From: Akkermansia muciniphila
Lineage (GTDB): Bacteria; Verrucomicrobiota; Verrucomicrobiia; Limisphaerales; UBA9464
Assembly (NCBI GenBank): GCA_945900455.1
Contig: CAMDJH010000012.1
Coordinates: 1-47,261 of the forward strand
Length of the DNA stretch: 47,261 nt
Direction of reading: 5' to 3'
The translations under genes and the position numbers were made by a program. Within the stretch, counting starts at the first letter, position 1. Every line of letters starts with the position of its first letter. The notes beneath the pieces were generated by a model. The model saw nothing but the letters and a program-made list of their open reading frames with translations. It had not been told where the DNA came from and ran no database searches. Positions 1 to 47,261 of the stretch are shown piece after piece.

Positions 1-1045
1 TCAAGAGGCCGCCGAGGCGTTCGCGAGTCTGGATGTCCCCTGCCATTTCACCGATCCGATCCTCGGGCGCTGGAAACAGGATCACGTTGCCCTTGCCTTG
101 GTGATTTCGTTCCGCGTGGAAATGATTCACGTAGTTTTCAAGGCAGTGGCGGAGAGAGCTTTCTCCGAAAAGAATCATTTTCGACAGGAGCTCGGTCTTT
201 ACCGATCGAATCCAGCGTTCGCAATGGGCGTTCAGATTTGGACTCCGCGGCGGCAATGTCACCGCTTTGATACCGACGGCCTGGAGGATCCCGTCGAACA
301 CTTCGCAGAACTTTGTATCTCGATCGTGTAGCAGGTATTTGCAGCCACATAGGAATCCGGTGTCTGCCATGGTCATGTTCCGGGCCATTTGCTTCATCCA
401 GGCGAGGTCCGGTGAGTGCGTCATCCCCGCGATACAAACCTGACGAGACCCTACTCGCATGAATACCAGCACGTAGTAGGTGATGAGCCCGGCGGAGGTC
501 CAAACTTCGGCGGTGAAGAAATCCACGGCAGCCAAGACCTCGGTGTGGGTACGAATGAATTCCCGCCAAGAAGTCTTCCGCTCCCGATCCGGAGCTGGAA
601 GCAGGCCGTGGCGTTCGAGAACATTGCCAACGGCCTGATGACTGGCCTCGTAACCCAAGTTGCTGAGCGCACCCACAATCCGGCGATAGCCCCAACTTCG
701 GTTCTCACGAGCCATCTTGAGGATCAGTTCTTCGATGGAGCTATCCGTATTGGGACGACCAACGGGTGAGCGGTTTTTGGACCCATCGAACTTCTTGGCG
801 ACAAGCCTGCGGTACCAGCCAAGAATGGTTTCAGGTCGAATAATCTGCGCAACTTGCTCCAGGGCTTTCCTGCCGAGACGCTGGCCGATCTCGGCCAAGC
901 TGATTCGCTCCGGGTCCGTGAGCTTCAATCGCCTCTTGATCTGGTTCTTGAGAATCCGGTTCTACGTCACCAGATACTCGTTGCGCAGGAGGAGTTCCTG
1001 ATCAACCGAACCGGAGATGTACGCCAGCATTCGTTTCCAATTCAT
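1..1045 (-). pseudogene. DDE integrase-core transposase with internal amber codon
   Basis: Reading leftwards from the ATG at 1043-1045 gives MNWKRMLAY..., then a TAG at 962-964 (codon 28), then an uninterrupted frame to the window edge. The same codon in copy 2 is GAG, so this is a single-base nonsense change. After the stop come a helix-turn-helix region (ISLAEIGQRLGRKALEQV) and an rve-type DDE core: Asp in AAVDFF, Asp in HDRDTKF, Glu in NAHCERW. All catalytic residues are intact. The track omits this frame because it runs off the window. Re-initiation after the stop could still give a nearly full protein. The exact IS family was not assigned. Confidence 0.85.
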
Positions 1046-1135
1046 CGACGAGACTTAACCGAGCCTACCGCCTGCGAGCAATCTTCTGATCGCCCTGCAA
1101 ATCCTTGAATATTCGTAGGTTCGAGCTTTTTGACC
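1..1135 (-). mobile_element. IS element with DDE (rve-type) transposase, copy 1, left end outside window
   Basis: The right terminus is seen at 1123-1135 (GAGCTTTTTGACC). It is the exact inverse of the left terminus of copy 2 at 3561-3573 (GGTCAAAAAGCTC), which defines 13-bp terminal inverted repeats for this family. The element contains one transposase reading leftwards, whose last codons lie beyond position 1. By comparison with copy 2, only about the last 40-50 bp of the element are missing. No target duplication can be judged because the left flank is absent. Confidence 0.85.
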
Positions 1136-1139
1136 CTAC

Positions 1140-1237
1140 GGGATCCCACCCTCTCCGGCACGCCGATTGGCTTCAGAGCTTAAGTTTCCGGCCGCTCCAG
1201 CGGCCCTCCTGCCTCCTACCCATTTCCAGATGAATTA
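1140..1237 (+). repeat. Dispersed repeat, inverted copy at 37090-37186
   Basis: About 98 bp starting GGGATCCCACCCTCTCCGG and ending CCAGATGAATTA recur in inverted orientation at 37090-37186 with scattered mismatches. The repeat begins five bases after the right end of IS copy 1. The distant copy also lies beside a transposase remnant. It has no coding capacity that I can see. Confidence 0.8.
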
Positions 1238-1305
1238 ACCGCACGTATTCTCCTCCGATTCTACAATTTCCTCTTTCAAATCACTGAAATCTACTCACAG
1301 ATTAG

Positions 1306-1515
1306 GCGGGAGAGCCCTTATTTGGTTCCTTAAACTTCCAATCGCCCGTTGACTTCGAACGCCAAAAACTAACATACAGTCCTGCTTTTTCTGTCCCTTT
1401 TATCGAAGCAAGCCCAGAACAATACAACGAGCGCATTGATCGTGTGGGTGGCGGATTAGCCGCAGAGTTTCAAGCAATGTCCTATCAATATCCTGAAGAG
1501 CCAAAAAAACAATGA
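1306..1515 (+). pseudogene. C-terminal remnant of an unrecognised gene
   Basis: After a TAG at 1303-1305 the frame stays open for about 69 codons, with protein-like composition ending in QYPEEPKKQ. Its TGA overlaps the ATG of the next gene as ATGA at 1512-1515, the arrangement of translationally coupled genes. There is no good start codon in frame, so the 5' part has been lost, probably during insertion of the flanking repeat or IS. It is too short and start-less for the ORF track. No function can be assigned. Confidence 0.4.
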
Positions 1516-2534
1516 AAATGTCCCGACTGCTGCTTCTTTCGAGCTTTATGTGCGCTGCTTTGATCGTGGGCTGCAAAGAAAACAGCAAGGAAATCGAGGC
1601 GCTTCGAAAAGAACTGGGAGAGCTAAAGGTGAAGGCTAATCAAGACCAGCAATCTCAGAAACTGCAAAGCGAAATCAGCCGAATGCGAGAGGGTGTGTTG
1701 GAAGGATCAGTATTCATAGTCACAAAGGCAAGGGAAAACGTAAAGATGGGTTTGGTTACCGTCTCGCTCTTTGATTCTACACACGCGCGAATGGCAGTCC
1801 AAAAGGTCCGTACTGATTTGCGTCGCAGATCGGATGAGATTGCTGCACAAGCAAAACCGCTTTTTGCCGATGTCGAAACGGCTCGAGAAAAGTACAAGGC
1901 GGTAGAGCTTGAATACAAAGCCGCAAGGGAAGCGGCAGCGGTCGCGAAGGAGAACCTTATTAAGCAATTTAACGCGATACCGGGACGCTCACGTTTGAAC
2001 CATTTTGACTTGAGCAATCCGGAATACCGGGAAAGCGACGATGCCCAAACAATAGAGCGAAAGAAGGCAGTGTATGCAGAATACAGGTCCAAGGTTGATT
2101 CCGCTGAAGACACTAGAAAAGGGATTGCGCTGAAGGGCAGAGCAGAATATGACAAATTCCACCCCCTATATCTCGCCTACAATAGCTTGACAAAATCCCA
2201 GCGGGACTTGATAAAGTCTTATGAGCAACTTTGCTTTGCGGCTTTGGGATCGCCAGTCTCTGCCGTACAAACTGACGCGGATGGGAAGTTCAAGTTGATG
2301 ACCCCAAGGTCTGGTGAGTTCGTTCTCAGTGCATCAGCTTCGCGTGATGTTGGTAGTTCGTCCGAGACCTATTTTTGGATAATTACGCATTCGCTTGATG
2401 GGAAAGATCACAGCCAGATATTATTGAGTAACGACAATAAGACGGATGCATACGGCGCGACATCGATAGTCGAAAGATCGGGAATTGAAGAAAGTCCGTA
2501 TGCCAAGTATGAGTATGAAGTCGGAATGTGGTGA
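1512..2534 (+). CDS. Lipoprotein with coiled-coil inserted in a carboxypeptidase-regulatory-like fold
   Basis: 340 aa. A short hydrophobic leader ends in a lipobox (ALIVGC, Cys at about 21), so the mature protein is probably membrane-anchored outside the inner membrane. Residues 25-60 are charged heptad-like coiled coil. A beta-rich stretch (GSVFIVTKARENVKMGLVTV, about 66-85) is followed by roughly 150 residues of Lys/Glu/Ala-rich helix. The beta fold then appears to resume near 250 (TDADGKFKLMTPRSGEFVLS), which resembles a carboxypeptidase-regulatory-like repeat. The helical part would thus be an insertion. The start overlaps the stop of the upstream remnant as ATGA. Base composition is richer in A+T than the window average. 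Function unknown. Confidence 0.7.
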   Translation: MKMSRLLLLSSFMCAALIVGCKENSKEIEALRKELGELKVKANQDQQSQKLQSEISRMREGVLEGSVFIVTKARENVKMGLVTVSLFDSTHARMAVQKVRTDLRRRSDEIAAQAKPLFADVETAREKYKAVELEYKAAREAAAVAKENLIKQFNAIPGRSRLNHFDLSNPEYRESDDAQTIERKKAVYAEYRSKVDSAEDTRKGIALKGRAEYDKFHPLYLAYNSLTKSQRDLIKSYEQLCFAALGSPVSAVQTDADGKFKLMTPRSGEFVLSASASRDVGSSSETYFWIITHSLDGKDHSQILLSNDNKTDAYGATSIVERSGIEESPYAKYEYEVGMW

Positions 2535-2597
2535 GCCATTGCATTTTAAGAAACAAAACAAAAGGCTTTTATTCGCCTAAACATACTGTTGGACCGC

Positions 2598-3080
2598 ATG
2601 GCCACACCACTACCAATCACACCAGTTTCCGCCCTAACACCATACACTTGCGGACTTGCCTGCCTTGAGTCGGTTTTCTTAGACATGAAACGCCCTCTTG
2701 ACCAGTGCGAAATGCTTAAAAGGTATTCTTGGTTGTTGATCAATCCAGACCCAAACAAAGGACATGAGTATGGAGCAGCTAGTGATGTTCAGATTGTTGA
2801 TCTTTGTTCTCACCTCGGTTACAAAGTCGGTAAATTTCAAGATTTCAGACAACGGAACGTTGAGAAGGCATTTCAGGACGCTCTTGATAATGGAGCGGGA
2901 GTTTTGATTATGGCTTTGTGGGAAAAAAAAGATGCTCATTGTGTTCGCCTTTCTAAAATAAAAGTTCCGGGAGTATATGAAGTCATCAGCCCATCATTGG
3001 GAAGTGCAATCCCATTAGAGATTACCTTTCCACAACTGATTTCTTGGAATTTTAAATTTATTATTGTGTCGTTGGGATAA
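2598..3080 (+). CDS. C39-like papain-fold peptidase family protein
   Basis: About 160 aa from the ATG at 2598; a TTG nine bases upstream is the track start. TPYTCGLACLESVF near the N-terminus matches the catalytic Cys helix of C39-type peptidases, and DAHCVRLSKI carries the expected His. The usual Asp or Asn after the His strand is replaced: VYEVISPSLG has Ser where families show DP. It may be inactive or a divergent C39-like domain. There is no signal peptide and no ABC transporter part. It lies 63 bp after the lipoprotein gene in the same AT-richer stretch, and its TAA overlaps the ATG of a small downstream ORF (TAATG). Confidence 0.6.
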   Translation: MATPLPITPVSALTPYTCGLACLESVFLDMKRPLDQCEMLKRYSWLLINPDPNKGHEYGAASDVQIVDLCSHLGYKVGKFQDFRQRNVEKAFQDALDNGAGVLIMALWEKKDAHCVRLSKIKVPGVYEVISPSLGSAIPLEITFPQLISWNFKFIIVSLG

Positions 3081-3241
3081 TGGCCACTGTAAAAAATATC
3101 ACTGGCATCCCACAGGATTTGGGAAAGGCATCAATATCGGGAAATCCCACATCGCAACAAATATCGTCGCCGAAAATAAGTCAATTCATTAGCAAGAGCA
3201 ATGGGGTCAAACCTGAACTATTGACATTTGAAAATGTCTAG
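3080..3241 (+). CDS. Small ORF coupled to the C39-like gene, 3' end probably replaced
   Basis: 53 codons starting MATVKNITGIPQ, with the ATG overlapping the preceding stop (TAATG). It is below the length cut-off of the ORF track. The last third (from about NGVKPELL) is encoded by sequence resembling a mobile-element leader (GGGGTCAAACC at 3203), so the original 3' end has probably been lost. It has no Cys residues, signal peptide or membrane segment. A peptide partner or substrate of the C39-like protein is conceivable but is only an inference from position. Confidence 0.35.
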   Translation: MATVKNITGIPQDLGKASISGNPTSQQISSPKISQFISKSNGVKPELLTFENV

Positions 3242-3300
3242 ATGGAGTATGCGGATGGCAAGACCGTTAATCGCGGAGCGTCAAAAAAAGCGATGTCCTA
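3203..3300 (+). pseudogene. Relic of REP-associated (Y1-type) transposase leader and start
   Basis: GGGGTCAAACCTGAACTATTGACA is followed after about 50 bp by an ATG at 3254 reading MARPLIAE before the frame degenerates. REP-associated tyrosine transposases commonly begin MARPLRIE and are preceded by a GGGGTCA-type leader. Only the leader and the first few codons are recognisable. No HUH motif or catalytic Tyr is present. Confidence 0.35.
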
Positions 3301-3454
3301 TCAATAATGAACGGAGAAGTCGGTCAGTTCCACTGCGGAAAAAGGGTCGGTTCTTGGTATTAACAACTGCTCATTCCAGCATCATGCCCCGGGACATCGC
3401 TCGCAAATTTCGAGTTTAGGGGTCAGAACGGAATGGCACTTAAATAGGAGGCAA

Positions 3455-3560
3455 CGGGGCCAGATTAATCCATTTGATATATTGGGAGCAACAGGCTGAA
3501 TTTGAAGATGGCAAGACCATTGGGAGTCAATTTGCAGAAATCATTGACCTGTCCCCGTAT
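3455..3560 (+). pseudogene. Second relic of the same leader/start, cut by IS copy 2
   Basis: GGGGCCAGATTAATCC, then about 40 bp, then an ATG at 3508 reading MARPLG before the similarity ends. The arrangement parallels 3203-3300. The sequence stops abruptly where the left inverted repeat of IS copy 2 begins at 3561. No catalytic region remains. The stretch 3300-3455 between the two relics contains no ORF that I trust. Confidence 0.3.
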
Positions 3561-3932
3561 GGTCAAAAAGCTCATGCGGCATCTCGGTAATAAAATTTCA
3601 AGAGGCCGCCGAGGCGTTCGCGAGTCTGGTTGTCCCCTGCCATTTCACCGATCCGATCCTCGGGCGCTGGAAACAGGATCACGTTGCCCTTGCCTTGGTG
3701 ATTTCGCTCCTCGTGGAAATCATTCACGCCCTTTGATCTGGTTCTTGAGAATCCGGTTCTCCGTCACCAGATACTCGTTGCGCAGGAGGAGTTCCTGATC
3801 AACCGAACCGGAGATGGTCGCCAGCATTCGTTTCCAATTCATCGACGCGACTTAACCGAGCCAATGGCCTGGGAGCAATCTCCTCATCACCTTGCAAATC
3901 GTTGAGGTTTGGTAGGTTCGAGTTTTTTGACC
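3561..3932 (-). mobile_element. IS copy 2, internally deleted, both ends present
   Basis: The copy runs from GGTCAAAAAGCTC (3561-3573) to GAGTTTTTTGACC (3920-3932), 372 bp in all. It carries the transposase C-terminus (..RLGGLLKFYYRDAA, then stop, read leftwards) joined near 3728 to the N-terminus. Roughly 800 bp, including the helix-turn-helix and all three DDE positions, are absent. The retained N-terminal part has GAG where copy 1 has its amber codon. With both ends kept it resembles a non-autonomous, MITE-like derivative. I saw no clear target duplication. Confidence 0.85.
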
Positions 3933-4044
3933 GCACGCCCATCAACTCGGCTGAATCTGGCGAACGCTGGCGGATCAATCGCCAATCCCTATCGATGTTT
4001 CGGGCAGCATCACTTTTTTCGGGCTCACTTGCCATGATGCCGCC

Positions 4045-4518
4045 CTATTCCCCGGCATCCTTCCGTCCAGCCTTCTCTTCCTTCGGCTCCCACCCCGCCA
4101 ACTTCGCGAGGGTGTAGATCAAATCGCGGAGTCCCTCCGTCCGCCGGCAGCGCTCGATCAGAAAGTCGGCGGCCTGCTCAACCTTGGCGCGCTCGGCCTT
4201 TTTCTGTGATCCGCGGACGACGATCTCGATCCTTTCCGACCCGGGTCCATACAGATGGTTCTCGAGGTGAGCTCTCACGAGAGCTGCATGCTTTTTCGGA
4301 TCCGGGCTGAGATGCTGAGCAATCTCAGTCAGGGTATCCACATGGAGGGTGAGGTTTCTCCCCCGCACATACCGGGACACGGCACCCACATTTTTGCCCA
4401 TCCTCCGGGCAAGTTCGCTGACATTGATGCCTGCCTCCGCCATCTGGCGTTCCATTTCCTTTCCGAGTGGGCTCATGAGATTCTGGGTTGTAAGTGGTTC
4501 TGTTGAAGCATTGAGCAC
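4045..4518 (-). CDS. XRE-family helix-turn-helix regulator
   Basis: 157 aa. Residues about 20-70 form a Cro/CI-type helix-turn-helix (INVSELARRMGKNVGAVSRYVRG...LTEIAQHL). A C-terminal helical region and a Lys/Glu-rich tail follow and may mediate dimerisation. It is transcribed leftwards, away from the small ORF at 4561. It lies next to two ribbon-helix-helix proteins and an integrase, so it is probably the repressor or accessory regulator of the integrative element. There is no peptidase domain of the LexA or CI type. Confidence 0.75.
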   Translation of the reverse strand: MLNASTEPLTTQNLMSPLGKEMERQMAEAGINVSELARRMGKNVGAVSRYVRGRNLTLHVDTLTEIAQHLSPDPKKHAALVRAHLENHLYGPGSERIEIVVRGSQKKAERAKVEQAADFLIERCRRTEGLRDLIYTLAKLAGWEPKEEKAGRKDAGE

Positions 4519-4560
4519 GGCATTGACGAAGCTGGAATGAGGTTTCGATTCCCCGCCTCC

Positions 4561-4758
4561 ATGGAAAAATTCATCGCCTTATTGCAGACACTGAGCGCAC
4601 CGCAACAGGAGATCCTACTTTGGGAACTGGAATGGCGGGTGTCCGTGATCAAGAAACACCTCGTGCCCGCGTCGCCACCTTCACTGCCGCTTTCTCCACC
4701 GCATCGACAGCCGAATCAACCGGGGTCTTCTCCGGATGATCAATCTTTTGAGGCGTAA
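4561..4758 (+). CDS. Small hypothetical protein
   Basis: 65 aa from the ATG at 4561 (track start 4537). The first half (MEKFIALLQTLSAPQQEILLWELEWRV) is a plausible amphipathic helical pair. The second half is Pro/Ser-rich and low in complexity. It overlaps the 3' end of the ribbon-helix-helix gene on the other strand by about 110 bp, and the Pro-rich tail could simply mirror that gene. It is divergent from the XRE gene with about 40 bp between. No family recognised. Confidence 0.35.
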   Translation: MEKFIALLQTLSAPQQEILLWELEWRVSVIKKHLVPASPPSLPLSPPHRQPNQPGSSPDDQSFEA

Positions 4759-4945
4759 TCGGCCTCCCGAACTTTCGTTCCATCTCCTCTTCCAACTCTT
4801 CCATTCCTTTTTCCAGCGCAAGGGCGACTACCTGGGACCGTTTTCTGTGGTCCAATTCGGCGATTCTGAGAACTCGCTCCAACAAATTCCCACCGAGCCA
4901 AATGCTAATACATTGTTTGGTTTCTCGCGATTTCACACGTTTCAC
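4649..4945 (-). CDS. Ribbon-helix-helix-like DNA-binding protein
   Basis: 98 aa if started at the GTG at 4943-4945; the track frame opens at 5014 with an implausible Cys/Trp-rich leader. The core KQCISIWLGGNLLERVLRIAELDHRKRSQVVALALEKGM fits a beta strand plus two helices of the Arc/MetJ/CopG fold. A Glu-rich helix and a basic Ala-rich tail follow. It is divergent from a second RHH gene at 5034 with about 90 bp between, a natural spot for an operator. Probably a regulator of the integrative element. Confidence 0.55.
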   Translation of the reverse strand: MKRVKSRETKQCISIWLGGNLLERVLRIAELDHRKRSQVVALALEKGMEELEEEMERKFGRPITPQKIDHPEKTPVDSAVDAVEKAAVKVATRARGVS

Positions 4946-5033
4946 AGCAAACCTATAATGCCAACAAAACCAACAAAAGCAAAACAATCCTTTGACCCAA
5001 TGTTTACATCTCACTACACAAAAAACATTCCTT

Positions 5034-5258
5034 ATGAAACAAGCCGTCTCGGCACAAATCGAACAATCCGACTACGCCCGCATACGCGCATGCGCCACCC
5101 ATCATCAGCTTTCCATCTCGTCTGTAGTCCGGATCGTGATTAGCCGAGGGCTTTTGGCCTTGGAAACAGGGATTCTCGGGGAGCCTGTTTCGAAACCCGG
5201 CCAGTCCACCGTTGAACCGAAGCGCCGGAAGAAGAACCTCAAGCCCCTCCCCGACTGA
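5034..5258 (+). CDS. Ribbon-helix-helix-like DNA-binding protein
   Basis: 74 aa from the ATG at 5034 (MKQAVSAQIEQSDYARIRACATHHQLSISSVVRIVISRGL). The first 45 residues match the strand-helix-helix layout of CopG/Arc regulators, and a basic tail follows (PKRRKKNLKP). The track start at 4992 adds a leader overlapping the promoter gap and is less likely. The next gene begins 37 bp downstream on the same strand. Typical of control or nick-site binding proteins on small mobile elements. Confidence 0.6.
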   Translation: MKQAVSAQIEQSDYARIRACATHHQLSISSVVRIVISRGLLALETGILGEPVSKPGQSTVEPKRRKKNLKPLPD

Positions 5259-5295
5259 GCCCGTTCTCACCTTCACCCCTCCCCCAAACCCCACC

Positions 5296-5742
5296 ATGAA
5301 CCTCCTCAATCTCCGTGGCCCCGCCAGATCTGAGTCCCCGCCAAAACCGGATCCACAGTTTATCTCGCCGATCTTTGTTCCGGTTTTTGATCCGGCACAG
5401 CCTGATCGGTGCGAGGACACCATCCAAATGGAGGCAGTGGGCGAGATGCAGGTCGCCATGCACATAAATGGCGAGACCTTTGACTTCTCAATCTTCCAGA
5501 TGCGGGCGGCCCTGACCGGCCTCGATCGCCGTCGGACCGCGGGTCCGACAACTCGCAAGCTGCCGCAATTGACGGTCGAGCGGTACAGTGATCAGAAGGA
5601 GATGCCGCTCGTCCTGGCGCCCCACGGGTGGACGTGGAGCAACGGGATTGTGCTGAAGCTCTGTGGCGAGAACCTGCTCGTCAATGAGGCCACCCTGCGC
5701 AGCGCCCTCGCCTCGGTGCCATTGCCGTTCCAGATGGTGTAG
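5296..5742 (+). CDS. Hypothetical protein of the integrative element
   Basis: 148 aa from the ATG at 5296 (MNLLNLRGPARSE); the track start at 5212 overlaps the preceding gene. Composition is normal and soluble, with no signal peptide or membrane segment. The N-terminal 40 residues are Pro-rich; the rest is mixed alpha/beta (MQVAMHINGETFDFSIFQ, LKLCGENLLVNEATL). I recognise no domain. The position between an RHH regulator and the excisionase-like gene suggests an accessory function of the element. Confidence 0.5.
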   Translation: MNLLNLRGPARSESPPKPDPQFISPIFVPVFDPAQPDRCEDTIQMEAVGEMQVAMHINGETFDFSIFQMRAALTGLDRRRTAGPTTRKLPQLTVERYSDQKEMPLVLAPHGWTWSNGIVLKLCGENLLVNEATLRSALASVPLPFQMV

Positions 5743-5864
5743 TGGTCTCCAGTGCCTTTCCGCCAAAACCCGGTGCTCACGGATGGCATACGATAAACAT
5801 TCCCGCCACTGATGTGTAATAACCGGTATCGACGCGGAGATATGAAGACCAAAGTGAAAACCCA

Positions 5865-6113
5865 ATGTCACGTTCACCAAAACTCTTGAATGGCGTTCAG
5901 CTCGCGAAGGCGAGTGGGTATAGCTACACCTTTGTGTCGGCGGCCAAGCGTGCGGGCTTCAAAGCTACGATTGGGCGGCGGTATTCCCTGGAATCGTTTC
6001 TGAAGTGGGTAAAAGAACATCCGGATTTTCGGATTTCTGATTTTTATTTAAGGCGGCCCAAGCTCCATCCAGCTCGTTGTCCTGGATCCGGCGGTAAATC
6101 CGATGAACCGTAG
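5865..6113 (+). CDS. Excisionase-like helix-turn-helix protein
   Basis: 82 aa. LLNGVQLAKASGYSYTFVSAAKRAGFKATIGRRYSLESFLKWVKEHPDF has the winged-helix pattern of excisionase/MerR-type proteins: a helix-turn-helix followed by an RYSLESFLKWV wing and helix. The 3' third overlaps the 3' end of the integrase gene on the opposite strand by about 150 bp. The last 25 residues may therefore be constrained by the integrase rather than by their own function. Presumed role: directionality factor for the adjacent integrase. Confidence 0.55.
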   Translation: MSRSPKLLNGVQLAKASGYSYTFVSAAKRAGFKATIGRRYSLESFLKWVKEHPDFRISDFYLRRPKLHPARCPGSGGKSDEP

Positions 6114-6942
6114 ACGAAGCATGCCCCACCATTTTCATCACCACCGGTTCGGGCACGCCAGCGCGTTCCATTTTGGAAATGAAACTCACTCGCGTGGAAT
6201 GAAAGCTGACGTCCCCAAATCCGGGATGGTGGCTGCGGAGGTAGTCGAAAAATTTCCACCAAATGAACGAGGCTTTGATTCCTTTGAGTACCGGCCACGT
6301 GAATTGGCGCTGCGATTTGGCGATCTGTTCCAGGAGTGGTCGGATGCTGGGATTGATCGCTCTCGTGTCCATGCGGCCTCCCTTCACGCGGATGGTAGCC
6401 GTCCACCGGTCAAAGCTGATTGCAGCGATCGGCACGCATGTTTCCATCAGTCGCCATCCCTGGGCCATGGCGATCTCGAAGCTGACGTGCAGCATTTCGG
6501 CGTGGTCGCGTTCAATTCCATCGGATGCGGTTGCCACCCGATGTACAATTCTCTCCCGGATTTTGGAATTGTAACGGCCTTCCTTGTTTCTCCATCCCAC
6601 GTACTCCATGCACATTTCCCGGGTGACCTTCTCTGGGCAATCAACACCCTTGATTTGGAGGTAGCTCGTCCAGGTTTTCCAGGCCCCCAGCACGCGCTCG
6701 CCACTCCTGGATCCTTTGAGGTACCGGGTTGCGAGGTACGTAGGGACCCATGCTTCCCAGTGATGGGCCGCCCGTGCCGTAACTTTGCCAATATCCTTCA
6801 GATCCCACTCGGCCTTCATGTGCCGTGCGTTCCTCGCTTCGCTTGGGACCGCATAGCGAAAACCGGTGGAAACGCGCTTGGTGCTGTCCGCGGATTTTAT
6901 CCACCAAAACGGAGAACCCGGTCGCTTATACAAAGAAGCCAT
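5965..6942 (-). CDS. Tyrosine recombinase / phage-type integrase
   Basis: 325 aa. The N-terminal DNA-binding part (MASLYKRPGSPFWWIKS) and a core-binding SAM-like domain (about 60-150) precede the catalytic domain. The catalytic domain has the expected residues: Arg in GWRLMET, the HxxR box in FHSTRVSFI, a His in GHASS, and the nucleophile Tyr in VHRIYRRI. It would catalyse site-specific integration and excision. The gene faces away from the tRNA-Ser fragment at 7030-7071, the classic int-att layout, with tandem repeats in the gap. Overlaps the xis-like gene tail to tail. Confidence 0.85.
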   Translation of the reverse strand: MASLYKRPGSPFWWIKSADSTKRVSTGFRYAVPSEARNARHMKAEWDLKDIGKVTARAAHHWEAWVPTYLATRYLKGSRSGERVLGAWKTWTSYLQIKGVDCPEKVTREMCMEYVGWRNKEGRYNSKIRERIVHRVATASDGIERDHAEMLHVSFEIAMAQGWRLMETCVPIAAISFDRWTATIRVKGGRMDTRAINPSIRPLLEQIAKSQRQFTWPVLKGIKASFIWWKFFDYLRSHHPGFGDVSFHSTRVSFISKMERAGVPEPVVMKMVGHASSTVHRIYRRIQDNELDGAWAALNKNQKSENPDVLLPTSETIPGNTAAQS

Positions 6943-6948
6943 GCACGA

Positions 6949-7028
6949 GTGTGCCTTAGTGTGCCTTAAGGGGTAAACAAAAGTGAATAAAAGTGAATAA
7001 AATCAAACATAATCAAATAGATTCAAAC
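6949..7028. repeat. Tandem short repeats between int and att (possible arm or operator sites)
   Basis: Two perfect head-to-tail copies of GTGTGCCTTA occupy 6949-6968. Two copies of AAGTGAATAA lie at 6981-7000, followed by ATCAAAC/ATCAAAT/TTCAAAC variants up to 7028. The stretch is AT-rich and covers the region just upstream of the integrase start. The location fits arm-type integrase or excisionase binding sites, or the int promoter/operator. This is an inference from layout. Confidence 0.5.
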
Positions 7029-7029
7029 A

Positions 7030-7071
7030 CCCCCTGTCGTATCGGGGGTTCGAATCCCCCTCTCTCCGCCA
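7030..7071 (+). other. Attachment site: 3' fragment of a tRNA-Ser gene
   Basis: GGGGGTTCGAATCCCCC forms a perfect T-arm, followed by TCTCTCCG and CCA, as at the 3' end of class II tRNA-Ser genes. Just before it lies what looks like the end of a long variable arm. The 5' acceptor strand, D-arm and anticodon arm are absent, so this is not a functional tRNA. It is the sequence expected where an element integrated into a tRNA 3' end. The matching intact tRNA gene is not in the window. Confidence 0.7.
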
Positions 7072-7158
7072 ATTTCTATCTCCCTATCAATAAGGACGTT
7101 AATCGATCCATAAACCATCCATTCGCGAGATCGGGCAAAAGATGAGCGGAACCCCTAC

Positions 7159-7266
7159 GGTAAAAATACTCGCGCGGCCTCTCGGTAGCAGAAATTCAGG
7201 AGGCCCCCGACGCGCTCGCGAGTCTGGATCTCCCGTGACATATTGGTAGATTCAAGTTTCTTGACC
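7159..7266 (-). mobile_element. IS copy 3, short degenerate scar
   Basis: The copy runs from a decayed left end (GGTAAAAATACTC) to a decayed right end (CAAGTTTCTTGACC). In between are the last roughly 60 bp of the transposase gene, recognisable as AGGCCCCCGACGCGCTCGCG against AGGCCGCCGAGGCGTTCGCG in copies 1 and 2. Everything else is deleted. It sits about 90 bp beyond the attachment site, on the chromosomal side. Confidence 0.7.
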
Positions 7267-7361
7267 GACCGGGGTCCATCCTGCACTCGTAGGGTCCGTA
7301 CAAACGGCTCCGCGATTACGTCCCAATGAGCTTTGAAAAACTCTTTCCGGGTTTGCGCCGT

Positions 7362-7739
7362 TCAAGTGAGGGACTTGCGACCGGTTGCCGTTCGGATTTT
7401 GTCGCGATACTCCGTCTCCGAAAGAATGCGAGGGATCGCTTGGCAAAGTTTTTCGAAGCCGGGAAACTGCCAGAGATTCGGAAAGTCCCGGCATTGTTGG
7501 GGTTTGACGGCCTGAATATGGCATTCATTGCCGTCTAAAAACATGCACGAGCCATCCGATTTCTCGGTCAGCGCCAACCCATTTCGAGCGGCGTTGATGC
7601 GAGTGAACTCCTGAATGAATGCGTGCTCCGAAAGATTTAAGAATTCAGCGATGCGACTGATTTCCGATTCACTGATCGCCACTTGACCAGGCCAGCGACA
7701 ACAAGCGGTGCAGCGCCGGCACTCAAGAAAGACAGGCAT
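7362..7739 (-). CDS. YkgJ-family CxxCxxCC cluster protein
   Basis: 125 aa. The N-terminal motif CRRCTACCRWPGQ and the downstream Cys pattern GSCMFLDGNECHIQAVKPQQCRDFP define the YkgJ/UPF0153 family, thought to bind zinc or an iron-sulfur centre; its reaction is not established. The stop at 7362-7364 is followed in the same frame by more protein-like sequence up to the IS scar, so the C-terminus may be shortened. The gene lies 27 bp beyond the end of tsaB on the same strand and could be the last gene of that operon. Confidence 0.8.
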   Translation of the reverse strand: MPVFLECRRCTACCRWPGQVAISESEISRIAEFLNLSEHAFIQEFTRINAARNGLALTEKSDGSCMFLDGNECHIQAVKPQQCRDFPNLWQFPGFEKLCQAIPRILSETEYRDKIRTATGRKSLT

Positions 7740-7766
7740 TTGTTGGTTAGAAAAAGCGGGAGCGGT

Positions 7767-8402
7767 TCACCGACGCACCTCGGGGAGAATGCGTGCCGGG
7801 GGTGCTTTGACGAATGCGACCTCACGAAGGTAGACGGGAGCCAGCGACTCGGCGGGAACCCATACATTCGTTTCGACGGCCAGTTGCGCGACCACCGCAG
7901 CCTGGGGAAAGGCATCGATTCCCCCGACGATGGCCAGGATACCCGGGCCGTAGACACGTTGGCCGTTTTCAAGACGGCCGCGCAACCGGAGCAGCGGTTC
8001 GAGTCGAAGGGGTTCGATCAGGACCCCGACCTCAGCGGCAGCAACCGCGTATTCGCCCCGCTGGGCGTCCACCGCGAGCATCACGCGTTCCTTTACTCCG
8101 AGACTGGCGGCCAAGGCGGCCATACTCCCTACCCCCGCCACATGGATTCCGGTTGTCAACTGCCACCCTTGGGCTACCGAAATGGACAGGCGCACACCCG
8201 TATAACTTCCCGGGCCGAGACCGACGGCAATGGCATCCAATTCCTCGCGCGCAATCCCAGCCTCGCGAAGAACTGCATCGATCAATCCAATCGCCCGAGT
8301 GTGGCGCCCTTCCCTTTGACTCCCTTCCGCAAGGATGCGCCCGTCCCGCAGGAGGGCAACTCCGCGGCATTCGGATGAAAACTCAAGTCCAAGAATCGTC
8401 AT
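7767..8402 (-). CDS. tsaB: tRNA threonylcarbamoyladenosine biosynthesis protein TsaB
   Basis: 211 aa. The ASKHA-fold N-terminus (MTILGLEFSS) and the family signature GLGPGSYTGVRLS near residues 61-73 identify TsaB. TsaB is the inactive Kae1-like partner that dimerises with TsaD and recruits TsaE to make t6A37 in ANN-decoding tRNAs. Length is normal. Its start overlaps the end of tsaE by 20 bp on the same strand, so the two are probably translationally coupled. tsaD and tsaC are not in this window. Confidence 0.92.
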   Translation of the reverse strand: MTILGLEFSSECRGVALLRDGRILAEGSQREGRHTRAIGLIDAVLREAGIAREELDAIAVGLGPGSYTGVRLSISVAQGWQLTTGIHVAGVGSMAALAASLGVKERVMLAVDAQRGEYAVAAAEVGVLIEPLRLEPLLRLRGRLENGQRVYGPGILAIVGGIDAFPQAAVVAQLAVETNVWVPAESLAPVYLREVAFVKAPPARILPEVRR

Positions 8403-8850
8403 ATATTATCCGTCGAACGGATTCACTAATGGTTTCAATTCGAATCGCAATCGTCGGCCACCGTCCGGCATTCAATCCGGTCAACGACACCGTCCCGGCG
8501 GCTGGAAAGGCCCCGACGCGCTCCCACCATTCTATCACGGCCACTCCGTCGGGATGAAAGAGGTATTCGTCAAGCCCGGCCGCCCAAATTGCCTCGGCAG
8601 TTTCGAGTCGGTAGAGGTCGAGATGAACCATTCGAAGGCGCCCGCCGACGTATTCATTCAGGAGGGCGAAGGTGGGTGACTGGACTCTTCCTTGATAGCC
8701 GAGCCCACGGGCGAATCCACGGGCCCAGGCGGTTTTCCCCGCCCCGAGATCACCACTCAAGCCAATCACCCAGCCTCTTTGGGCGAGGCATCCGAGCCGG
8801 ATGCCGGCCGCTTCCGTCTCCGTCTCCGACGTGGAAACAAGTTCAACCAT
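8383..8850 (-). CDS. tsaE: tRNA t6A ATPase TsaE
   Basis: 155 aa, the usual size for the family. The P-loop GDLGAGKT at about 33-40 and the downstream SPTFALLNEY and HLDLYRLE motifs are those of the TsaE ATPase, which drives turnover of the TsaBD complex. The C-terminus has an HPDGVAVIEWWER element typical of TsaE. It starts 9 bp after the thiL stop and overlaps tsaB, so thiL-tsaE-tsaB form one leftward transcription unit. Confidence 0.93.
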   Translation of the reverse strand: MVELVSTSETETEAAGIRLGCLAQRGWVIGLSGDLGAGKTAWARGFARGLGYQGRVQSPTFALLNEYVGGRLRMVHLDLYRLETAEAIWAAGLDEYLFHPDGVAVIEWWERVGAFPAAGTVSLTGLNAGRWPTIAIRIETISESVRRIIYDDSWT

Positions 8851-8859
8851 GCGCCCGCC

Positions 8860-9792
8860 TCAACGAAAATGTTCATATCCCCGGGCATTCAAAGGGCGAA
8901 CGCCATTTTTGTCCCAAAGACGGATCCCGGATTCCCGAGTAACCCGGCCGATGCAACTCAGGCGAGTGTCCGGGAATCGAAGTTTCCAGGCATCCATGAG
9001 GGCGACCGTGCGGCCCGGTGCGATTCCGAAAAGCAGCTCAAAATCCTCACCCTCCGTGAGGGCGGCCACGATAGCGGGCTTTGCGAGATCCCCGGCTCGC
9101 GCGGCCAGTTTCGCGGCCCGACTGATTGGGAGAGCCCCCTGAAACAATGCGGCGCCATGGCCACCACTGGCCGCCAAAAGGTGCGGGAGATCCCCGGCGA
9201 GACCATCACTCAGATCCATCATCGCTCGGAGCGGAACGGTTTCGGCGAGCCACTGGGCTTCGGTCAGGCGGGGTTCAAAATCGAGGTGACGGCCGGCGAG
9301 AGAACCGCCGAGTTCACCCGTTACAAACAGGACATCACCCGGCTGCAGTCCGCTCCGGAGGACCACTCGATCCCGGGGGACCCGGCCGACGACGCTGACG
9401 GAGACGAGCAATCGCTCCGGATTGGAAGTCGTCTCGCCGCCGACGATGGCCACCTGATACCGACTGGCAAGCCGACCGAGGCCGCGGTAGAGCCCCTCAA
9501 TGCGAGCGGGGTCAAACTGGCGCGGCAGCCCTAGAGTCACCACCGCCGCCAGGGGCCAACCCGCCATGGCGGCCACATCGCTGAGGCATCGTCCGAGAGC
9601 TTTGTGTCCGACTCGCTCCGGCTCGGTCACGGGTGTGAAGTGAATGCCTTCGACAACGGCATCGGTCTTGAAAAGCGTGAGATCGGGAGCTCCCAGATCC
9701 AGAATCGCACAATCGTCCCCTGCTCCAGCCACCACGAAATCGTTGATGGGAAGCAATGGTTTTAGCCGATCAATCAGGTCGAACTCCGTCAT
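8860..9792 (-). CDS. thiL: Thiamine-monophosphate kinase
   Basis: 310 aa from the ATG at 9790-9792 (MTEFDLIDRL). The track frame runs 63 codons further upstream into the lysA leader and lacks conserved sequence there. Family motifs: GAGDDCAIL near 24, KTDAVVEGIHF near 43, VGGETTSNPE, GDVLFVTGELGGS and DLSDGLAGDL. ThiL phosphorylates thiamine monophosphate to thiamine diphosphate in the cytoplasm. It is the first gene of the unit with tsaE and tsaB and is divergent from lysA across about 110 bp that should hold both promoters. No TPP riboswitch-like sequence was noticed there. Confidence 0.93.
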   Translation of the reverse strand: MTEFDLIDRLKPLLPINDFVVAGAGDDCAILDLGAPDLTLFKTDAVVEGIHFTPVTEPERVGHKALGRCLSDVAAMAGWPLAAVVTLGLPRQFDPARIEGLYRGLGRLASRYQVAIVGGETTSNPERLLVSVSVVGRVPRDRVVLRSGLQPGDVLFVTGELGGSLAGRHLDFEPRLTEAQWLAETVPLRAMMDLSDGLAGDLPHLLAASGGHGAALFQGALPISRAAKLAARAGDLAKPAIVAALTEGEDFELLFGIAPGRTVALMDAWKLRFPDTRLSCIGRVTRESGIRLWDKNGVRPLNARGYEHFR

Positions 9793-9901
9793 GCAGGGGG
9801 AGGAGGGTAGCGGATTTCGGCGCGAGGACGAACGAGGAATTCCACCAAACGTGTGCGCCTCTGCTTGCCCGGACTCCTGCCCTGTGGCACAACCTTCACC
9901 C

Positions 9902-11197
9902 ATGCATTCATTCGCGTACCGCGGTTCCCAATTGGCCTGTGAGGGTGTGTCGATCGCCACCCTGGTGAAGGAGCATGGCACGCCCCTCTACGTGTACTCC
10001 GAAGCCACCCTGACCGACCATTTCACGAAACTGGACCGGTCTTTTGCTCCGGTGGAACACCAGATCTGTTTCGCGATGAAGTCCAATTCGAACCTCGCGG
10101 TGATTCGAACCCTGGCGAACCTCGGGAGCGGCTTTGACACGGTAAGTGCCGGTGAAATTCAACGGGTGGAAGCGGCCGGTGGCGATCCGCGCACCTGTGT
10201 ATTCGCGGGCGTTGGCAAGACGGAAGAGGAGATCGCCTATGCGCTCCGGAAAGGGATCTATTCGTTCAATGTGGAGTCGGAGGCCGAATTATCGCGGATC
10301 AGTCGTGTCGCCGTGCGTCTGAAAAAGATCGCTCCGGTGGCGGTTCGAGTGAACCCGAACATCAACGCCCAGACTCACGCAAAAATAACCACCGGCACCT
10401 ACGAAAATAAATTTGGAATCGCCTTTGAAGAAATCGAACGGGTCTATGCTCTGGCAAGCCGGCTTCCCAATCTGAGATTGCGCGGACTGCAGATGCATAT
10501 TGGGTCACAACTGACCGACGTGAAGCCGTTCCGCCTCGCCGTGCAAAAGGTCGCCCCGCTGGTGCAGACACTGAACAGTCGGTACGGGTTCGACTTCTTC
10601 AGCATCGGCGGCGGGATCGGCATTGTTTACCAAGACGCCCTGGCAAGCGGTAGCCCGACCTGGTGGCGCAAGCCGGCCGGACGCAAGATTCTGACCCCGG
10701 ATACTTACGCGCGAACCTTGTTACCGCTGCTCAAGCCACTCGGACTTAAAGTGCTGCTGGAGCCCGGCCGATTCCTCTCGGGCAATGCCGGCATCCTCGT
10801 AACCCGAGTCGAGTTCATCAAGCGCACGGGGAAGAAACACTTCGTCATCGTCGATGCCGCCATGAACGACCTCATCCGGCCCGCGTTCTATGACAGCTAT
10901 CACGAAATTGTGCCGGTATCGAAAAAGAGCGGGGGGGCAATTCCATCGGATGTGGTCGGCCCGATTTGCGAAAGCGGCGATTATTTTGCGAAAGATCGCC
11001 CCTTGCCAAAGGTGATCGAGGGCGACTATCTGGCGCTGCTGAGCGCTGGCGCCTACGGCTCAGTGATGGGGTCAAATTACAATAGCCGCGGGCTCCCGAC
11101 CGAGGTGCTCGTCCGCGGGCGGAAGGCCGCTGTGGTGCGCCGGCGTCAGAAAGTTGCCGCGATCTGGGCTCAGGAAACCGTGGCTCCCTGGCAGTAA
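9902..11197 (+). CDS. lysA: Diaminopimelate decarboxylase
   Basis: 431 aa from the ATG at 9902 (MHSFAYRGSQLACEGVSI); the track start at 9644 is antisense to thiL and unlikely. It is a fold-III PLP enzyme with the PLP-binding Lys in CFAMKSNSN (about residue 60), HIGSQ, the glycine loop SIGGGIGI, EPGRFL, and the substrate Cys in CESGDYF. It converts meso-diaminopimelate to L-lysine, the last step of lysine synthesis. It converges with thiD, with only 7 bp between their stops. Confidence 0.94.
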   Translation: MHSFAYRGSQLACEGVSIATLVKEHGTPLYVYSEATLTDHFTKLDRSFAPVEHQICFAMKSNSNLAVIRTLANLGSGFDTVSAGEIQRVEAAGGDPRTCVFAGVGKTEEEIAYALRKGIYSFNVESEAELSRISRVAVRLKKIAPVAVRVNPNINAQTHAKITTGTYENKFGIAFEEIERVYALASRLPNLRLRGLQMHIGSQLTDVKPFRLAVQKVAPLVQTLNSRYGFDFFSIGGGIGIVYQDALASGSPTWWRKPAGRKILTPDTYARTLLPLLKPLGLKVLLEPGRFLSGNAGILVTRVEFIKRTGKKHFVIVDAAMNDLIRPAFYDSYHEIVPVSKKSGGAIPSDVVGPICESGDYFAKDRPLPKVIEGDYLALLSAGAYGSVMGSNYNSRGLPTEVLVRGRKAAVVRRRQKVAAIWAQETVAPWQ

Positions 11198-11204
11198 CGA
11201 GGGA

Positions 11205-11999
11205 TTACGGACAGAGCGCCATGTGTCCGCGACCGATTCGGTAACTGCGCGCAATCGCCCCGGTGACTGCCAGTTTTGCGCGGCGCACGGCCACCGCGAG
11301 AGAATCACCCATTGCGATTCGTGCGGTAATCGCCGCGGCGTAGGTGCACCCGGTGCCGTGAGTGGAAACACCCTGAACAAACGGGGCGCGTAACAGCCAC
11401 TCCTGGCTCCCGTCGTGAAAAATATCCATTGCCTCAGTCATCCCGCGGAGATGTCCGCCTTTTACCAGCACCGCGCATCCAAATCGTGCATTCAACTCCC
11501 GGGCCGCCACCCGGAGGTCCTCGGGTGTTCTGAGTTGTCGCCCGACAAGCAGTGCCGCTTCATCAAGGTTTGGAGTCAAGAGCGTGGCGCGAGGCAAAAG
11601 TTGCTCCTGCAGTGCACGAATTGCAGCCGGTTGCAACAATACTGCACCGCTTGTCGCAACCATTACGGGATCCACCACAAGCGGAACGTTCGGATACTGG
11701 GTCCAGAAACGGGCCACGACGCGAATCAGCGGTGTGGAATATAACATGCCAGTCTTCGCAGCCGCCGGCGGCAATTCGTCGAAAATGGCTCTCAATTGTT
11801 GTTCCAAAAGTTGCGGACGCACCGCCTGCACTCCGAAAACTCCGGTCGGGTTTTGGGCCGTGATGCATGTCACCGCCGTCGTCCCGTGCACGCCGAGCGC
11901 GGTAAACATTTTCAAATCGGCCTGGATCCCCGCCCCACCGCCACTGTCCGATCCCCCAACGCTCAGGGCGATCGGACGTTGTCGCCGCCGAATATACAT
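11205..11999 (-). CDS. thiD: Hydroxymethylpyrimidine/phosphomethylpyrimidine kinase
   Basis: 264 aa from the ATG at 11997-11999 (MYIRRRQRPIALSVGGSD); a TTG 18 bp upstream is the track start. It is a ribokinase-fold enzyme with GGSDSGGGAGIQADLK near the N-terminus, DPVMVATSG in the middle, and the anion-hole motif STHGTGCTYAAAI near the C-terminus. It makes HMP-PP for thiamine synthesis, complementing the thiL gene nearby. I see no TPP riboswitch hallmark upstream. Confidence 0.93.
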   Translation of the reverse strand: MYIRRRQRPIALSVGGSDSGGGAGIQADLKMFTALGVHGTTAVTCITAQNPTGVFGVQAVRPQLLEQQLRAIFDELPPAAAKTGMLYSTPLIRVVARFWTQYPNVPLVVDPVMVATSGAVLLQPAAIRALQEQLLPRATLLTPNLDEAALLVGRQLRTPEDLRVAARELNARFGCAVLVKGGHLRGMTEAMDIFHDGSQEWLLRAPFVQGVSTHGTGCTYAAAITARIAMGDSLAVAVRRAKLAVTGAIARSYRIGRGHMALCP

Positions 12000-12175
12000 T
12001 CCCGGAAGATCCGGCAATTGCGCGGCATAAAAAAGGCGTAATTTGCGGGGTCCGCAAAGTGGCCTTCGTTTGCTATCGTTTTTTTCTGTTCACCGATTCG
12101 ATGTGTGGATCCTCTATTCCAACAAAACCGTTTGTTGTGGGTGGGCAGCGTATGATTGAGTAGGCCCCGCCAGAG

Positions 12176-13483
12176 ATGAAAGAAATAGTCCCGTTGACTC
12201 CGCCGCCCTTGGTGCACAATCGAATCGCCGAGATTCGTGAATTATTCAACCGCTTTGTCGTGCCGAGCTATGGTCGATTCGACCTCGCCTTGAGTCACGG
12301 AGCGGGCTCGTATGTTTGGGACGTCGCGGGAAAGCGGTACCTCGATCTGGGAGGCGGCATTGCCGTGTGTTCCCTCGGCCATGCCAATCCCGAGATCACC
12401 GAGGCACTCGTCGAGCAGTCTCGGCGGTTGGTGCATGTCTCGAACCTCTATTATCAGGAGCCTCAAGGACGTCTCGCCGAACGTCTGGTCCAACTGATCG
12501 GGCCAGGCAAGGTATTTTTCGCCAACTCCGGCGCCGAGGCCAATGAGGGGCTGTACAAGTTGGCGCGCCGGTTTGGTCACGACGAAGGCCGGTTCGAAAT
12601 CCTCACAGCCGTTCACTCGTTTCATGGTCGGACGCTTGCCGGCATTGCCGCAACGGGCCAGGAAAAGGTGAAAAAGGGTTTTGAACCGATGGTGACCGGT
12701 TTTCGTCATGTACCCTTTAACGATTTGCAAGCGATGCGAGACTCTCTGTCTCCGGCCACGGTGGCGATTCTGATCGAGGGGATCCAGGGCGAAGGGGGCA
12801 TTACGCCGGCGACCGCCGACTATCTGCTGGGACTCAGAGCCTTGTGTGACGAGAAGAAACTGTTGCTCATGATGGACAGCGTTCAGTGCGGGCATTTTCG
12901 TACCGGCCATTTCCAAAGTTTTCAGCGGATTCTAAAAGATGTGCCCGGCGGGGAACGGTTCGTGCCAGATGGGGTTTCCATGGCGAAATCTCTCGGGGGA
13001 GGATTCCCAATCGGAGCCTTCTGGATCCGGCAGGAAGTCCACGGCGTCCGCCTTTGTGATCTACTCGGCCCGGGCTCTCACGGCACAACGTATGGTGGGA
13101 CTCCCCTGGGCTGCGCCGTGGCCCTGCGTATTCTTGACGTCATCGAACGGGATCAGTTGGCAAAAAATGTTCTGACCACCGGCGAGTTCTTTCGAACCGA
13201 ACTGGAGCGGTTGGTGAAAGCCTATCCAGAAAGTTGCGTCGGCGTCCGGGGCATGGGTTTTATGCTCGGCCTTGAATTGCAGGATAAGGGATCCATTCCA
13301 TTGTTTGCGAAATCGGACAAGGCGAGTTCGTTGCAGATGGTCATGCGCCTGCACGAGGCGGGACTGCTGACGATCCCCAGCGGCGCGCAGATCGTCCGTT
13401 TCCTACCGGCTTTGAACCTGAGCGGTGCGCAAGTGAGCGAAGGTTGCGAAATCGTCGAGAGGGTTTTGAAGTCGATTCGTTAG
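12176..13483 (+). CDS. Acetylornithine/succinyl-DAP-type aminotransferase (class III)
   Basis: 435 aa class-III PLP aminotransferase. It has GGGIAVCSLGH, the phosphate-binding ANSGAEANEG, the aromatic-stacking HSFHGRT, Lys in SMAKSLGGGFP, and GTTYGGTPLGC. Overall layout and length resemble ArgD. The PLP-Asp motif reads MMDSVQCGHFRTG instead of the common DEVQxGxGRTG, so the Glu after the Asp is Ser. It is divergent from thiD with about 175 bp between. With lysA nearby, a role in arginine or lysine synthesis is likely. The exact substrate is uncertain, so no symbol is given. Confidence 0.8.
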   Translation: MKEIVPLTPPPLVHNRIAEIRELFNRFVVPSYGRFDLALSHGAGSYVWDVAGKRYLDLGGGIAVCSLGHANPEITEALVEQSRRLVHVSNLYYQEPQGRLAERLVQLIGPGKVFFANSGAEANEGLYKLARRFGHDEGRFEILTAVHSFHGRTLAGIAATGQEKVKKGFEPMVTGFRHVPFNDLQAMRDSLSPATVAILIEGIQGEGGITPATADYLLGLRALCDEKKLLLMMDSVQCGHFRTGHFQSFQRILKDVPGGERFVPDGVSMAKSLGGGFPIGAFWIRQEVHGVRLCDLLGPGSHGTTYGGTPLGCAVALRILDVIERDQLAKNVLTTGEFFRTELERLVKAYPESCVGVRGMGFMLGLELQDKGSIPLFAKSDKASSLQMVMRLHEAGLLTIPSGAQIVRFLPALNLSGAQVSEGCEIVERVLKSIR

Positions 13484-13567
13484 CACACCGGGGAGCCGTT
13501 CTCATTTCGGAAATCACAAGGTCCCTGGGTCGAACAACTACATTGAACCTGTCACTTTTTCTTTTTG

Positions 13568-13690
13568 TCACTTTTTCGCGCCACTCGCGAGCATGTCGAG
13601 CACGTCTTTGACGCGAATACGCATCCCGCGGACGCACGGGCGTCCACCGCACTGGCTGGGATTGATGGTGATGGGATCGAGTTCGCTCAT
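13568..13690 (-). pseudogene. Truncated DUF433 antitoxin
   Basis: Read leftwards from the ATG at 13688-13690: MSELDPITINPSQCGGRPCVRG..., 40 codons to a TGA. ITINP..CGGRPCVRGMRIRVKDVLDMLASG is the N-terminal half of a DUF433 antitoxin; the helix-turn-helix half and any toxin gene are missing. Just upstream an open frame ending LEPAKFAA stops in an ATGA overlap with this ATG, suggesting a coupled gene that is also decayed. The rest of 13484-13874 contains nothing I can support. Confidence 0.65.
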
Positions 13691-13874
13691 GCAGCGAATT
13701 TGGCCGGTTCAAGGCGGCGTGGAAAGGGATCCGTCTTGCCACATGCCTCCGCCGGCGTCTCCATAAAGTGCAACCGGAGGTCAGCTTTTGCCAAGAACGG
13801 CGTCGCGCCGGGGCTGAGGGCGCGCCATGAAGGACGGTGCCGCGAAAACTCAAGCACTATAGGCAAGGATTCCT

Positions 13875-16244
13875 ATGAAAACGCATCAAACAATGCCAAA
13901 CCGCACTTCGGTGTTCAGTGTTCTCCTCACGTCTGTGGTATTCCTGACCACCGCCAGCATCTGCTTTAGCCAGCCCGTCATCACCAACCAGCCTGCAGCC
14001 CAGGCCACAGCTCCCGGCACGACCGCAACCTTCCGGGTCAGGGCAACGGGTACCGCGCCGCTCGCTTACCAGTGGCAGAAAAACCCGGGCAATGGTTTTG
14101 CCGATCTCGCGGACCGCACCAATACCACCCTGGTCCTGGCCAACGTGCAGCCGTGGGACGCGGGTGACTATCGCGTGGTCATTACCAACACTACGGGTGC
14201 GAGAACCAGTGCTATGGCCCGCCTCTATGTGATGCGGCCTGCACTGGTGACAACCAACGTGGTGCTCGACAATTTCGATGACAACAAGCCGATCGGCTGG
14301 AATTCGGGTGGCGGCCAAGTGAAATTGACCGAAACCAACCAACAATTCACCGTGCATGGGTTTTGGCCGGGCATTCGCACCGTGGACCTCATCGACACCG
14401 TCGCTTACGGTTATCTAAGCCGAGCCTCGAGTGTACTCAACGGCCAGACCCTGGAATGGCGGGTGGATTTGGTCGGCATGAATGAGCACGCCACCGCGGC
14501 CGTCATCGAGCTTTGGGCCGGCTCTGGGGCGTACGTTTTCTTCAAAGGGCGCGACTTCATCCATGTGTGCAAGTTTTCTCAGTCCACGGGTCACGCCCAT
14601 TTGGTGCACGAAATGGCCCTGATCAAAAACACAAATGTGGTTCTGGCCTTGGCGCTGACGCGGGTTCATCCGAATGTCATTATCACGGTCCGTGTCCTGG
14701 ACAAGGCAAAGGGCAACGCGGTGCTGTATGAACGCAGCATCGTCGATACGCCCAACGCTGACCGCACCCTCACCCCCGCCGAAATGAACGCCGCCTCCGG
14801 CATGCATTTGAACACAGGGAATGATGTGGGACCGCCGTTTTTGTCTGTAAGTGATGTGATGTTAGACGTGTGGCAATACAACGACGGCATGAAGCTAGCG
14901 GCTGAGGCCACATTCGATAACCTTGAACGGTGGACGTCGCTTATTCCGGTGACGCGCTATGTGGACGTTGGCAGCGCCAACCCCACGCCGCCCTATACCA
15001 ACTGGCTCACGGCGGCGACCAACATCCAGGATGCCGTGGACGCGGCGCTGCCCGGCGACGAGGTCGTGGTGACCAACGGCACCTACGCCAGTGGCGGCCC
15101 GACGGTGGGAACCAACGTGTTGGTCAATCGCGTCGTGGTGGACAAGCCGCTCACGTTGCGCAGTGTCAACGGCCCGCAGTTTACGATCATCCAAGGCTAC
15201 CAGGTTCCCGGCACCACCCACGGCGACGGCGCGATTCGGTGCGTGTACTTGACCAACGGCGCGAGCCTGTCCGGGTTCACCTTGACCAACGGGGCCACTC
15301 GGCTCTGGGCTTCTGGAGTAGGCGACAACGAGCTAAGCGGCGGCGGGGTGTGGTGTGAATCCACGAATTCAGTGGTTTCCAACTGTGTGGTGGCGGGGAA
15401 CTCGGCGTTTGGGGACGGCGGCGGGGTGAATAGGGGCACACTGAACAACTGCGTCCTGAGCGGTAACTCGGCTTACGACGGTGGCGGAGCTTCTCGCAGC
15501 ACGCTGAACAACTGCACAGTGACGGGCAACTCCGCATCTGGCTGGGGCGGTGGGGTAGCGGCGGATGTCGTCCTAAACAATTGCATCGTCTATTTCAATG
15601 AGTCTCCACGAGGAGCCAACTGGTGCGACGATTGTGGATATGCTGTCACGTTCGAGACTTCCTGCACTACTCCACTGCCCACAAACGGTTTTGGCAACAT
15701 CACCAATGCGCCGCAATTCGTGAACCAAGCGAGCGGCAATCTGCGCCTGCAAGCCAACTCCCCGTGCATCAACGCCGGCCGCAACGGTTACGCCCCGGGC
15801 CCCACGGACGTGGACGGCCTCCCGCGCATCGTCAGCGGCACGGTGGACATCGGTGCCTACGAATTCCAAGGCCCCGGCTCGGTGATTTCCTACGCCTGGT
15901 TGCAGCAATACGGGCTGCCCACCGACGGCTCGGCGGATGCCGCGGACCCGGACGTCGACGGTCTGAACACGTGGCAGGAGTGGCGCTGCCTGATCGATCC
16001 CACCAACGCGCTCTCGGTGTTGCGCCTGCTGTCGGCGTCGCCCGCCGGCACCAACGTAGTCGTGAGTTGGCAGAGTGCGGCCGGGGTGAACTATTTCCTG
16101 GAGCGGAGCGCGGACTTGGCAACCAGCCCGCCCTTCATTCTCCTGGCCCCGAATCTCCCCGGCCAGCCCGGCACGACGACTTACACCGACACCAACGCCG
16201 CACCCTTGGCCCCGCTGTTCTACCGCGTGGGTGTGGGTCAATAG
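13875..16244 (+). CDS. Secreted Ig-like / parallel beta-helix protein
   Basis: 789 aa. A signal peptide (about 1-33, ending ICFSQP) precedes an Ig-like domain to about 115 (QPAAQATAPGTTATFRV...WDAGDYRVVITN). A middle beta-sandwich region follows. A right-handed beta-helix of the choice-of-anchor-Q type occupies about 355-660 (YVDVGSANPTPPYTNW, NIQDAVDAALPGDEVVV, repeated GNSA.GGG rungs). The C-terminus has a calcium-loop-like DAADPDVDGLNTWQEW and a fibronectin-like tail ending LFYRVGVGQ. Exported, probably polysaccharide-binding or adhesive. No catalytic residues could be assigned. A truncated gene with a similar leader follows 20 bp downstream. Confidence 0.85.
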   Translation: MKTHQTMPNRTSVFSVLLTSVVFLTTASICFSQPVITNQPAAQATAPGTTATFRVRATGTAPLAYQWQKNPGNGFADLADRTNTTLVLANVQPWDAGDYRVVITNTTGARTSAMARLYVMRPALVTTNVVLDNFDDNKPIGWNSGGGQVKLTETNQQFTVHGFWPGIRTVDLIDTVAYGYLSRASSVLNGQTLEWRVDLVGMNEHATAAVIELWAGSGAYVFFKGRDFIHVCKFSQSTGHAHLVHEMALIKNTNVVLALALTRVHPNVIITVRVLDKAKGNAVLYERSIVDTPNADRTLTPAEMNAASGMHLNTGNDVGPPFLSVSDVMLDVWQYNDGMKLAAEATFDNLERWTSLIPVTRYVDVGSANPTPPYTNWLTAATNIQDAVDAALPGDEVVVTNGTYASGGPTVGTNVLVNRVVVDKPLTLRSVNGPQFTIIQGYQVPGTTHGDGAIRCVYLTNGASLSGFTLTNGATRLWASGVGDNELSGGGVWCESTNSVVSNCVVAGNSAFGDGGGVNRGTLNNCVLSGNSAYDGGGASRSTLNNCTVTGNSASGWGGGVAADVVLNNCIVYFNESPRGANWCDDCGYAVTFETSCTTPLPTNGFGNITNAPQFVNQASGNLRLQANSPCINAGRNGYAPGPTDVDGLPRIVSGTVDIGAYEFQGPGSVISYAWLQQYGLPTDGSADAADPDVDGLNTWQEWRCLIDPTNALSVLRLLSASPAGTNVVVSWQSAAGVNYFLERSADLATSPPFILLAPNLPGQPGTTTYTDTNAAPLAPLFYRVGVGQ

Positions 16245-16264
16245 AAATCCAAAGGGACAAGACC

Positions 16265-16522
16265 ATGAAAATGAATCAAACGAAACCAAACCGTCATTCG
16301 ATATTCGATGTTCTGCTCGCCTTGTTCTTGCTGCTATTGGCGCTGCCCGCCCCGGTGCAAGCCCAATTCGCCTACACGACGGCTAACGTGCGATTCCTCA
16401 GGCCCAAAGGGCCGTCATCCCTTAGCCCAGGCCAACGGCCTGGGTATCGGTGCAGCCACGGTCAGCGGCCTGTAGGGTCGCGATTTGATTGGCCGGATAT
16501 CCCATTCATCGCCCCTCGTTGA
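16265..16522 (+). pseudogene. Truncated secreted protein: leader only, cut by repeat
   Basis: The ORF begins MKMNQTKPNRHSIFDVLLALFLL, close to the leader of the preceding gene (MKTHQTMPNRTSVFSVLLTSVVF). It has a full signal peptide ending VQAQFAYTT, then reads into palindromic repeat sequence (RFLRPKGPSSLSPGQRPGY). The mature protein is gone. It is a paralog remnant truncated by, or recombined at, the hairpin repeat. The short secreted product, if made, is probably meaningless. Confidence 0.6.
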
Positions 16523-16574
16523 GGTGCCATCATTGGTTATTCCCCGTGACCCAGGCCGTTGGCCTGGGCTGAGG
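16421..16574. repeat. Inverted pair of palindromic repeats
   Basis: CTTAGCCCAGGCCAACGGCC at 16421 and its inverse CCCAGGCCGTTGGCCTGGGC at 16550 each contain a palindrome (CCAGGCC..GGCCTGG). Together they also form a larger inverted repeat that extends outwards into CGATTCCTCAG/CTGAGGAATCG. A separate hairpin GGGCCGGCCT/AGGCCGGCCC lies at about 16664-16690. No gene is seen between 16523 and 16713. Confidence 0.7.
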
Positions 16575-16713
16575 AATCGCAGGCCGTTGGCCCAAAACAA
16601 CGCGACTTCATCACGAACCTGTCCGCACGAAAAATCACATGGGAGAAAATAGCCAAACTCGAGGGGCCGGCCTTTTTCCAAGGCCGGCCCGATACGAAAC
16701 CGTGAAGACGCCC

Positions 16714-17166
16714 TCAGGGAGAAACGGCCGCAGTGGGATTCTTCCGGACAGACGGCTTCCGCGTGCGGGGCGCCTTCGGTTCACGGGCCGGAGGTTCCGG
16801 GTCGAAGGCGGCAGCCACGATTTCCTCCATCCCTTGGTCGTTCTTCCGAAGTTTTCCGTGAGCGTATTCTCCAATCCGGATATCCCCCGCGGCGATGGTT
16901 TCGCCCGCACGCGTCAGGGTGCTCGCGTCTTCGAGCCGGACCACGCGAACCCCCTGCTTGCGGTGAAGGCTGACCGTCCTCTGGACGGCATCGACGGACA
17001 CCACTTCACCGCGGAATGGGTACCAATCCCGGGGGAGACGGGTGGATTCCGCGGTGGGTTTCGTTGCCGTGGCGACCGCCGCCCCCGTGTCGGCGGCCTG
17101 GGAAGAAACGACACTCACGGTAGCCAGGAAGGCGATCGTGACGAGATGTGAGAACAGGTTTTTCAT
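16714..17166 (-). CDS. Exported small protein, DUF5666-like beta-barrel
   Basis: 150 aa with a clear signal peptide (MKNLFSHLVTIAFLATVSVVSSQAA). The mature part, about 45-115 (FRGEVVSVDAVQRTVSLHRKQGVRVVRLEDASTL..GDIRIGEYAHGKL), has the short-strand pattern of OB-fold DUF5666-type periplasmic domains. The tail is Pro/Lys/Arg-rich. Monocistronic and leftward. Function unknown; the domain call rests on pattern only. Confidence 0.6.
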   Translation of the reverse strand: MKNLFSHLVTIAFLATVSVVSSQAADTGAAVATATKPTAESTRLPRDWYPFRGEVVSVDAVQRTVSLHRKQGVRVVRLEDASTLTRAGETIAAGDIRIGEYAHGKLRKNDQGMEEIVAAAFDPEPPAREPKAPRTRKPSVRKNPTAAVSP

Positions 17167-17348
17167 TGGAGTTACTTGGTTTTGTTATGTGCGTTATGGT
17201 TTACCGGTGACGAATCGCTCGATCCGCCGCCCGCCACTCGGCGGGTTCGAAGAGCAAAGAACCGGAAGCCAAGGGGTGATTTCGAAAAATATTCGATCGT
17301 CGCGCTTTTCTGCTTCATTGATTCTCCCGCCGTTTCCATTCTTCTGGG

Positions 17349-18146
17349 ATGCCCGCTGCACTCGCCGTTTTTGCCCACCCCGACGACATTGAGTTCCGGG
17401 CGGCCGGAACACTGCTGCTGCTGCGGGAGGCGGGCTGGGAAATCCACTACTGGAATCTCTGCTCTGGAAATCTCGGCAGCACGGTGATGAACGCACGCCG
17501 GACGGCATCCGTCCGGCGGCGCGAATCCCAGGAGGCAGCCGCGCTGTTGGGCGCGACGTGGCATCCGCCTTTTGCCAACGATTTGGAGCTATTCTACACC
17601 GACGCCCATCTCCGGCGGGTCTGCGCGATGGTTCGCCGGATTCAGCCCTCGATCGTTCTCACTCATCCGCCGCTCGATTACATGGAGGACCACACGATTT
17701 CGTGCCGACTGGCGGTGACCGGCACCTTCGCGCGCGGGATTCCCAACTATCGAAGCAATCCCCACCGAAAGCCCACACTGAAGCCGGTGGTCGTATACCA
17801 TTCCGCACCTCACGGATTGAAAGGGCCATTGGGAGAACCGTACGTCCCTGGGTGCTTTGTCGACACCGCGGCGTTTCATGCGCAAAAGAGAGCCGCCCTG
17901 TCGTGCCATCGCAGCCAGAAAGAATGGCTCGACGCCAGCCAGGGGATGGACAGTTACCTGGTGGCACTCGATGAAGACGCACGCACGGTGGGCAGGGCGT
18001 CGGGAAAATTCAAAGGTGCGGAATCCTGGACCCGCCATCTTCATCTGGGTTTCGGAGGGAGAGATGAAGATCCGATGCAGGACGTGCTGGAGTCGCGTTG
18101 CATTCGCAATCGGAGTGGCCGGGCGGTCAATCCCGTGACCGGATGA
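17349..18146 (+). CDS. PIG-L (LmbE) family deacetylase
   Basis: 265 aa. The N-terminal FAHPDDIEF (residues 8-16) is the zinc/catalytic motif of the family, and HPPLDYMEDHT near 111 supplies the third zinc His. Members remove N-acetyl groups from GlcNAc conjugates; in Firmicutes the BshB branch acts in bacillithiol synthesis. Length and layout are similar, but the natural substrate here cannot be told. It converges with the HAD gene (27 bp between stops). Confidence 0.85.
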   Translation: MPAALAVFAHPDDIEFRAAGTLLLLREAGWEIHYWNLCSGNLGSTVMNARRTASVRRRESQEAAALLGATWHPPFANDLELFYTDAHLRRVCAMVRRIQPSIVLTHPPLDYMEDHTISCRLAVTGTFARGIPNYRSNPHRKPTLKPVVVYHSAPHGLKGPLGEPYVPGCFVDTAAFHAQKRAALSCHRSQKEWLDASQGMDSYLVALDEDARTVGRASGKFKGAESWTRHLHLGFGGRDEDPMQDVLESRCIRNRSGRAVNPVTG

Positions 18147-18173
18147 GTTCGCAGGAGGCGAGTTGGGAAAAAC

Positions 18174-18956
18174 CTATCCCGACAGAGCTTCCAAAATCCC
18201 CAATCCGGAGCGGCCCTGGGCTATAAATCCGCCCTGCTGTTGGACGTGCGCTTTCACTTCGGCAATGGCGTTCGACGGGCTTACGAGGCGGGCCGCGTGC
18301 TGGCGATCGAGCATGGGAAGGTCGTTAAAGTGGTCTCCAGCGGCCAGTATTTCAGCGGGCGTAAGATCGTGAAGACGGGCGATCTCGCGCAAGGCGGTTC
18401 CTTTGCTATAACCGTGATGACTCAATCGGGTATAGACGTCATTCCGGACCGCGGAGAGCCCGCCCTCCGTCCGGCAAAAGTCCTCCAACACCAACTGGAT
18501 TTCGTCCATTTGAAGATTGCTCCGCGCGACCACGGCGAGGGGAGACCAGTCATCTTGGTAAAAGTGCGCGTCGAACCGACCCCGGAGTTGCTTGTGAAGC
18601 ACCCTAAATCCGGGGGCCGTTCGCTGGTAGAGAGCGGCATGATCCTCGCGGCATTGCTGGTTCCAAGGCTCGACGGGCCTGAATCCCTCGCCGTCCCATC
18701 GATAGATCTCCCGCTCGACCGCCACGACGTAGTCCGGGCGCACAAACATCTCCGCCTGCACCATCGCTTCCAGAAGGCTGCATAGGTCGCGGCCCGTGTT
18801 GATAGCCCAGACGACGCCGCCCTGCTGCAGTTCGGCGAGACGCCGCTGCAATGCGGCGGGCACTGCCTCGGGAGCGCCCTCGTCATGGATGGTTCCGTCG
18901 AAATCGGTGGAAATCAGGCGAACTCGACCCAGTGGCTCTGGTTTTGAATGATGCAT
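18174..18956 (-). CDS. HAD-superfamily phosphatase (Cof-like)
   Basis: 260 aa from the ATG at 18954-18956 (MHHSKPEPLGRVRLIS); the track start adds 42 residues antisense to the TPR gene promoter. Motif I is STDFDGTIHDE, motif II TGRDLCS, motif IV GDHFNDLPML, with a Lys before it in GYSKGTALREI. The C2-type cap between motifs II and III fits Cof/SPP-like sugar or nucleotide phosphatases. Substrate unknown. Divergent from the TPR gene. Confidence 0.82.
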   Translation of the reverse strand: MHHSKPEPLGRVRLISTDFDGTIHDEGAPEAVPAALQRRLAELQQGGVVWAINTGRDLCSLLEAMVQAEMFVRPDYVVAVEREIYRWDGEGFRPVEPWNQQCREDHAALYQRTAPGFRVLHKQLRGRFDAHFYQDDWSPLAVVARSNLQMDEIQLVLEDFCRTEGGLSAVRNDVYTRLSHHGYSKGTALREIARLHDLTPAEILAAGDHFNDLPMLDRQHAARLVSPSNAIAEVKAHVQQQGGFIAQGRSGLGILEALSG

Positions 18957-19068
18957 GTGAACAACCCGCAACCGGGCCTGGGCCGGGTTTGGAAAGAATT
19001 TCCCACCCGTCCGCGTCCGCAGCTTGCGAGCGGGGAGCATCGGAACCACACTGCAATCGTCAACGAAT

Positions 19069-19596
19069 ATGTCCGATCCCAATCTGAATCATCAACTCAC
19101 CTACGACGATGCGATGTATGATTACTCGCGGGGGGAGTATGCAGCGGCACTGGCTCGGCTTCAAACGGTCCTCGCGGAGGACTCGGATCATTTTGACGCA
19201 CGGCTCGCGGCAGCGATGTGCCTTTATCGACAGGGAGACTACCCAGGAGCCATTGCCGAAGGGCACAAGGCGGAACGGCTTCGCCCCAACGAGCAGTTGG
19301 TGCACACGAATCTCTCCCTCTTCTACATGAAATCCGGTGACAAAACGACCGCGGAAAAACACGGTCTGCAGGCCCGAATTGCGTCCTGGAAGGAAAATAT
19401 GACGCCTCCGCCTGCGAGTGGAGTTGGGGTCGCCTCTGCCGAACCGGAGCTTCAGATGGCCCAACCCAAACCGACAGCATTTAAGATGCCCGAGAAATTC
19501 CCGGACATGCCCTGGAAGAAAAAAGTCCCCGCGAAACCGGCAACGCAACCAGGGGTGGTGGATTCCGGCACTCCCCCTCCATACCCGTCTCCATGA
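19069..19596 (+). CDS. Tetratricopeptide-repeat protein
   Basis: 175 aa from the ATG at 19069 (MSDPNLNHQLTYDDAM); the track start at 19024 lies in the divergent promoter. About three TPR units span residues 10-110 (AMYDYSRGEYAAALARL, AAMCLYRQGDYPGAIAEG, NLSLFYMKSGDKTTAEKH), then a Pro/Lys-rich tail of low complexity follows. No signal peptide, so a cytoplasmic scaffold or assembly role is likely. Its stop lies in the edge of the long hairpin that separates it from the Rieske gene. Confidence 0.8.
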   Translation: MSDPNLNHQLTYDDAMYDYSRGEYAAALARLQTVLAEDSDHFDARLAAAMCLYRQGDYPGAIAEGHKAERLRPNEQLVHTNLSLFYMKSGDKTTAEKHGLQARIASWKENMTPPPASGVGVASAEPELQMAQPKPTAFKMPEKFPDMPWKKKVPAKPATQPGVVDSGTPPPYPSP

Positions 19597-19686
19597 ACCG
19601 ACTCCCTGGGAGCGCTGGCATCCTGCCGGCGAGCCTGCAGAGAACACCAACACTCGCCGGCAGGATGCCGACGCTCCCGGGTTCAT
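19592..19686. repeat. Long hairpin repeat (possible transcription barrier)
   Basis: Two arms are inverted around a short loop: GGGAGCGCTGGCATCCTGCC...GGCGAG on the left and CTCGCC...GGCAGGATGCCGACGCTCCC on the right. Outer TGAACC/GGTTCA pairing extends the stem. It starts at the stop codon of the TPR gene and ends just before the Rieske start. The antisense reading gives GILPAS..GRMPALPG, a sequence I have seen as a recurring spurious peptide in related genomes. Dispersed-repeat type; there is no T-tract for a classical terminator. Confidence 0.8.
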
Positions 19687-19697
19687 AGTCCCAATTC

Positions 19698-20033
19698 ATG
19701 TCCGTTTTGTGGAAAAATTCCGAACTCATGACTAACTCTCTTGCACTGGTCGAGGTCACGGCGATCGCCCCAGGCTCGGGCCGGACGATTGAATCCGAGG
19801 GCCAACGCTACGCGGTCTTCAACTATGCGGGGACATTTCACGTCATTGATGACAGTTGTCCGCACCGGGGGGGGCCGCTGGGGGCCGGTTATTTCGAAGG
19901 GTGCGAAGTGTACTGTCCGCTTCACGGTTGGGCCTTTGACGTGCGAACGGGCGCTTGCAAGAGCAATCCGGGCCGACCGGTGCGGGCATACCCGACGCAT
20001 GTGCGGGACGGTCAGGTGTGGATCGATCGATAG
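19698..20033 (+). CDS. Rieske [2Fe-2S] ferredoxin-like protein
   Basis: 111 aa; the ATG at 19728 would give 101 aa and begins closer to the conserved domain. The cluster motifs CPHRGGPLG and CPLHGWAFD give the two Cys and two His ligands. The domain fills the protein, as in NirD- or BphF-type Rieske ferredoxins, so it is a small soluble electron carrier. No oxygenase or nitrite reductase partner is nearby. Converges with the permease gene, 23 bp between stops. Confidence 0.9.
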   Translation: MSVLWKNSELMTNSLALVEVTAIAPGSGRTIESEGQRYAVFNYAGTFHVIDDSCPHRGGPLGAGYFEGCEVYCPLHGWAFDVRTGACKSNPGRPVRAYPTHVRDGQVWIDR

Positions 20034-20056
20034 GCGCCCGCATGGGCCGCACCTCA

Positions 20057-21424
20057 TCATTCGTAGCGGAGAGCCTGGATTGGCTCCAGGCGCGCCGCCT
20101 TAATCGCGGGCAACAGGCCAGCCACCACTCCGACCGCCCCGCTGGATACGACGCCGAAAGCCATGGCGAGAGGGGTAATCTCGGGGGTGTTGGACGTCGG
20201 CGACAAAACGATGAGAAAGTCGACGAGCAGGTAGCTCGCGCCGACACCAGCAATGGCACCCAACAACGCCAGCACAACACTCTCGACGATGATCTGGATG
20301 AACACATCCACGCCCGTCGCCCCCAATGCCTTGCACGTACCGATTTCCCGGACCCGTTCATTGATGCTGGCGAGCATGATGTTCATAATGCCGATGCCAC
20401 CGACGAGAAGACTGATCCCCGCGATGATCCCTCCGCTCAACCGGGCATTCTTGATCTGCTTGGCAATGCTCTCGATCTGGTTTTCCTGCGTTTGGAACTG
20501 GAAATCCTCAATTCCGTGATGGGTCAGCATCATGACATTGCGCGCCTGCTGCAGGGCGGGCTCCAGCAGTTCCAGATCCCGGACCTTGATATCGATGTCA
20601 CTTAACCTTGGGTCGGGGACCCCATTGAGATCCCCCGCAGAGCGGAAGCGGACCCATGCGGTATTGAGGGGAATGTATATCGTATTGTTCTTGCGCCAAA
20701 ACGCCCATCCGCCCTTGCGTCCCCAGCCCTTCTGCCGCTTGGGTCCGGAGGTTTGGCCCGTCGCGGGTTTGGGCTGCTGCTTTGCCAGCACCCGTTCCTT
20801 GGCTTCCTGCTCCCCCATGTAACGGGCGAACATGCCGACGACGGTGAAGGGTTGGCCGTTGAGCAGAATCCGCTCGCCAACGGGAATGATCTCCGCACCC
20901 GTCGCTTCCGGAGATCCAAAGAGTGCATCTCGAATTCCCACACCGATGACACAAACCGGACTGGCGTTGTCTTCGTCGACCGAGCTAAAAAACCTTCCAT
21001 GTTCCAGCGTGTGAAGATTCATTCCCAGCACCTCGGACTGAACACCGGCGCACTCTCCGGGTTGGATCGACTTCTCGGCACGGGTCGCGGTCACGTCGTC
21101 GAGAGACATTTCCGGTGAAACCAGCCGCAGCAGGGGTGCGCTGCGGCGGAGGGCCTCGACATCGCGCATGGTGCGACCCGGCGCCTGGTCCGCGAGATGA
21201 TCCTGGTGCGCGGGGACGGGTTGGGAGCGAAGTAAGACCTTATCGGCACCCCCCATCGCCACCATCGCCTCTTTCATCCCATTTTCCATTCCCTTAATCA
21301 CCGCGCTCATTCCCACGAGCGAGGCAACGCCCAGCACGACGCCAAACATCGTCAGGAGGGAACGGAATTTGTGGGACCAAATCTCCTTCAAACCGATCAG
21401 AATGGTATTGAAAAGGAGCATCAA
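20057..21424 (-). CDS. MacB/FtsX-type ABC permease, second of a tandem pair
   Basis: 455 aa. TM1 near 20-45 (LLTMFGVVLGVASLVGMSAV) precedes a large MacB-like extracytoplasmic domain, and three C-terminal FtsX helices follow ([22 protein letters not shown], then about 365-390 and 420-440). The extracytoplasmic domain holds a charged, Gly/Lys-rich insertion (QPKPATGQTSGPKRQKGWGR), also present in the neighbour. Its ATG overlaps the stop of the upstream permease (ATGA at 21421-21424). Likely forms a heterodimer with it. Confidence 0.88.
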   Translation of the reverse strand: MMLLFNTILIGLKEIWSHKFRSLLTMFGVVLGVASLVGMSAVIKGMENGMKEAMVAMGGADKVLLRSQPVPAHQDHLADQAPGRTMRDVEALRRSAPLLRLVSPEMSLDDVTATRAEKSIQPGECAGVQSEVLGMNLHTLEHGRFFSSVDEDNASPVCVIGVGIRDALFGSPEATGAEIIPVGERILLNGQPFTVVGMFARYMGEQEAKERVLAKQQPKPATGQTSGPKRQKGWGRKGGWAFWRKNNTIYIPLNTAWVRFRSAGDLNGVPDPRLSDIDIKVRDLELLEPALQQARNVMMLTHHGIEDFQFQTQENQIESIAKQIKNARLSGGIIAGISLLVGGIGIMNIMLASINERVREIGTCKALGATGVDVFIQIIVESVVLALLGAIAGVGASYLLVDFLIVLSPTSNTPEITPLAMAFGVVSSGAVGVVAGLLPAIKAARLEPIQALRYE

Positions 21425-22812
21425 TCGTATCGGAGCGACTGGATTACGTTCATGCGGGCGGCCTTGAGCGCCGGGAAAAGCCCGGCGACCACTCCGACGA
21501 GCAGGCTGAAGCCGAAGGCAAAACTCATGGCGCCCAAGGTCATAATCGGTGCGTTATCGGTTGGCGTCACTTCCGAGATTAACCAGATTACGGCCCGGGA
21601 AGCCACGAGTCCGAAAGCTCCCCCCACGACGGCGATGACCATGCTCTCCACCAGGATCTGAACGAAAATGTCCAATCCCCCGGCACCGACCGCCTTGCGG
21701 ATGCCTATTTCGCGGATCCGTTCGCTGATGCTAGCGAGCATGATGTTCATGATGCCGATGCCCCCGACAAACAGACTGATAGCCGCAATGAATCCGCCGC
21801 TCAGGCGGGCGTTCTTCACCGCGGTATGGATTTGATCCGCCCAGTCCTCCTGGGTGCGAAAGGAAAAATCCTCGATGCCTCGATGATTCACCATCAGCAC
21901 ATTGCGGATCTGATTCAGGGCGAGATCAATCTTGTCCACGTCGCGAATGCGGATCTCCATGTTGCTGAGGCGGGGCTCGGGTGGGAGGTTGGTTTGTCCT
22001 GATTTGAATTTCAGCCACATGGTATTGAGCGGCATGTAAACCGTGTTGTTCTTGATCCAAAAGGCCCAATTACCTCGCCGGCCGTTGCCACCGCCCCATC
22101 CACGACTGCGCTTGGGGCCGCTGGCAGCTCCCGCGGGTCCCGCCGCCCGGCGTGCCGCATTCTCCTCCTGTTCGAGTTCCCTCTGCCGACGCTCCTGCTC
22201 CCCCTCGTACCGTTCGAACATTCCAATGATCGTGAGAGGGTACCCATTCACGCTCATCTGCCTACCAATCGGAATGATCTCCTCACCCGTCTCTTCCGGT
22301 TTACCAAATAGTTCATCGCGAATCCCCGTGCCGATCACGCAGACATCTCGGGCCTGCTCATTGTCGAGTTCATTAAACATGCGACCATGTTCGACACGAT
22401 GTTCGACCATCTCCAACTGCACCGGCCAGCAGCCTGCGGTCATGAATGTCCGATGGGTCTTGCCGTTCGCGGCCAGAGTGGGGGAGGACTCCATGCGCAT
22501 TTCCGGGGAGACAATCTCGACTTCCGGCGCGCTCGCCAGCAGCGCCTGGACATCCCGCAGCGTCACACCGGTGGCAAAGTCTTTCATATGACGCTGCTCA
22601 ACCGGCACCGGCTGGGCCTCGACTCGCACCTTCTGTAGTCCGCCAATGGCCACTAACGCCTCCTTCAGGCCGTTTTCCATCCCCTGCACCATGGCACTCA
22701 TGGCCACCAGGGACGACACGCCGAGGACGATGCCCAACATGGTGAGGACCGACCGGAACTTGTGAGCCCAGATCTCCTTCAATCCGACGAGAATGGCATT
22801 CAGGAAGCTCAC
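21421..22812 (-). CDS. MacB/FtsX-type ABC permease, first of a tandem pair
   Basis: 463 aa and clearly paralogous to the next gene: [37 protein letters not shown] aligns with the matching N-terminus there, and both share the [19 protein letters not shown] segment after TM2. A basic/Gly-rich insertion ([16 protein letters not shown]) sits at the same place as in the paralog. The start overlaps the ATPase stop by four bases. With the ATPase and adaptor it should export a substrate across the envelope in MacAB fashion. Substrate unknown. Confidence 0.88.
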
Positions 22813-23552
22813 GGTACTGGGGTCGACACTGGGGTCGACACTGCGGTTGGCTGGCGGTCGAATCCGGCCAATTTTTCGTCCACCTTGGTGGCGACCTTCC
22901 CATTACGGATCTCAATCTTACGGGGTGTGACCGCGGCGATTTCCGGATTGTGGGTGACAAGAATTACCGTCCTTCCCTCCTCACTCAGGCGCCGAAAAAG
23001 CGCGAGGATCACTTCGCCGGTATGGGTATCCAGATTACCCGTGGGCTCATCGGCCAGAATGATCCGCGGATCGTTGACCAGCGCGCGGGCGATGGCCACA
23101 CGCTGTTGCTGCCCGCCGGAAAGCTGGTTGGGACGATTCCGGAGCCGGTGGCCGAGCTCGACCAACTCGAGCGATTTCACAGATCGCGCCCGTCGTTCCC
23201 GCCCACCGACCCCCGAGTAAATCATGGGCAGTTCAACGTTTTGCACCACGTTCAGCTTGGGCAGCAGATTGAAGAACTGGAACACGAATCCAATTTTCCG
23301 GTTTCGGATCTGGGCAAGTTCCCGCTGGCTCGCCTTCCCGATTTCGGTCCCGTCCAACTTGATGCTCCCGAGGGAAGGCGAATCAAGACATCCGAGAATA
23401 TGCATCAGCGTGGATTTTCCACTGCCGCTCGGTCCGATGATCGATACGAATTCGCCGGCCTCGATATCGAGCGAAATGTCGTCCAGGGCCCGAATTTCCT
23501 CACCCCCTAGGTGATAGATTTTGCTGATGTTTCTGAGTTCAAGCAGTGCCAT
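22809..23552 (-). CDS. ABC transporter ATPase (MacB/LolD-like)
   Basis: 247 aa from the ATG at 23550-23552 ([13 protein letters not shown]); the track frame extends upstream over the adaptor gene without conservation. Walker [11 protein letters not shown]-loop [11 protein letters not shown], signature [14 protein letters not shown], Walker [13 protein letters not shown] and switch His VTHNPE are all intact. The C-terminal tail ends in a short repeat ([10 protein letters not shown]) encoded by two copies of a 12-bp unit. It is the middle gene of an adaptor-ATPase-permease-permease operon. Energises the two permeases. Confidence 0.92.
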
Positions 23553-23580
23553 ATCCGTTGCCGGAAAAGGGTCAGGGCGC

Positions 23581-24813
23581 TCAGCGGCGGGGTGTCGCCG
23601 ATCCAGCGGGGGTCGCCGGACGGCTTCCACCGCCCGCTGACGGAGCCGCGATGCCAGCGGTGCGAGGTCCCCCCGCCGGAGCCGCCGCACCCGGAGCCCC
23701 GGACTTGCGATCCTTGTTCTTGTCTTCGAGTGAAACCACCTCGCCGGGTGCCAACCCCTTGGTAACTTCCACGACAAAAAAATCGCTGACCCCGATCTGG
23801 ATCGGACGGCGCTCCCATTCCTCGCCGTTCTGAACAAACGCATACCGTTCCATCTGGCGTGTCTCCGGATTCATTTCGGTGAAGACCGCGGCGAGGGGCG
23901 CGGCAACCACGTTGTCCGCGCTGGCCACGGGAATCAGGATATTCGCCGTCATGCCCGGCCGGATCCGGCGGTCGACATCCTTGAGCAGGATTCGGGCGGC
24001 GAAGCCCTTGATGCTGTTTTTAATTGTCGCCTGGGGTGCCAGTCGTTCGACCCGGCCGATGACCTTTAGTCCGGGAACCGCTTCGACCGTGACTTCAACC
24101 TCTTGATCCACCCGCAGGCGGGTGACGTCCGCCTGATTGATGTGGGCATTGATGACCAGGTCGTTCAGATTGGCGATCGTCAGGATTTCGGTGCCGGAAT
24201 TGAAGCCCCCGGAACCGCTTACCGCCTGACCTACGGAAACGGGGCGGGTCAGGACCGTGCAATCGAAGGGGGCCGTTACCCGGGTCTTTCTGAGCTTGTC
24301 GTTCACCAGATCGAGGGTCGTTTGGGCGCGCTCCAGGCTATTTTTCGCCAGCTCAAACTTGGTTTTCGCATCTTCAAAAAGCTCCAAGGCAATGAGACGA
24401 TTCTCGTACAACTGCCGAGCCCTCTGAAAATCGCGATCCGCCTGCCCCAGTTCCAGTTTTCCACGCGCGATGATCGTGTCCTGCGATTGTTTTTCGATCT
24501 GGAGATCGCGATCATCGAGCTGAAACAAAAGCTGATCCTTTTTCAAAAGGTCGCTGACATCCACGGGCAGCACCAGGATTTTGCCATTCACCTCGGGCCG
24601 GACGCTGACCTGTTCGGATGGGGTGATTTCCCCCGCCGCGTTTACCGCAAAGCGGATGTTCCGCGTTTCAATGGTCGCGGTGGTCGGCCGCCCGCCGGGT
24701 CCAGTTCCGGATCCAGTTCCGCCCGACGCCGACGTCGGGTGCTGCTTCTGCCACCAGAACCAGCCACCGGCGGCAAGAGCCACCGCCACGAGTAGGGCAA
24801 TAAACGGTTTCAT
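23581..24813 (-). CDS. MacA-like periplasmic adaptor (membrane fusion protein)
   Basis: 410 aa. The N-terminal membrane anchor (about 1-22) precedes a Gly-rich linker, a biotinyl-lipoyl-like half (GEITPSEQVSVRPEVNGKIL), and a coiled-coil hairpin about 95-180 (IEKQSQDTIIARGKLELGQADRDF). The second lipoyl half and beta-barrel (RVTAPFDCTVLTRPVSVGQAV) follow, then an Ala/Gly/Pro-rich tail. It would bridge the ABC permeases to an outer-membrane channel; no TolC gene is in the window. First gene of the export operon, divergent from the M48 protease gene. Confidence 0.88.
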   Translation of the reverse strand: MKPFIALLVAVALAAGGWFWWQKQHPTSASGGTGSGTGPGGRPTTATIETRNIRFAVNAAGEITPSEQVSVRPEVNGKILVLPVDVSDLLKKDQLLFQLDDRDLQIEKQSQDTIIARGKLELGQADRDFQRARQLYENRLIALELFEDAKTKFELAKNSLERAQTTLDLVNDKLRKTRVTAPFDCTVLTRPVSVGQAVSGSGGFNSGTEILTIANLNDLVINAHINQADVTRLRVDQEVEVTVEAVPGLKVIGRVERLAPQATIKNSIKGFAARILLKDVDRRIRPGMTANILIPVASADNVVAAPLAAVFTEMNPETRQMERYAFVQNGEEWERRPIQIGVSDFFVVEVTKGLAPGEVVSLEDKNKDRKSGAPGAAAPAGGPRTAGIAAPSAGGGSRPATPAGSATPRR

Positions 24814-24970
24814 TCGATAGAGCAGAGCAACCTAGTCAATTAATACGTCTACGTGCAATTGGAGTTTAGGAACTCCACGAAGTTTTTTTGAAGCGGGTTC
24901 TCGATTTCCGGTCGGTTGCCACGTTCATTCCCGTTGGTTTTTTGGCCGATTTTCCGTTCCAATCCATTGC

Positions 24971-26218
24971 ATGTCCGCACCGCAAATCATTTACTCCCTC
25001 GCGATTGGGCTCATCCTGATCCACTGGTTGGCTGGGTTCTGTCTCGATCGTCTCAATCAGCGAGAGGTCGAATCTCACCGCGGGACGGTACCGGCGGCCC
25101 TGCGCACAATCATCGATCCGGAGACGCATAAGAGATCAACGGAGTATACCCTGGCAAAACTGAAATTGAGTGGCTTGGAGGAGGCATGGGGCACGGCGTT
25201 CTTGGTCGCCATTCTGGTCAGTGGCGTCCTCCCTGCATGGCACGAATGGTGGGGACTATCCGGTGGTGCCAGTGCGTGGAAACACGCCGCATGGCTCCTG
25301 GCAACCGCGGTTCTGCTCGGTCTGCCGTCGCTGCCCTTCGACTGGTGGTCTCAGTTCCGCCTGGAGGCACGATTCGGCTTTAACACCATGACAACCACCC
25401 CCTGGCTGGTCGACCGTTTGAAAGGCCTGATACTGGCGGGTGTAATTGGATTTCCCCTGCTGGTGTTGCTATTGAAACTCGTGGTCTGGATGGGACCCAG
25501 TTGGTGGGTGTGGGCATGGGTCACGCTGTTCGCCGTTCAACTCCTGCTCCTGGTCCTTGCGCCAATCCTGATACTCCCCCTGTTCAACCGGTTCACACCC
25601 TTGCCAGACGGCTCCCTGCGCGATCGCCTATTGCAGCTCGGGGAACGGACCGGGTTCAGTGCCCGGACCATTCAGGTCATGGATGGCAGCAAGCGTTCCC
25701 GTCACTCGAACGCCTACTTCACCGGGTTCGGCCGTTTCCGCCAGATCGTTCTGTTCGACACCCTCGTCGGGCAGCTTGCCGAACCAGAACTCGAAGCGGT
25801 GCTGGCTCACGAAATCGGACACTACAAGCGAGGCCACATCCCACAGCGCCTGGTCTGGGCCGCCGTTAGTTCCCTGGCCGGCTTCGCATTGATCGGTTGG
25901 CTGGCTCGTCAGTCGTGGTTTCTTACGGCATTCGGCTTTCCCGCCGACTCCGGCGTAGCACCTGCTCTGCTCCTGTTTCTACTGCTCGGCAGCTCGCTAA
26001 CCTTTTGGTTTTCCCCGCTCGGCAATCTCTGGTCGAGGCACCATGAATACGAAGCGGACCGCTACGCCCGCGATGCCGTCGGCGGTGCGGGTCCGCTCAT
26101 TGGCGCTCTTCGCAAGCTTTCGGAAAAGAATCTTTCGAACCTGACTCCCCATCCGTGGTACAGCGGATTTCACTACTCCCATCCCACGCTCATCGAACGT
26201 GAGGCCGCACTCCGGTAG
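24971..26218 (+). CDS. M48 family metalloprotease (Ste24/CAAX-protease-like)
   Basis: 415 aa. Several membrane helices precede the zinc motif AHEIGHYKRGH (HExxH, about 278-282), and a later EYEADRYA supplies the third zinc ligand. An N-terminal multi-helix region plus the HExxH and ExxxD pair match the Ste24/M48 architecture with the active site in a membrane cage. In bacteria such enzymes act in membrane-protein quality control. The ATG at 24971 directly follows the divergent promoter gap with the adaptor gene. Confidence 0.9.
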   Translation: MSAPQIIYSLAIGLILIHWLAGFCLDRLNQREVESHRGTVPAALRTIIDPETHKRSTEYTLAKLKLSGLEEAWGTAFLVAILVSGVLPAWHEWWGLSGGASAWKHAAWLLATAVLLGLPSLPFDWWSQFRLEARFGFNTMTTTPWLVDRLKGLILAGVIGFPLLVLLLKLVVWMGPSWWVWAWVTLFAVQLLLLVLAPILILPLFNRFTPLPDGSLRDRLLQLGERTGFSARTIQVMDGSKRSRHSNAYFTGFGRFRQIVLFDTLVGQLAEPELEAVLAHEIGHYKRGHIPQRLVWAAVSSLAGFALIGWLARQSWFLTAFGFPADSGVAPALLLFLLLGSSLTFWFSPLGNLWSRHHEYEADRYARDAVGGAGPLIGALRKLSEKNLSNLTPHPWYSGFHYSHPTLIEREAALR

Positions 26219-26296
26219 TCGCGTTCCGGGGAACGCGTTTGATTCGATCGAATTCCGTGGCCTTTCGTCCGTCCCTCATGATTTTGTTTGCCTCAC

Positions 26297-27601
26297 ATGA
26301 AACTGCTTGTGGTCGGCTCGGGCGGAAGGGAACACGCATTGGTCTGGAAACTCGCCCAATCACCCCACGTTACCCGCATAACCTGTGCTCCAGGCAATGC
26401 TGGCACCGGTCTGGAACGTCTCATCTCAAATGGCTCACTCGTCGGGAACGTGCCGATCCCTGCGGACGAAATTCCGCTCCTGATCGCCTACGCAAAGGAA
26501 AACGGAGTGGAATTCACGGTGGTGGGCCCGGACAATCCGTTGGCCGCGGGAATTGTGGACCAATTTCAATCCGCAGGTCTTCGCATATGGGGTCCGAATC
26601 AGCGAGCGGCGCGGTTTGAAGCATCCAAGGCGTTTTCACAGCAGTTCATGGAAAAGCACGGGATCCCAACGGCGCATTCCGCGACCTTTGAGGATCCCAC
26701 TGCCGCCAAGCAGTATGCCGCATCGTTGGACGGGCGATGTGCCGTCAAGGCCGACGGTCTGGCGCTGGGCAAAGGTGTGTTGCTCACGGAATCGCCTTTG
26801 GCCGCAGACCAAGCCATTGAGGATATCATGGTCCGGCGGCTCTTTGGCACTGCGGGGGGGCGAGTGGTGATCCAGGAATTGCTAACCGGGACCGAGATTT
26901 CACTGCACGCGCTGTGTGACGGCCGGGTGGCCAGACTTTTCCCAACCGCTCAGGACCATAAACGAATTTTCGACGGAGATCGCGGCCTGAACACGGGCGG
27001 CATGGGAACCTATTCGCCGGCTCCATTCCTCAGCGATCACGAATTGACCACGGTCGGGCAAAAGATCCTCGACCCATGGCTCCGAGGCTGTGCGGTGGAG
27101 GGAATCGATTTCCGCGGGATCTTGTATCCCGGGGTCATACTGACCTCCACCGGACCGAAGGTGATCGAATTCAATGCCCGTTTCGGGGATCCGGAAACAC
27201 AAGTATATCTGCCCCGCTTGGAAAACGACCTGCTGGAACTTCTGATCGCCAGCGAGGAAGGCCACCTGGACCGCTGCGAACTAAAATGGTCGAGCGACGT
27301 CTGCGTCTGTGTGGTGATGGCCGCGGCGGGCTACCCTGGGACCTACCAAAAAGGGGACGCCATCGAGGGGATTGATGCCGCCGAGCAAGTCGCCGGCACC
27401 AAGGTGTTTCATGCCGGAACGACACTCCGGGATTCCTCGTTGGTTACCTCCGGCGGCCGAGTCATCGGGGTGACGTCGTGGGCATCGAGCCTGGCCACCG
27501 CACGGGATCGCGCTTACGCCGCTGTGGAAAAAATTCGCTTCGCCGGAGCTCAATTCCGCCGCGATATCGGGGCGAAAGGCATGCCGGGCATCCAAGGTTA
27601 A
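26297..27601 (+). CDS. purD: Phosphoribosylamine-glycine ligase
   Basis: 434 aa from the ATG at 26297 (MKLLVVGSGGREHAL); the track uses a TTG nine bases earlier. It is an ATP-grasp enzyme with the N-domain GSGGREHAL, GPDNPLAAGIVDQF, the ATP-binding KADGLALGKGV, and the signature RFGDPETQVYLPRL. It makes glycinamide ribonucleotide, the second step of purine synthesis. Other pur genes are not adjacent. It lies 78 bp after the M48 gene and 91 bp before the S41 gene, same direction. Confidence 0.95.
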   Translation: MKLLVVGSGGREHALVWKLAQSPHVTRITCAPGNAGTGLERLISNGSLVGNVPIPADEIPLLIAYAKENGVEFTVVGPDNPLAAGIVDQFQSAGLRIWGPNQRAARFEASKAFSQQFMEKHGIPTAHSATFEDPTAAKQYAASLDGRCAVKADGLALGKGVLLTESPLAADQAIEDIMVRRLFGTAGGRVVIQELLTGTEISLHALCDGRVARLFPTAQDHKRIFDGDRGLNTGGMGTYSPAPFLSDHELTTVGQKILDPWLRGCAVEGIDFRGILYPGVILTSTGPKVIEFNARFGDPETQVYLPRLENDLLELLIASEEGHLDRCELKWSSDVCVCVVMAAAGYPGTYQKGDAIEGIDAAEQVAGTKVFHAGTTLRDSSLVTSGGRVIGVTSWASSLATARDRAYAAVEKIRFAGAQFRRDIGAKGMPGIQG

Positions 27602-27692
27602 GAAGCCGCCACCTCACCCGTGTGCGCTCGCTCCCGAACCTGAGAAAAAGAATTCATCTCTCTTCCACCGTTCCGGCCGCTAGTCTCCCCTC

Positions 27693-28745
27693 ATGCAAAT
27701 GAAACGGATCGCGTTTTTGACAAGTGTCGCGGCATTCGGTTTGGCGCTCGGATTCAGTCCGATGCAGGCCACGGAGCTGCCCCCCGTTCGCGAGATTTAC
27801 GATCTGCTGCGAACCCATCTGCCGGGTTGGTCTGCCGTAGAGTTCGAGCAGGCCGCCTCAAAAGCGCTCCTGGACCGGTTCGGGGGAATTGTTGACGGCG
27901 GCCTCTCGGACCCCGCGGCTCTGGCCGACACCCCCGCCTTGGCAAACAAGAGAGTACTTGAAAAACGGTGCGCCTATGTCCGAGTCGGACAGGTCACCCT
28001 TGCCCTGGCACCCCAACTGTCCGCAGCCCTCGCGGATCCAGAGTTCAGCTCCGGTCGGGAGGGTCTAATCCTCGATCTCCGGTTTGCTATCGGGTCCGAT
28101 TTTCGAGCGGCCGCCAATGCCGCCAGCCTGTTCATCCCCGCGGGACAACCCGTCCTCGATTGGGGAGAAGGCATGGTCGTGGCTCCGGAGGGAACAAATT
28201 CCTGGTCCCTCCCGCTGATTGTGCTGGTGAATTCACGGACGTCGGGCTCGGCGGAAGCGCTCGCGGGCGCCCTTCGACAAAGCGGTCGAGGCCTCATTCT
28301 TGGCGGCAAAACGGCGGGTCAATCGGGCGTACTGCGAGAAGTTCCTCTCGGTGACGGCCGAAAGCTTCGACTGCCATTGGCACCCGTCCAATTCGGCAAC
28401 CACGAAACGTTGCCGGCCGATGGAATCACCCCGGATATCGTCGTCAATGCACCGCCGGAGCTCGAAAAGAACTGGCTGGAGAATCCTTGGTTATCCGCGT
28501 CGGAGGACGTTTCGAAAAGTGTGACAAACCGGGGGGGCGCCACCCCCACCGTGCGCAAACGGCTCAATGAGGCCGAACTCGTCCGGTCCAGAAAGGCCGG
28601 GATCAAGAATCCCGACGACTCAGACCCCGCCCTCTCAGCCACTTCCTCTTCGCCGCCCTCGGATCCGGTCCGACAGATCCGCGATTCTGCTCTGAATCGC
28701 GCGATGGATCTCATCAAGGGGCTCGCCACACTGCGACGGAATTAG
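27693..28745 (+). CDS. S41-family peptidase without PDZ domain
   Basis: 350 aa with a signal peptide (MQMKRIAFLTSVAAFGLALGFSPMQA). The C-terminal-processing-protease core is present: LPLIVLVNSRTSGSAEALAGAL holds the catalytic Ser, and LILGGKTAGQSG holds the catalytic Lys about 25 residues later. No PDZ domain is evident between signal and core, unlike CtpA/Prc. The last 80 residues are low-complexity, charged and Ser/Pro-rich. It acts outside the inner membrane; target unknown. Confidence 0.82.
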   Translation: MQMKRIAFLTSVAAFGLALGFSPMQATELPPVREIYDLLRTHLPGWSAVEFEQAASKALLDRFGGIVDGGLSDPAALADTPALANKRVLEKRCAYVRVGQVTLALAPQLSAALADPEFSSGREGLILDLRFAIGSDFRAAANAASLFIPAGQPVLDWGEGMVVAPEGTNSWSLPLIVLVNSRTSGSAEALAGALRQSGRGLILGGKTAGQSGVLREVPLGDGRKLRLPLAPVQFGNHETLPADGITPDIVVNAPPELEKNWLENPWLSASEDVSKSVTNRGGATPTVRKRLNEAELVRSRKAGIKNPDDSDPALSATSSSPPSDPVRQIRDSALNRAMDLIKGLATLRRN

Positions 28746-28771
28746 CTCGCGTCGGGTCCGGTTCCGTGGGT

Positions 28772-28800
28772 CCCGAAGTTGTTGGAGAAGGTAGCGGACA
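28772..28800 (+). repeat. Truncated copy of the 147-bp palindromic repeat
   Basis: CCCGAAGTTGTTGGAGAAGG and the next nine bases match the left terminus of the full copies at 38341-38487 and 41959-42105, then the match ends. It lies in the gap after the S41 gene. The rest of 28746-28905 shows nothing else that I can support. Confidence 0.7.
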
Positions 28801-28905
28801 CTGGTTGCGCCGGGTAAGTGAAGAACATGAAGTAATTGTCACCCAGCATGGAAAGCCATCAACCTTTAGCCACGTCAGTGGGGCATCGGACCCTTGCGGA
28901 ACTGC

Positions 28906-29529
28906 CTAAAGTTCCGCGAGTCGCGTCAATCGCTCCTGGATTTGTCCCGTCCAACGCACCGCATAACTCAGCACGCGGTAGATCTCCTCCAGACGTTCCA
29001 GCGGCAGTCGCTCTGCCCGTTCGGGCGCCCCAATCGGAGGCGCATCGGCCCATACCGGATTCAGTCCCCGCACCTCCTCAGTCAGCAGTTCCCGCTGGGC
29101 ATTGATCCGTTTTTGCAAGGCCGTCAGACGCTCCACCCACTCCAATCCCGCCCGCAGTCGGCCGAGCCGCAACATCGGTGAATCGGCGCCGGCCGAAGCG
29201 GCCAAATGAGCATCAACGTCGCGGCAAAGCTGCCCCACTTCGATGAAAAGATCCATCGTCCCGGGTGGTATTCGCTGAATATCACGTGGTGGCGTGCCTC
29301 GCTCAAGGTGCAAGAGATGCGCCAGTCGGTCGCGAGGTTCCCGCAGCAGCGTGAACGCGGCATTCAGATCCGCATACTCCGCCGTGGCCGCCTCCTTTTC
29401 GGCGGACGGCATTCCATGAAACCGGTCGGGGTGAAACTCGGAGGAAATTCGGAGAAATTTTTCCTTCAACGAATCCGCCTCAATCCACGGGCGGCGGATT
29501 TCCCCGCAAAGTTTAAATGCGTCCAGCAT
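28906..29529 (-). CDS. hscB: Fe-S cluster assembly co-chaperone HscB (J-domain)
   Basis: 207 aa. The N-terminal J-domain has the HPDRF motif at about residues 33-37, and the C-terminal helical bundle (about 95-205) has HscB-like layout. HscB delivers IscU to the Hsp70 HscA for transfer of nascent [2Fe-2S] clusters. It lies 65 bp after the IscA-like gene on the same strand; iscS, iscU and hscA are not in the window. The C-terminus is slightly longer than E. coli HscB, and a generic J-protein cannot be fully excluded. Confidence 0.8.
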   Translation of the reverse strand: MLDAFKLCGEIRRPWIEADSLKEKFLRISSEFHPDRFHGMPSAEKEAATAEYADLNAAFTLLREPRDRLAHLLHLERGTPPRDIQRIPPGTMDLFIEVGQLCRDVDAHLAASAGADSPMLRLGRLRAGLEWVERLTALQKRINAQRELLTEEVRGLNPVWADAPPIGAPERAERLPLERLEEIYRVLSYAVRWTGQIQERLTRLAEL

Positions 29530-29594
29530 GGTCGTAAACCGAATCCGTGCGCGTGGGCGGCAACGCTTTCCTGGCGCACTGCCGAGAATGCGGA

Positions 29595-29993
29595 TCAGGC
29601 ACTAAAACTCTCGCCACACGAACAACTGGTCGCCGCGTTGGGATTGGTCACCTTAAACCCGCCCTCCTGCAGAGCATCCACAAAGTCGAGTTCCGAGCCT
29701 GTCACATACAAGGCACTCTTCGGGTCTACCACGACGCGAACGCCGGCGCTCTCGACCAGGATGTCGCGGTTCTGGGGCTGGTCCTGGAGGTCCATCTTGT
29801 ACTGGAGCCCGGAACATCCACCCCCGATCACGGCAACTCGCAGCACCCCCGAGGGGCGACCCTGCTTCTGCAACAGCGACCCCACCTTGCGCCCGGCGGC
29901 CGCAGTCAGCTTGATTAGACGCTCGTCGCCCGTCCGAAAGGCCGGGATTGAAGTCGCCCCAGGACCGTTGGCTGTGATTTTTCCGGCAATCAT
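29595..29993 (-). CDS. A-type Fe-S carrier protein (IscA/ErpA/HesB family)
   Basis: 132 aa from the ATG at 29991-29993 (MIAGKITANG); the track start adds 11 unconserved residues. The three conserved cysteines of A-type carriers are present: GGGCSGLQYKM and C-terminal SCSCGESF. These proteins bind and pass on iron or [Fe-S] clusters. The first 25 residues are a non-conserved extension. Upstream partner of hscB in a two-gene unit, divergent from the nucleotidyltransferase gene. IscA and ErpA cannot be told apart here. Confidence 0.88.
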   Translation of the reverse strand: MIAGKITANGPGATSIPAFRTGDERLIKLTAAAGRKVGSLLQKQGRPSGVLRVAVIGGGCSGLQYKMDLQDQPQNRDILVESAGVRVVVDPKSALYVTGSELDFVDALQEGGFKVTNPNAATSCSCGESFSA

Positions 29994-30120
29994 TTGAGGC
30001 CGGCAACCTAGGGTTGGAAACTTCAAACGTCAACGGAGGCGCCTGGACGGATTGGATTCGATCCCGCAGTTTGACGCCGACGACCGCGTTTGGGAGGCTC
30101 AGCCGACGTCAACCACTTGC

Positions 30121-30963
30121 ATGAAGATTCAAAAAGCCCTCATCACCGCCGCTGGCCAGTCGCAGCGAACTCTCCCGCTGCAAACCTTGGTCGACCGCGA
30201 CGGGAGCCCCAAGACCGCCCTCGCCATCATCATTGAAGAGGCGCTGACGGCTGGGATCGACGAGATCGGCATTGTGGTTCACCCGGGAGATCAGGCCGCC
30301 TACGCGGGAGCAGCCGGCCGGCATGCGCGGCGTCTCCACTTCATCGAACAGGCTGAGCCGCGGGGGTACGCCCACGCGGTGGGGTGCGGGCGGGAATTCA
30401 TTGGCCGAAACCCATTCCTTCTCCTGGTTGGAGATCACGTCTACGTGAGCCGTGAGAAACGTTGTTGCGCCCGTCAACTCGTCGAAATCGCTGAAGCCCA
30501 TCAGTGCGTTGTCTCCGCCGTCCAGGCCACTCACGAAAGCAAGCTCCCCTACTTTGGAGCGATCGGAGGACTGCTGGTCAGCGGCCAAACGGGTCTCTTC
30601 GAAGTGATGGATGTTCTTGAAAAACCGACTCCCACCGAGGCAGAACAACGATTGATTGTCCCTGGATTGCGCGCGGGAAATTACCTGTGCTTCTTTGGCA
30701 TGCACGTCCTGACGCCCACCGTTTTTGATCTACTCGCGGAAATGCTCGCCCGGGATCATCACGCCGGACTCCCTCTCTCGGCCGCGCTTGCCCGATTGGC
30801 AAAACGCGAACGCTACCTCGCGCACGAGATCCGGGGACGCCGATACGACATCGGAGCCAAATACGGATTGCTGACCGCTCAATTGGCCCTCGGTCTCGAT
30901 GGTGCCGACCGGGACGAAGTGCTGACGGGGCTTGTCGATTTGCTGGCCGCGCGGGGTCGATAA
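30121..30963 (+). CDS. Sugar-phosphate nucleotidyltransferase (GalU-like)
   Basis: 280 aa from the ATG at 30121 ([20 protein letters not shown]); the track start at 30052 overlaps the divergent promoter. [15 protein letters not shown] and later [24 protein letters not shown] follow the GalU/RfbA N-terminal pattern. The nucleotide loop reads [10 protein letters not shown] rather than AAGxGTRxLP, and the metal Asp is in LLVGDHVYV. It probably makes an NDP-sugar such as UDP-glucose, but the altered loop leaves substrate and activity open. thyA follows 76 bp downstream. Confidence 0.75.
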
Positions 30964-31039
30964 GGCGAATTCACGTCGGAGCATTCTCAGATATTGCCGA
31001 CTGACACGGGCCTCCATTCCCTCCTAGAATTCTCGGAGC

Positions 31040-31834
31040 ATGCGGCAGCACCAAGACCTTCTCCGGCTCGTTCTTGAACACGGGCGTTTCAAGGGCGATC
31101 GCACTGGAACGGGCACCTGGTCGGTGTTTGGCGCCCAGTCGAGGTATCCTCTGGGCGAAGGATTCCCGTTGGTGACCACCAAGAAAGTGCACGTTAAGTC
31201 CATCATCCTGGAACTACTCTGGTTCCTTCGCGGCGACACCAACGTCCGCTGGTTGCAGGAACGTGGCGTGACCATCTGGAATGAATGGGCGGACACCGCC
31301 GGAAACCTCGGTCGGGTTTACGGAGCGCAATGGACCGATTGGCGGACAGCCGATGGACGCTCCTTGAATCAAATCACTGCGGTGATTGAGCAGATTCGTC
31401 GCACGCCGGACAGCCGACGGCTCATTGTCACAGCCTGGAACCCCGGCGAAATCGACGGGATGAAATTGCCCCCCTGTCACACGCTGTTTCAATTCTACGT
31501 TCAGGCGGGAGAATTGAGCTGTCAGCTTTACCAACGCAGTGCCGACCTATTTTTGGGCGTCCCATTCAATATCGCCAGCTACGCCCTGCTCACGCTCATG
31601 GTTGCGCAAGTCACCGGGTTGAAACCCGGGACGTTTGTGCACACGTTTGGAGATGTTCACTTGTACTCGAATCACCTGGAGCAGGCCCGGCTCCAACTGG
31701 GCCGTGAACCACGGCCCCTCCCCACGATGCGCCTGAATCCGGCGCGCCGCGAACTCGCGGAATTCGTCTACGAAGATTTTGAACTCGCTGGTTATGATCC
31801 ACACCCCGCGATTAAAGCTCCGGTCGCGGTGTGA
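31040..31834 (+). CDS. thyA: Thymidylate synthase
   Basis: 264 aa, the same length as E. coli Thy[16 protein letters not shown] binds phosphate/dUMP, the nucleophile Cys lies in [12 protein letters not shown], and [20 protein letters not shown] and [15 protein letters not shown] are the other family blocks. It methylates dUMP to dTMP using methylene-tetrahydrofolate; no folA is nearby. Converges with the epimerase gene (15 bp between stops). Confidence 0.96.
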
Positions 31835-31849
31835 GACGACCGCCGCCAC

Positions 31850-32872
31850 TCAGCGGGCGGGACGCCAGTGGTCTGGCAAGTTGCGTAGAATCTCGATTCC
31901 CTCGAACCGGGCCGTTGGGCGGTGCTTCTGACCGCGCGCCCACTCCGCCATCTTCCGTATTCCCTCGTCAAGACCCACCGCCTCGGATGCACCAAAAATC
32001 CGTCGGAATTTCGCGTGGTCCACCATCAGATGCGACGGCTCCGGCCGGGCCGGCAGATGACGAATCCGACAAGGGGTTCCCAGGGCGGCAGCGACCCTCT
32101 CGGCGAGTTCGAGCACGGTGTGCGACGTCTCCGCTCCGATGTTGAATATCTGGTTCCGGGCAGCGGGCGTCAAAGGACTGCGCGCAATCCAGGGTGCCAC
32201 GTCATCGACGTGGGAAAACGCCCGTGACTGGAATCCATCCCCCACCACCGTCATCGGTTCCCCCCGTAGGCCCTGATTCATGAAAATGCCCACCACATTG
32301 CGGTAGTGATCCGCGATATTCTGTCGTTCCCCGTAGATATTGTGCGGCCGCCAGATCACGTACTCGATGCCAAACAACGCGTGAGCCGCCTGCAAATCCA
32401 TCTCGAATGCATATTTCGCAATCCCGTAAGGGTCGAATGGACGGGGTAACACCTGCTCCGTCAACGGTTCCGTGCCCTGCCCATATACGGCGGAGGATGA
32501 GACGAAAACGAACAATTCGGTCTCATGCCGGACCGCTTCATTGAGGAGGTTGACCGAAGCCAGCAAGTTGTTTTCGTAGTTAAACCGGCGGATATAGTGC
32601 GATAAACTCTCGGCGGCGTACGCCGCCAAATGGTAGATGCAGTTGAACGGCCCACGGTCCCAAAGCGACCGGACGAGGCTGGCATCCCGGAGGTCTCCGA
32701 TTACCATCTCCACCCCCCTCGGGACATTTTCGGCAGATCCGCCGGAAAAATCGTCAATGCCCACCACCTCCATGCCCAACGCCAGACAATGGTCGGCCAC
32801 ATGCGAGCCGACGAATCCACCCACCCCAGTGACCAGCACACGGCGGGTGCGCGGTATGTCGTTTTTTTTCAA
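31850..32872 (-). CDS. NAD-dependent epimerase/dehydratase (UDP-glucose 4-epimerase-like)
   Basis: About 340 aa from a TTG at 32870-32872 (LKKNDIPRTRRVLVTG). The track frame opens 35 codons earlier without conservation, and a GTG 11 codons later is an alternative. It is an extended SDR: the GVGGFVGSHV nucleotide loop, Ser in FVSSSAVYGQG, catalytic YGIAK, and RPHNIYGERQ in the substrate region. Acts on a nucleotide sugar, consistent with the nucleotidyltransferase two genes away. The start codon is the least certain part. Confidence 0.82.
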   Translation of the reverse strand: MKKNDIPRTRRVLVTGVGGFVGSHVADHCLALGMEVVGIDDFSGGSAENVPRGVEMVIGDLRDASLVRSLWDRGPFNCIYHLAAYAAESLSHYIRRFNYENNLLASVNLLNEAVRHETELFVFVSSSAVYGQGTEPLTEQVLPRPFDPYGIAKYAFEMDLQAAHALFGIEYVIWRPHNIYGERQNIADHYRNVVGIFMNQGLRGEPMTVVGDGFQSRAFSHVDDVAPWIARSPLTPAARNQIFNIGAETSHTVLELAERVAAALGTPCRIRHLPARPEPSHLMVDHAKFRRIFGASEAVGLDEGIRKMAEWARGQKHRPTARFEGIEILRNLPDHWRPAR

Positions 32873-33005
32873 AGAAAAAAGTCGGCGGCTGCGTATTGAC
32901 AGGGCTATTCGCGATCGGTTGGAAGTCACACTACAGGACGGGTACGGCAAGTTGTCAATTTTCCTCGTACCGCCCAAATCCGCGGATAAGGAAGCCGCGA
33001 AGAAG

Positions 33006-33081
33006 AACCGCGGATGAACTCGGATTGACGCGGATAGAAAAGGCTTGGAATCTGCGTCGATCGGCGTTTATCCGCGGTTCT
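33006..33081. repeat. Imperfect hairpin repeat
   Basis: GAACCGCGGATGAACTCGGA on the left pairs with the inverse ending ATCCGCGGTTC at 33081, with GACGC/GCGTC pairing inside. It belongs to a CCGCGGAT-type dispersed hairpin seen in many genomes. The remainder of 32873-33252 has overlapping short ORFs that I do not trust and no recognisable gene. Confidence 0.6.
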
Positions 33082-33252
33082 CACTCCCCTTTCGTCGGTG
33101 GCGACGGCGCTGGAAACGGGAGACCTACCGGTTATTCCAAAAAGCCGCGCTGGAGATCCCCATGTGCAGAGCGTTCTGGCCGCCGTCGAGGGGCTCAGGG
33201 CGGACTACGTTCGGTGCAGGCAGGAAATCCCGGTCACGAAAAGTCCGCACTC

Positions 33253-34599
33253 TCAGACCGTCCATCCGGGACGATACTCCCGGCGAAGAAACGGATCTGC
33301 CTCGGCAACATTGCTGAAGGCACCCTTCTCCGCGTCCCACTTCAACGGCGCACGGGTCAGTCGTTCGCGGAGCTGCGTTCGCAATGCCACATTTCCAAGC
33401 AGAACCGTCTCGGTCATCGGACCGGCCCAGTCAAAATTTGAACCCGCCTTGGGTCCACCTTTGCACGCGATGACCCATTCCTGGTGATGACCCGGCGAGC
33501 GCGGCAGCCGCTTCGTGGGCTCGCCGTATTCCCTGGCGAGTTTCTCCGGGTACAGTCGCCACTTGCTCCAGTCCGTCGTGATGATGCCCTTGTCGCCGAC
33601 GAGCAGGTGACCGTTGTCACCCATGAGGTCATTGTCGTGGATCTGCGGCGGACGCGGTGGCCGCAATCCGCCGTCGTACCATACCAATCTCACTGCGGGC
33701 ATCTCGCCGCGTGCGGGAAATTGATAGGTGATCATCGATCCCAGTGGATAGGTCTCCTCATTCACGCGCGTCGAAGACGCCTCGACGCTGATCGGAGCGC
33801 CGAGCTTCAAAGCGCGGAAAACCGGATCGAAATAATGACATGCGATGTCACCGAGAGCGCCCGTCCCAAAATCCCACCAACCGCGCCACTTCGCCGGAAG
33901 ATAGGCCGGATGATACGGGCGCCACGGCGCTGGACCCAGCCACAAGTCCCAATCCAGAGTATCGGGCACAGCGGGTGAATCCGATGGCCGGGTTACACCC
34001 TGCGGCCAATACTCTGCGAATAGGCCGCGCGACGGTCGGTCGGTCCAAATATGAACTTCACGAATCGGGCCGATCACGCCGTCCAGGACGAATTCCTGGA
34101 GCCGGCGAGTTTCCTCCGAAGCTTGCGCCTGGTTCCCCATTTGGGTGGCGACCTTCGCTTCCCGCGCGGCTTGGGTGAGTTGTCGCGCTTCCCAGACCGA
34201 GTGGGTGAGCGGCTTCTCGCAATAAACGTGCTTGCCCAACCGGATGGCTGCCATCGAAGCAAAGAAGTGATGATGATCGGGAGTGCCCACGATCACCGCG
34301 TCGATCTCGCTGTGAATCGTATCGAGCATCTTCCGGTAATCCTTGAACTTTTTCGCGTCGGGAAATTTCTTAAATGTGCCGGCCGCGTGCCGCCAGTCCA
34401 CATCACAAAGCGCCACGATGTTCTGGCTGGCAAGCTGGCCGATGTCGCCCGCCGCCTGCCCTCCCGCACCAATGGAAGCAATGTTGAGCTTCTCGTTCGC
34501 GGCGTAGGTGCGCGCGGAACCGGACTTGAGAATGGTGAAGACCGTCGCCGCCCGGGCCGTAGATCGGATGAAGCGTCGGCGGGTGATGGAAGTGCTCAT
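33253..34599 (-). CDS. Tat-exported Gfo/Idh/MocA-family oxidoreductase
   Basis: 448 aa. A twin-arginine signal (ITRRRFIRSTARAATVF) heads the protein, then the Rossmann fold (LNIASIGAGGQAAGDIG), the family motif CEKPLTH near 130, and a C-terminal alpha/beta domain (MGNQAQASEETRRLQEFV, WWDFGTGALGDIACHYFDP). The enzyme probably binds NAD(P) before folded export and oxidises a sugar or sugar acid outside the inner membrane. Such Tat-linked paralogs are abundant in Verrucomicrobiota and Planctomycetota. Monocistronic, divergent from the 98-aa gene. Substrate unknown. Confidence 0.9.
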   Translation of the reverse strand: MSTSITRRRFIRSTARAATVFTILKSGSARTYAANEKLNIASIGAGGQAAGDIGQLASQNIVALCDVDWRHAAGTFKKFPDAKKFKDYRKMLDTIHSEIDAVIVGTPDHHHFFASMAAIRLGKHVYCEKPLTHSVWEARQLTQAAREAKVATQMGNQAQASEETRRLQEFVLDGVIGPIREVHIWTDRPSRGLFAEYWPQGVTRPSDSPAVPDTLDWDLWLGPAPWRPYHPAYLPAKWRGWWDFGTGALGDIACHYFDPVFRALKLGAPISVEASSTRVNEETYPLGSMITYQFPARGEMPAVRLVWYDGGLRPPRPPQIHDNDLMGDNGHLLVGDKGIITTDWSKWRLYPEKLAREYGEPTKRLPRSPGHHQEWVIACKGGPKAGSNFDWAGPMTETVLLGNVALRTQLRERLTRAPLKWDAEKGAFSNVAEADPFLRREYRPGWTV

Positions 34600-34739
34600 T
34601 GTGTTGGGAGGGAGGAAATAAGTATCCCCGGAGGCGAAACAAATTCAAGCGGCAATCACCGGGGTACTTCTTCCATTCCCATGAACTCATCCACAATTCG
34701 CTGGAGCGCGACGATCCCCTGGATTAGGGATGATTCGTC

Positions 34740-35036
34740 GTGAGCATCCAGGACGAACTGAATTTTCAGCCTTCTGAGCAACCGGGCGTGGATGGACTGG
34801 CAAGATGGCGCGGTCAACGCCAGGAAATCTTCAAAGCGATGGCGCGGGCCAATGGCTTGCCGCTGGGACACCCGTGTCACATTGAACTCCGGGACGGCAC
34901 GACCCTGGAGGGTCTGCTGCAGCTGGCGACCGAAGAGCTATTTCTGGATGCTGAGCGCAATCCCAAACTGAAATTGCGCATCGAACGGTGTACCTTTTCC
35001 GCAGTGGAGATTCTCAGCGTGGCTCGTCTGGACTAG
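34740..35036 (+). CDS. Conserved-looking small protein, function unknown
   Basis: 98 aa from a GTG at 34740. The centre (GHPCHIELRDGTTLEGLLQLATEELFLDAERNPKLKLRIERCTF) has a short beta-strand pattern that could be an Sm-like barrel, with a helix before it. No signal peptide. The 3' end overlaps the rlmN 3' end by 23 bp on the opposite strand. Coding character looks genuine, but I cannot name the family. Confidence 0.55.
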   Translation: MSIQDELNFQPSEQPGVDGLARWRGQRQEIFKAMARANGLPLGHPCHIELRDGTTLEGLLQLATEELFLDAERNPKLKLRIERCTFSAVEILSVARLD

Positions 35037-36111
35037 GGTATGAAGACACAAAATTGGACAGCGCCGCCCCCCGGCCGCGAAGTTGTCCGCAGGCGGCGTC
35101 GATATCAGGGCCGCGAGAACGGCGGCAGTGCGCGACGAGCTGGTGTCCGCGCAGCACGCTGGTAAACGCCGCGGCGGTTTCATCCGAGGACGGCTCATAG
35201 GCGACGCCTCGCAAACTCAAGCCGGTGGGATTGTAGCGCAGCAGATTGATGTGCATGCGGCGCGTGCCGATCAATTCGGCGAGGAGACGGGCGTGGGCTA
35301 GCGTGTCATTCACGCCGGCGAGCAGGCAGTACTGGATTGTCACGGGCCGACCGCGGCGGGCTTGGAAACGATCGGCCGCAGCCAGGATGTCCGCGATGGG
35401 AAATCGCTTGCCCATGGGCAACAACCGCGCGCGCGTGGCGTCGTCGGGAGCGTGGAGGGAAACAGCGAGGTGGAAATTAAGGCCCGTGGCTGTGAGCGCG
35501 TCGATGCCAGGCACGATCCCAACCGTGGAGACGGTGATCTGCCGCCAACCGAGTGCTCCGAGAGAATTGTCGGCAAGGCGATGCACGGCCTCGAGGACGT
35601 ATTCAAGGTTGAGCAGAGGTTCACCCATGCCCATGAAGACGATGGTCTGAAGTCTTCGTCCAAGGGCGGAGGCCTCGCGACGGAGGGCGAGAAACTGTTC
35701 GACCATTTCTGCGGCGGTTAGATTCCGTTCGAAGCCGGTCTTGGTTGTGGCGCAAAAATCACACCCCATCGCGCAACCAACCTGCGAGGAAAGGCAACCC
35801 GCGGCGCGATCTGAACGGAAGCCGGGCAGCAGCACCGATTCCACGGTTCGCTGATCGCCCAGACGGAGGAGGAATTTGGTGGTTCCATCGGTGGCCACCT
35901 GCCTTTCGACCACCGTCCCGGCGCTGAGAGCGAGCCCAGTCCGCATCCGCTCGACAAGACCCCGGGGCAGACCGTCCGTGACTAGAGGCCAGAAGTCATC
36001 GCCGGAATAAAATGCCCGGAGTACCCGTGCAGCATGACCGGGTTTGTAGCCCCAGGCCACAAACTGTTGTCCAAGGGACGCGAGATCAAAGTCAGCGAGG
36101 GCGGGCGACAC
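35014..36111 (-). CDS. rlmN: 23S rRNA (adenine-C2)-methyltransferase RlmN
   Basis: 365 aa if started at the GTG at 36109-36111 (MSPALADFDLASLGQQF); the track frame runs 52 codons further and overlaps the FkbM gene. The radical-SAM cluster motif is CAMGCDFCATTKTGFERN, followed by FMGMGEPLLN and VSTVGIVPGI. The dual-specificity RlmN/Cfr family uses two further Cys; one is in the C-terminal SRGPDIDAACGQL. It methylates A2503 of 23S rRNA and A37 of some tRNAs. The start is inferred from domain length. Confidence 0.9.
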   Translation of the reverse strand: MSPALADFDLASLGQQFVAWGYKPGHAARVLRAFYSGDDFWPLVTDGLPRGLVERMRTGLALSAGTVVERQVATDGTTKFLLRLGDQRTVESVLLPGFRSDRAAGCLSSQVGCAMGCDFCATTKTGFERNLTAAEMVEQFLALRREASALGRRLQTIVFMGMGEPLLNLEYVLEAVHRLADNSLGALGWRQITVSTVGIVPGIDALTATGLNFHLAVSLHAPDDATRARLLPMGKRFPIADILAAADRFQARRGRPVTIQYCLLAGVNDTLAHARLLAELIGTRRMHINLLRYNPTGLSLRGVAYEPSSDETAAAFTSVLRGHQLVAHCRRSRGPDIDAACGQLRGRGAALSNFVSSYPSPDEPR

Positions 36112-36190
36112 GTGATGGAACGTGATTAGGACAATCGCAGGAAAGCGGAGGACTCCGAGAAATGCCGAAACGGTCGCCCCCGCCCAACAT

Positions 36191-36970
36191 TCAATCGTAC
36201 CGCGAATTGGTCCGGAGGGCCGACGCTGTTCGCACGAACACGATATCGACGAGGCCCAGTGCGCCATCGATGGGTCGGCGGTTAAAGCTCACGAAGTCAT
36301 AAGCCACGTAGCCGTAGCCGGCCATGAGTTGGAGCATTTCGTGTAGAATGGGCTGGCCCCAAAATGAAAAGAAAGAAATCTCGAGAACAAACATTTCCGT
36401 CTTTCCGAACAATCGTCGAGCCCCCTTGAGCACCTCTGGCTCGTAGCCTTCAACATCAATTTTGACCAAGTCCGGAATCCCTCCATCGGAGGCGGAATCG
36501 ACCAACGAATCCAAGGTGACTACCGGTACGCGAACCATCTGCTTCGAGGCCCCATCTGTGGCGCGAGCGAGAAAACTGGAGCTCGAACTGACTTGTCCGT
36601 CGAGAGTGGTGAGCTGCTCAAGCTCCAATTCACCTGCCTGGCTTCCGGCACCGGCATTCACCACGTGTGAACCGGTAATTTCGCGGGCGAGCGACTCCAA
36701 CTCGGGTATCAGCGCCCGGACCGGCTCGACCAGAACAAAGCGCGCATCGGGAAACACCGCATGTACCGTGCGGCTCCAATCCCCGTGATGTGCCCCCACA
36801 TCAAATACCCAGCGAGGAGAGAATCCCCGCACACGGACATCTTCGAAAAATGTCTGGCCGTTGCCCACGGGCCGGTACCGAGTTGCGGGCGGCAACCGGT
36901 TGGTAATTACATCAAAACCGGCGCGCTTGAGAGCACCTTTGATGAATTCACGTAGAAAACGCGGGAGCAT
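36191..36970 (-). CDS. FkbM-family methyltransferase
   Basis: 259 aa. The SAM-binding motif WVFDVGAHHGDWSRT near 54 and the family block VKIDVEGYEPEVLKGARR near 160 identify the FkbM branch of O-methyltransferases. Homologs methylate sugars or polyketides; in bacteria they often lie in surface-polysaccharide clusters. Here the neighbours are rlmN and repeats, so no substrate can be inferred. It may share a leftward transcript with rlmN, about 80 bp downstream. Confidence 0.85.
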   Translation of the reverse strand: MLPRFLREFIKGALKRAGFDVITNRLPPATRYRPVGNGQTFFEDVRVRGFSPRWVFDVGAHHGDWSRTVHAVFPDARFVLVEPVRALIPELESLAREITGSHVVNAGAGSQAGELELEQLTTLDGQVSSSSSFLARATDGASKQMVRVPVVTLDSLVDSASDGGIPDLVKIDVEGYEPEVLKGARRLFGKTEMFVLEISFFSFWGQPILHEMLQLMAGYGYVAYDFVSFNRRPIDGALGLVDIVFVRTASALRTNSRYD

Positions 36971-37089
36971 GAAAATTGAAGCCGGTCACTGACTAAACGG
37001 GGTGCAGAATCGCTTCGGCCACCGGAAGCTATGATTCGACGGGCTATGTGGCGAGCGGATTCTTTCCCATCGAGGGCAGGCCTCACGGC

Positions 37090-37186
37090 TAATTCATCTG
37101 GAATTGGATAGGAGGTAACTGGGCCGCAGGTGCGGCCGGAACTTAAGCTCTGAGGCCAACCGGCGTGCCGGAGAGGGTGGGATCCC
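37090..37186 (-). repeat. Dispersed repeat, inverted copy of 1140-1237
   Basis: The inverse strand reads GGGATCCCACCCTCTCCGG to CCAGATGAATTA, matching 1140-1237 with scattered differences. It sits between the FkbM gene and a dead transposase. No gene is seen in 36971-37249. Confidence 0.8.
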
Positions 37187-37249
37187 TCAAGGCGCCCGAC
37201 GTTGTTCCGAGTTTGTAATGTGGTTCAAAGCCTTGAAAGTTCGATTGAT

Positions 37250-37893
37250 TCAGATGTCCTTGCGGCTAAGTGGTGGGTCCTTTAATTCATTTTCTGTCGG
37301 CCGATTGCCTATCGATTGAGGATTTTCCAGGCGCTTGAGAAGGTTTGTCGCTGGCACCAGGAGTTCAGGGTGTTGACCGTGGTACGCCCCTTTTCCCGAT
37401 CCAGTTCGTAGGCCCCATTGGCGCAAATTGCGCAGGCACGTGAGGGCTTCGGCCCCGTTACGATCTTTCGTGCGACAGGCATCTTCGCCCAGAGTGACAT
37501 TGCGACGACAAGGAGTACCGGTCTCGATTGCGGCCCAGTGTCCTCGGATGATTTCGAGAAGCTGCGCATCGTCGAATTGCTTGATCTCCAAGCTTGATGC
37601 GCAATACCCGATCTCAAGAGACGGGGGATCTTTGGGTTTGGAAAGATCCTGCTGTGCGAGCAGGCGTTCTGCCTTATCGAGCACTCCGCTTTGATTGCCT
37701 TTGAGGCCAAAGAGAAAATCTCCTCCCAGTTCCTGGGTGATAAAGCGGGCACTCTCTTGCTGGCAGTGCATCGCGTCGGCGGTAATGAGTGTTCCCGCGG
37801 GTGGTGAAATCTTTTGAGCAGTGGTTTGATGGCCACGAAGTGGGTCGGGCAGCTCGCGAAGACGTTCGAGCAACTGCTGAAGAGCCGGCGCAC
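37250..37893 (-). pseudogene. ISAs1-like transposase, truncated and frameshifted
   Basis: One frame keeps GTLITADAMHCQQESARFIT, GGDFLFGLKGNQ and VTLGEDACRTKDRNGAEALTCLRNL, which are ISAs1-family blocks including Asp and Glu of the DDE set. Upstream sequence (PTHFVAIKPLLKRF) is in another frame, indicating a frameshift near 37800. The N-terminal third and a normal C-terminus are missing. It is non-functional. No terminal inverted repeats were identified. It abuts the cupin gene. Confidence 0.7.
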
Positions 37894-37938
37894 GGAACGG
37901 ACAGGGACCGCTCGGGCGGGTCGCGATGACGAAACGAT

Positions 37939-38268
37939 TCACGCCACGGTGAGCGGTCCGTCGAAGATCGTCAGGCTGACCACCTCGGTACGGGCGACAT
38001 GCGGGCCGTGGGGTTCACCCCGCGGGGCAAAGAAGCAAGTGCCGGCGCCATAGGGAATACCGCTCTCCTCCCATTCGCCGCTGAGCACGTAGGCGGTTTC
38101 GTTCGCCAGCGGATGTGTGTGGGCCGGGACCGTCACGCCGGCCTGGAACTTTCGCAGCACGGTAACGCCGCCGGTGGCTTCATTCCGGTGGAGAACCTTG
38201 AGTTCGACGCCGGCGTAGGGGCCCCGCTGCCAGGGTTGGGCGTCCGCGAGAGCGATGTGCTGGAACAT
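37939..38268 (-). CDS. Cupin-domain protein
   Basis: 109 aa from the ATG at 38266-38268 (MFQHIALADAQPWQRGPY); the long track frame upstream is palindromic repeat and antisense sequence. The double-stranded beta-helix motifs are VPAHTHPLANETAYVLSGEW and the later GTCFFAPRGEPHGPHV, giving His/Glu metal ligands as in ChrR-like or anti-sigma-type small cupins. Could be a small metal-dependent enzyme or a sensor. It ends beside the dead transposase. Function unassigned. Confidence 0.8.
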   Translation of the reverse strand: MFQHIALADAQPWQRGPYAGVELKVLHRNEATGGVTVLRKFQAGVTVPAHTHPLANETAYVLSGEWEESGIPYGAGTCFFAPRGEPHGPHVARTEVVSLTIFDGPLTVA

Positions 38269-38340
38269 GGTCGCAAGAAATACTGAAAAATCGAAGAAAA
38301 GGAAAGGAGATGGAATCGATTGATGGTCGCTGCGGTGCAT

Positions 38341-38487
38341 CCCGAAGTTCTTGGTAGGGGGTGTCGCGCTGCGACAATCCCGCCCGTGCACAGCGGGCGG
38401 ACAGGGCCGCTGCGTGGTTCGTGCCGCGCCTGAACGGCGCGAGGACGCCGCAGCGCGGCGTCCGCTACCTTCTCCAACAACTTCGGG
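38341..38487 (-). repeat. 147-bp multi-hairpin palindromic repeat, copy B
   Basis: The termini CCCGAAGTTCTTGG and CCAACAACTTCGGG are inverted, and the inside folds into several stem-loops (GTCGCGCTGCGAC, CCCGCCCG..CGGGCGG, CGCGCC..GGCGCG, GGACGCCGC..GCGGCGTCC). Same length as copy A (41959-42105) but opposite orientation. It lies between the cupin and fusion genes. Short ORFs reading through it (AAPERREDAAARRPLPS) are spurious. Confidence 0.9.
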
Positions 38488-38559
38488 AAGCTCACTGGCA
38501 TTGGCGCCATCGACCGACGTTGACCGTTCGCCAGCCTTCGCGGAGTCTTCGGTCCTGTC

Positions 38560-41500
38560 ATGCGCCGTCTTTGCGACCTTATCACTTCGCCGGATCCGAT
38601 CGTGCGGAATCAATCGCTCGATGGGATGTGTCGCGGGGCCAACGCGTCCGAACTGCTCGCCGACGCCGCCGAACTGGACCTTTTCCGACGCAGCAGCGAC
38701 AACCTCTATGAACGGGTGCGTGCGCTGTTTTTTCTCTACGCCCTGCACCGGTTTCATTTGCCGCCGCTCCTTGCCACGGCGACATCCGGGCGAACGGTTG
38801 GACAACCGCCCCTAATTCCTTTCCCTGGTTTCGAACTGCTACTCGACCGGCGATTCGAGGAAGCCATCGACACGTTCTTGGGCGTGCAGGAAAAGGAGGG
38901 GGCTTCGGATGGGCTTTGTTCGGCACTCGCCACGGCTTATCAGCGCCTCGCTTTCCAAACACTCGCCGATCAAGTCCGGCGGAGTGTGCGCACGGTGCGC
39001 GGAAATCAGTGGATGTTCCGAATGGGTCACCCCATGGATCAGCCCTTACGACTGCGACGGGAACTGTTGCAGTGCGGTCCGGATGGCTCGTATCCGATTC
39101 TTCGTGAGCTGACGCCGGTGCGAATGGATCTGACGCATTCGGCATGGAGCGACATTTTTTTCCTCGGGATGGATTTCCCGGAGGGAGCTCGCGTCCTAAA
39201 CATTTCGGTGGACCTCGGAGTGCACGGGCGAGATCCGGAGCCACGGCCGCCGTTGAGTGCCTGGTTGCGGGTTCTTGATGAGCCAGTGTTGCGGCTTACG
39301 TCGGTCGATCTGGGAACAAGCTCCGATATCACGTCCCTGGCGGAAGTGTTCGATTTCGCCCAGGACTACCTTGGATTGCTGAAGGCGGCGGTGATCGCAT
39401 CGGGCGTCGTGCCACCGGGGATTGAAGGCTCGGGACAATCGCTCGCAGACCTGCTTGCGCGGCTGGCCGGGCCCGGTCGCGGGTTGGAGATCGTTTCGTC
39501 GGTTAACGACATCCCGAAGGGATCGCGTCTGGCGGTTTCCACGAACCTCCTGGGAGCGTTGATTAGCGTCTGCATGCGGGCGACCGGTCAGGCGGCGTCG
39601 CTCACCGGACCCTTGGAGGAATCTGAACGGCGCCTCGTTCTCGCACGGGCACTGCTGGGCGAGTGGCTCGGGGGTTCCGGCGGGGGTTGGCAGGACTCGG
39701 GAGGCGTCTGGCCTGGGATGAAGCTGATTGAAGGTGTTCTGTCGACCGAAGGCGATCCGGAGTGGGGGATTAGCCGCGGGCGTCTGATGCCAGTGCACCG
39801 GATTCTCGGACGGGATGCGGTGTCGGAGGAAACGCGACAAAAATTGCAGGACTCCCTGGTCGTTGTCCACGGAGGCATGGCCCAGAACGTCGGTCCCATC
39901 CTGGAGATGGTCACGGAGAAGTATCTGTTGCGGTCTGGGAAGGAGTGGGAGGCCCGCCGCGATTCCTTGAGCATTCTGGATGAAATCCTCGCCTCCCTGA
40001 AACAAGGGGACATCCGAGGGCTGGGCAGGGCCACGACGCGCAATTTTCGCGGGCCCCTCCAGACCATCATCCCGTGGGCTACAAATTATTATACGGAACA
40101 ATTGATTTCGCGAGTGGAGTCGGAGTTTAAGGAGGATTTCTGGGGATTTTGGATGCTGGGCGGGATGTCGGGGGGCGGCATGGGGTTCATTTTTGATCCG
40201 AAGCGAAAGACGGCGGCTCAACGCCGACTTCAGGAGATTCTTTCCAACACGCGACGGGAGCTGCAACACGCGCTTCCCTTTGCAATGGAGCCGGTGGTTT
40301 TTGACTATGCCATCAACGAACACGGTACCCGGGCGGATTTGCTCACGGGCGAAAGCGCGCTGATGCCGGCTGGATACTATACGCTCATGATTCCCCGCCT
40401 CTTGCATCAGCAGCGGCACGATTTGCCCCGCGCTCGACGGGCCGAGCTCGACCGCGTGGGAAATGCGGCCCGCAGCATCGACGCGTTTCGCGGATTGGCC
40501 TCGGGGCTCTTCGACGTCTTGCTGCCGCGTGGGCGGGGAGTCGCGTCGGGCAGGGATTCGTTGACGTCTCTGCTCAGCGAGAATGGATTTGACCGGGTAC
40601 AACACGAGCAGATCCGGGCGGACTTGCGCAGCGGGCGAATTGGACTCGCGCAGAATCGTCTTCGCGCCGACACGAGCATTGAGGATGTCGAGGATTCCGA
40701 TGTTCAAGGGGGGGCATCGGGAGGGTCCGACGCAGCGGAGTGGCGGCGGCGAGGTGAGAAAATCATGCAGAACGGCGAGGTGGCGGTCATCACGCTTTCG
40801 GCCGGGGCGGGATCGCGCTGGACGCAGGGAGCCGGCATCTGCAAAGCGTTGAGTCCCTTTCACCAATTTGCCGGTCAGCATCGGACGTTTCTGGACGTCC
40901 ATCTGGCGAAATCCCGGCAGAGTTCACGCCTCGCCCGAGCCTCAATACCGCACGTATTTACAACCAGCCATCTGACGCATGGCCCGACCGCCGCGTTTCT
41001 CAACCGGCCGGATTTTCGAAGCTATCCGGGGCCGTTGCGCCTCTCGCCTGGGCGAAGCGTTGGACTCCGGCTTGTTCCGACCGAGCGCGACTTGCGGTTT
41101 GCCTGGGAGGAGATGCCTCAACAGCGGTTGGACGAACAGCAGCAAAAAGTTCGCGATAGCCTGCGCACCGCCCTCATCCGCTGGGCGCGATCCGCGCCCG
41201 AGGCCTCGGACTATACCGACAACGTGCCGCTGCAGTGTCTGCACCCGGTGGGGCATTTTTACGAGTTTCCGAATCTGCTGCGAAACGGGGTATTGGCGGG
41301 TCTGCTGCGGGAGCGGCCGCAGCTGAAGTATCTTCTCCTGCACAACATCGATACCCTGGGGGCGTCCGTGGATCCTGGGTTGCTGGGAATGCACGCGGAA
41401 CGCGGTGTGACCCTTTCATTCGAAGTCATCTCCCGACGTCTTGAGGACCGGGGTGGAGGGCTTGCCCGAATCAACCGATCGGTCCGTCTGATCGAGGGAT

Positions 41501-41934
41501 TAGCCCTCCCGCGGGAAGACCAGGAATTCCGCCTCCGCTACTATAACTCTATGAACACCTGGATTGATCTCGACCGTCTGCTGACGGTCTTCGGCCTGTC
41601 GCGGGCGGATATACTCGCGGGAAACGATCCCCAGGCGGGCCCTGGGCCGGCCGAAAAGATTACGGCCGCCGTTCGAATCCTCGCCGCCCGGCTGCCAACC
41701 TACATCACGCTTAAAGAGGTTAAGAAGCGATGGGGTCACGGTCAGGAGGACGTCTTCCCAGTGCTCCAATTCGAAAAACTTTGGAGTGATCTCACGGCGT
41801 TGCCCGAAGTGGCCTGCCAATTTGTGGCGGTTTCCCGTCAGCGCGGCCAGCAATTGAAGGATCCCGCACAATTGGACGGCTGGTTACGGGACGGATCCGC
41901 CACCGCTGTCGAATCGTTGTGCGATTGGGACTGA
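38560..41934 (+). CDS. Fused fucokinase-like GHMP kinase and UDP-sugar pyrophosphorylase-like protein
   Basis: 1124 aa. Residues 1-170 are helical and unrecognised. About 180-560 matches the fucokinase branch of GHMP kinases: PVRMDLTHSAWSD, GARVLNISVDL, PKGSRLAVSTNLLGALI (motif 2, usually PKGSGLGTSS), GGGWQDSGG near 373, and GGMSGGGMGF near 533. About 740-1090 resembles UDPGP pyrophosphorylases: ITLSAGAGSRW near 744, HPVGHFYEFPNLL near 896, HNIDTLGASVDP near 928, then GGGLARINRS and YNSMNTWIDL. Known FKP enzymes have pyrophosphorylase first and kinase second; the order here is reversed. A sugar-1-kinase plus NDP-sugar synthase for salvage is the simplest inference, but degenerate glycine loops in both halves leave activity open. 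No signal peptide. Confidence 0.75.
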   Translation: MRRLCDLITSPDPIVRNQSLDGMCRGANASELLADAAELDLFRRSSDNLYERVRALFFLYALHRFHLPPLLATATSGRTVGQPPLIPFPGFELLLDRRFEEAIDTFLGVQEKEGASDGLCSALATAYQRLAFQTLADQVRRSVRTVRGNQWMFRMGHPMDQPLRLRRELLQCGPDGSYPILRELTPVRMDLTHSAWSDIFFLGMDFPEGARVLNISVDLGVHGRDPEPRPPLSAWLRVLDEPVLRLTSVDLGTSSDITSLAEVFDFAQDYLGLLKAAVIASGVVPPGIEGSGQSLADLLARLAGPGRGLEIVSSVNDIPKGSRLAVSTNLLGALISVCMRATGQAASLTGPLEESERRLVLARALLGEWLGGSGGGWQDSGGVWPGMKLIEGVLSTEGDPEWGISRGRLMPVHRILGRDAVSEETRQKLQDSLVVVHGGMAQNVGPILEMVTEKYLLRSGKEWEARRDSLSILDEILASLKQGDIRGLGRATTRNFRGPLQTIIPWATNYYTEQLISRVESEFKEDFWGFWMLGGMSGGGMGFIFDPKRKTAAQRRLQEILSNTRRELQHALPFAMEPVVFDYAINEHGTRADLLTGESALMPAGYYTLMIPRLLHQQRHDLPRARRAELDRVGNAARSIDAFRGLASGLFDVLLPRGRGVASGRDSLTSLLSENGFDRVQHEQIRADLRSGRIGLAQNRLRADTSIEDVEDSDVQGGASGGSDAAEWRRRGEKIMQNGEVAVITLSAGAGSRWTQGAGICKALSPFHQFAGQHRTFLDVHLAKSRQSSRLARASIPHVFTTSHLTHGPTAAFLNRPDFRSYPGPLRLSPGRSVGLRLVPTERDLRFAWEEMPQQRLDEQQQKVRDSLRTALIRWARSAPEASDYTDNVPLQCLHPVGHFYEFPNLLRNGVLAGLLRERPQLKYLLLHNIDTLGASVDPGLLGMHAERGVTLSFEVISRRLEDRGGGLARINRSVRLIEGLALPREDQEFRLRYYNSMNTWIDLDRLLTVFGLSRADILAGNDPQAGPGPAEKITAAVRILAARLPTYITLKEVKKRWGHGQEDVFPVLQFEKLWSDLTALPEVACQFVAVSRQRGQQLKDPAQLDGWLRDGSATAVESLCDWD

Positions 41935-41958
41935 GCCGGACAGGTCCCAACCGCGTAT

Positions 41959-42105
41959 CCCGAAGTTATTGGAGAAGGTAGTGGACGCCGCGCTGCGGCG
42001 TCCCCGCGCCGTTCAGGCGCGGCACGAACCGCGCAGCGGCCCTGCCCGCCCGCTGGACGCGGGCGGGGTTGTCGCAGCGCGACAACCTCCACCAACAACT
42101 TCGAG
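41959..42105 (+). repeat. 147-bp multi-hairpin palindromic repeat, copy A
   Basis: It runs from CCCGAAGTTATTGGAG to CAACAACTTCG and contains perfect hairpins GGACGCCGC..GCGGCGTCC, CGCGCC..GGCGCG and GTTGTCGC..GCGACAAC. It lies 24 bp after the fusion gene stop and may block read-through into the ROK gene. Inverted relative to copy B upstream of the fusion gene. Confidence 0.9.
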
Positions 42106-42173
42106 ATGTACCGGTTCCCAAGAACAGCCGTTTGTTTTTTGATATTTCCAAGCATTATCGACTTAATTCCCCC

Positions 42174-43121
42174 ATGCATTTTGTCGGAATCGAAATTGGC
42201 GGCACCAAATTGCAGGTCGTCGCGGGAACCGCCACCGGATCGATCGTCGAGCGGCACCGATTCACCGTGGATACGTCCAGTGGCGGCGCCGGCATCCGGT
42301 CGCAAATTGCCTCGATCCTGCCGGCCCTGCTCCAACGCTGGCGCCCGGCAGCGGTGGGGGTCGGCTTCGGTGGGCCCGTGGATTGGCAAACGGGCCGAAT
42401 TTGCTGCTCGCATCAAATCCCGGGTTGGTCGGAATTTGAGCTGGGAGTATGGTTGCGCGACCGGACCCATCTTCCGGTGGCCATCGATAACGACGCCAAT
42501 GCCGGTGCCCTCGGCGAAGCCCGCCATGGATCGGGGCGCGGTTCGAATCCCGTTTTTTATATCACCCTCGGCAGCGGCGTCGGCGGCGGACTGGTTGTCG
42601 ATGGACGGATTTATCACGGAGCAAAACCGGGCGAGGCTGAAATCGGTCACGTCCGGCTCGACCGCGCGGGAACTCTCCTCGAGAAGCGGTGTTCCGGCTG
42701 GGCCGTGGATCAACGAATCCGCGACGCCGTTGTCCTGGATCCGAATACCCTGCTCGGACAACTTTGTGTCCGTTCCCCGGGAAGCGAGGCACGCCATCTC
42801 GCAGCCGCCCTCGAGGCCGACGATAGGCTCGCAACACGGTTGCTGGACGAGACGGTCGACGACCTCGCCTTTGGGTTGTCGCATGTCGTAAATTTGCTGC
42901 ACCCCGAGATCATTATTCTTGGGGGTGGACTCTCCCTGCTGGGTGAACCCCTGCGATCCCGCGTGGAAAACCGGCTCCCGCGGTATGTCATGGACTCTTT
43001 CCAGCCCGGGCCTCGAGTGGCACTCGCCGGATTGCGGGAAGACTCCGTACCGGTCGGCGCCCTGGAGTTGGCGAAGGTCGCGGTGGCTCCCGGCTCGACA
43101 GGGATCTCGAATGCCGCTTGA
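42174..43121 (+). CDS. ROK-family sugar kinase or regulator-like protein
   Basis: 315 aa from the ATG at 42174 (MHFVGIEIGGTKLQVV); the track start lies inside the palindromic repeat. ASKHA signatures: IEIGGTK for ATP, IDNDANAGALGE with the catalytic Asp, TLGSGVGGGL, and GEAEIGHVRLD. The usual zinc motif CxCGxxGC is reduced to KRCSGWAVD. No N-terminal helix-turn-helix, so a glucokinase-type enzyme rather than a repressor. It is closely followed by hprK (stop at 43121, likely hprK start at 43181), so the two are likely co-transcribed. Confidence 0.85.
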   Translation: MHFVGIEIGGTKLQVVAGTATGSIVERHRFTVDTSSGGAGIRSQIASILPALLQRWRPAAVGVGFGGPVDWQTGRICCSHQIPGWSEFELGVWLRDRTHLPVAIDNDANAGALGEARHGSGRGSNPVFYITLGSGVGGGLVVDGRIYHGAKPGEAEIGHVRLDRAGTLLEKRCSGWAVDQRIRDAVVLDPNTLLGQLCVRSPGSEARHLAAALEADDRLATRLLDETVDDLAFGLSHVVNLLHPEIIILGGGLSLLGEPLRSRVENRLPRYVMDSFQPGPRVALAGLREDSVPVGALELAKVAVAPGSTGISNAA

Positions 43122-43180
43122 ATGAAACCGCCTGCCCTGACGGGTGGCCGGCTCGCGTGGCTGGCATGGCAACCCTTTCT

Positions 43181-44137
43181 ATGACTTCCCCGAAAAAGGC
43201 GTCCATCACGGTACGACAATTCTTCGACAAACACTCCGGAGCCCTCAAGATGCGGCAGCTCGCAGGCGAGACCGGTCTCCAACGCCCAATCCGCGAACCA
43301 ACCGTCAACCGCCCTGGCCTCGTCCTGAGCGGTTTCAAGCAATACTTTGCCCCGAGGCGTGTGCAGGTCATGGGCAACGTCGAAACGGCCTACCTACGTT
43401 CGCTCGACCGCCAAACCCGCGAGACCCGGTACCGTGAATTGTTCGCACACCGGATTCCCTGCGTTGTTTTTTGTCGTGGCCTCAAGCCTGAGGAAAGTCT
43501 GATTGATGCGGCCAATGCCGCGGGTGTTCCCGTCTTCGAGAGCGAATGGATCACCATGAAGTTCATTAATCTCGCGACGCTGGCGCTGGAAGACATGTTT
43601 GCTCCGACCGGGCAGGTCCATGGCTGCATGGTGGACATCCAGGGGGTGGGCGTAATCGTTCAAGGGGAGAGCGGCATCGGCAAGAGTGAAGCCGTGCTGG
43701 GCCTGCTGGAACGCGGCTACAGTCTGGTCGCCGACGACGTGGTCCTGCTGCAACTCCGTGAAGGGCGCGAACTGGTAGGCACGGCGAAGGAGGAAGGCCG
43801 CAATTTGATGGAAGTGCGCGGCATCGGGATTATCAATGTCGCCGCCACGTTCGGCGTCGGGGCCATCCGACGCGAGAAGCGTGTCGATGTGCTGGTGGAA
43901 CTGAAAAACTGGGATGACGCCAAGGAGGTGGACCGTTTAGGGCTGGATCAGGTGTACGAAGAACTGTTAGGGATTCCGGTGCCGCGGATGACCATTCCTG
44001 TGCGGCCGGGGCGTGATCTGGCCCGCCTGATCGAGGTGGCGGCATTCCAGACCAAACTCAAGATCTCCGGCTACAATGCCGCGGAGGAATTCACGAAACG
44101 CCTCGCCGAAAAGATGCAATCCGGGTTGCAACTGTAA
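43181..44137 (+). CDS. hprK: HPr kinase/phosphorylase
   Basis: 318 aa from the ATG at 43181 (MTSPKKASITVRQFFDKHSG). The track TTG at 43118 and an ATG at 43166 are alternatives, but this gives the standard length. The N-terminal HprK domain is followed by the P-loop GESGIGKSE near 161-169, the phosphorylase loop VADDVVLL, and the signature LMEVRGIGIINV. It phosphorylates and dephosphorylates Ser of HPr in carbon control; ptsH is not in the window. Pairing with a ROK kinase gene fits a sugar-signalling unit. Confidence 0.93.
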   Translation: MTSPKKASITVRQFFDKHSGALKMRQLAGETGLQRPIREPTVNRPGLVLSGFKQYFAPRRVQVMGNVETAYLRSLDRQTRETRYRELFAHRIPCVVFCRGLKPEESLIDAANAAGVPVFESEWITMKFINLATLALEDMFAPTGQVHGCMVDIQGVGVIVQGESGIGKSEAVLGLLERGYSLVADDVVLLQLREGRELVGTAKEEGRNLMEVRGIGIINVAATFGVGAIRREKRVDVLVELKNWDDAKEVDRLGLDQVYEELLGIPVPRMTIPVRPGRDLARLIEVAAFQTKLKISGYNAAEEFTKRLAEKMQSGLQL

Positions 44138-44258
44138 CGGCTGCAGAGCCTGTTTGAAAATTCTAAGGGGTCCTGTTTTTGAGGGAAAGGCCGGCTCTCA
44201 GAAAAAGACCTTGCCTCACCCGGGTCGAACCGTAGATTGCAGGCCGCTCCTGGCGGAC

Positions 44259-44333
44259 GCGCGGTTAGCTCAGTGGTAGAGCACTACATTGACACTGTAG
44301 GGGTCACAGGTTCGAACCCTGTACCGCGCACCA
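44259..44333 (+). tRNA. tRNA-Val (GAC anticodon)
   Basis: Full cloverleaf: acceptor GCGCGGT/ACCGCGC, D-arm AGCTCAGTGGTAGAGC, anticodon stem CTACA/TGTAG with loop TTGACAC, T-arm ACAGG TTCGAAC CCTGT. The terminal CCA is encoded (44331-44333). Anticodon GAC reads GUC/GUU valine codons. It lies 120 bp after hprK. Confidence 0.96.
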
Positions 44334-44373
44334 TTTTCATCAGCCCGGCTCAAGGGCATTTGACCGAATCATT

Positions 44374-44460
44374 TTATTGGCAAACCGCCTCGAAGAGCCG
44401 AACAACCTCAAGATCACTCAAATGGTAGGTAAGGGGTTTCGCAAGCTTGCGACGAAATGA
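44374..44460 (-). pseudogene. Possible C-terminal gene remnant
   Basis: Reading leftwards, ESFRRKLAKPLTYHLSDLEVVRLFEAVCQ then stop looks protein-like, but the frame upstream degenerates into the repeat at 44493. Only about 29 residues remain and no family can be assigned. The rest of 44334-44700 holds only the left copy of the repeat that flanks the toxin-antitoxin genes. Confidence 0.25.
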
Positions 44461-44492
44461 CTCGACGGTCGGCGCGATCCCGCGCACAGGAC

Positions 44493-44570
44493 CAATTTCA
44501 CCAAGATTTGAATGCTGACAGGTCCCGTTCAATTGCCCCTTGTGCAACCGGCGGGGCAACTCCAGATTCA
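44493..44570 (+). repeat. Direct repeat flanking the TA cassette, left copy
   Basis: CAATTTCACC..GCTGACAG..TTCAATTGCCCCTTGTGCAACCG recurs at 45278-45354 in the same orientation, with a 23-bp identical core (44528-44550 and 45312-45334). The pair brackets the DUF433/DUF5615 genes. Confidence 0.8.
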
Positions 44571-44700
44571 CGCCACTGCAATCCCAATCTCAATCCCTGG
44601 CTTTTTCCCCTCCGGACCGGTGTCCCATCAATCGTGATGAATCCCCTGCACTCGTCCTCGCACTTCTTGACCGGGAGGCTCAGAAACCTACCGTTCGCCG

Positions 44701-44937
44701 GTGAACTATCGGGAATGCATAACGATTGACCCGCAAGTCCGCAGCGGCAAGCCCTGCATCCGCGGCACCCGCATCACTGTGGCTGACGTATTTGACTATC
44801 TCGCCGGAGGCATGACCATTCCGGAAGTGTTGGATGATTTCCCCGACCTTACCGCCGATGACATTCGTGCCTGCTTTGCGTTCGCTGCGGATCGTGATCG
44901 CCGGCTGAGCGTCGTCCCGCATGAAGTTGCTATTTGA
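44701..44937 (+). CDS. DUF433 antitoxin (VapB45-like)
   Basis: 78 aa from a GTG at 44701. CITIDPQVRSGKPCIRGTRITVADVFDYLAGGMTIPEVLDDFPDLTADDI is a complete DUF433 domain: the short strand with CIRGTRI, then a helix-turn-helix. In DUF433/DUF5615 pairs this member neutralises the nuclease-like partner and represses the operon. It overlaps the next gene by 17 bp. A truncated relative lies at 13568-13690. Confidence 0.88.
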   Translation: MNYRECITIDPQVRSGKPCIRGTRITVADVFDYLAGGMTIPEVLDDFPDLTADDIRACFAFAADRDRRLSVVPHEVAI

Positions 44938-45253
44938 CGAGAACATCTCCCCCAACCTGCCTGGCCTGCTGAAAGCACTCTTTACCGGCAGCGCGCACGT
45001 ACGCGAATGCCGGTTGCTTGGTCTTCCCGATGAAGACATTTGGGAATATGCCCGCGCTAACAATTTCATAATAGTTTCCAAGGATTCCGACTTCCAGCAG
45101 CGTAGCATGCTGTATGGATCGCCTCCTAAGTTCGTCTGGCTCCGAATTGGCAATTGTACCAGCAATCAAATCGTTGCGCTCATTACCACTCACGAGGAGG
45201 ACATTCGTACGTTCAACAACGATGCTCTGGAGGCAGTTCTCGTCCTCTCATAG
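44921..45253 (+). CDS. DUF5615 PIN-like toxin
   Basis: 110 aa. MKLLFDENISPNL carries the first PIN acidic residues (DEN), GLPDEDIWEYARANN the middle pair, and FIIVSKDSDFQQR the conserved KDxDF. This is the Mut7-C/DUF5615 branch of PIN-like nucleases, usually paired with DUF433. Predicted RNase toxin; cellular target unknown. Start overlaps the antitoxin stop (GTGA/ATG arrangement), so translation is coupled. Confidence 0.88.
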   Translation: MKLLFDENISPNLPGLLKALFTGSAHVRECRLLGLPDEDIWEYARANNFIIVSKDSDFQQRSMLYGSPPKFVWLRIGNCTSNQIVALITTHEEDIRTFNNDALEAVLVLS

Positions 45254-45277
45254 CCGGTTCCACGCCTCGTTTAGGAT

Positions 45278-45354
45278 CAATTTCACCCGGTTTGCACGCT
45301 GACAGCTCCCATTCAATTGCCCCTTGTGCAACCGACGCCGCGTCTCTAGGTTCC
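45278..45354 (+). repeat. Direct repeat flanking the TA cassette, right copy
   Basis: Counterpart of 44493-44570. It ends 8 bp before the tatA start, so it also forms the tatA leader. Antisense reading through both copies gives RRLHKGQLNG, a spurious peptide common to the two. Confidence 0.8.
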
Positions 45355-45361
45355 CATCACA

Positions 45362-45625
45362 ATGATCACTATTTCTCAATTCTCGCCGGTGCTGGCCGGG
45401 ATCGGTGGCACCGAGATCATGTGGATCGCCATCGTCGTTTTGGTGCTGTTCGGAGCCAAGAAAGTGCCTGAACTGATGAAGGGCGTGGGCACTGGCATCA
45501 AGGAGTTCAAAAAGGCCTCGCGCGATGTCCAGGACGAAGTGCAACGGGCCTTCGACGAGGAAGCTCATCCTCCGACGCCCCCGGCTCCCCACCGTCCCAC
45601 AGACTCGATTGCCCAGTCCAAGTAA
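45362..45625 (+). CDS. tatA: Sec-independent translocase TatA
   Basis: 87 aa. A short membrane helix ([24 protein letters not shown]) with the FGxxK/P hinge is followed by an amphipathic helix ([24 protein letters not shown]) and a polar Pro-rich tail, the standard TatA/E plan. It forms the pore component of the twin-arginine system; the Gfo/Idh oxidoreductase at 33253 is a candidate substrate. No separate TatB is seen. An intrinsic terminator follows before tatC. Confidence 0.93.
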
Positions 45626-45653
45626 GTCCTCACGTTTCCCCACCGAGCTCGGC

Positions 45654-45687
45654 GCAACGGCGGTCGCTGACCGCCGTTGCCGTTTTT
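45654..45687 (+). terminator. Intrinsic terminator between tatA and tatC
   Basis: GCAACGGCGGTC and its exact inverse GACCGCCGTTGC form a 12-bp stem around a GCT loop, followed by CGTTTTT. It should reduce or end tatA transcription, implying that tatC has its own promoter or relies on read-through. Confidence 0.8.
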
Positions 45688-45710
45688 CGGCCGACTGATT
45701 CCCCCGTTTC

Positions 45711-47159
45711 ATGGGCGAAAATCCCAAGGACTTGTCCCCCGGCACTCCGGACCCCGCTCGCAAGCCAGGGCACGAACCAGAGCCCGAGCCGACGCCTGAG
45801 CCAGGGCACGAACCGGTGCATGAGCCAGGGCACGAACCGGCGCCTGAGCCAGGGCACGAACCAGTGCCTGAGCCAGGGCACGAACCGGTGCCTGAGCCAG
45901 GGCACGAACCGGCGCCTGAGCCAGGGCACGAACCGGTGCATGAGCCAGGGCACGAACCGGCGCCTGAGCCAGGGCACGAACCAGTGCATGAGCCAGGGCA
46001 CGAACCGGTGCATGAGCCAGGGCACGAACCGGTGCATGAGCCAGGGCACGAACTGGTGCATGAGCCAGGACACGAACTGGTGCATGAGCCAGGGCACGGA
46101 TCGGCAATGCAGCCGTATTCTTCGCCTCACTCGGAATCTTCGTGGCATCACAAACCGGAATCCGGCCTGGAACCAGTCGCGGAAGAAGAGGGCGGCGGAC
46201 CCGTCAAGACGTTTATCGAACACCTCGAGGATCTTCGCTGGACCTTGATCAAGTGTGCGGTGGCCTACGCGGTCTCGTTCATTCTCTGTCTGAGCGGTGC
46301 GAATTACATCACCGGGTTTCTGAAATGGCCGCTTGAGCAGGCCATGAACAAACGGGTCACATCCAATCATTCGATCACGTACTTGGTAGGCACCAATGTG
46401 ATCGGCCGGGAACCCACCCTCGGTAGTTCATTGCCAGGTGTCCCAACCAATGCGAGCTCTGTCTACCGACTCACGCCGGTGCAGATCGGTACCAATTGGG
46501 TCGCGGCCTTTCAGATCGATACCAACCCCCCCGTTTCCGCCCTCCGTCAATCGACCGTCGAGTTGAAAAACTTCGGCCCCATCAGCGCCTTCAACATCGT
46601 CATGCAAATTGCCCTTTACGGTGGACTCACTGTGGCGGCTCCGTTCCTGCTCCTCTTCATCGGCCAGTTCGTACTGCCAGCCCTGCATGTCCCAGAGAAG
46701 AAATTTCTCTACAAAGTCGCCGGTTGGGCCTCGTTTCTGTTTTTGCTCGGGGTCACTCTTTGCTACCTCATTTTCCTCATTATCTGCCTTAGTACGACGG
46801 TCAGTTTCTCGAATTGGCTGGGCTTCGGCTCCGATCAATGGCAGGCCGAGCAGTACATCTCGTTCGTACTCTGGTTTATGGTGGGAATGGGCGTGGCCTT
46901 CCAGCTACCGCTCGTGCTCCTCACGCTCGTCAAAATCGGCATCCTGGACGCCGCCAAGCTTTCGTCGTTCCGCATGTACTGGGTGGTCATCGGAATGGTC
47001 ATCGCCGCATTCATCACTCCGGATGGTAACCCAATTAACATGGTCATCCTGTTTCTTCCTCTCGAGATCCTCTACGAAATTACGGTAATCGTTGCGTGGT
47101 ATTGGGATCGGAAGGCGAAACGAATGGCCGCGGAAGCCGACTCCGGTGCCGCCGCTTGA
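45711..47159 (+). CDS. tatC: Sec-independent translocase TatC with His/Pro repeat extension
   Basis: 482 aa. Residues about 20-150 are a low-complexity extension dominated by an 8-residue repeat (EPGHEPVH and variants). The TatC core starts near 160 with FIEHLEDLRWTLIKC, carrying the conserved Glu of the signal-recognition site. The first periplasmic loop is longer than in E. coli TatC (about 90 residues). FGPISAFNIVMQIALYGG and FITPDGNPINM are typical later motifs, with six helices in total. It binds the RR signal of Tat substrates. The extension is presumably cytoplasmic. Confidence 0.9.
   Translation: MGENPKDLSPGTPDPARKPGHEPEPEPTPEPGHEPVHEPGHEPAPEPGHEPVPEPGHEPVPEPGHEPAPEPGHEPVHEPGHEPAPEPGHEPVHEPGHEPVHEPGHEPVHEPGHELVHEPGHELVHEPGHGSAMQPYSSPHSESSWHHKPESGLEPVAEEEGGGPVKTFIEHLEDLRWTLIKCAVAYAVSFILCLSGANYITGFLKWPLEQAMNKRVTSNHSITYLVGTNVIGREPTLGSSLPGVPTNASSVYRLTPVQIGTNWVAAFQIDTNPPVSALRQSTVELKNFGPISAFNIVMQIALYGGLTVAAPFLLLFIGQFVLPALHVPEKKFLYKVAGWASFLFLLGVTLCYLIFLIICLSTTVSFSNWLGFGSDQWQAEQYISFVLWFMVGMGVAFQLPLVLLTLVKIGILDAAKLSSFRMYWVVIGMVIAAFITPDGNPINMVILFLPLEILYEITVIVAWYWDRKAKRMAAEADSGAAA
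45798..46085 (+). repeat. 24-bp minisatellite within tatC (12 units)
   Basis: Twelve uninterrupted 24-bp units of the form GAGCCAGGGCACGAACCGG+TGCAT lie head to tail, followed by a partial unit. Variation is nearly confined to a few codon positions (CAT/CCT and CCG/CCA/CTG). Because the unit is a multiple of three, all six frames stay mostly open, which explains the long shadow ORFs here. Confidence 0.95.
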
Positions 47160-47171
47160 AATGCGGTGCAT

Positions 47172-47261
47172 CCTGAAGTTGTTGGAGACGGGTGCGGACG
47201 CCGCGCTGCGGCGTCCCCGCGCCGTTCAGGCGCGGCACGAACCGCGCAGCGGCCCTGTCCG
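47172..47261 (+). repeat. 147-bp multi-hairpin palindromic repeat, copy D, cut by window end
   Basis: CCTGAAGTTGTTGGAG followed by GGACGCCGCGCTGCGGCGTCC and the downstream hairpins matches copies A and B, in the same orientation as A. It is preceded by TGCGGTGCAT, also found directly before copy B. It lies 12 bp after the tatC stop. Confidence 0.9.

Follow-up and report, generated by a model that had tools for sequence, protein, structure and literature searches.

The block at positions 4045-7071 is probably the attR-side integration module of a prophage-type element inserted at tRNA-Ser(GCU), of which it would now be a remnant. The window analysed, 47,261 nucleotides long, is the entire contig G000:C12 of a 6.4 Mb assembly that is about 90% complete. 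We infer that the lost or unassembled body of the element was a phage, that its integrase is dead, and that the block has been stranded. The genes named in the first-pass annotation, which were an XRE regulator, two RHH proteins, an unknown protein, an xis-like gene and a tyrosine integrase, were all found where it had placed them. The features at this end of the window are the following:

about 1-1138: IS copy, cut by the contig edge, with TIRs like GGTCAAAAAGCTCGAACCTAC
3562-3931: internally deleted IS copy
4045-4518, minus strand: XRE/Cro-type HTH regulator, 157 aa (Pfam HTH_26, E=4.9e-6; PHROG regulators, E ~1e-6)
4649-5014, minus strand: RHH-like repressor, start codon uncertain (weak PHROG repressor match, E=0.007)
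5034-5258, plus strand: RHH/Arc-like small protein (weak PHROG Arc-like match, E=0.028)
5296-5742, plus strand: 148-aa protein, no relatives found among 293 genomes of the order
5865-6113, plus strand: Xis-like winged-helix protein, 82 aa, whose gene overlaps int at its 3' end by 149 bp
5965-6942, minus strand: tyrosine integrase (int), 325 aa (Pfam PF00589, E=2.4e-9; PHROG integrase, E=1.6e-14)
6948-6967, plus strand: tandem 10-bp direct repeat AGTGTGCCTT x2, directly 5' of int (0 in 100 shuffles); probable integrase arm sites or int operator
6981-7000, plus strand: second tandem 10-bp direct repeat AAGTGAATAA x2, between core and int (shuffle fraction 0.002); possible integrase arm sites
7038-7071, plus strand: attR core, the tRNA-Ser(GCU) 3' fragment from variable arm to CCA
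about 7157-7265: short MITE-like IS derivative, just beyond the tRNA fragment

The proposal that an integrative element ends here at a tRNA-Ser 3' fragment was borne out, and the target can be named: all 34 of the 34 nt at 7038-7071 are identical to the intact tRNA-Ser(GCU) gene of a genome of the same genus, G015 (E ~5e-10, far beyond chance), and the segment is likewise identical to other tRNA-Ser(GCU) genes within the family. The identity to the intact gene ends abruptly just 5' of 7038, within the variable arm. The integrase gene starts at 6942 and reads away from this tRNA 3' end. A tRNA-Ser(GGA) on contig C2 was considered as the partner (94% over 32 nt); its variable arm is different, and the fragment is therefore of the Ser-GCU type.

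The tRNA-Ser genes of the assembly are Ser-CGA, Ser-TGA and Ser-GGA. No tRNA-Ser(GCU) gene was found anywhere in it, so that the regenerated tRNA must lie in the unassembled part or have been lost, and ARAGORN detected no whole tRNA-Ser in the window. The check proposed at first pass, for an intact tRNA-Ser and a second core at the other flank and for the same gene set elsewhere, gave a divided answer: no second core copy was present in the window, including 1-4045, or in the rest of the assembly, while the order of integrase, xis and tRNA fragment recurs in relatives. Nor did the assembly yield the remainder of the element. The position C48:2625, which carries the sole other genomic match to the arm-repeat pair, was rejected as the left end; it has no core nearby and looks like chance. 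Two loci of the same genus were also discarded as empty sites, one in G016 (C251), where the match begins only at tsaB and the sequence before it differs, and the Ser-GCU locus of G015, which has nothing else in common with the window.

It had been remarked that the left boundary was not in view, and this is the case. The contig and the window are the same; position 1 falls within an IS copy, where the assembly breaks off, and the left end of the element is thus out of sight. The GC content is 45.8% at 1141-3544, 55% at 3938-7071 and 60% at 7072-47261. Taking into account the atypical GC of the first of these intervals together with the IS copies, the foreign block probably extends to the contig edge. 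The description of the element as compact found no support, considering that the contig ends in an IS, that a second IS lies at 3562-3931, that the GC is low over 1141-3544 and that one relative spans 84 kb. The internally deleted form of the IS has more than 50 matches across the genome. In the low-GC interval there is a gene pair at 1512-3080, one product of which is lipoprotein-like and the other small and, by eye, similar to a cysteine peptidase; Pfam, PHROGs, NCBIfam and PADLOC gave no convincing family match for either, and the pair may be cargo of the same element.

The argument for a remnant comes from the state of the integrase. In an alignment of 19 members, the window protein and 18 relatives, it alone has an in-frame loss of 57-61 residues following residue 126; the lost block is kept by 18/18 relatives and holds the conserved segment NTA..EL..L....EAV.....NP...L. 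By its position, this block would correspond to the C-terminal part of the core-binding domain plus the linker. The SAM-like domain of Pfam was matched in the integrases of the relatives G070, G160 and G241 and not in the window protein. The catalytic residues Arg, Lys, HxxR, His and Tyr are all there (R164, K187, H248, R251, H274 and Y283, none of which varies across the family alignment); the complete core-binding domain and linker are not. The structure model was confident only in parts and resembled tyrosine recombinases at modest significance. Since 57-61 conserved residues are gone, the integrase is probably dead, and for the same reason, of the two options offered at first pass, a satellite or a remnant, the second is favoured; the first fares worse, as the elements that carry the two closest integrases are of phage type. 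The loss of part of a core-binding domain need not abolish all activity, and one may suppose that the block closes off a still larger, intact prophage or island, with a 325-aa integrase that functions even though its core-binding region is shortened. The frame is open, the catalytic residues are kept and the contig simply ends at an IS, as such a reading would have it; we hold it unlikely, given that the missing block is retained in every aligned relative and that G070, G160 and G241, unlike the window protein, match the SAM-like core-binding domain.

The arrangement of int and tRNA fragment is a constant property of the integrase family, which is present in 36 of the 293 genomes of the order; a phylum-wide sample of 388 genomes, with a stricter cut-off, added only one more besides the window's own. 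In 23/26 related loci a tRNA T-arm and acceptor lie antisense to int and just upstream of it, always in this orientation, and two of the three loci devoid of the fragment have little upstream sequence. The same geometry was seen in 8/9 viral contigs. ARAGORN recognised no whole tRNA at the int-side loci of the relatives, hence these pieces are fragments, and int is regularly found at the displaced-fragment end. The fragments of the family are mostly of the tRNA-Gly type; those of the window and of G070 are tRNA-Ser(GCU). With such recurrence, the idea that IS activity placed a tRNA-Ser fragment beside an unrelated integrase, to which the IS and MITE copies flanking both sides lend some colour, is refuted in practice and we give it next to no credence.

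Tandem 9-10-bp repeats stand directly 5' of int in most members tested, and the elements of G238 and G070 have similar repeat pairs at their tRNA ends; in the family they are best read as putative integrase arm sites. In the integrase tree, the window protein grouped with those of G070 and G160 (97/92), inside a clade of xis-bearing loci (91/84). The window protein shares only about 40% identity with these two. Its long branch leaves its precise position in the tree uncertain. No match to the family was obtained in 50,697 phage and 72,556 plasmid records.

Homologues of the Xis-like gene adjoin int in G070, G160 and IMG/VR contigs. In all eight loci compared (the window, G070, G160 and five IMG/VR contigs) int and the Xis-like gene are tail to tail, with open reading frames overlapping by 95-179 bp (window 5865-6942; L138:8272-9607; L139:8987-10259; L181, L183, L184, L186 and L187). 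In each of the eight overlaps the last part of the xis reading frame thus lies antisense to the stretch of int around the catalytic tyrosine. The model of the Xis-like protein showed a weak likeness to the MerR/Nu1/excisionase fold, and a scan of the viral contigs with the Xis alignment returned nothing by itself. Where IMG/VR contigs share this int/xis module, matches to endolysin, tail, RusA and exonuclease genes lie close by.

The element of G070 could be delimited. It is about 84 kb long, between exact 40-bp repeats at C27:24132-24171 and 108057-108096 that correspond to the 3' end of its own tRNA-Ser(GCU), with the intact tRNA at one and int at the other. Among the proteins of this interval are a tape-measure protein (E=1e-28), a beta clamp, a primase-like protein and helicases of the SNF2 type. 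Apart from these and the integrase, the 20 proteins scanned in the element (L138, L148-L151) mostly had no PHROG or Pfam match. A 180-aa gene of G070 (G070:C27:36343-36885, equal to L148:2343-2885) was dismissed as a prophage marker, as it has relatives in 255/293 genomes, some with internal stops; it is probably a widespread repeat or a housekeeping-related family. Two other complete elements were delimited, one of about 21 kb in G156 and one of 4.05 kb in G238, at tRNA-Gly(CCC) (L169:8005-12125, G238:C84), the latter encoding a SRAP protein, an ankyrin-repeat protein ending in an HTH_17 domain and the integrase. In G070, G156 and G238 the intact cognate tRNA is at the opposite end. A further element seems to begin beyond the G238 fragment, and in G011 one tRNA-Gly is followed by two fragments in succession; tandem arrays are suggested in both.

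A compact island or satellite of about 3-7 kb, made of the regulators, Xis, the integrase and perhaps the 1512-3080 cargo and mobilised with a related phage as helper, would fit the 4.05-kb island known in the wider integrase family, and, as had been pointed out, the visible segment contains no replication, packaging or conjugation genes. Nevertheless its left end is outside the view, the integrase looks broken and the closest int/xis relatives, in G070 and IMG/VR, are phage-type, and for this last reason a prophage-type origin is preferred; the compact alternative seems doubtful to us. A stronger form of it, in which a stable compact island reduced to the regulators, Xis and a shortened, active integrase is moved by related tRNA-Ser(GCU) phages and would be a verrucomicrobial satellite, we rate as a long shot. 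As to the prophage-type origin itself, the int/xis module is that of a phage lineage, and no structural or packaging genes were found in the visible 7 kb. Because structural genes are not visible and the rest is unassembled, the block was filed as prophage-type and not as a prophage. Two further points count against the prophage-type remnant: integrases of the wider family also mobilise a non-phage island of 4 kb, and among the regulators only one RHH protein has a counterpart, the RHH/Arc-like protein (5034-5258), which is weakly similar to an open reading frame beside int in G160. The PADLOC and NCBIfam matches of the XRE gene were set aside as generic HTH. For the 148-aa protein, Pfam and PHROGs provided no function and a scan of the viral contigs was also empty.

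Considering this anatomy, the tyrosine integrase would have inserted the element into the 3' end of tRNA-Ser(GCU), so that an intact tRNA would be restored at the far left end (attL), and the displaced old 3' end would have stayed beside int at attR, at 7038-7071. The binding sites of the integrase would be the core and the tandem repeats immediately 5' of its gene, the Xis-like protein would bias the reaction toward excision, and the XRE and RHH proteins would form the control region. What is seen here is the anatomy; the steps of integration and excision follow what is generally known of tyrosine integrases. The integration steps also rest on the definition of Islander-type islands (PMC4383910).

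The block alone is a routine integration scar and belongs to a known kind of element. As in the tRNA islands and prophages of the Islander type (PMC4383910), the 3' fragment of a displaced tRNA (7038-7071) lies beside a tyrosine integrase (5965-6942) in the right orientation, and the related elements share the regenerated tRNA at the other end and the tandem arrays; unlike them, the window has its cognate intact tRNA and its left end absent from the assembly, so the island is not delimitable. With the G070 element and the IMG/VR relatives the window shares the integrase family, the overlapping tail-to-tail xis, the tandem repeats and the position of int at the displaced-fragment end, and with G070 alone the tRNA-Ser(GCU) target; it differs in showing about 3 kb, in its other regulators, in the shortened integrase and in an integrase identity of about 40%. 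The island of about 4 kb in G238 has the wider integrase family and the same int/tRNA-fragment geometry, but uses another tRNA, has no xis overlapping int, carries SRAP and ankyrin cargo and falls on a separate branch of the tree. Tycheposons (PMC10872708), compared by their description, also have a tyrosine recombinase, a tRNA-linked border and a wide range of sizes, whereas the nearest relatives of the window are phage-type.

The value of the block lies in the entry it gives to an integrase family of Verrucomicrobiota with a constant att geometry. With the precise att sites of this family, limits can be set to mobile elements of the phylum, whether islands of about 4 kb or a phage-like element of 84 kb. 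The family also includes pairs: in G011 and G031 two of its integrases lie tail to tail about 35 bp apart (L140:7925-9978 and L141:7606-9659), with a tRNA-Gly fragment upstream of only one of each pair.

Follow-up and report, generated by a model that had tools for sequence, protein, structure and literature searches.

A minisatellite-encoded, histidine-rich tail predicted at the N-terminus of TatC

The 47,261-nucleotide stretch of DNA analysed here (the window) encodes a TatC protein whose predicted N-terminal tail of 160 residues contains 24 histidines and is built in large part from a tandem repeat. The best explanation as a whole is that the tail is a translated, disordered, cytosolic His/Glu segment that grew by slippage and has been kept for a role depending on its histidines; the probability of this combined reading is put at about 0.5. 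The anatomy and origin of the tail, taken jointly, can be stated with high confidence. A histidine-dependent role as such, argued from sequence comparisons, has roughly even odds.

The tatC gene, its array and its neighbors

The protein is TatC by all the sequence features examined, with the NCBIfam naming cut-off as the one exception. Pfam model PF00902 covers residues 170 - 450 (model positions 1 - 208 of 208; 159.7 bits against a cut-off of 25.1; E 1.1e-46). The HxEELR motif is present as HLEDLR at the start of the first helix (residues 171 - 176, positions 46221 - 46238) and shows little or no variation across 21 relatives. The gene follows tatA at a distance of 85 bp. TatC was found once in the 6.4-Mb source genome, a draft of about 90% completeness, and a PF02416 search of the same draft returned a single TatA/B-family gene. 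The system therefore looks like one composed of TatA plus TatC. The helical core, the motif and the adjoining tatA are shared with PF00902 systems that have one TatA and one TatC, and solved relatives such as 4b4a exist. Unlike that family, the window TatC carries a repeat-built His/Glu tail before the core and falls below the TIGR00945 equivalog cut-off (115.2 bits compared to 132.7), the match beginning only at residue 278. Because Pfam, the fold and the neighboring tatA are consistent with TatC, this shortfall is probably due to a segment behind the first helix that is enlarged across the order. In TatC of the order this segment has predicted β strands and is probably periplasmic; in the window it spans about 46350 - 46535. 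A match to Cornifin (PF02389, 45.6 bits, above cut-off) is limited to the Pro/Glu repeat and is not counted as membership, being more probably low-complexity resemblance than homology. The parts of the locus are listed in Table 1.

Table 1. Features of the tatA-tatC locus in window coordinates
Feature	Position	Strand	Basis
tatA, 87 aa	45362..45625	+	Pfam TatA_B_E 5.6e-16
Terminator-like hairpin between tatA and tatC, CGTTTTT after	45654..45680	+	12-pair stem in scan; fold z-score -2.98
tatC ORF, 482 aa	45711..47159	+	ORF list, Pfam
Conserved start segment MGENPKDLSPGTPDPARK	45711..45764	+	Three-species alignment, protein alignment
Irregular Glu-Pro lead-in PGHEPEPEPTP	45765..45797	+	Sequence
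24-bp minisatellite, EPGHEP(V/A)(H/P)	45794..46098	+	TRF, 12.7 copies
Post-array segment MQPYSSPHSESSWHHKPESGLEPVAEEE, kept in sister species; ATG 46107 is a rival start	46107..46190	+	pN/pS 0.28
GGGPVK junction and TatC core	46191..47156	+	Pfam, alignment, AlphaFold2 order from residue 164, pN/pS 0.06

The first-pass annotation had placed a 24-bp array in frame ahead of TatC at 45798 - 46085, and TRF (period 24, 93% matches, score 505), the ORF and the Pfam match bear this out. From 45798, twelve EPGHEPxx octapeptides run to 46085 and are followed by a partial unit, EPGHGSAM; an example of the encoded peptide is EPGHEPVHEPGHEPVH. As a description of the N-terminal extension the array was correct and incomplete, because the tail also takes in about 29 residues before it and about 30 after it. 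The array is far beyond chance. No comparable short-unit array or His-rich stretch was found elsewhere in 447 kb sampled from the source genome, where no other short-unit array exceeds a score of 140 and the one higher score belongs to a 315-bp duplication. The exact array motif, sought in 57 relatives, was absent outside the source genome. A minus-strand ORF of 246 aa over the array is taken as a by-product of a stop-free 3n repeat.

The hairpin between tatA and tatC came from a scan whose sites were no more numerous than in its shuffles. A similar hairpin is present in the sister species and in loci L020, L058 and L059, so that conservation extends over the genus and part of genus g3. Possibly the hairpin is a partial terminator that would lower tatC relative to tatA, so that the TatA:TatC ratio would be high. 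Three copies of a dispersed GC-rich repeat, GCGCCGTTCAGGCGCGGCACGAACCGCGCAGCGGCCCTGTCC, lie in the window with at most one mismatch (38399 - 38440 on the minus strand, 42006 - 42047 and 47219 - 47260 on the plus strand), and the window contig ends in one of them. In the region 44701 - 45253 a 78-aa ORF overlaps a DUF5615/PIN-like ORF (44921 - 45253). The two resemble a small toxin-antitoxin-type pair; NCBIfam models gave no match to the 78-aa ORF.

Origin and probable translation of the repeat

The genus comparison comprises the window species and two more species, G002 and G001. In the sister species G002 (also CAMAUY010000001.1) the TatC core is 96% identical, the start is the same and the post-array segment is nearly the same, and the array consists of EPGH, ESGH and GSGH units with a 12-bp period. 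G001 keeps tatA and the tatC start, after which at least 10 perfect copies of GAGCCAAGCCAT (EPSH) run into the contig end. The 24-bp unit of the window is EPGH plus EP(V/A)(H/P), and its halves, GAGCCAGGGCAC (E-P-G-H) and GAACCGGTGCAT, differ in four bases, three of which are synonymous in the TatC frame. The twelve octapeptide units of the first-pass annotation stand, but the ancestral DNA unit is probably the 12-bp GAGCCAGGGCAC, of the E-x-x-H type, with the 24-bp unit as its diverged dimer. Histidine is kept in 19 of the 20 units of the sister species and in 20 of 25 in the window, with both CAC and CAT codons in use, whereas the other positions drift.

Compared at the sequence level, the arrays are homogenised within species and diverged between species, a pattern characteristic of slippage or unequal exchange. 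The expectation that such a minisatellite could change its length without a frameshift is supported, the repeat unit being different in all three species compared. Most probably, the short acidic tail ancestral to the family was expanded in the window genus by a 12-bp E-x-x-H minisatellite, which each species would have re-homogenised into its own version. Bacterial coding minisatellites have a 3n-bp tandem unit, turn over fast with the frame kept, and are usually found in surface proteins. The window array shares the 3n unit, the turnover and the kept frame, but it sits in the cytosolic tail of a core component of the export machinery.

Translation of the array is very probable on several grounds. 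All three species have the start MGENP(K/E)DLSP, and its pattern, M-(G/A)-(E/D)-...-L-x-P, aligns with the MADDP../MADELEV.. starts of short-tailed family members. The first 15 codons have 39 - 41 of 45 identical bases and no indels among the three species. Start conservation by itself decides little, however, because similarity is almost as high in the non-coding DNA immediately upstream. The reading frame stays open across all three of the differing arrays. Relative to the sister species, pN/pS is 0.06 in the TatC core, 0.28 in the 30 codons after the array and, from few sites, 0.43 in the 18 codons before it.

A start near 46200, which the first-pass annotation had named as the alternative, is unlikely on these grounds. 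In its most specific form, the array would be untranslated leader DNA and TatC would start at ATG 46107 (MQPYSSPHSE...), with a tail of ordinary length. This ATG is kept in the sister species and leaves about 28 residues ahead of GGGPVK, near the family norm. A clear ribosome-binding site is not seen ahead of 45711, as is often the case for the starts of relatives too. The conserved start, its alignment with the starts of relatives, the open frame in three species and the clearly coding long tails of other families (see below) make the leader improbable.

It is less probable still that the array or its copy number is a short-read assembly error. All three genomes are drafts and the G001 contig ends within its array, but two independent assemblies contain different arrays between conserved flanks, the third breaks inside an array of its own, and the longest exact repeat inside the array is only 75 bp in the window and 79 bp in G002. 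The copy number comes from a draft assembly and could be inaccurate even with a genuine array. Because the exact internal repeats are so short, reads longer than about 100 bp could resolve it.

Tails of TatC proteins across the order

The N-terminal tails of 124 TatC proteins of the order were compared; the set is enriched for long frames, so that its fractions are not prevalences. By label, 82 tails are short; of the long ones, 33 have a His content of at least 5.5% and 9 a lower one. Two entries of family f2 (L107 and L112) were set to His-rich by hand, the frame bearing their His-rich tail having no ATG. It is true of most relatives, as the first-pass annotation assumed, that TatC starts near HxEELR: in the short-tailed proteins about 17 - 45 residues precede FLEHLEDLRW.

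New here are about nine other families of the order with long, acidic, His-rich and mostly non-repetitive TatC N-tails. His-rich tails are found in f1 (the window genus only), f2, f3, f7, f24, f25, f35, f39, f45 and f51, and DPYHDEYHHDHDDYHHEHHEEHEYQYDHDYHGHEDDHGDYGYGHG is a typical one. In L145 (G229, f51) a separate 12-bp HHDP array of 7.5 copies makes the His-rich tail. Comparison of tails between related genomes (nine His-rich pairs and one long pair without His) gave pN/pS values of 0.21 - 0.45 and an excess of third-position changes; by these measures the compared long tails of other families are coding.

In a tree of TatC cores, from which f51 was left off, the window genus is positioned inside the short-tailed f1, next to a genus whose tail has 24 aa. 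A single inherited clade of His-tailed TatCs is rejected by the AU test, both for all of them (p-AU 2.7e-76) and for the window genus plus f24 alone (p-AU 2e-4), these p-values being optimistic as the groups were picked after a first tree had been seen. The simplest reading of the tree is that the His-rich tail was gained repeatedly. Repeated loss from a His-tailed ancestor is possible instead and would require many losses inside f1. Long tails almost without His occur in f11, f12 and some f15, and most family members have about 25 residues; TatC function therefore does not depend on His. From other orders of the phylum a few TatC N-tails were looked at; they were short or had an uncertain start, and none was of this type.

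Three f2 loci, L107, L112 and L166 (G161, G159 and G160), have a conserved start, MSKEPDRPPVLDQPSPDSQAKA (read in L112), that is out of frame with the His-rich tail and core. Their core frame has no ATG ahead of a Lys-rich repeat, (KAVKKKAAKKKAAPGR)n; the sister locus L049 is in frame. The mismatch may be due to an alternative start codon, a frameshift or an assembly error. The 608-aa TatC of L127 (G217, f49) combines a short N-tail with a very long charged C-terminal tail. A His-rich TatA partner was rejected, as the compared TatA C-tails from the same operons are not His-rich.

Position and possible roles of the tail

The TatC tail contains the most His-rich 80-residue stretch among 351 ORFs sampled from the source genome, with 17 His compared to 10 in the next. 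It is a His outlier in the G172 sample as well, and in the G154 sample its His count is equalled by one oddly composed ORF, which may be a frame on the wrong strand. The tail is predicted to be disordered: AlphaFold2, run with 21 sequences, gave residues 1 - 163 no secondary structure and a pLDDT below 50 for almost all of them, and the helical TatC core starts at residue 164. By composition and disorder prediction, it is a dense His run in a flexible segment, as expected of His-rich metal-binding segments. Such segments of metal-handling proteins, among them HypB, SlyD and the ZIP/ZnT loops, are flexible and combine dense His with acidic residues. The TatC tail is similar in composition and, by analogy rather than membership, may work like them, but it is part of a protein-export receptor and its metal binding is putative.

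The N-terminus of TatC is cytosolic and lies next to the face where signal peptides and TatB/TatA dock. From this topology, the tail would hang in the cytosol at the mouth of the Tat receptor. According to work cited in PMC3712464, Tat precursors and TatB can be cross-linked from positions in the cytoplasmic N-terminus of E. coli TatC. Lineage-specific additions are also present in TatC of N. salsuginis and M. xanthus, as inserts that are disordered or folded, one being disordered (PMC13323110); those inserts are periplasmic, whereas the window tail is N-terminal and cytosolic. No description of His-rich or repeat-built TatC tails was found in the literature searched, which left most subscription journals outside its scope.

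The histidine-dependent role proposed here is reversible binding of transition metals (Ni, Zn, Cu) or of protons by the dense His and Glu. Metal would be held near folded metalloprotein cargo or the charge of the tail would be switched, and either way cargo capture would be modulated. Metal binding by the tail is a tentative candidate. A histidine-dependent role is favored over a mere spacer because other families of the order have His-rich TatC tails as well. It is also argued from the retention of His in units whose other positions drift, repeat copies not being independent evidence of selection, and from the restriction of the His-rich tail to TatC and not TatA.

Neutral growth is possible, if rather doubtful: slippage would lengthen a permissive disordered tail, selection would only keep the frame and avoid harm, and His would be a by-product of the founding 12-bp unit. 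Complete turnover of the array between species whose cores are 96% identical agrees with this, as do the His-free long tails and the fact that most of the family dispenses with a long tail. A purely neutral origin fits poorly with the convergence on His, however: such tails are present in several lineages that are separate from one another, the His contexts differ and most tails lack tandem repeats, and the 447 kb sampled from the source genome contain nothing comparable.

The tail might instead be an electrostatic antenna or tether, a negatively charged, Pro-rich extension attracting Arg/Lys-rich signal peptides or TatA, with His incidental or tuning the charge. Short and long tails of the order are acidic (D+E mostly 0.15 - 0.4 compared to K+R mostly 0.02 - 0.1), the computed charge of the window tail is about -31 at pH 7 and -20 at pH 6, and in E. 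coli the TatC N-terminus can be cross-linked to precursors. Asp/Glu alone would serve this purpose, and the His content of about 14% and its recurrence are left unexplained; this explanation is considered somewhat unlikely.

Few export components are more conserved than TatC, whose N-terminus lies at the docking site of partner subunits and of cargo, often a metalloprotein. More speculatively, the Tat receptor of one order, probably in Verrucomicrobiota, may have repeatedly gained a His-rich cytosolic tail that couples export to cytosolic metal or proton levels, as a metal-responsive or metal-loading gate; in the window genus a fast-evolving minisatellite would encode it. The fast turnover of the repeats provides a natural series of tails (EPSH, ESGH, EPGHEPVH, HHDP, DPYHDEYHH) with which His content, charge and length could be separated. 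Repeated and apparently independent gains of a His tail at TatC would indicate a level of regulation that has not been described.
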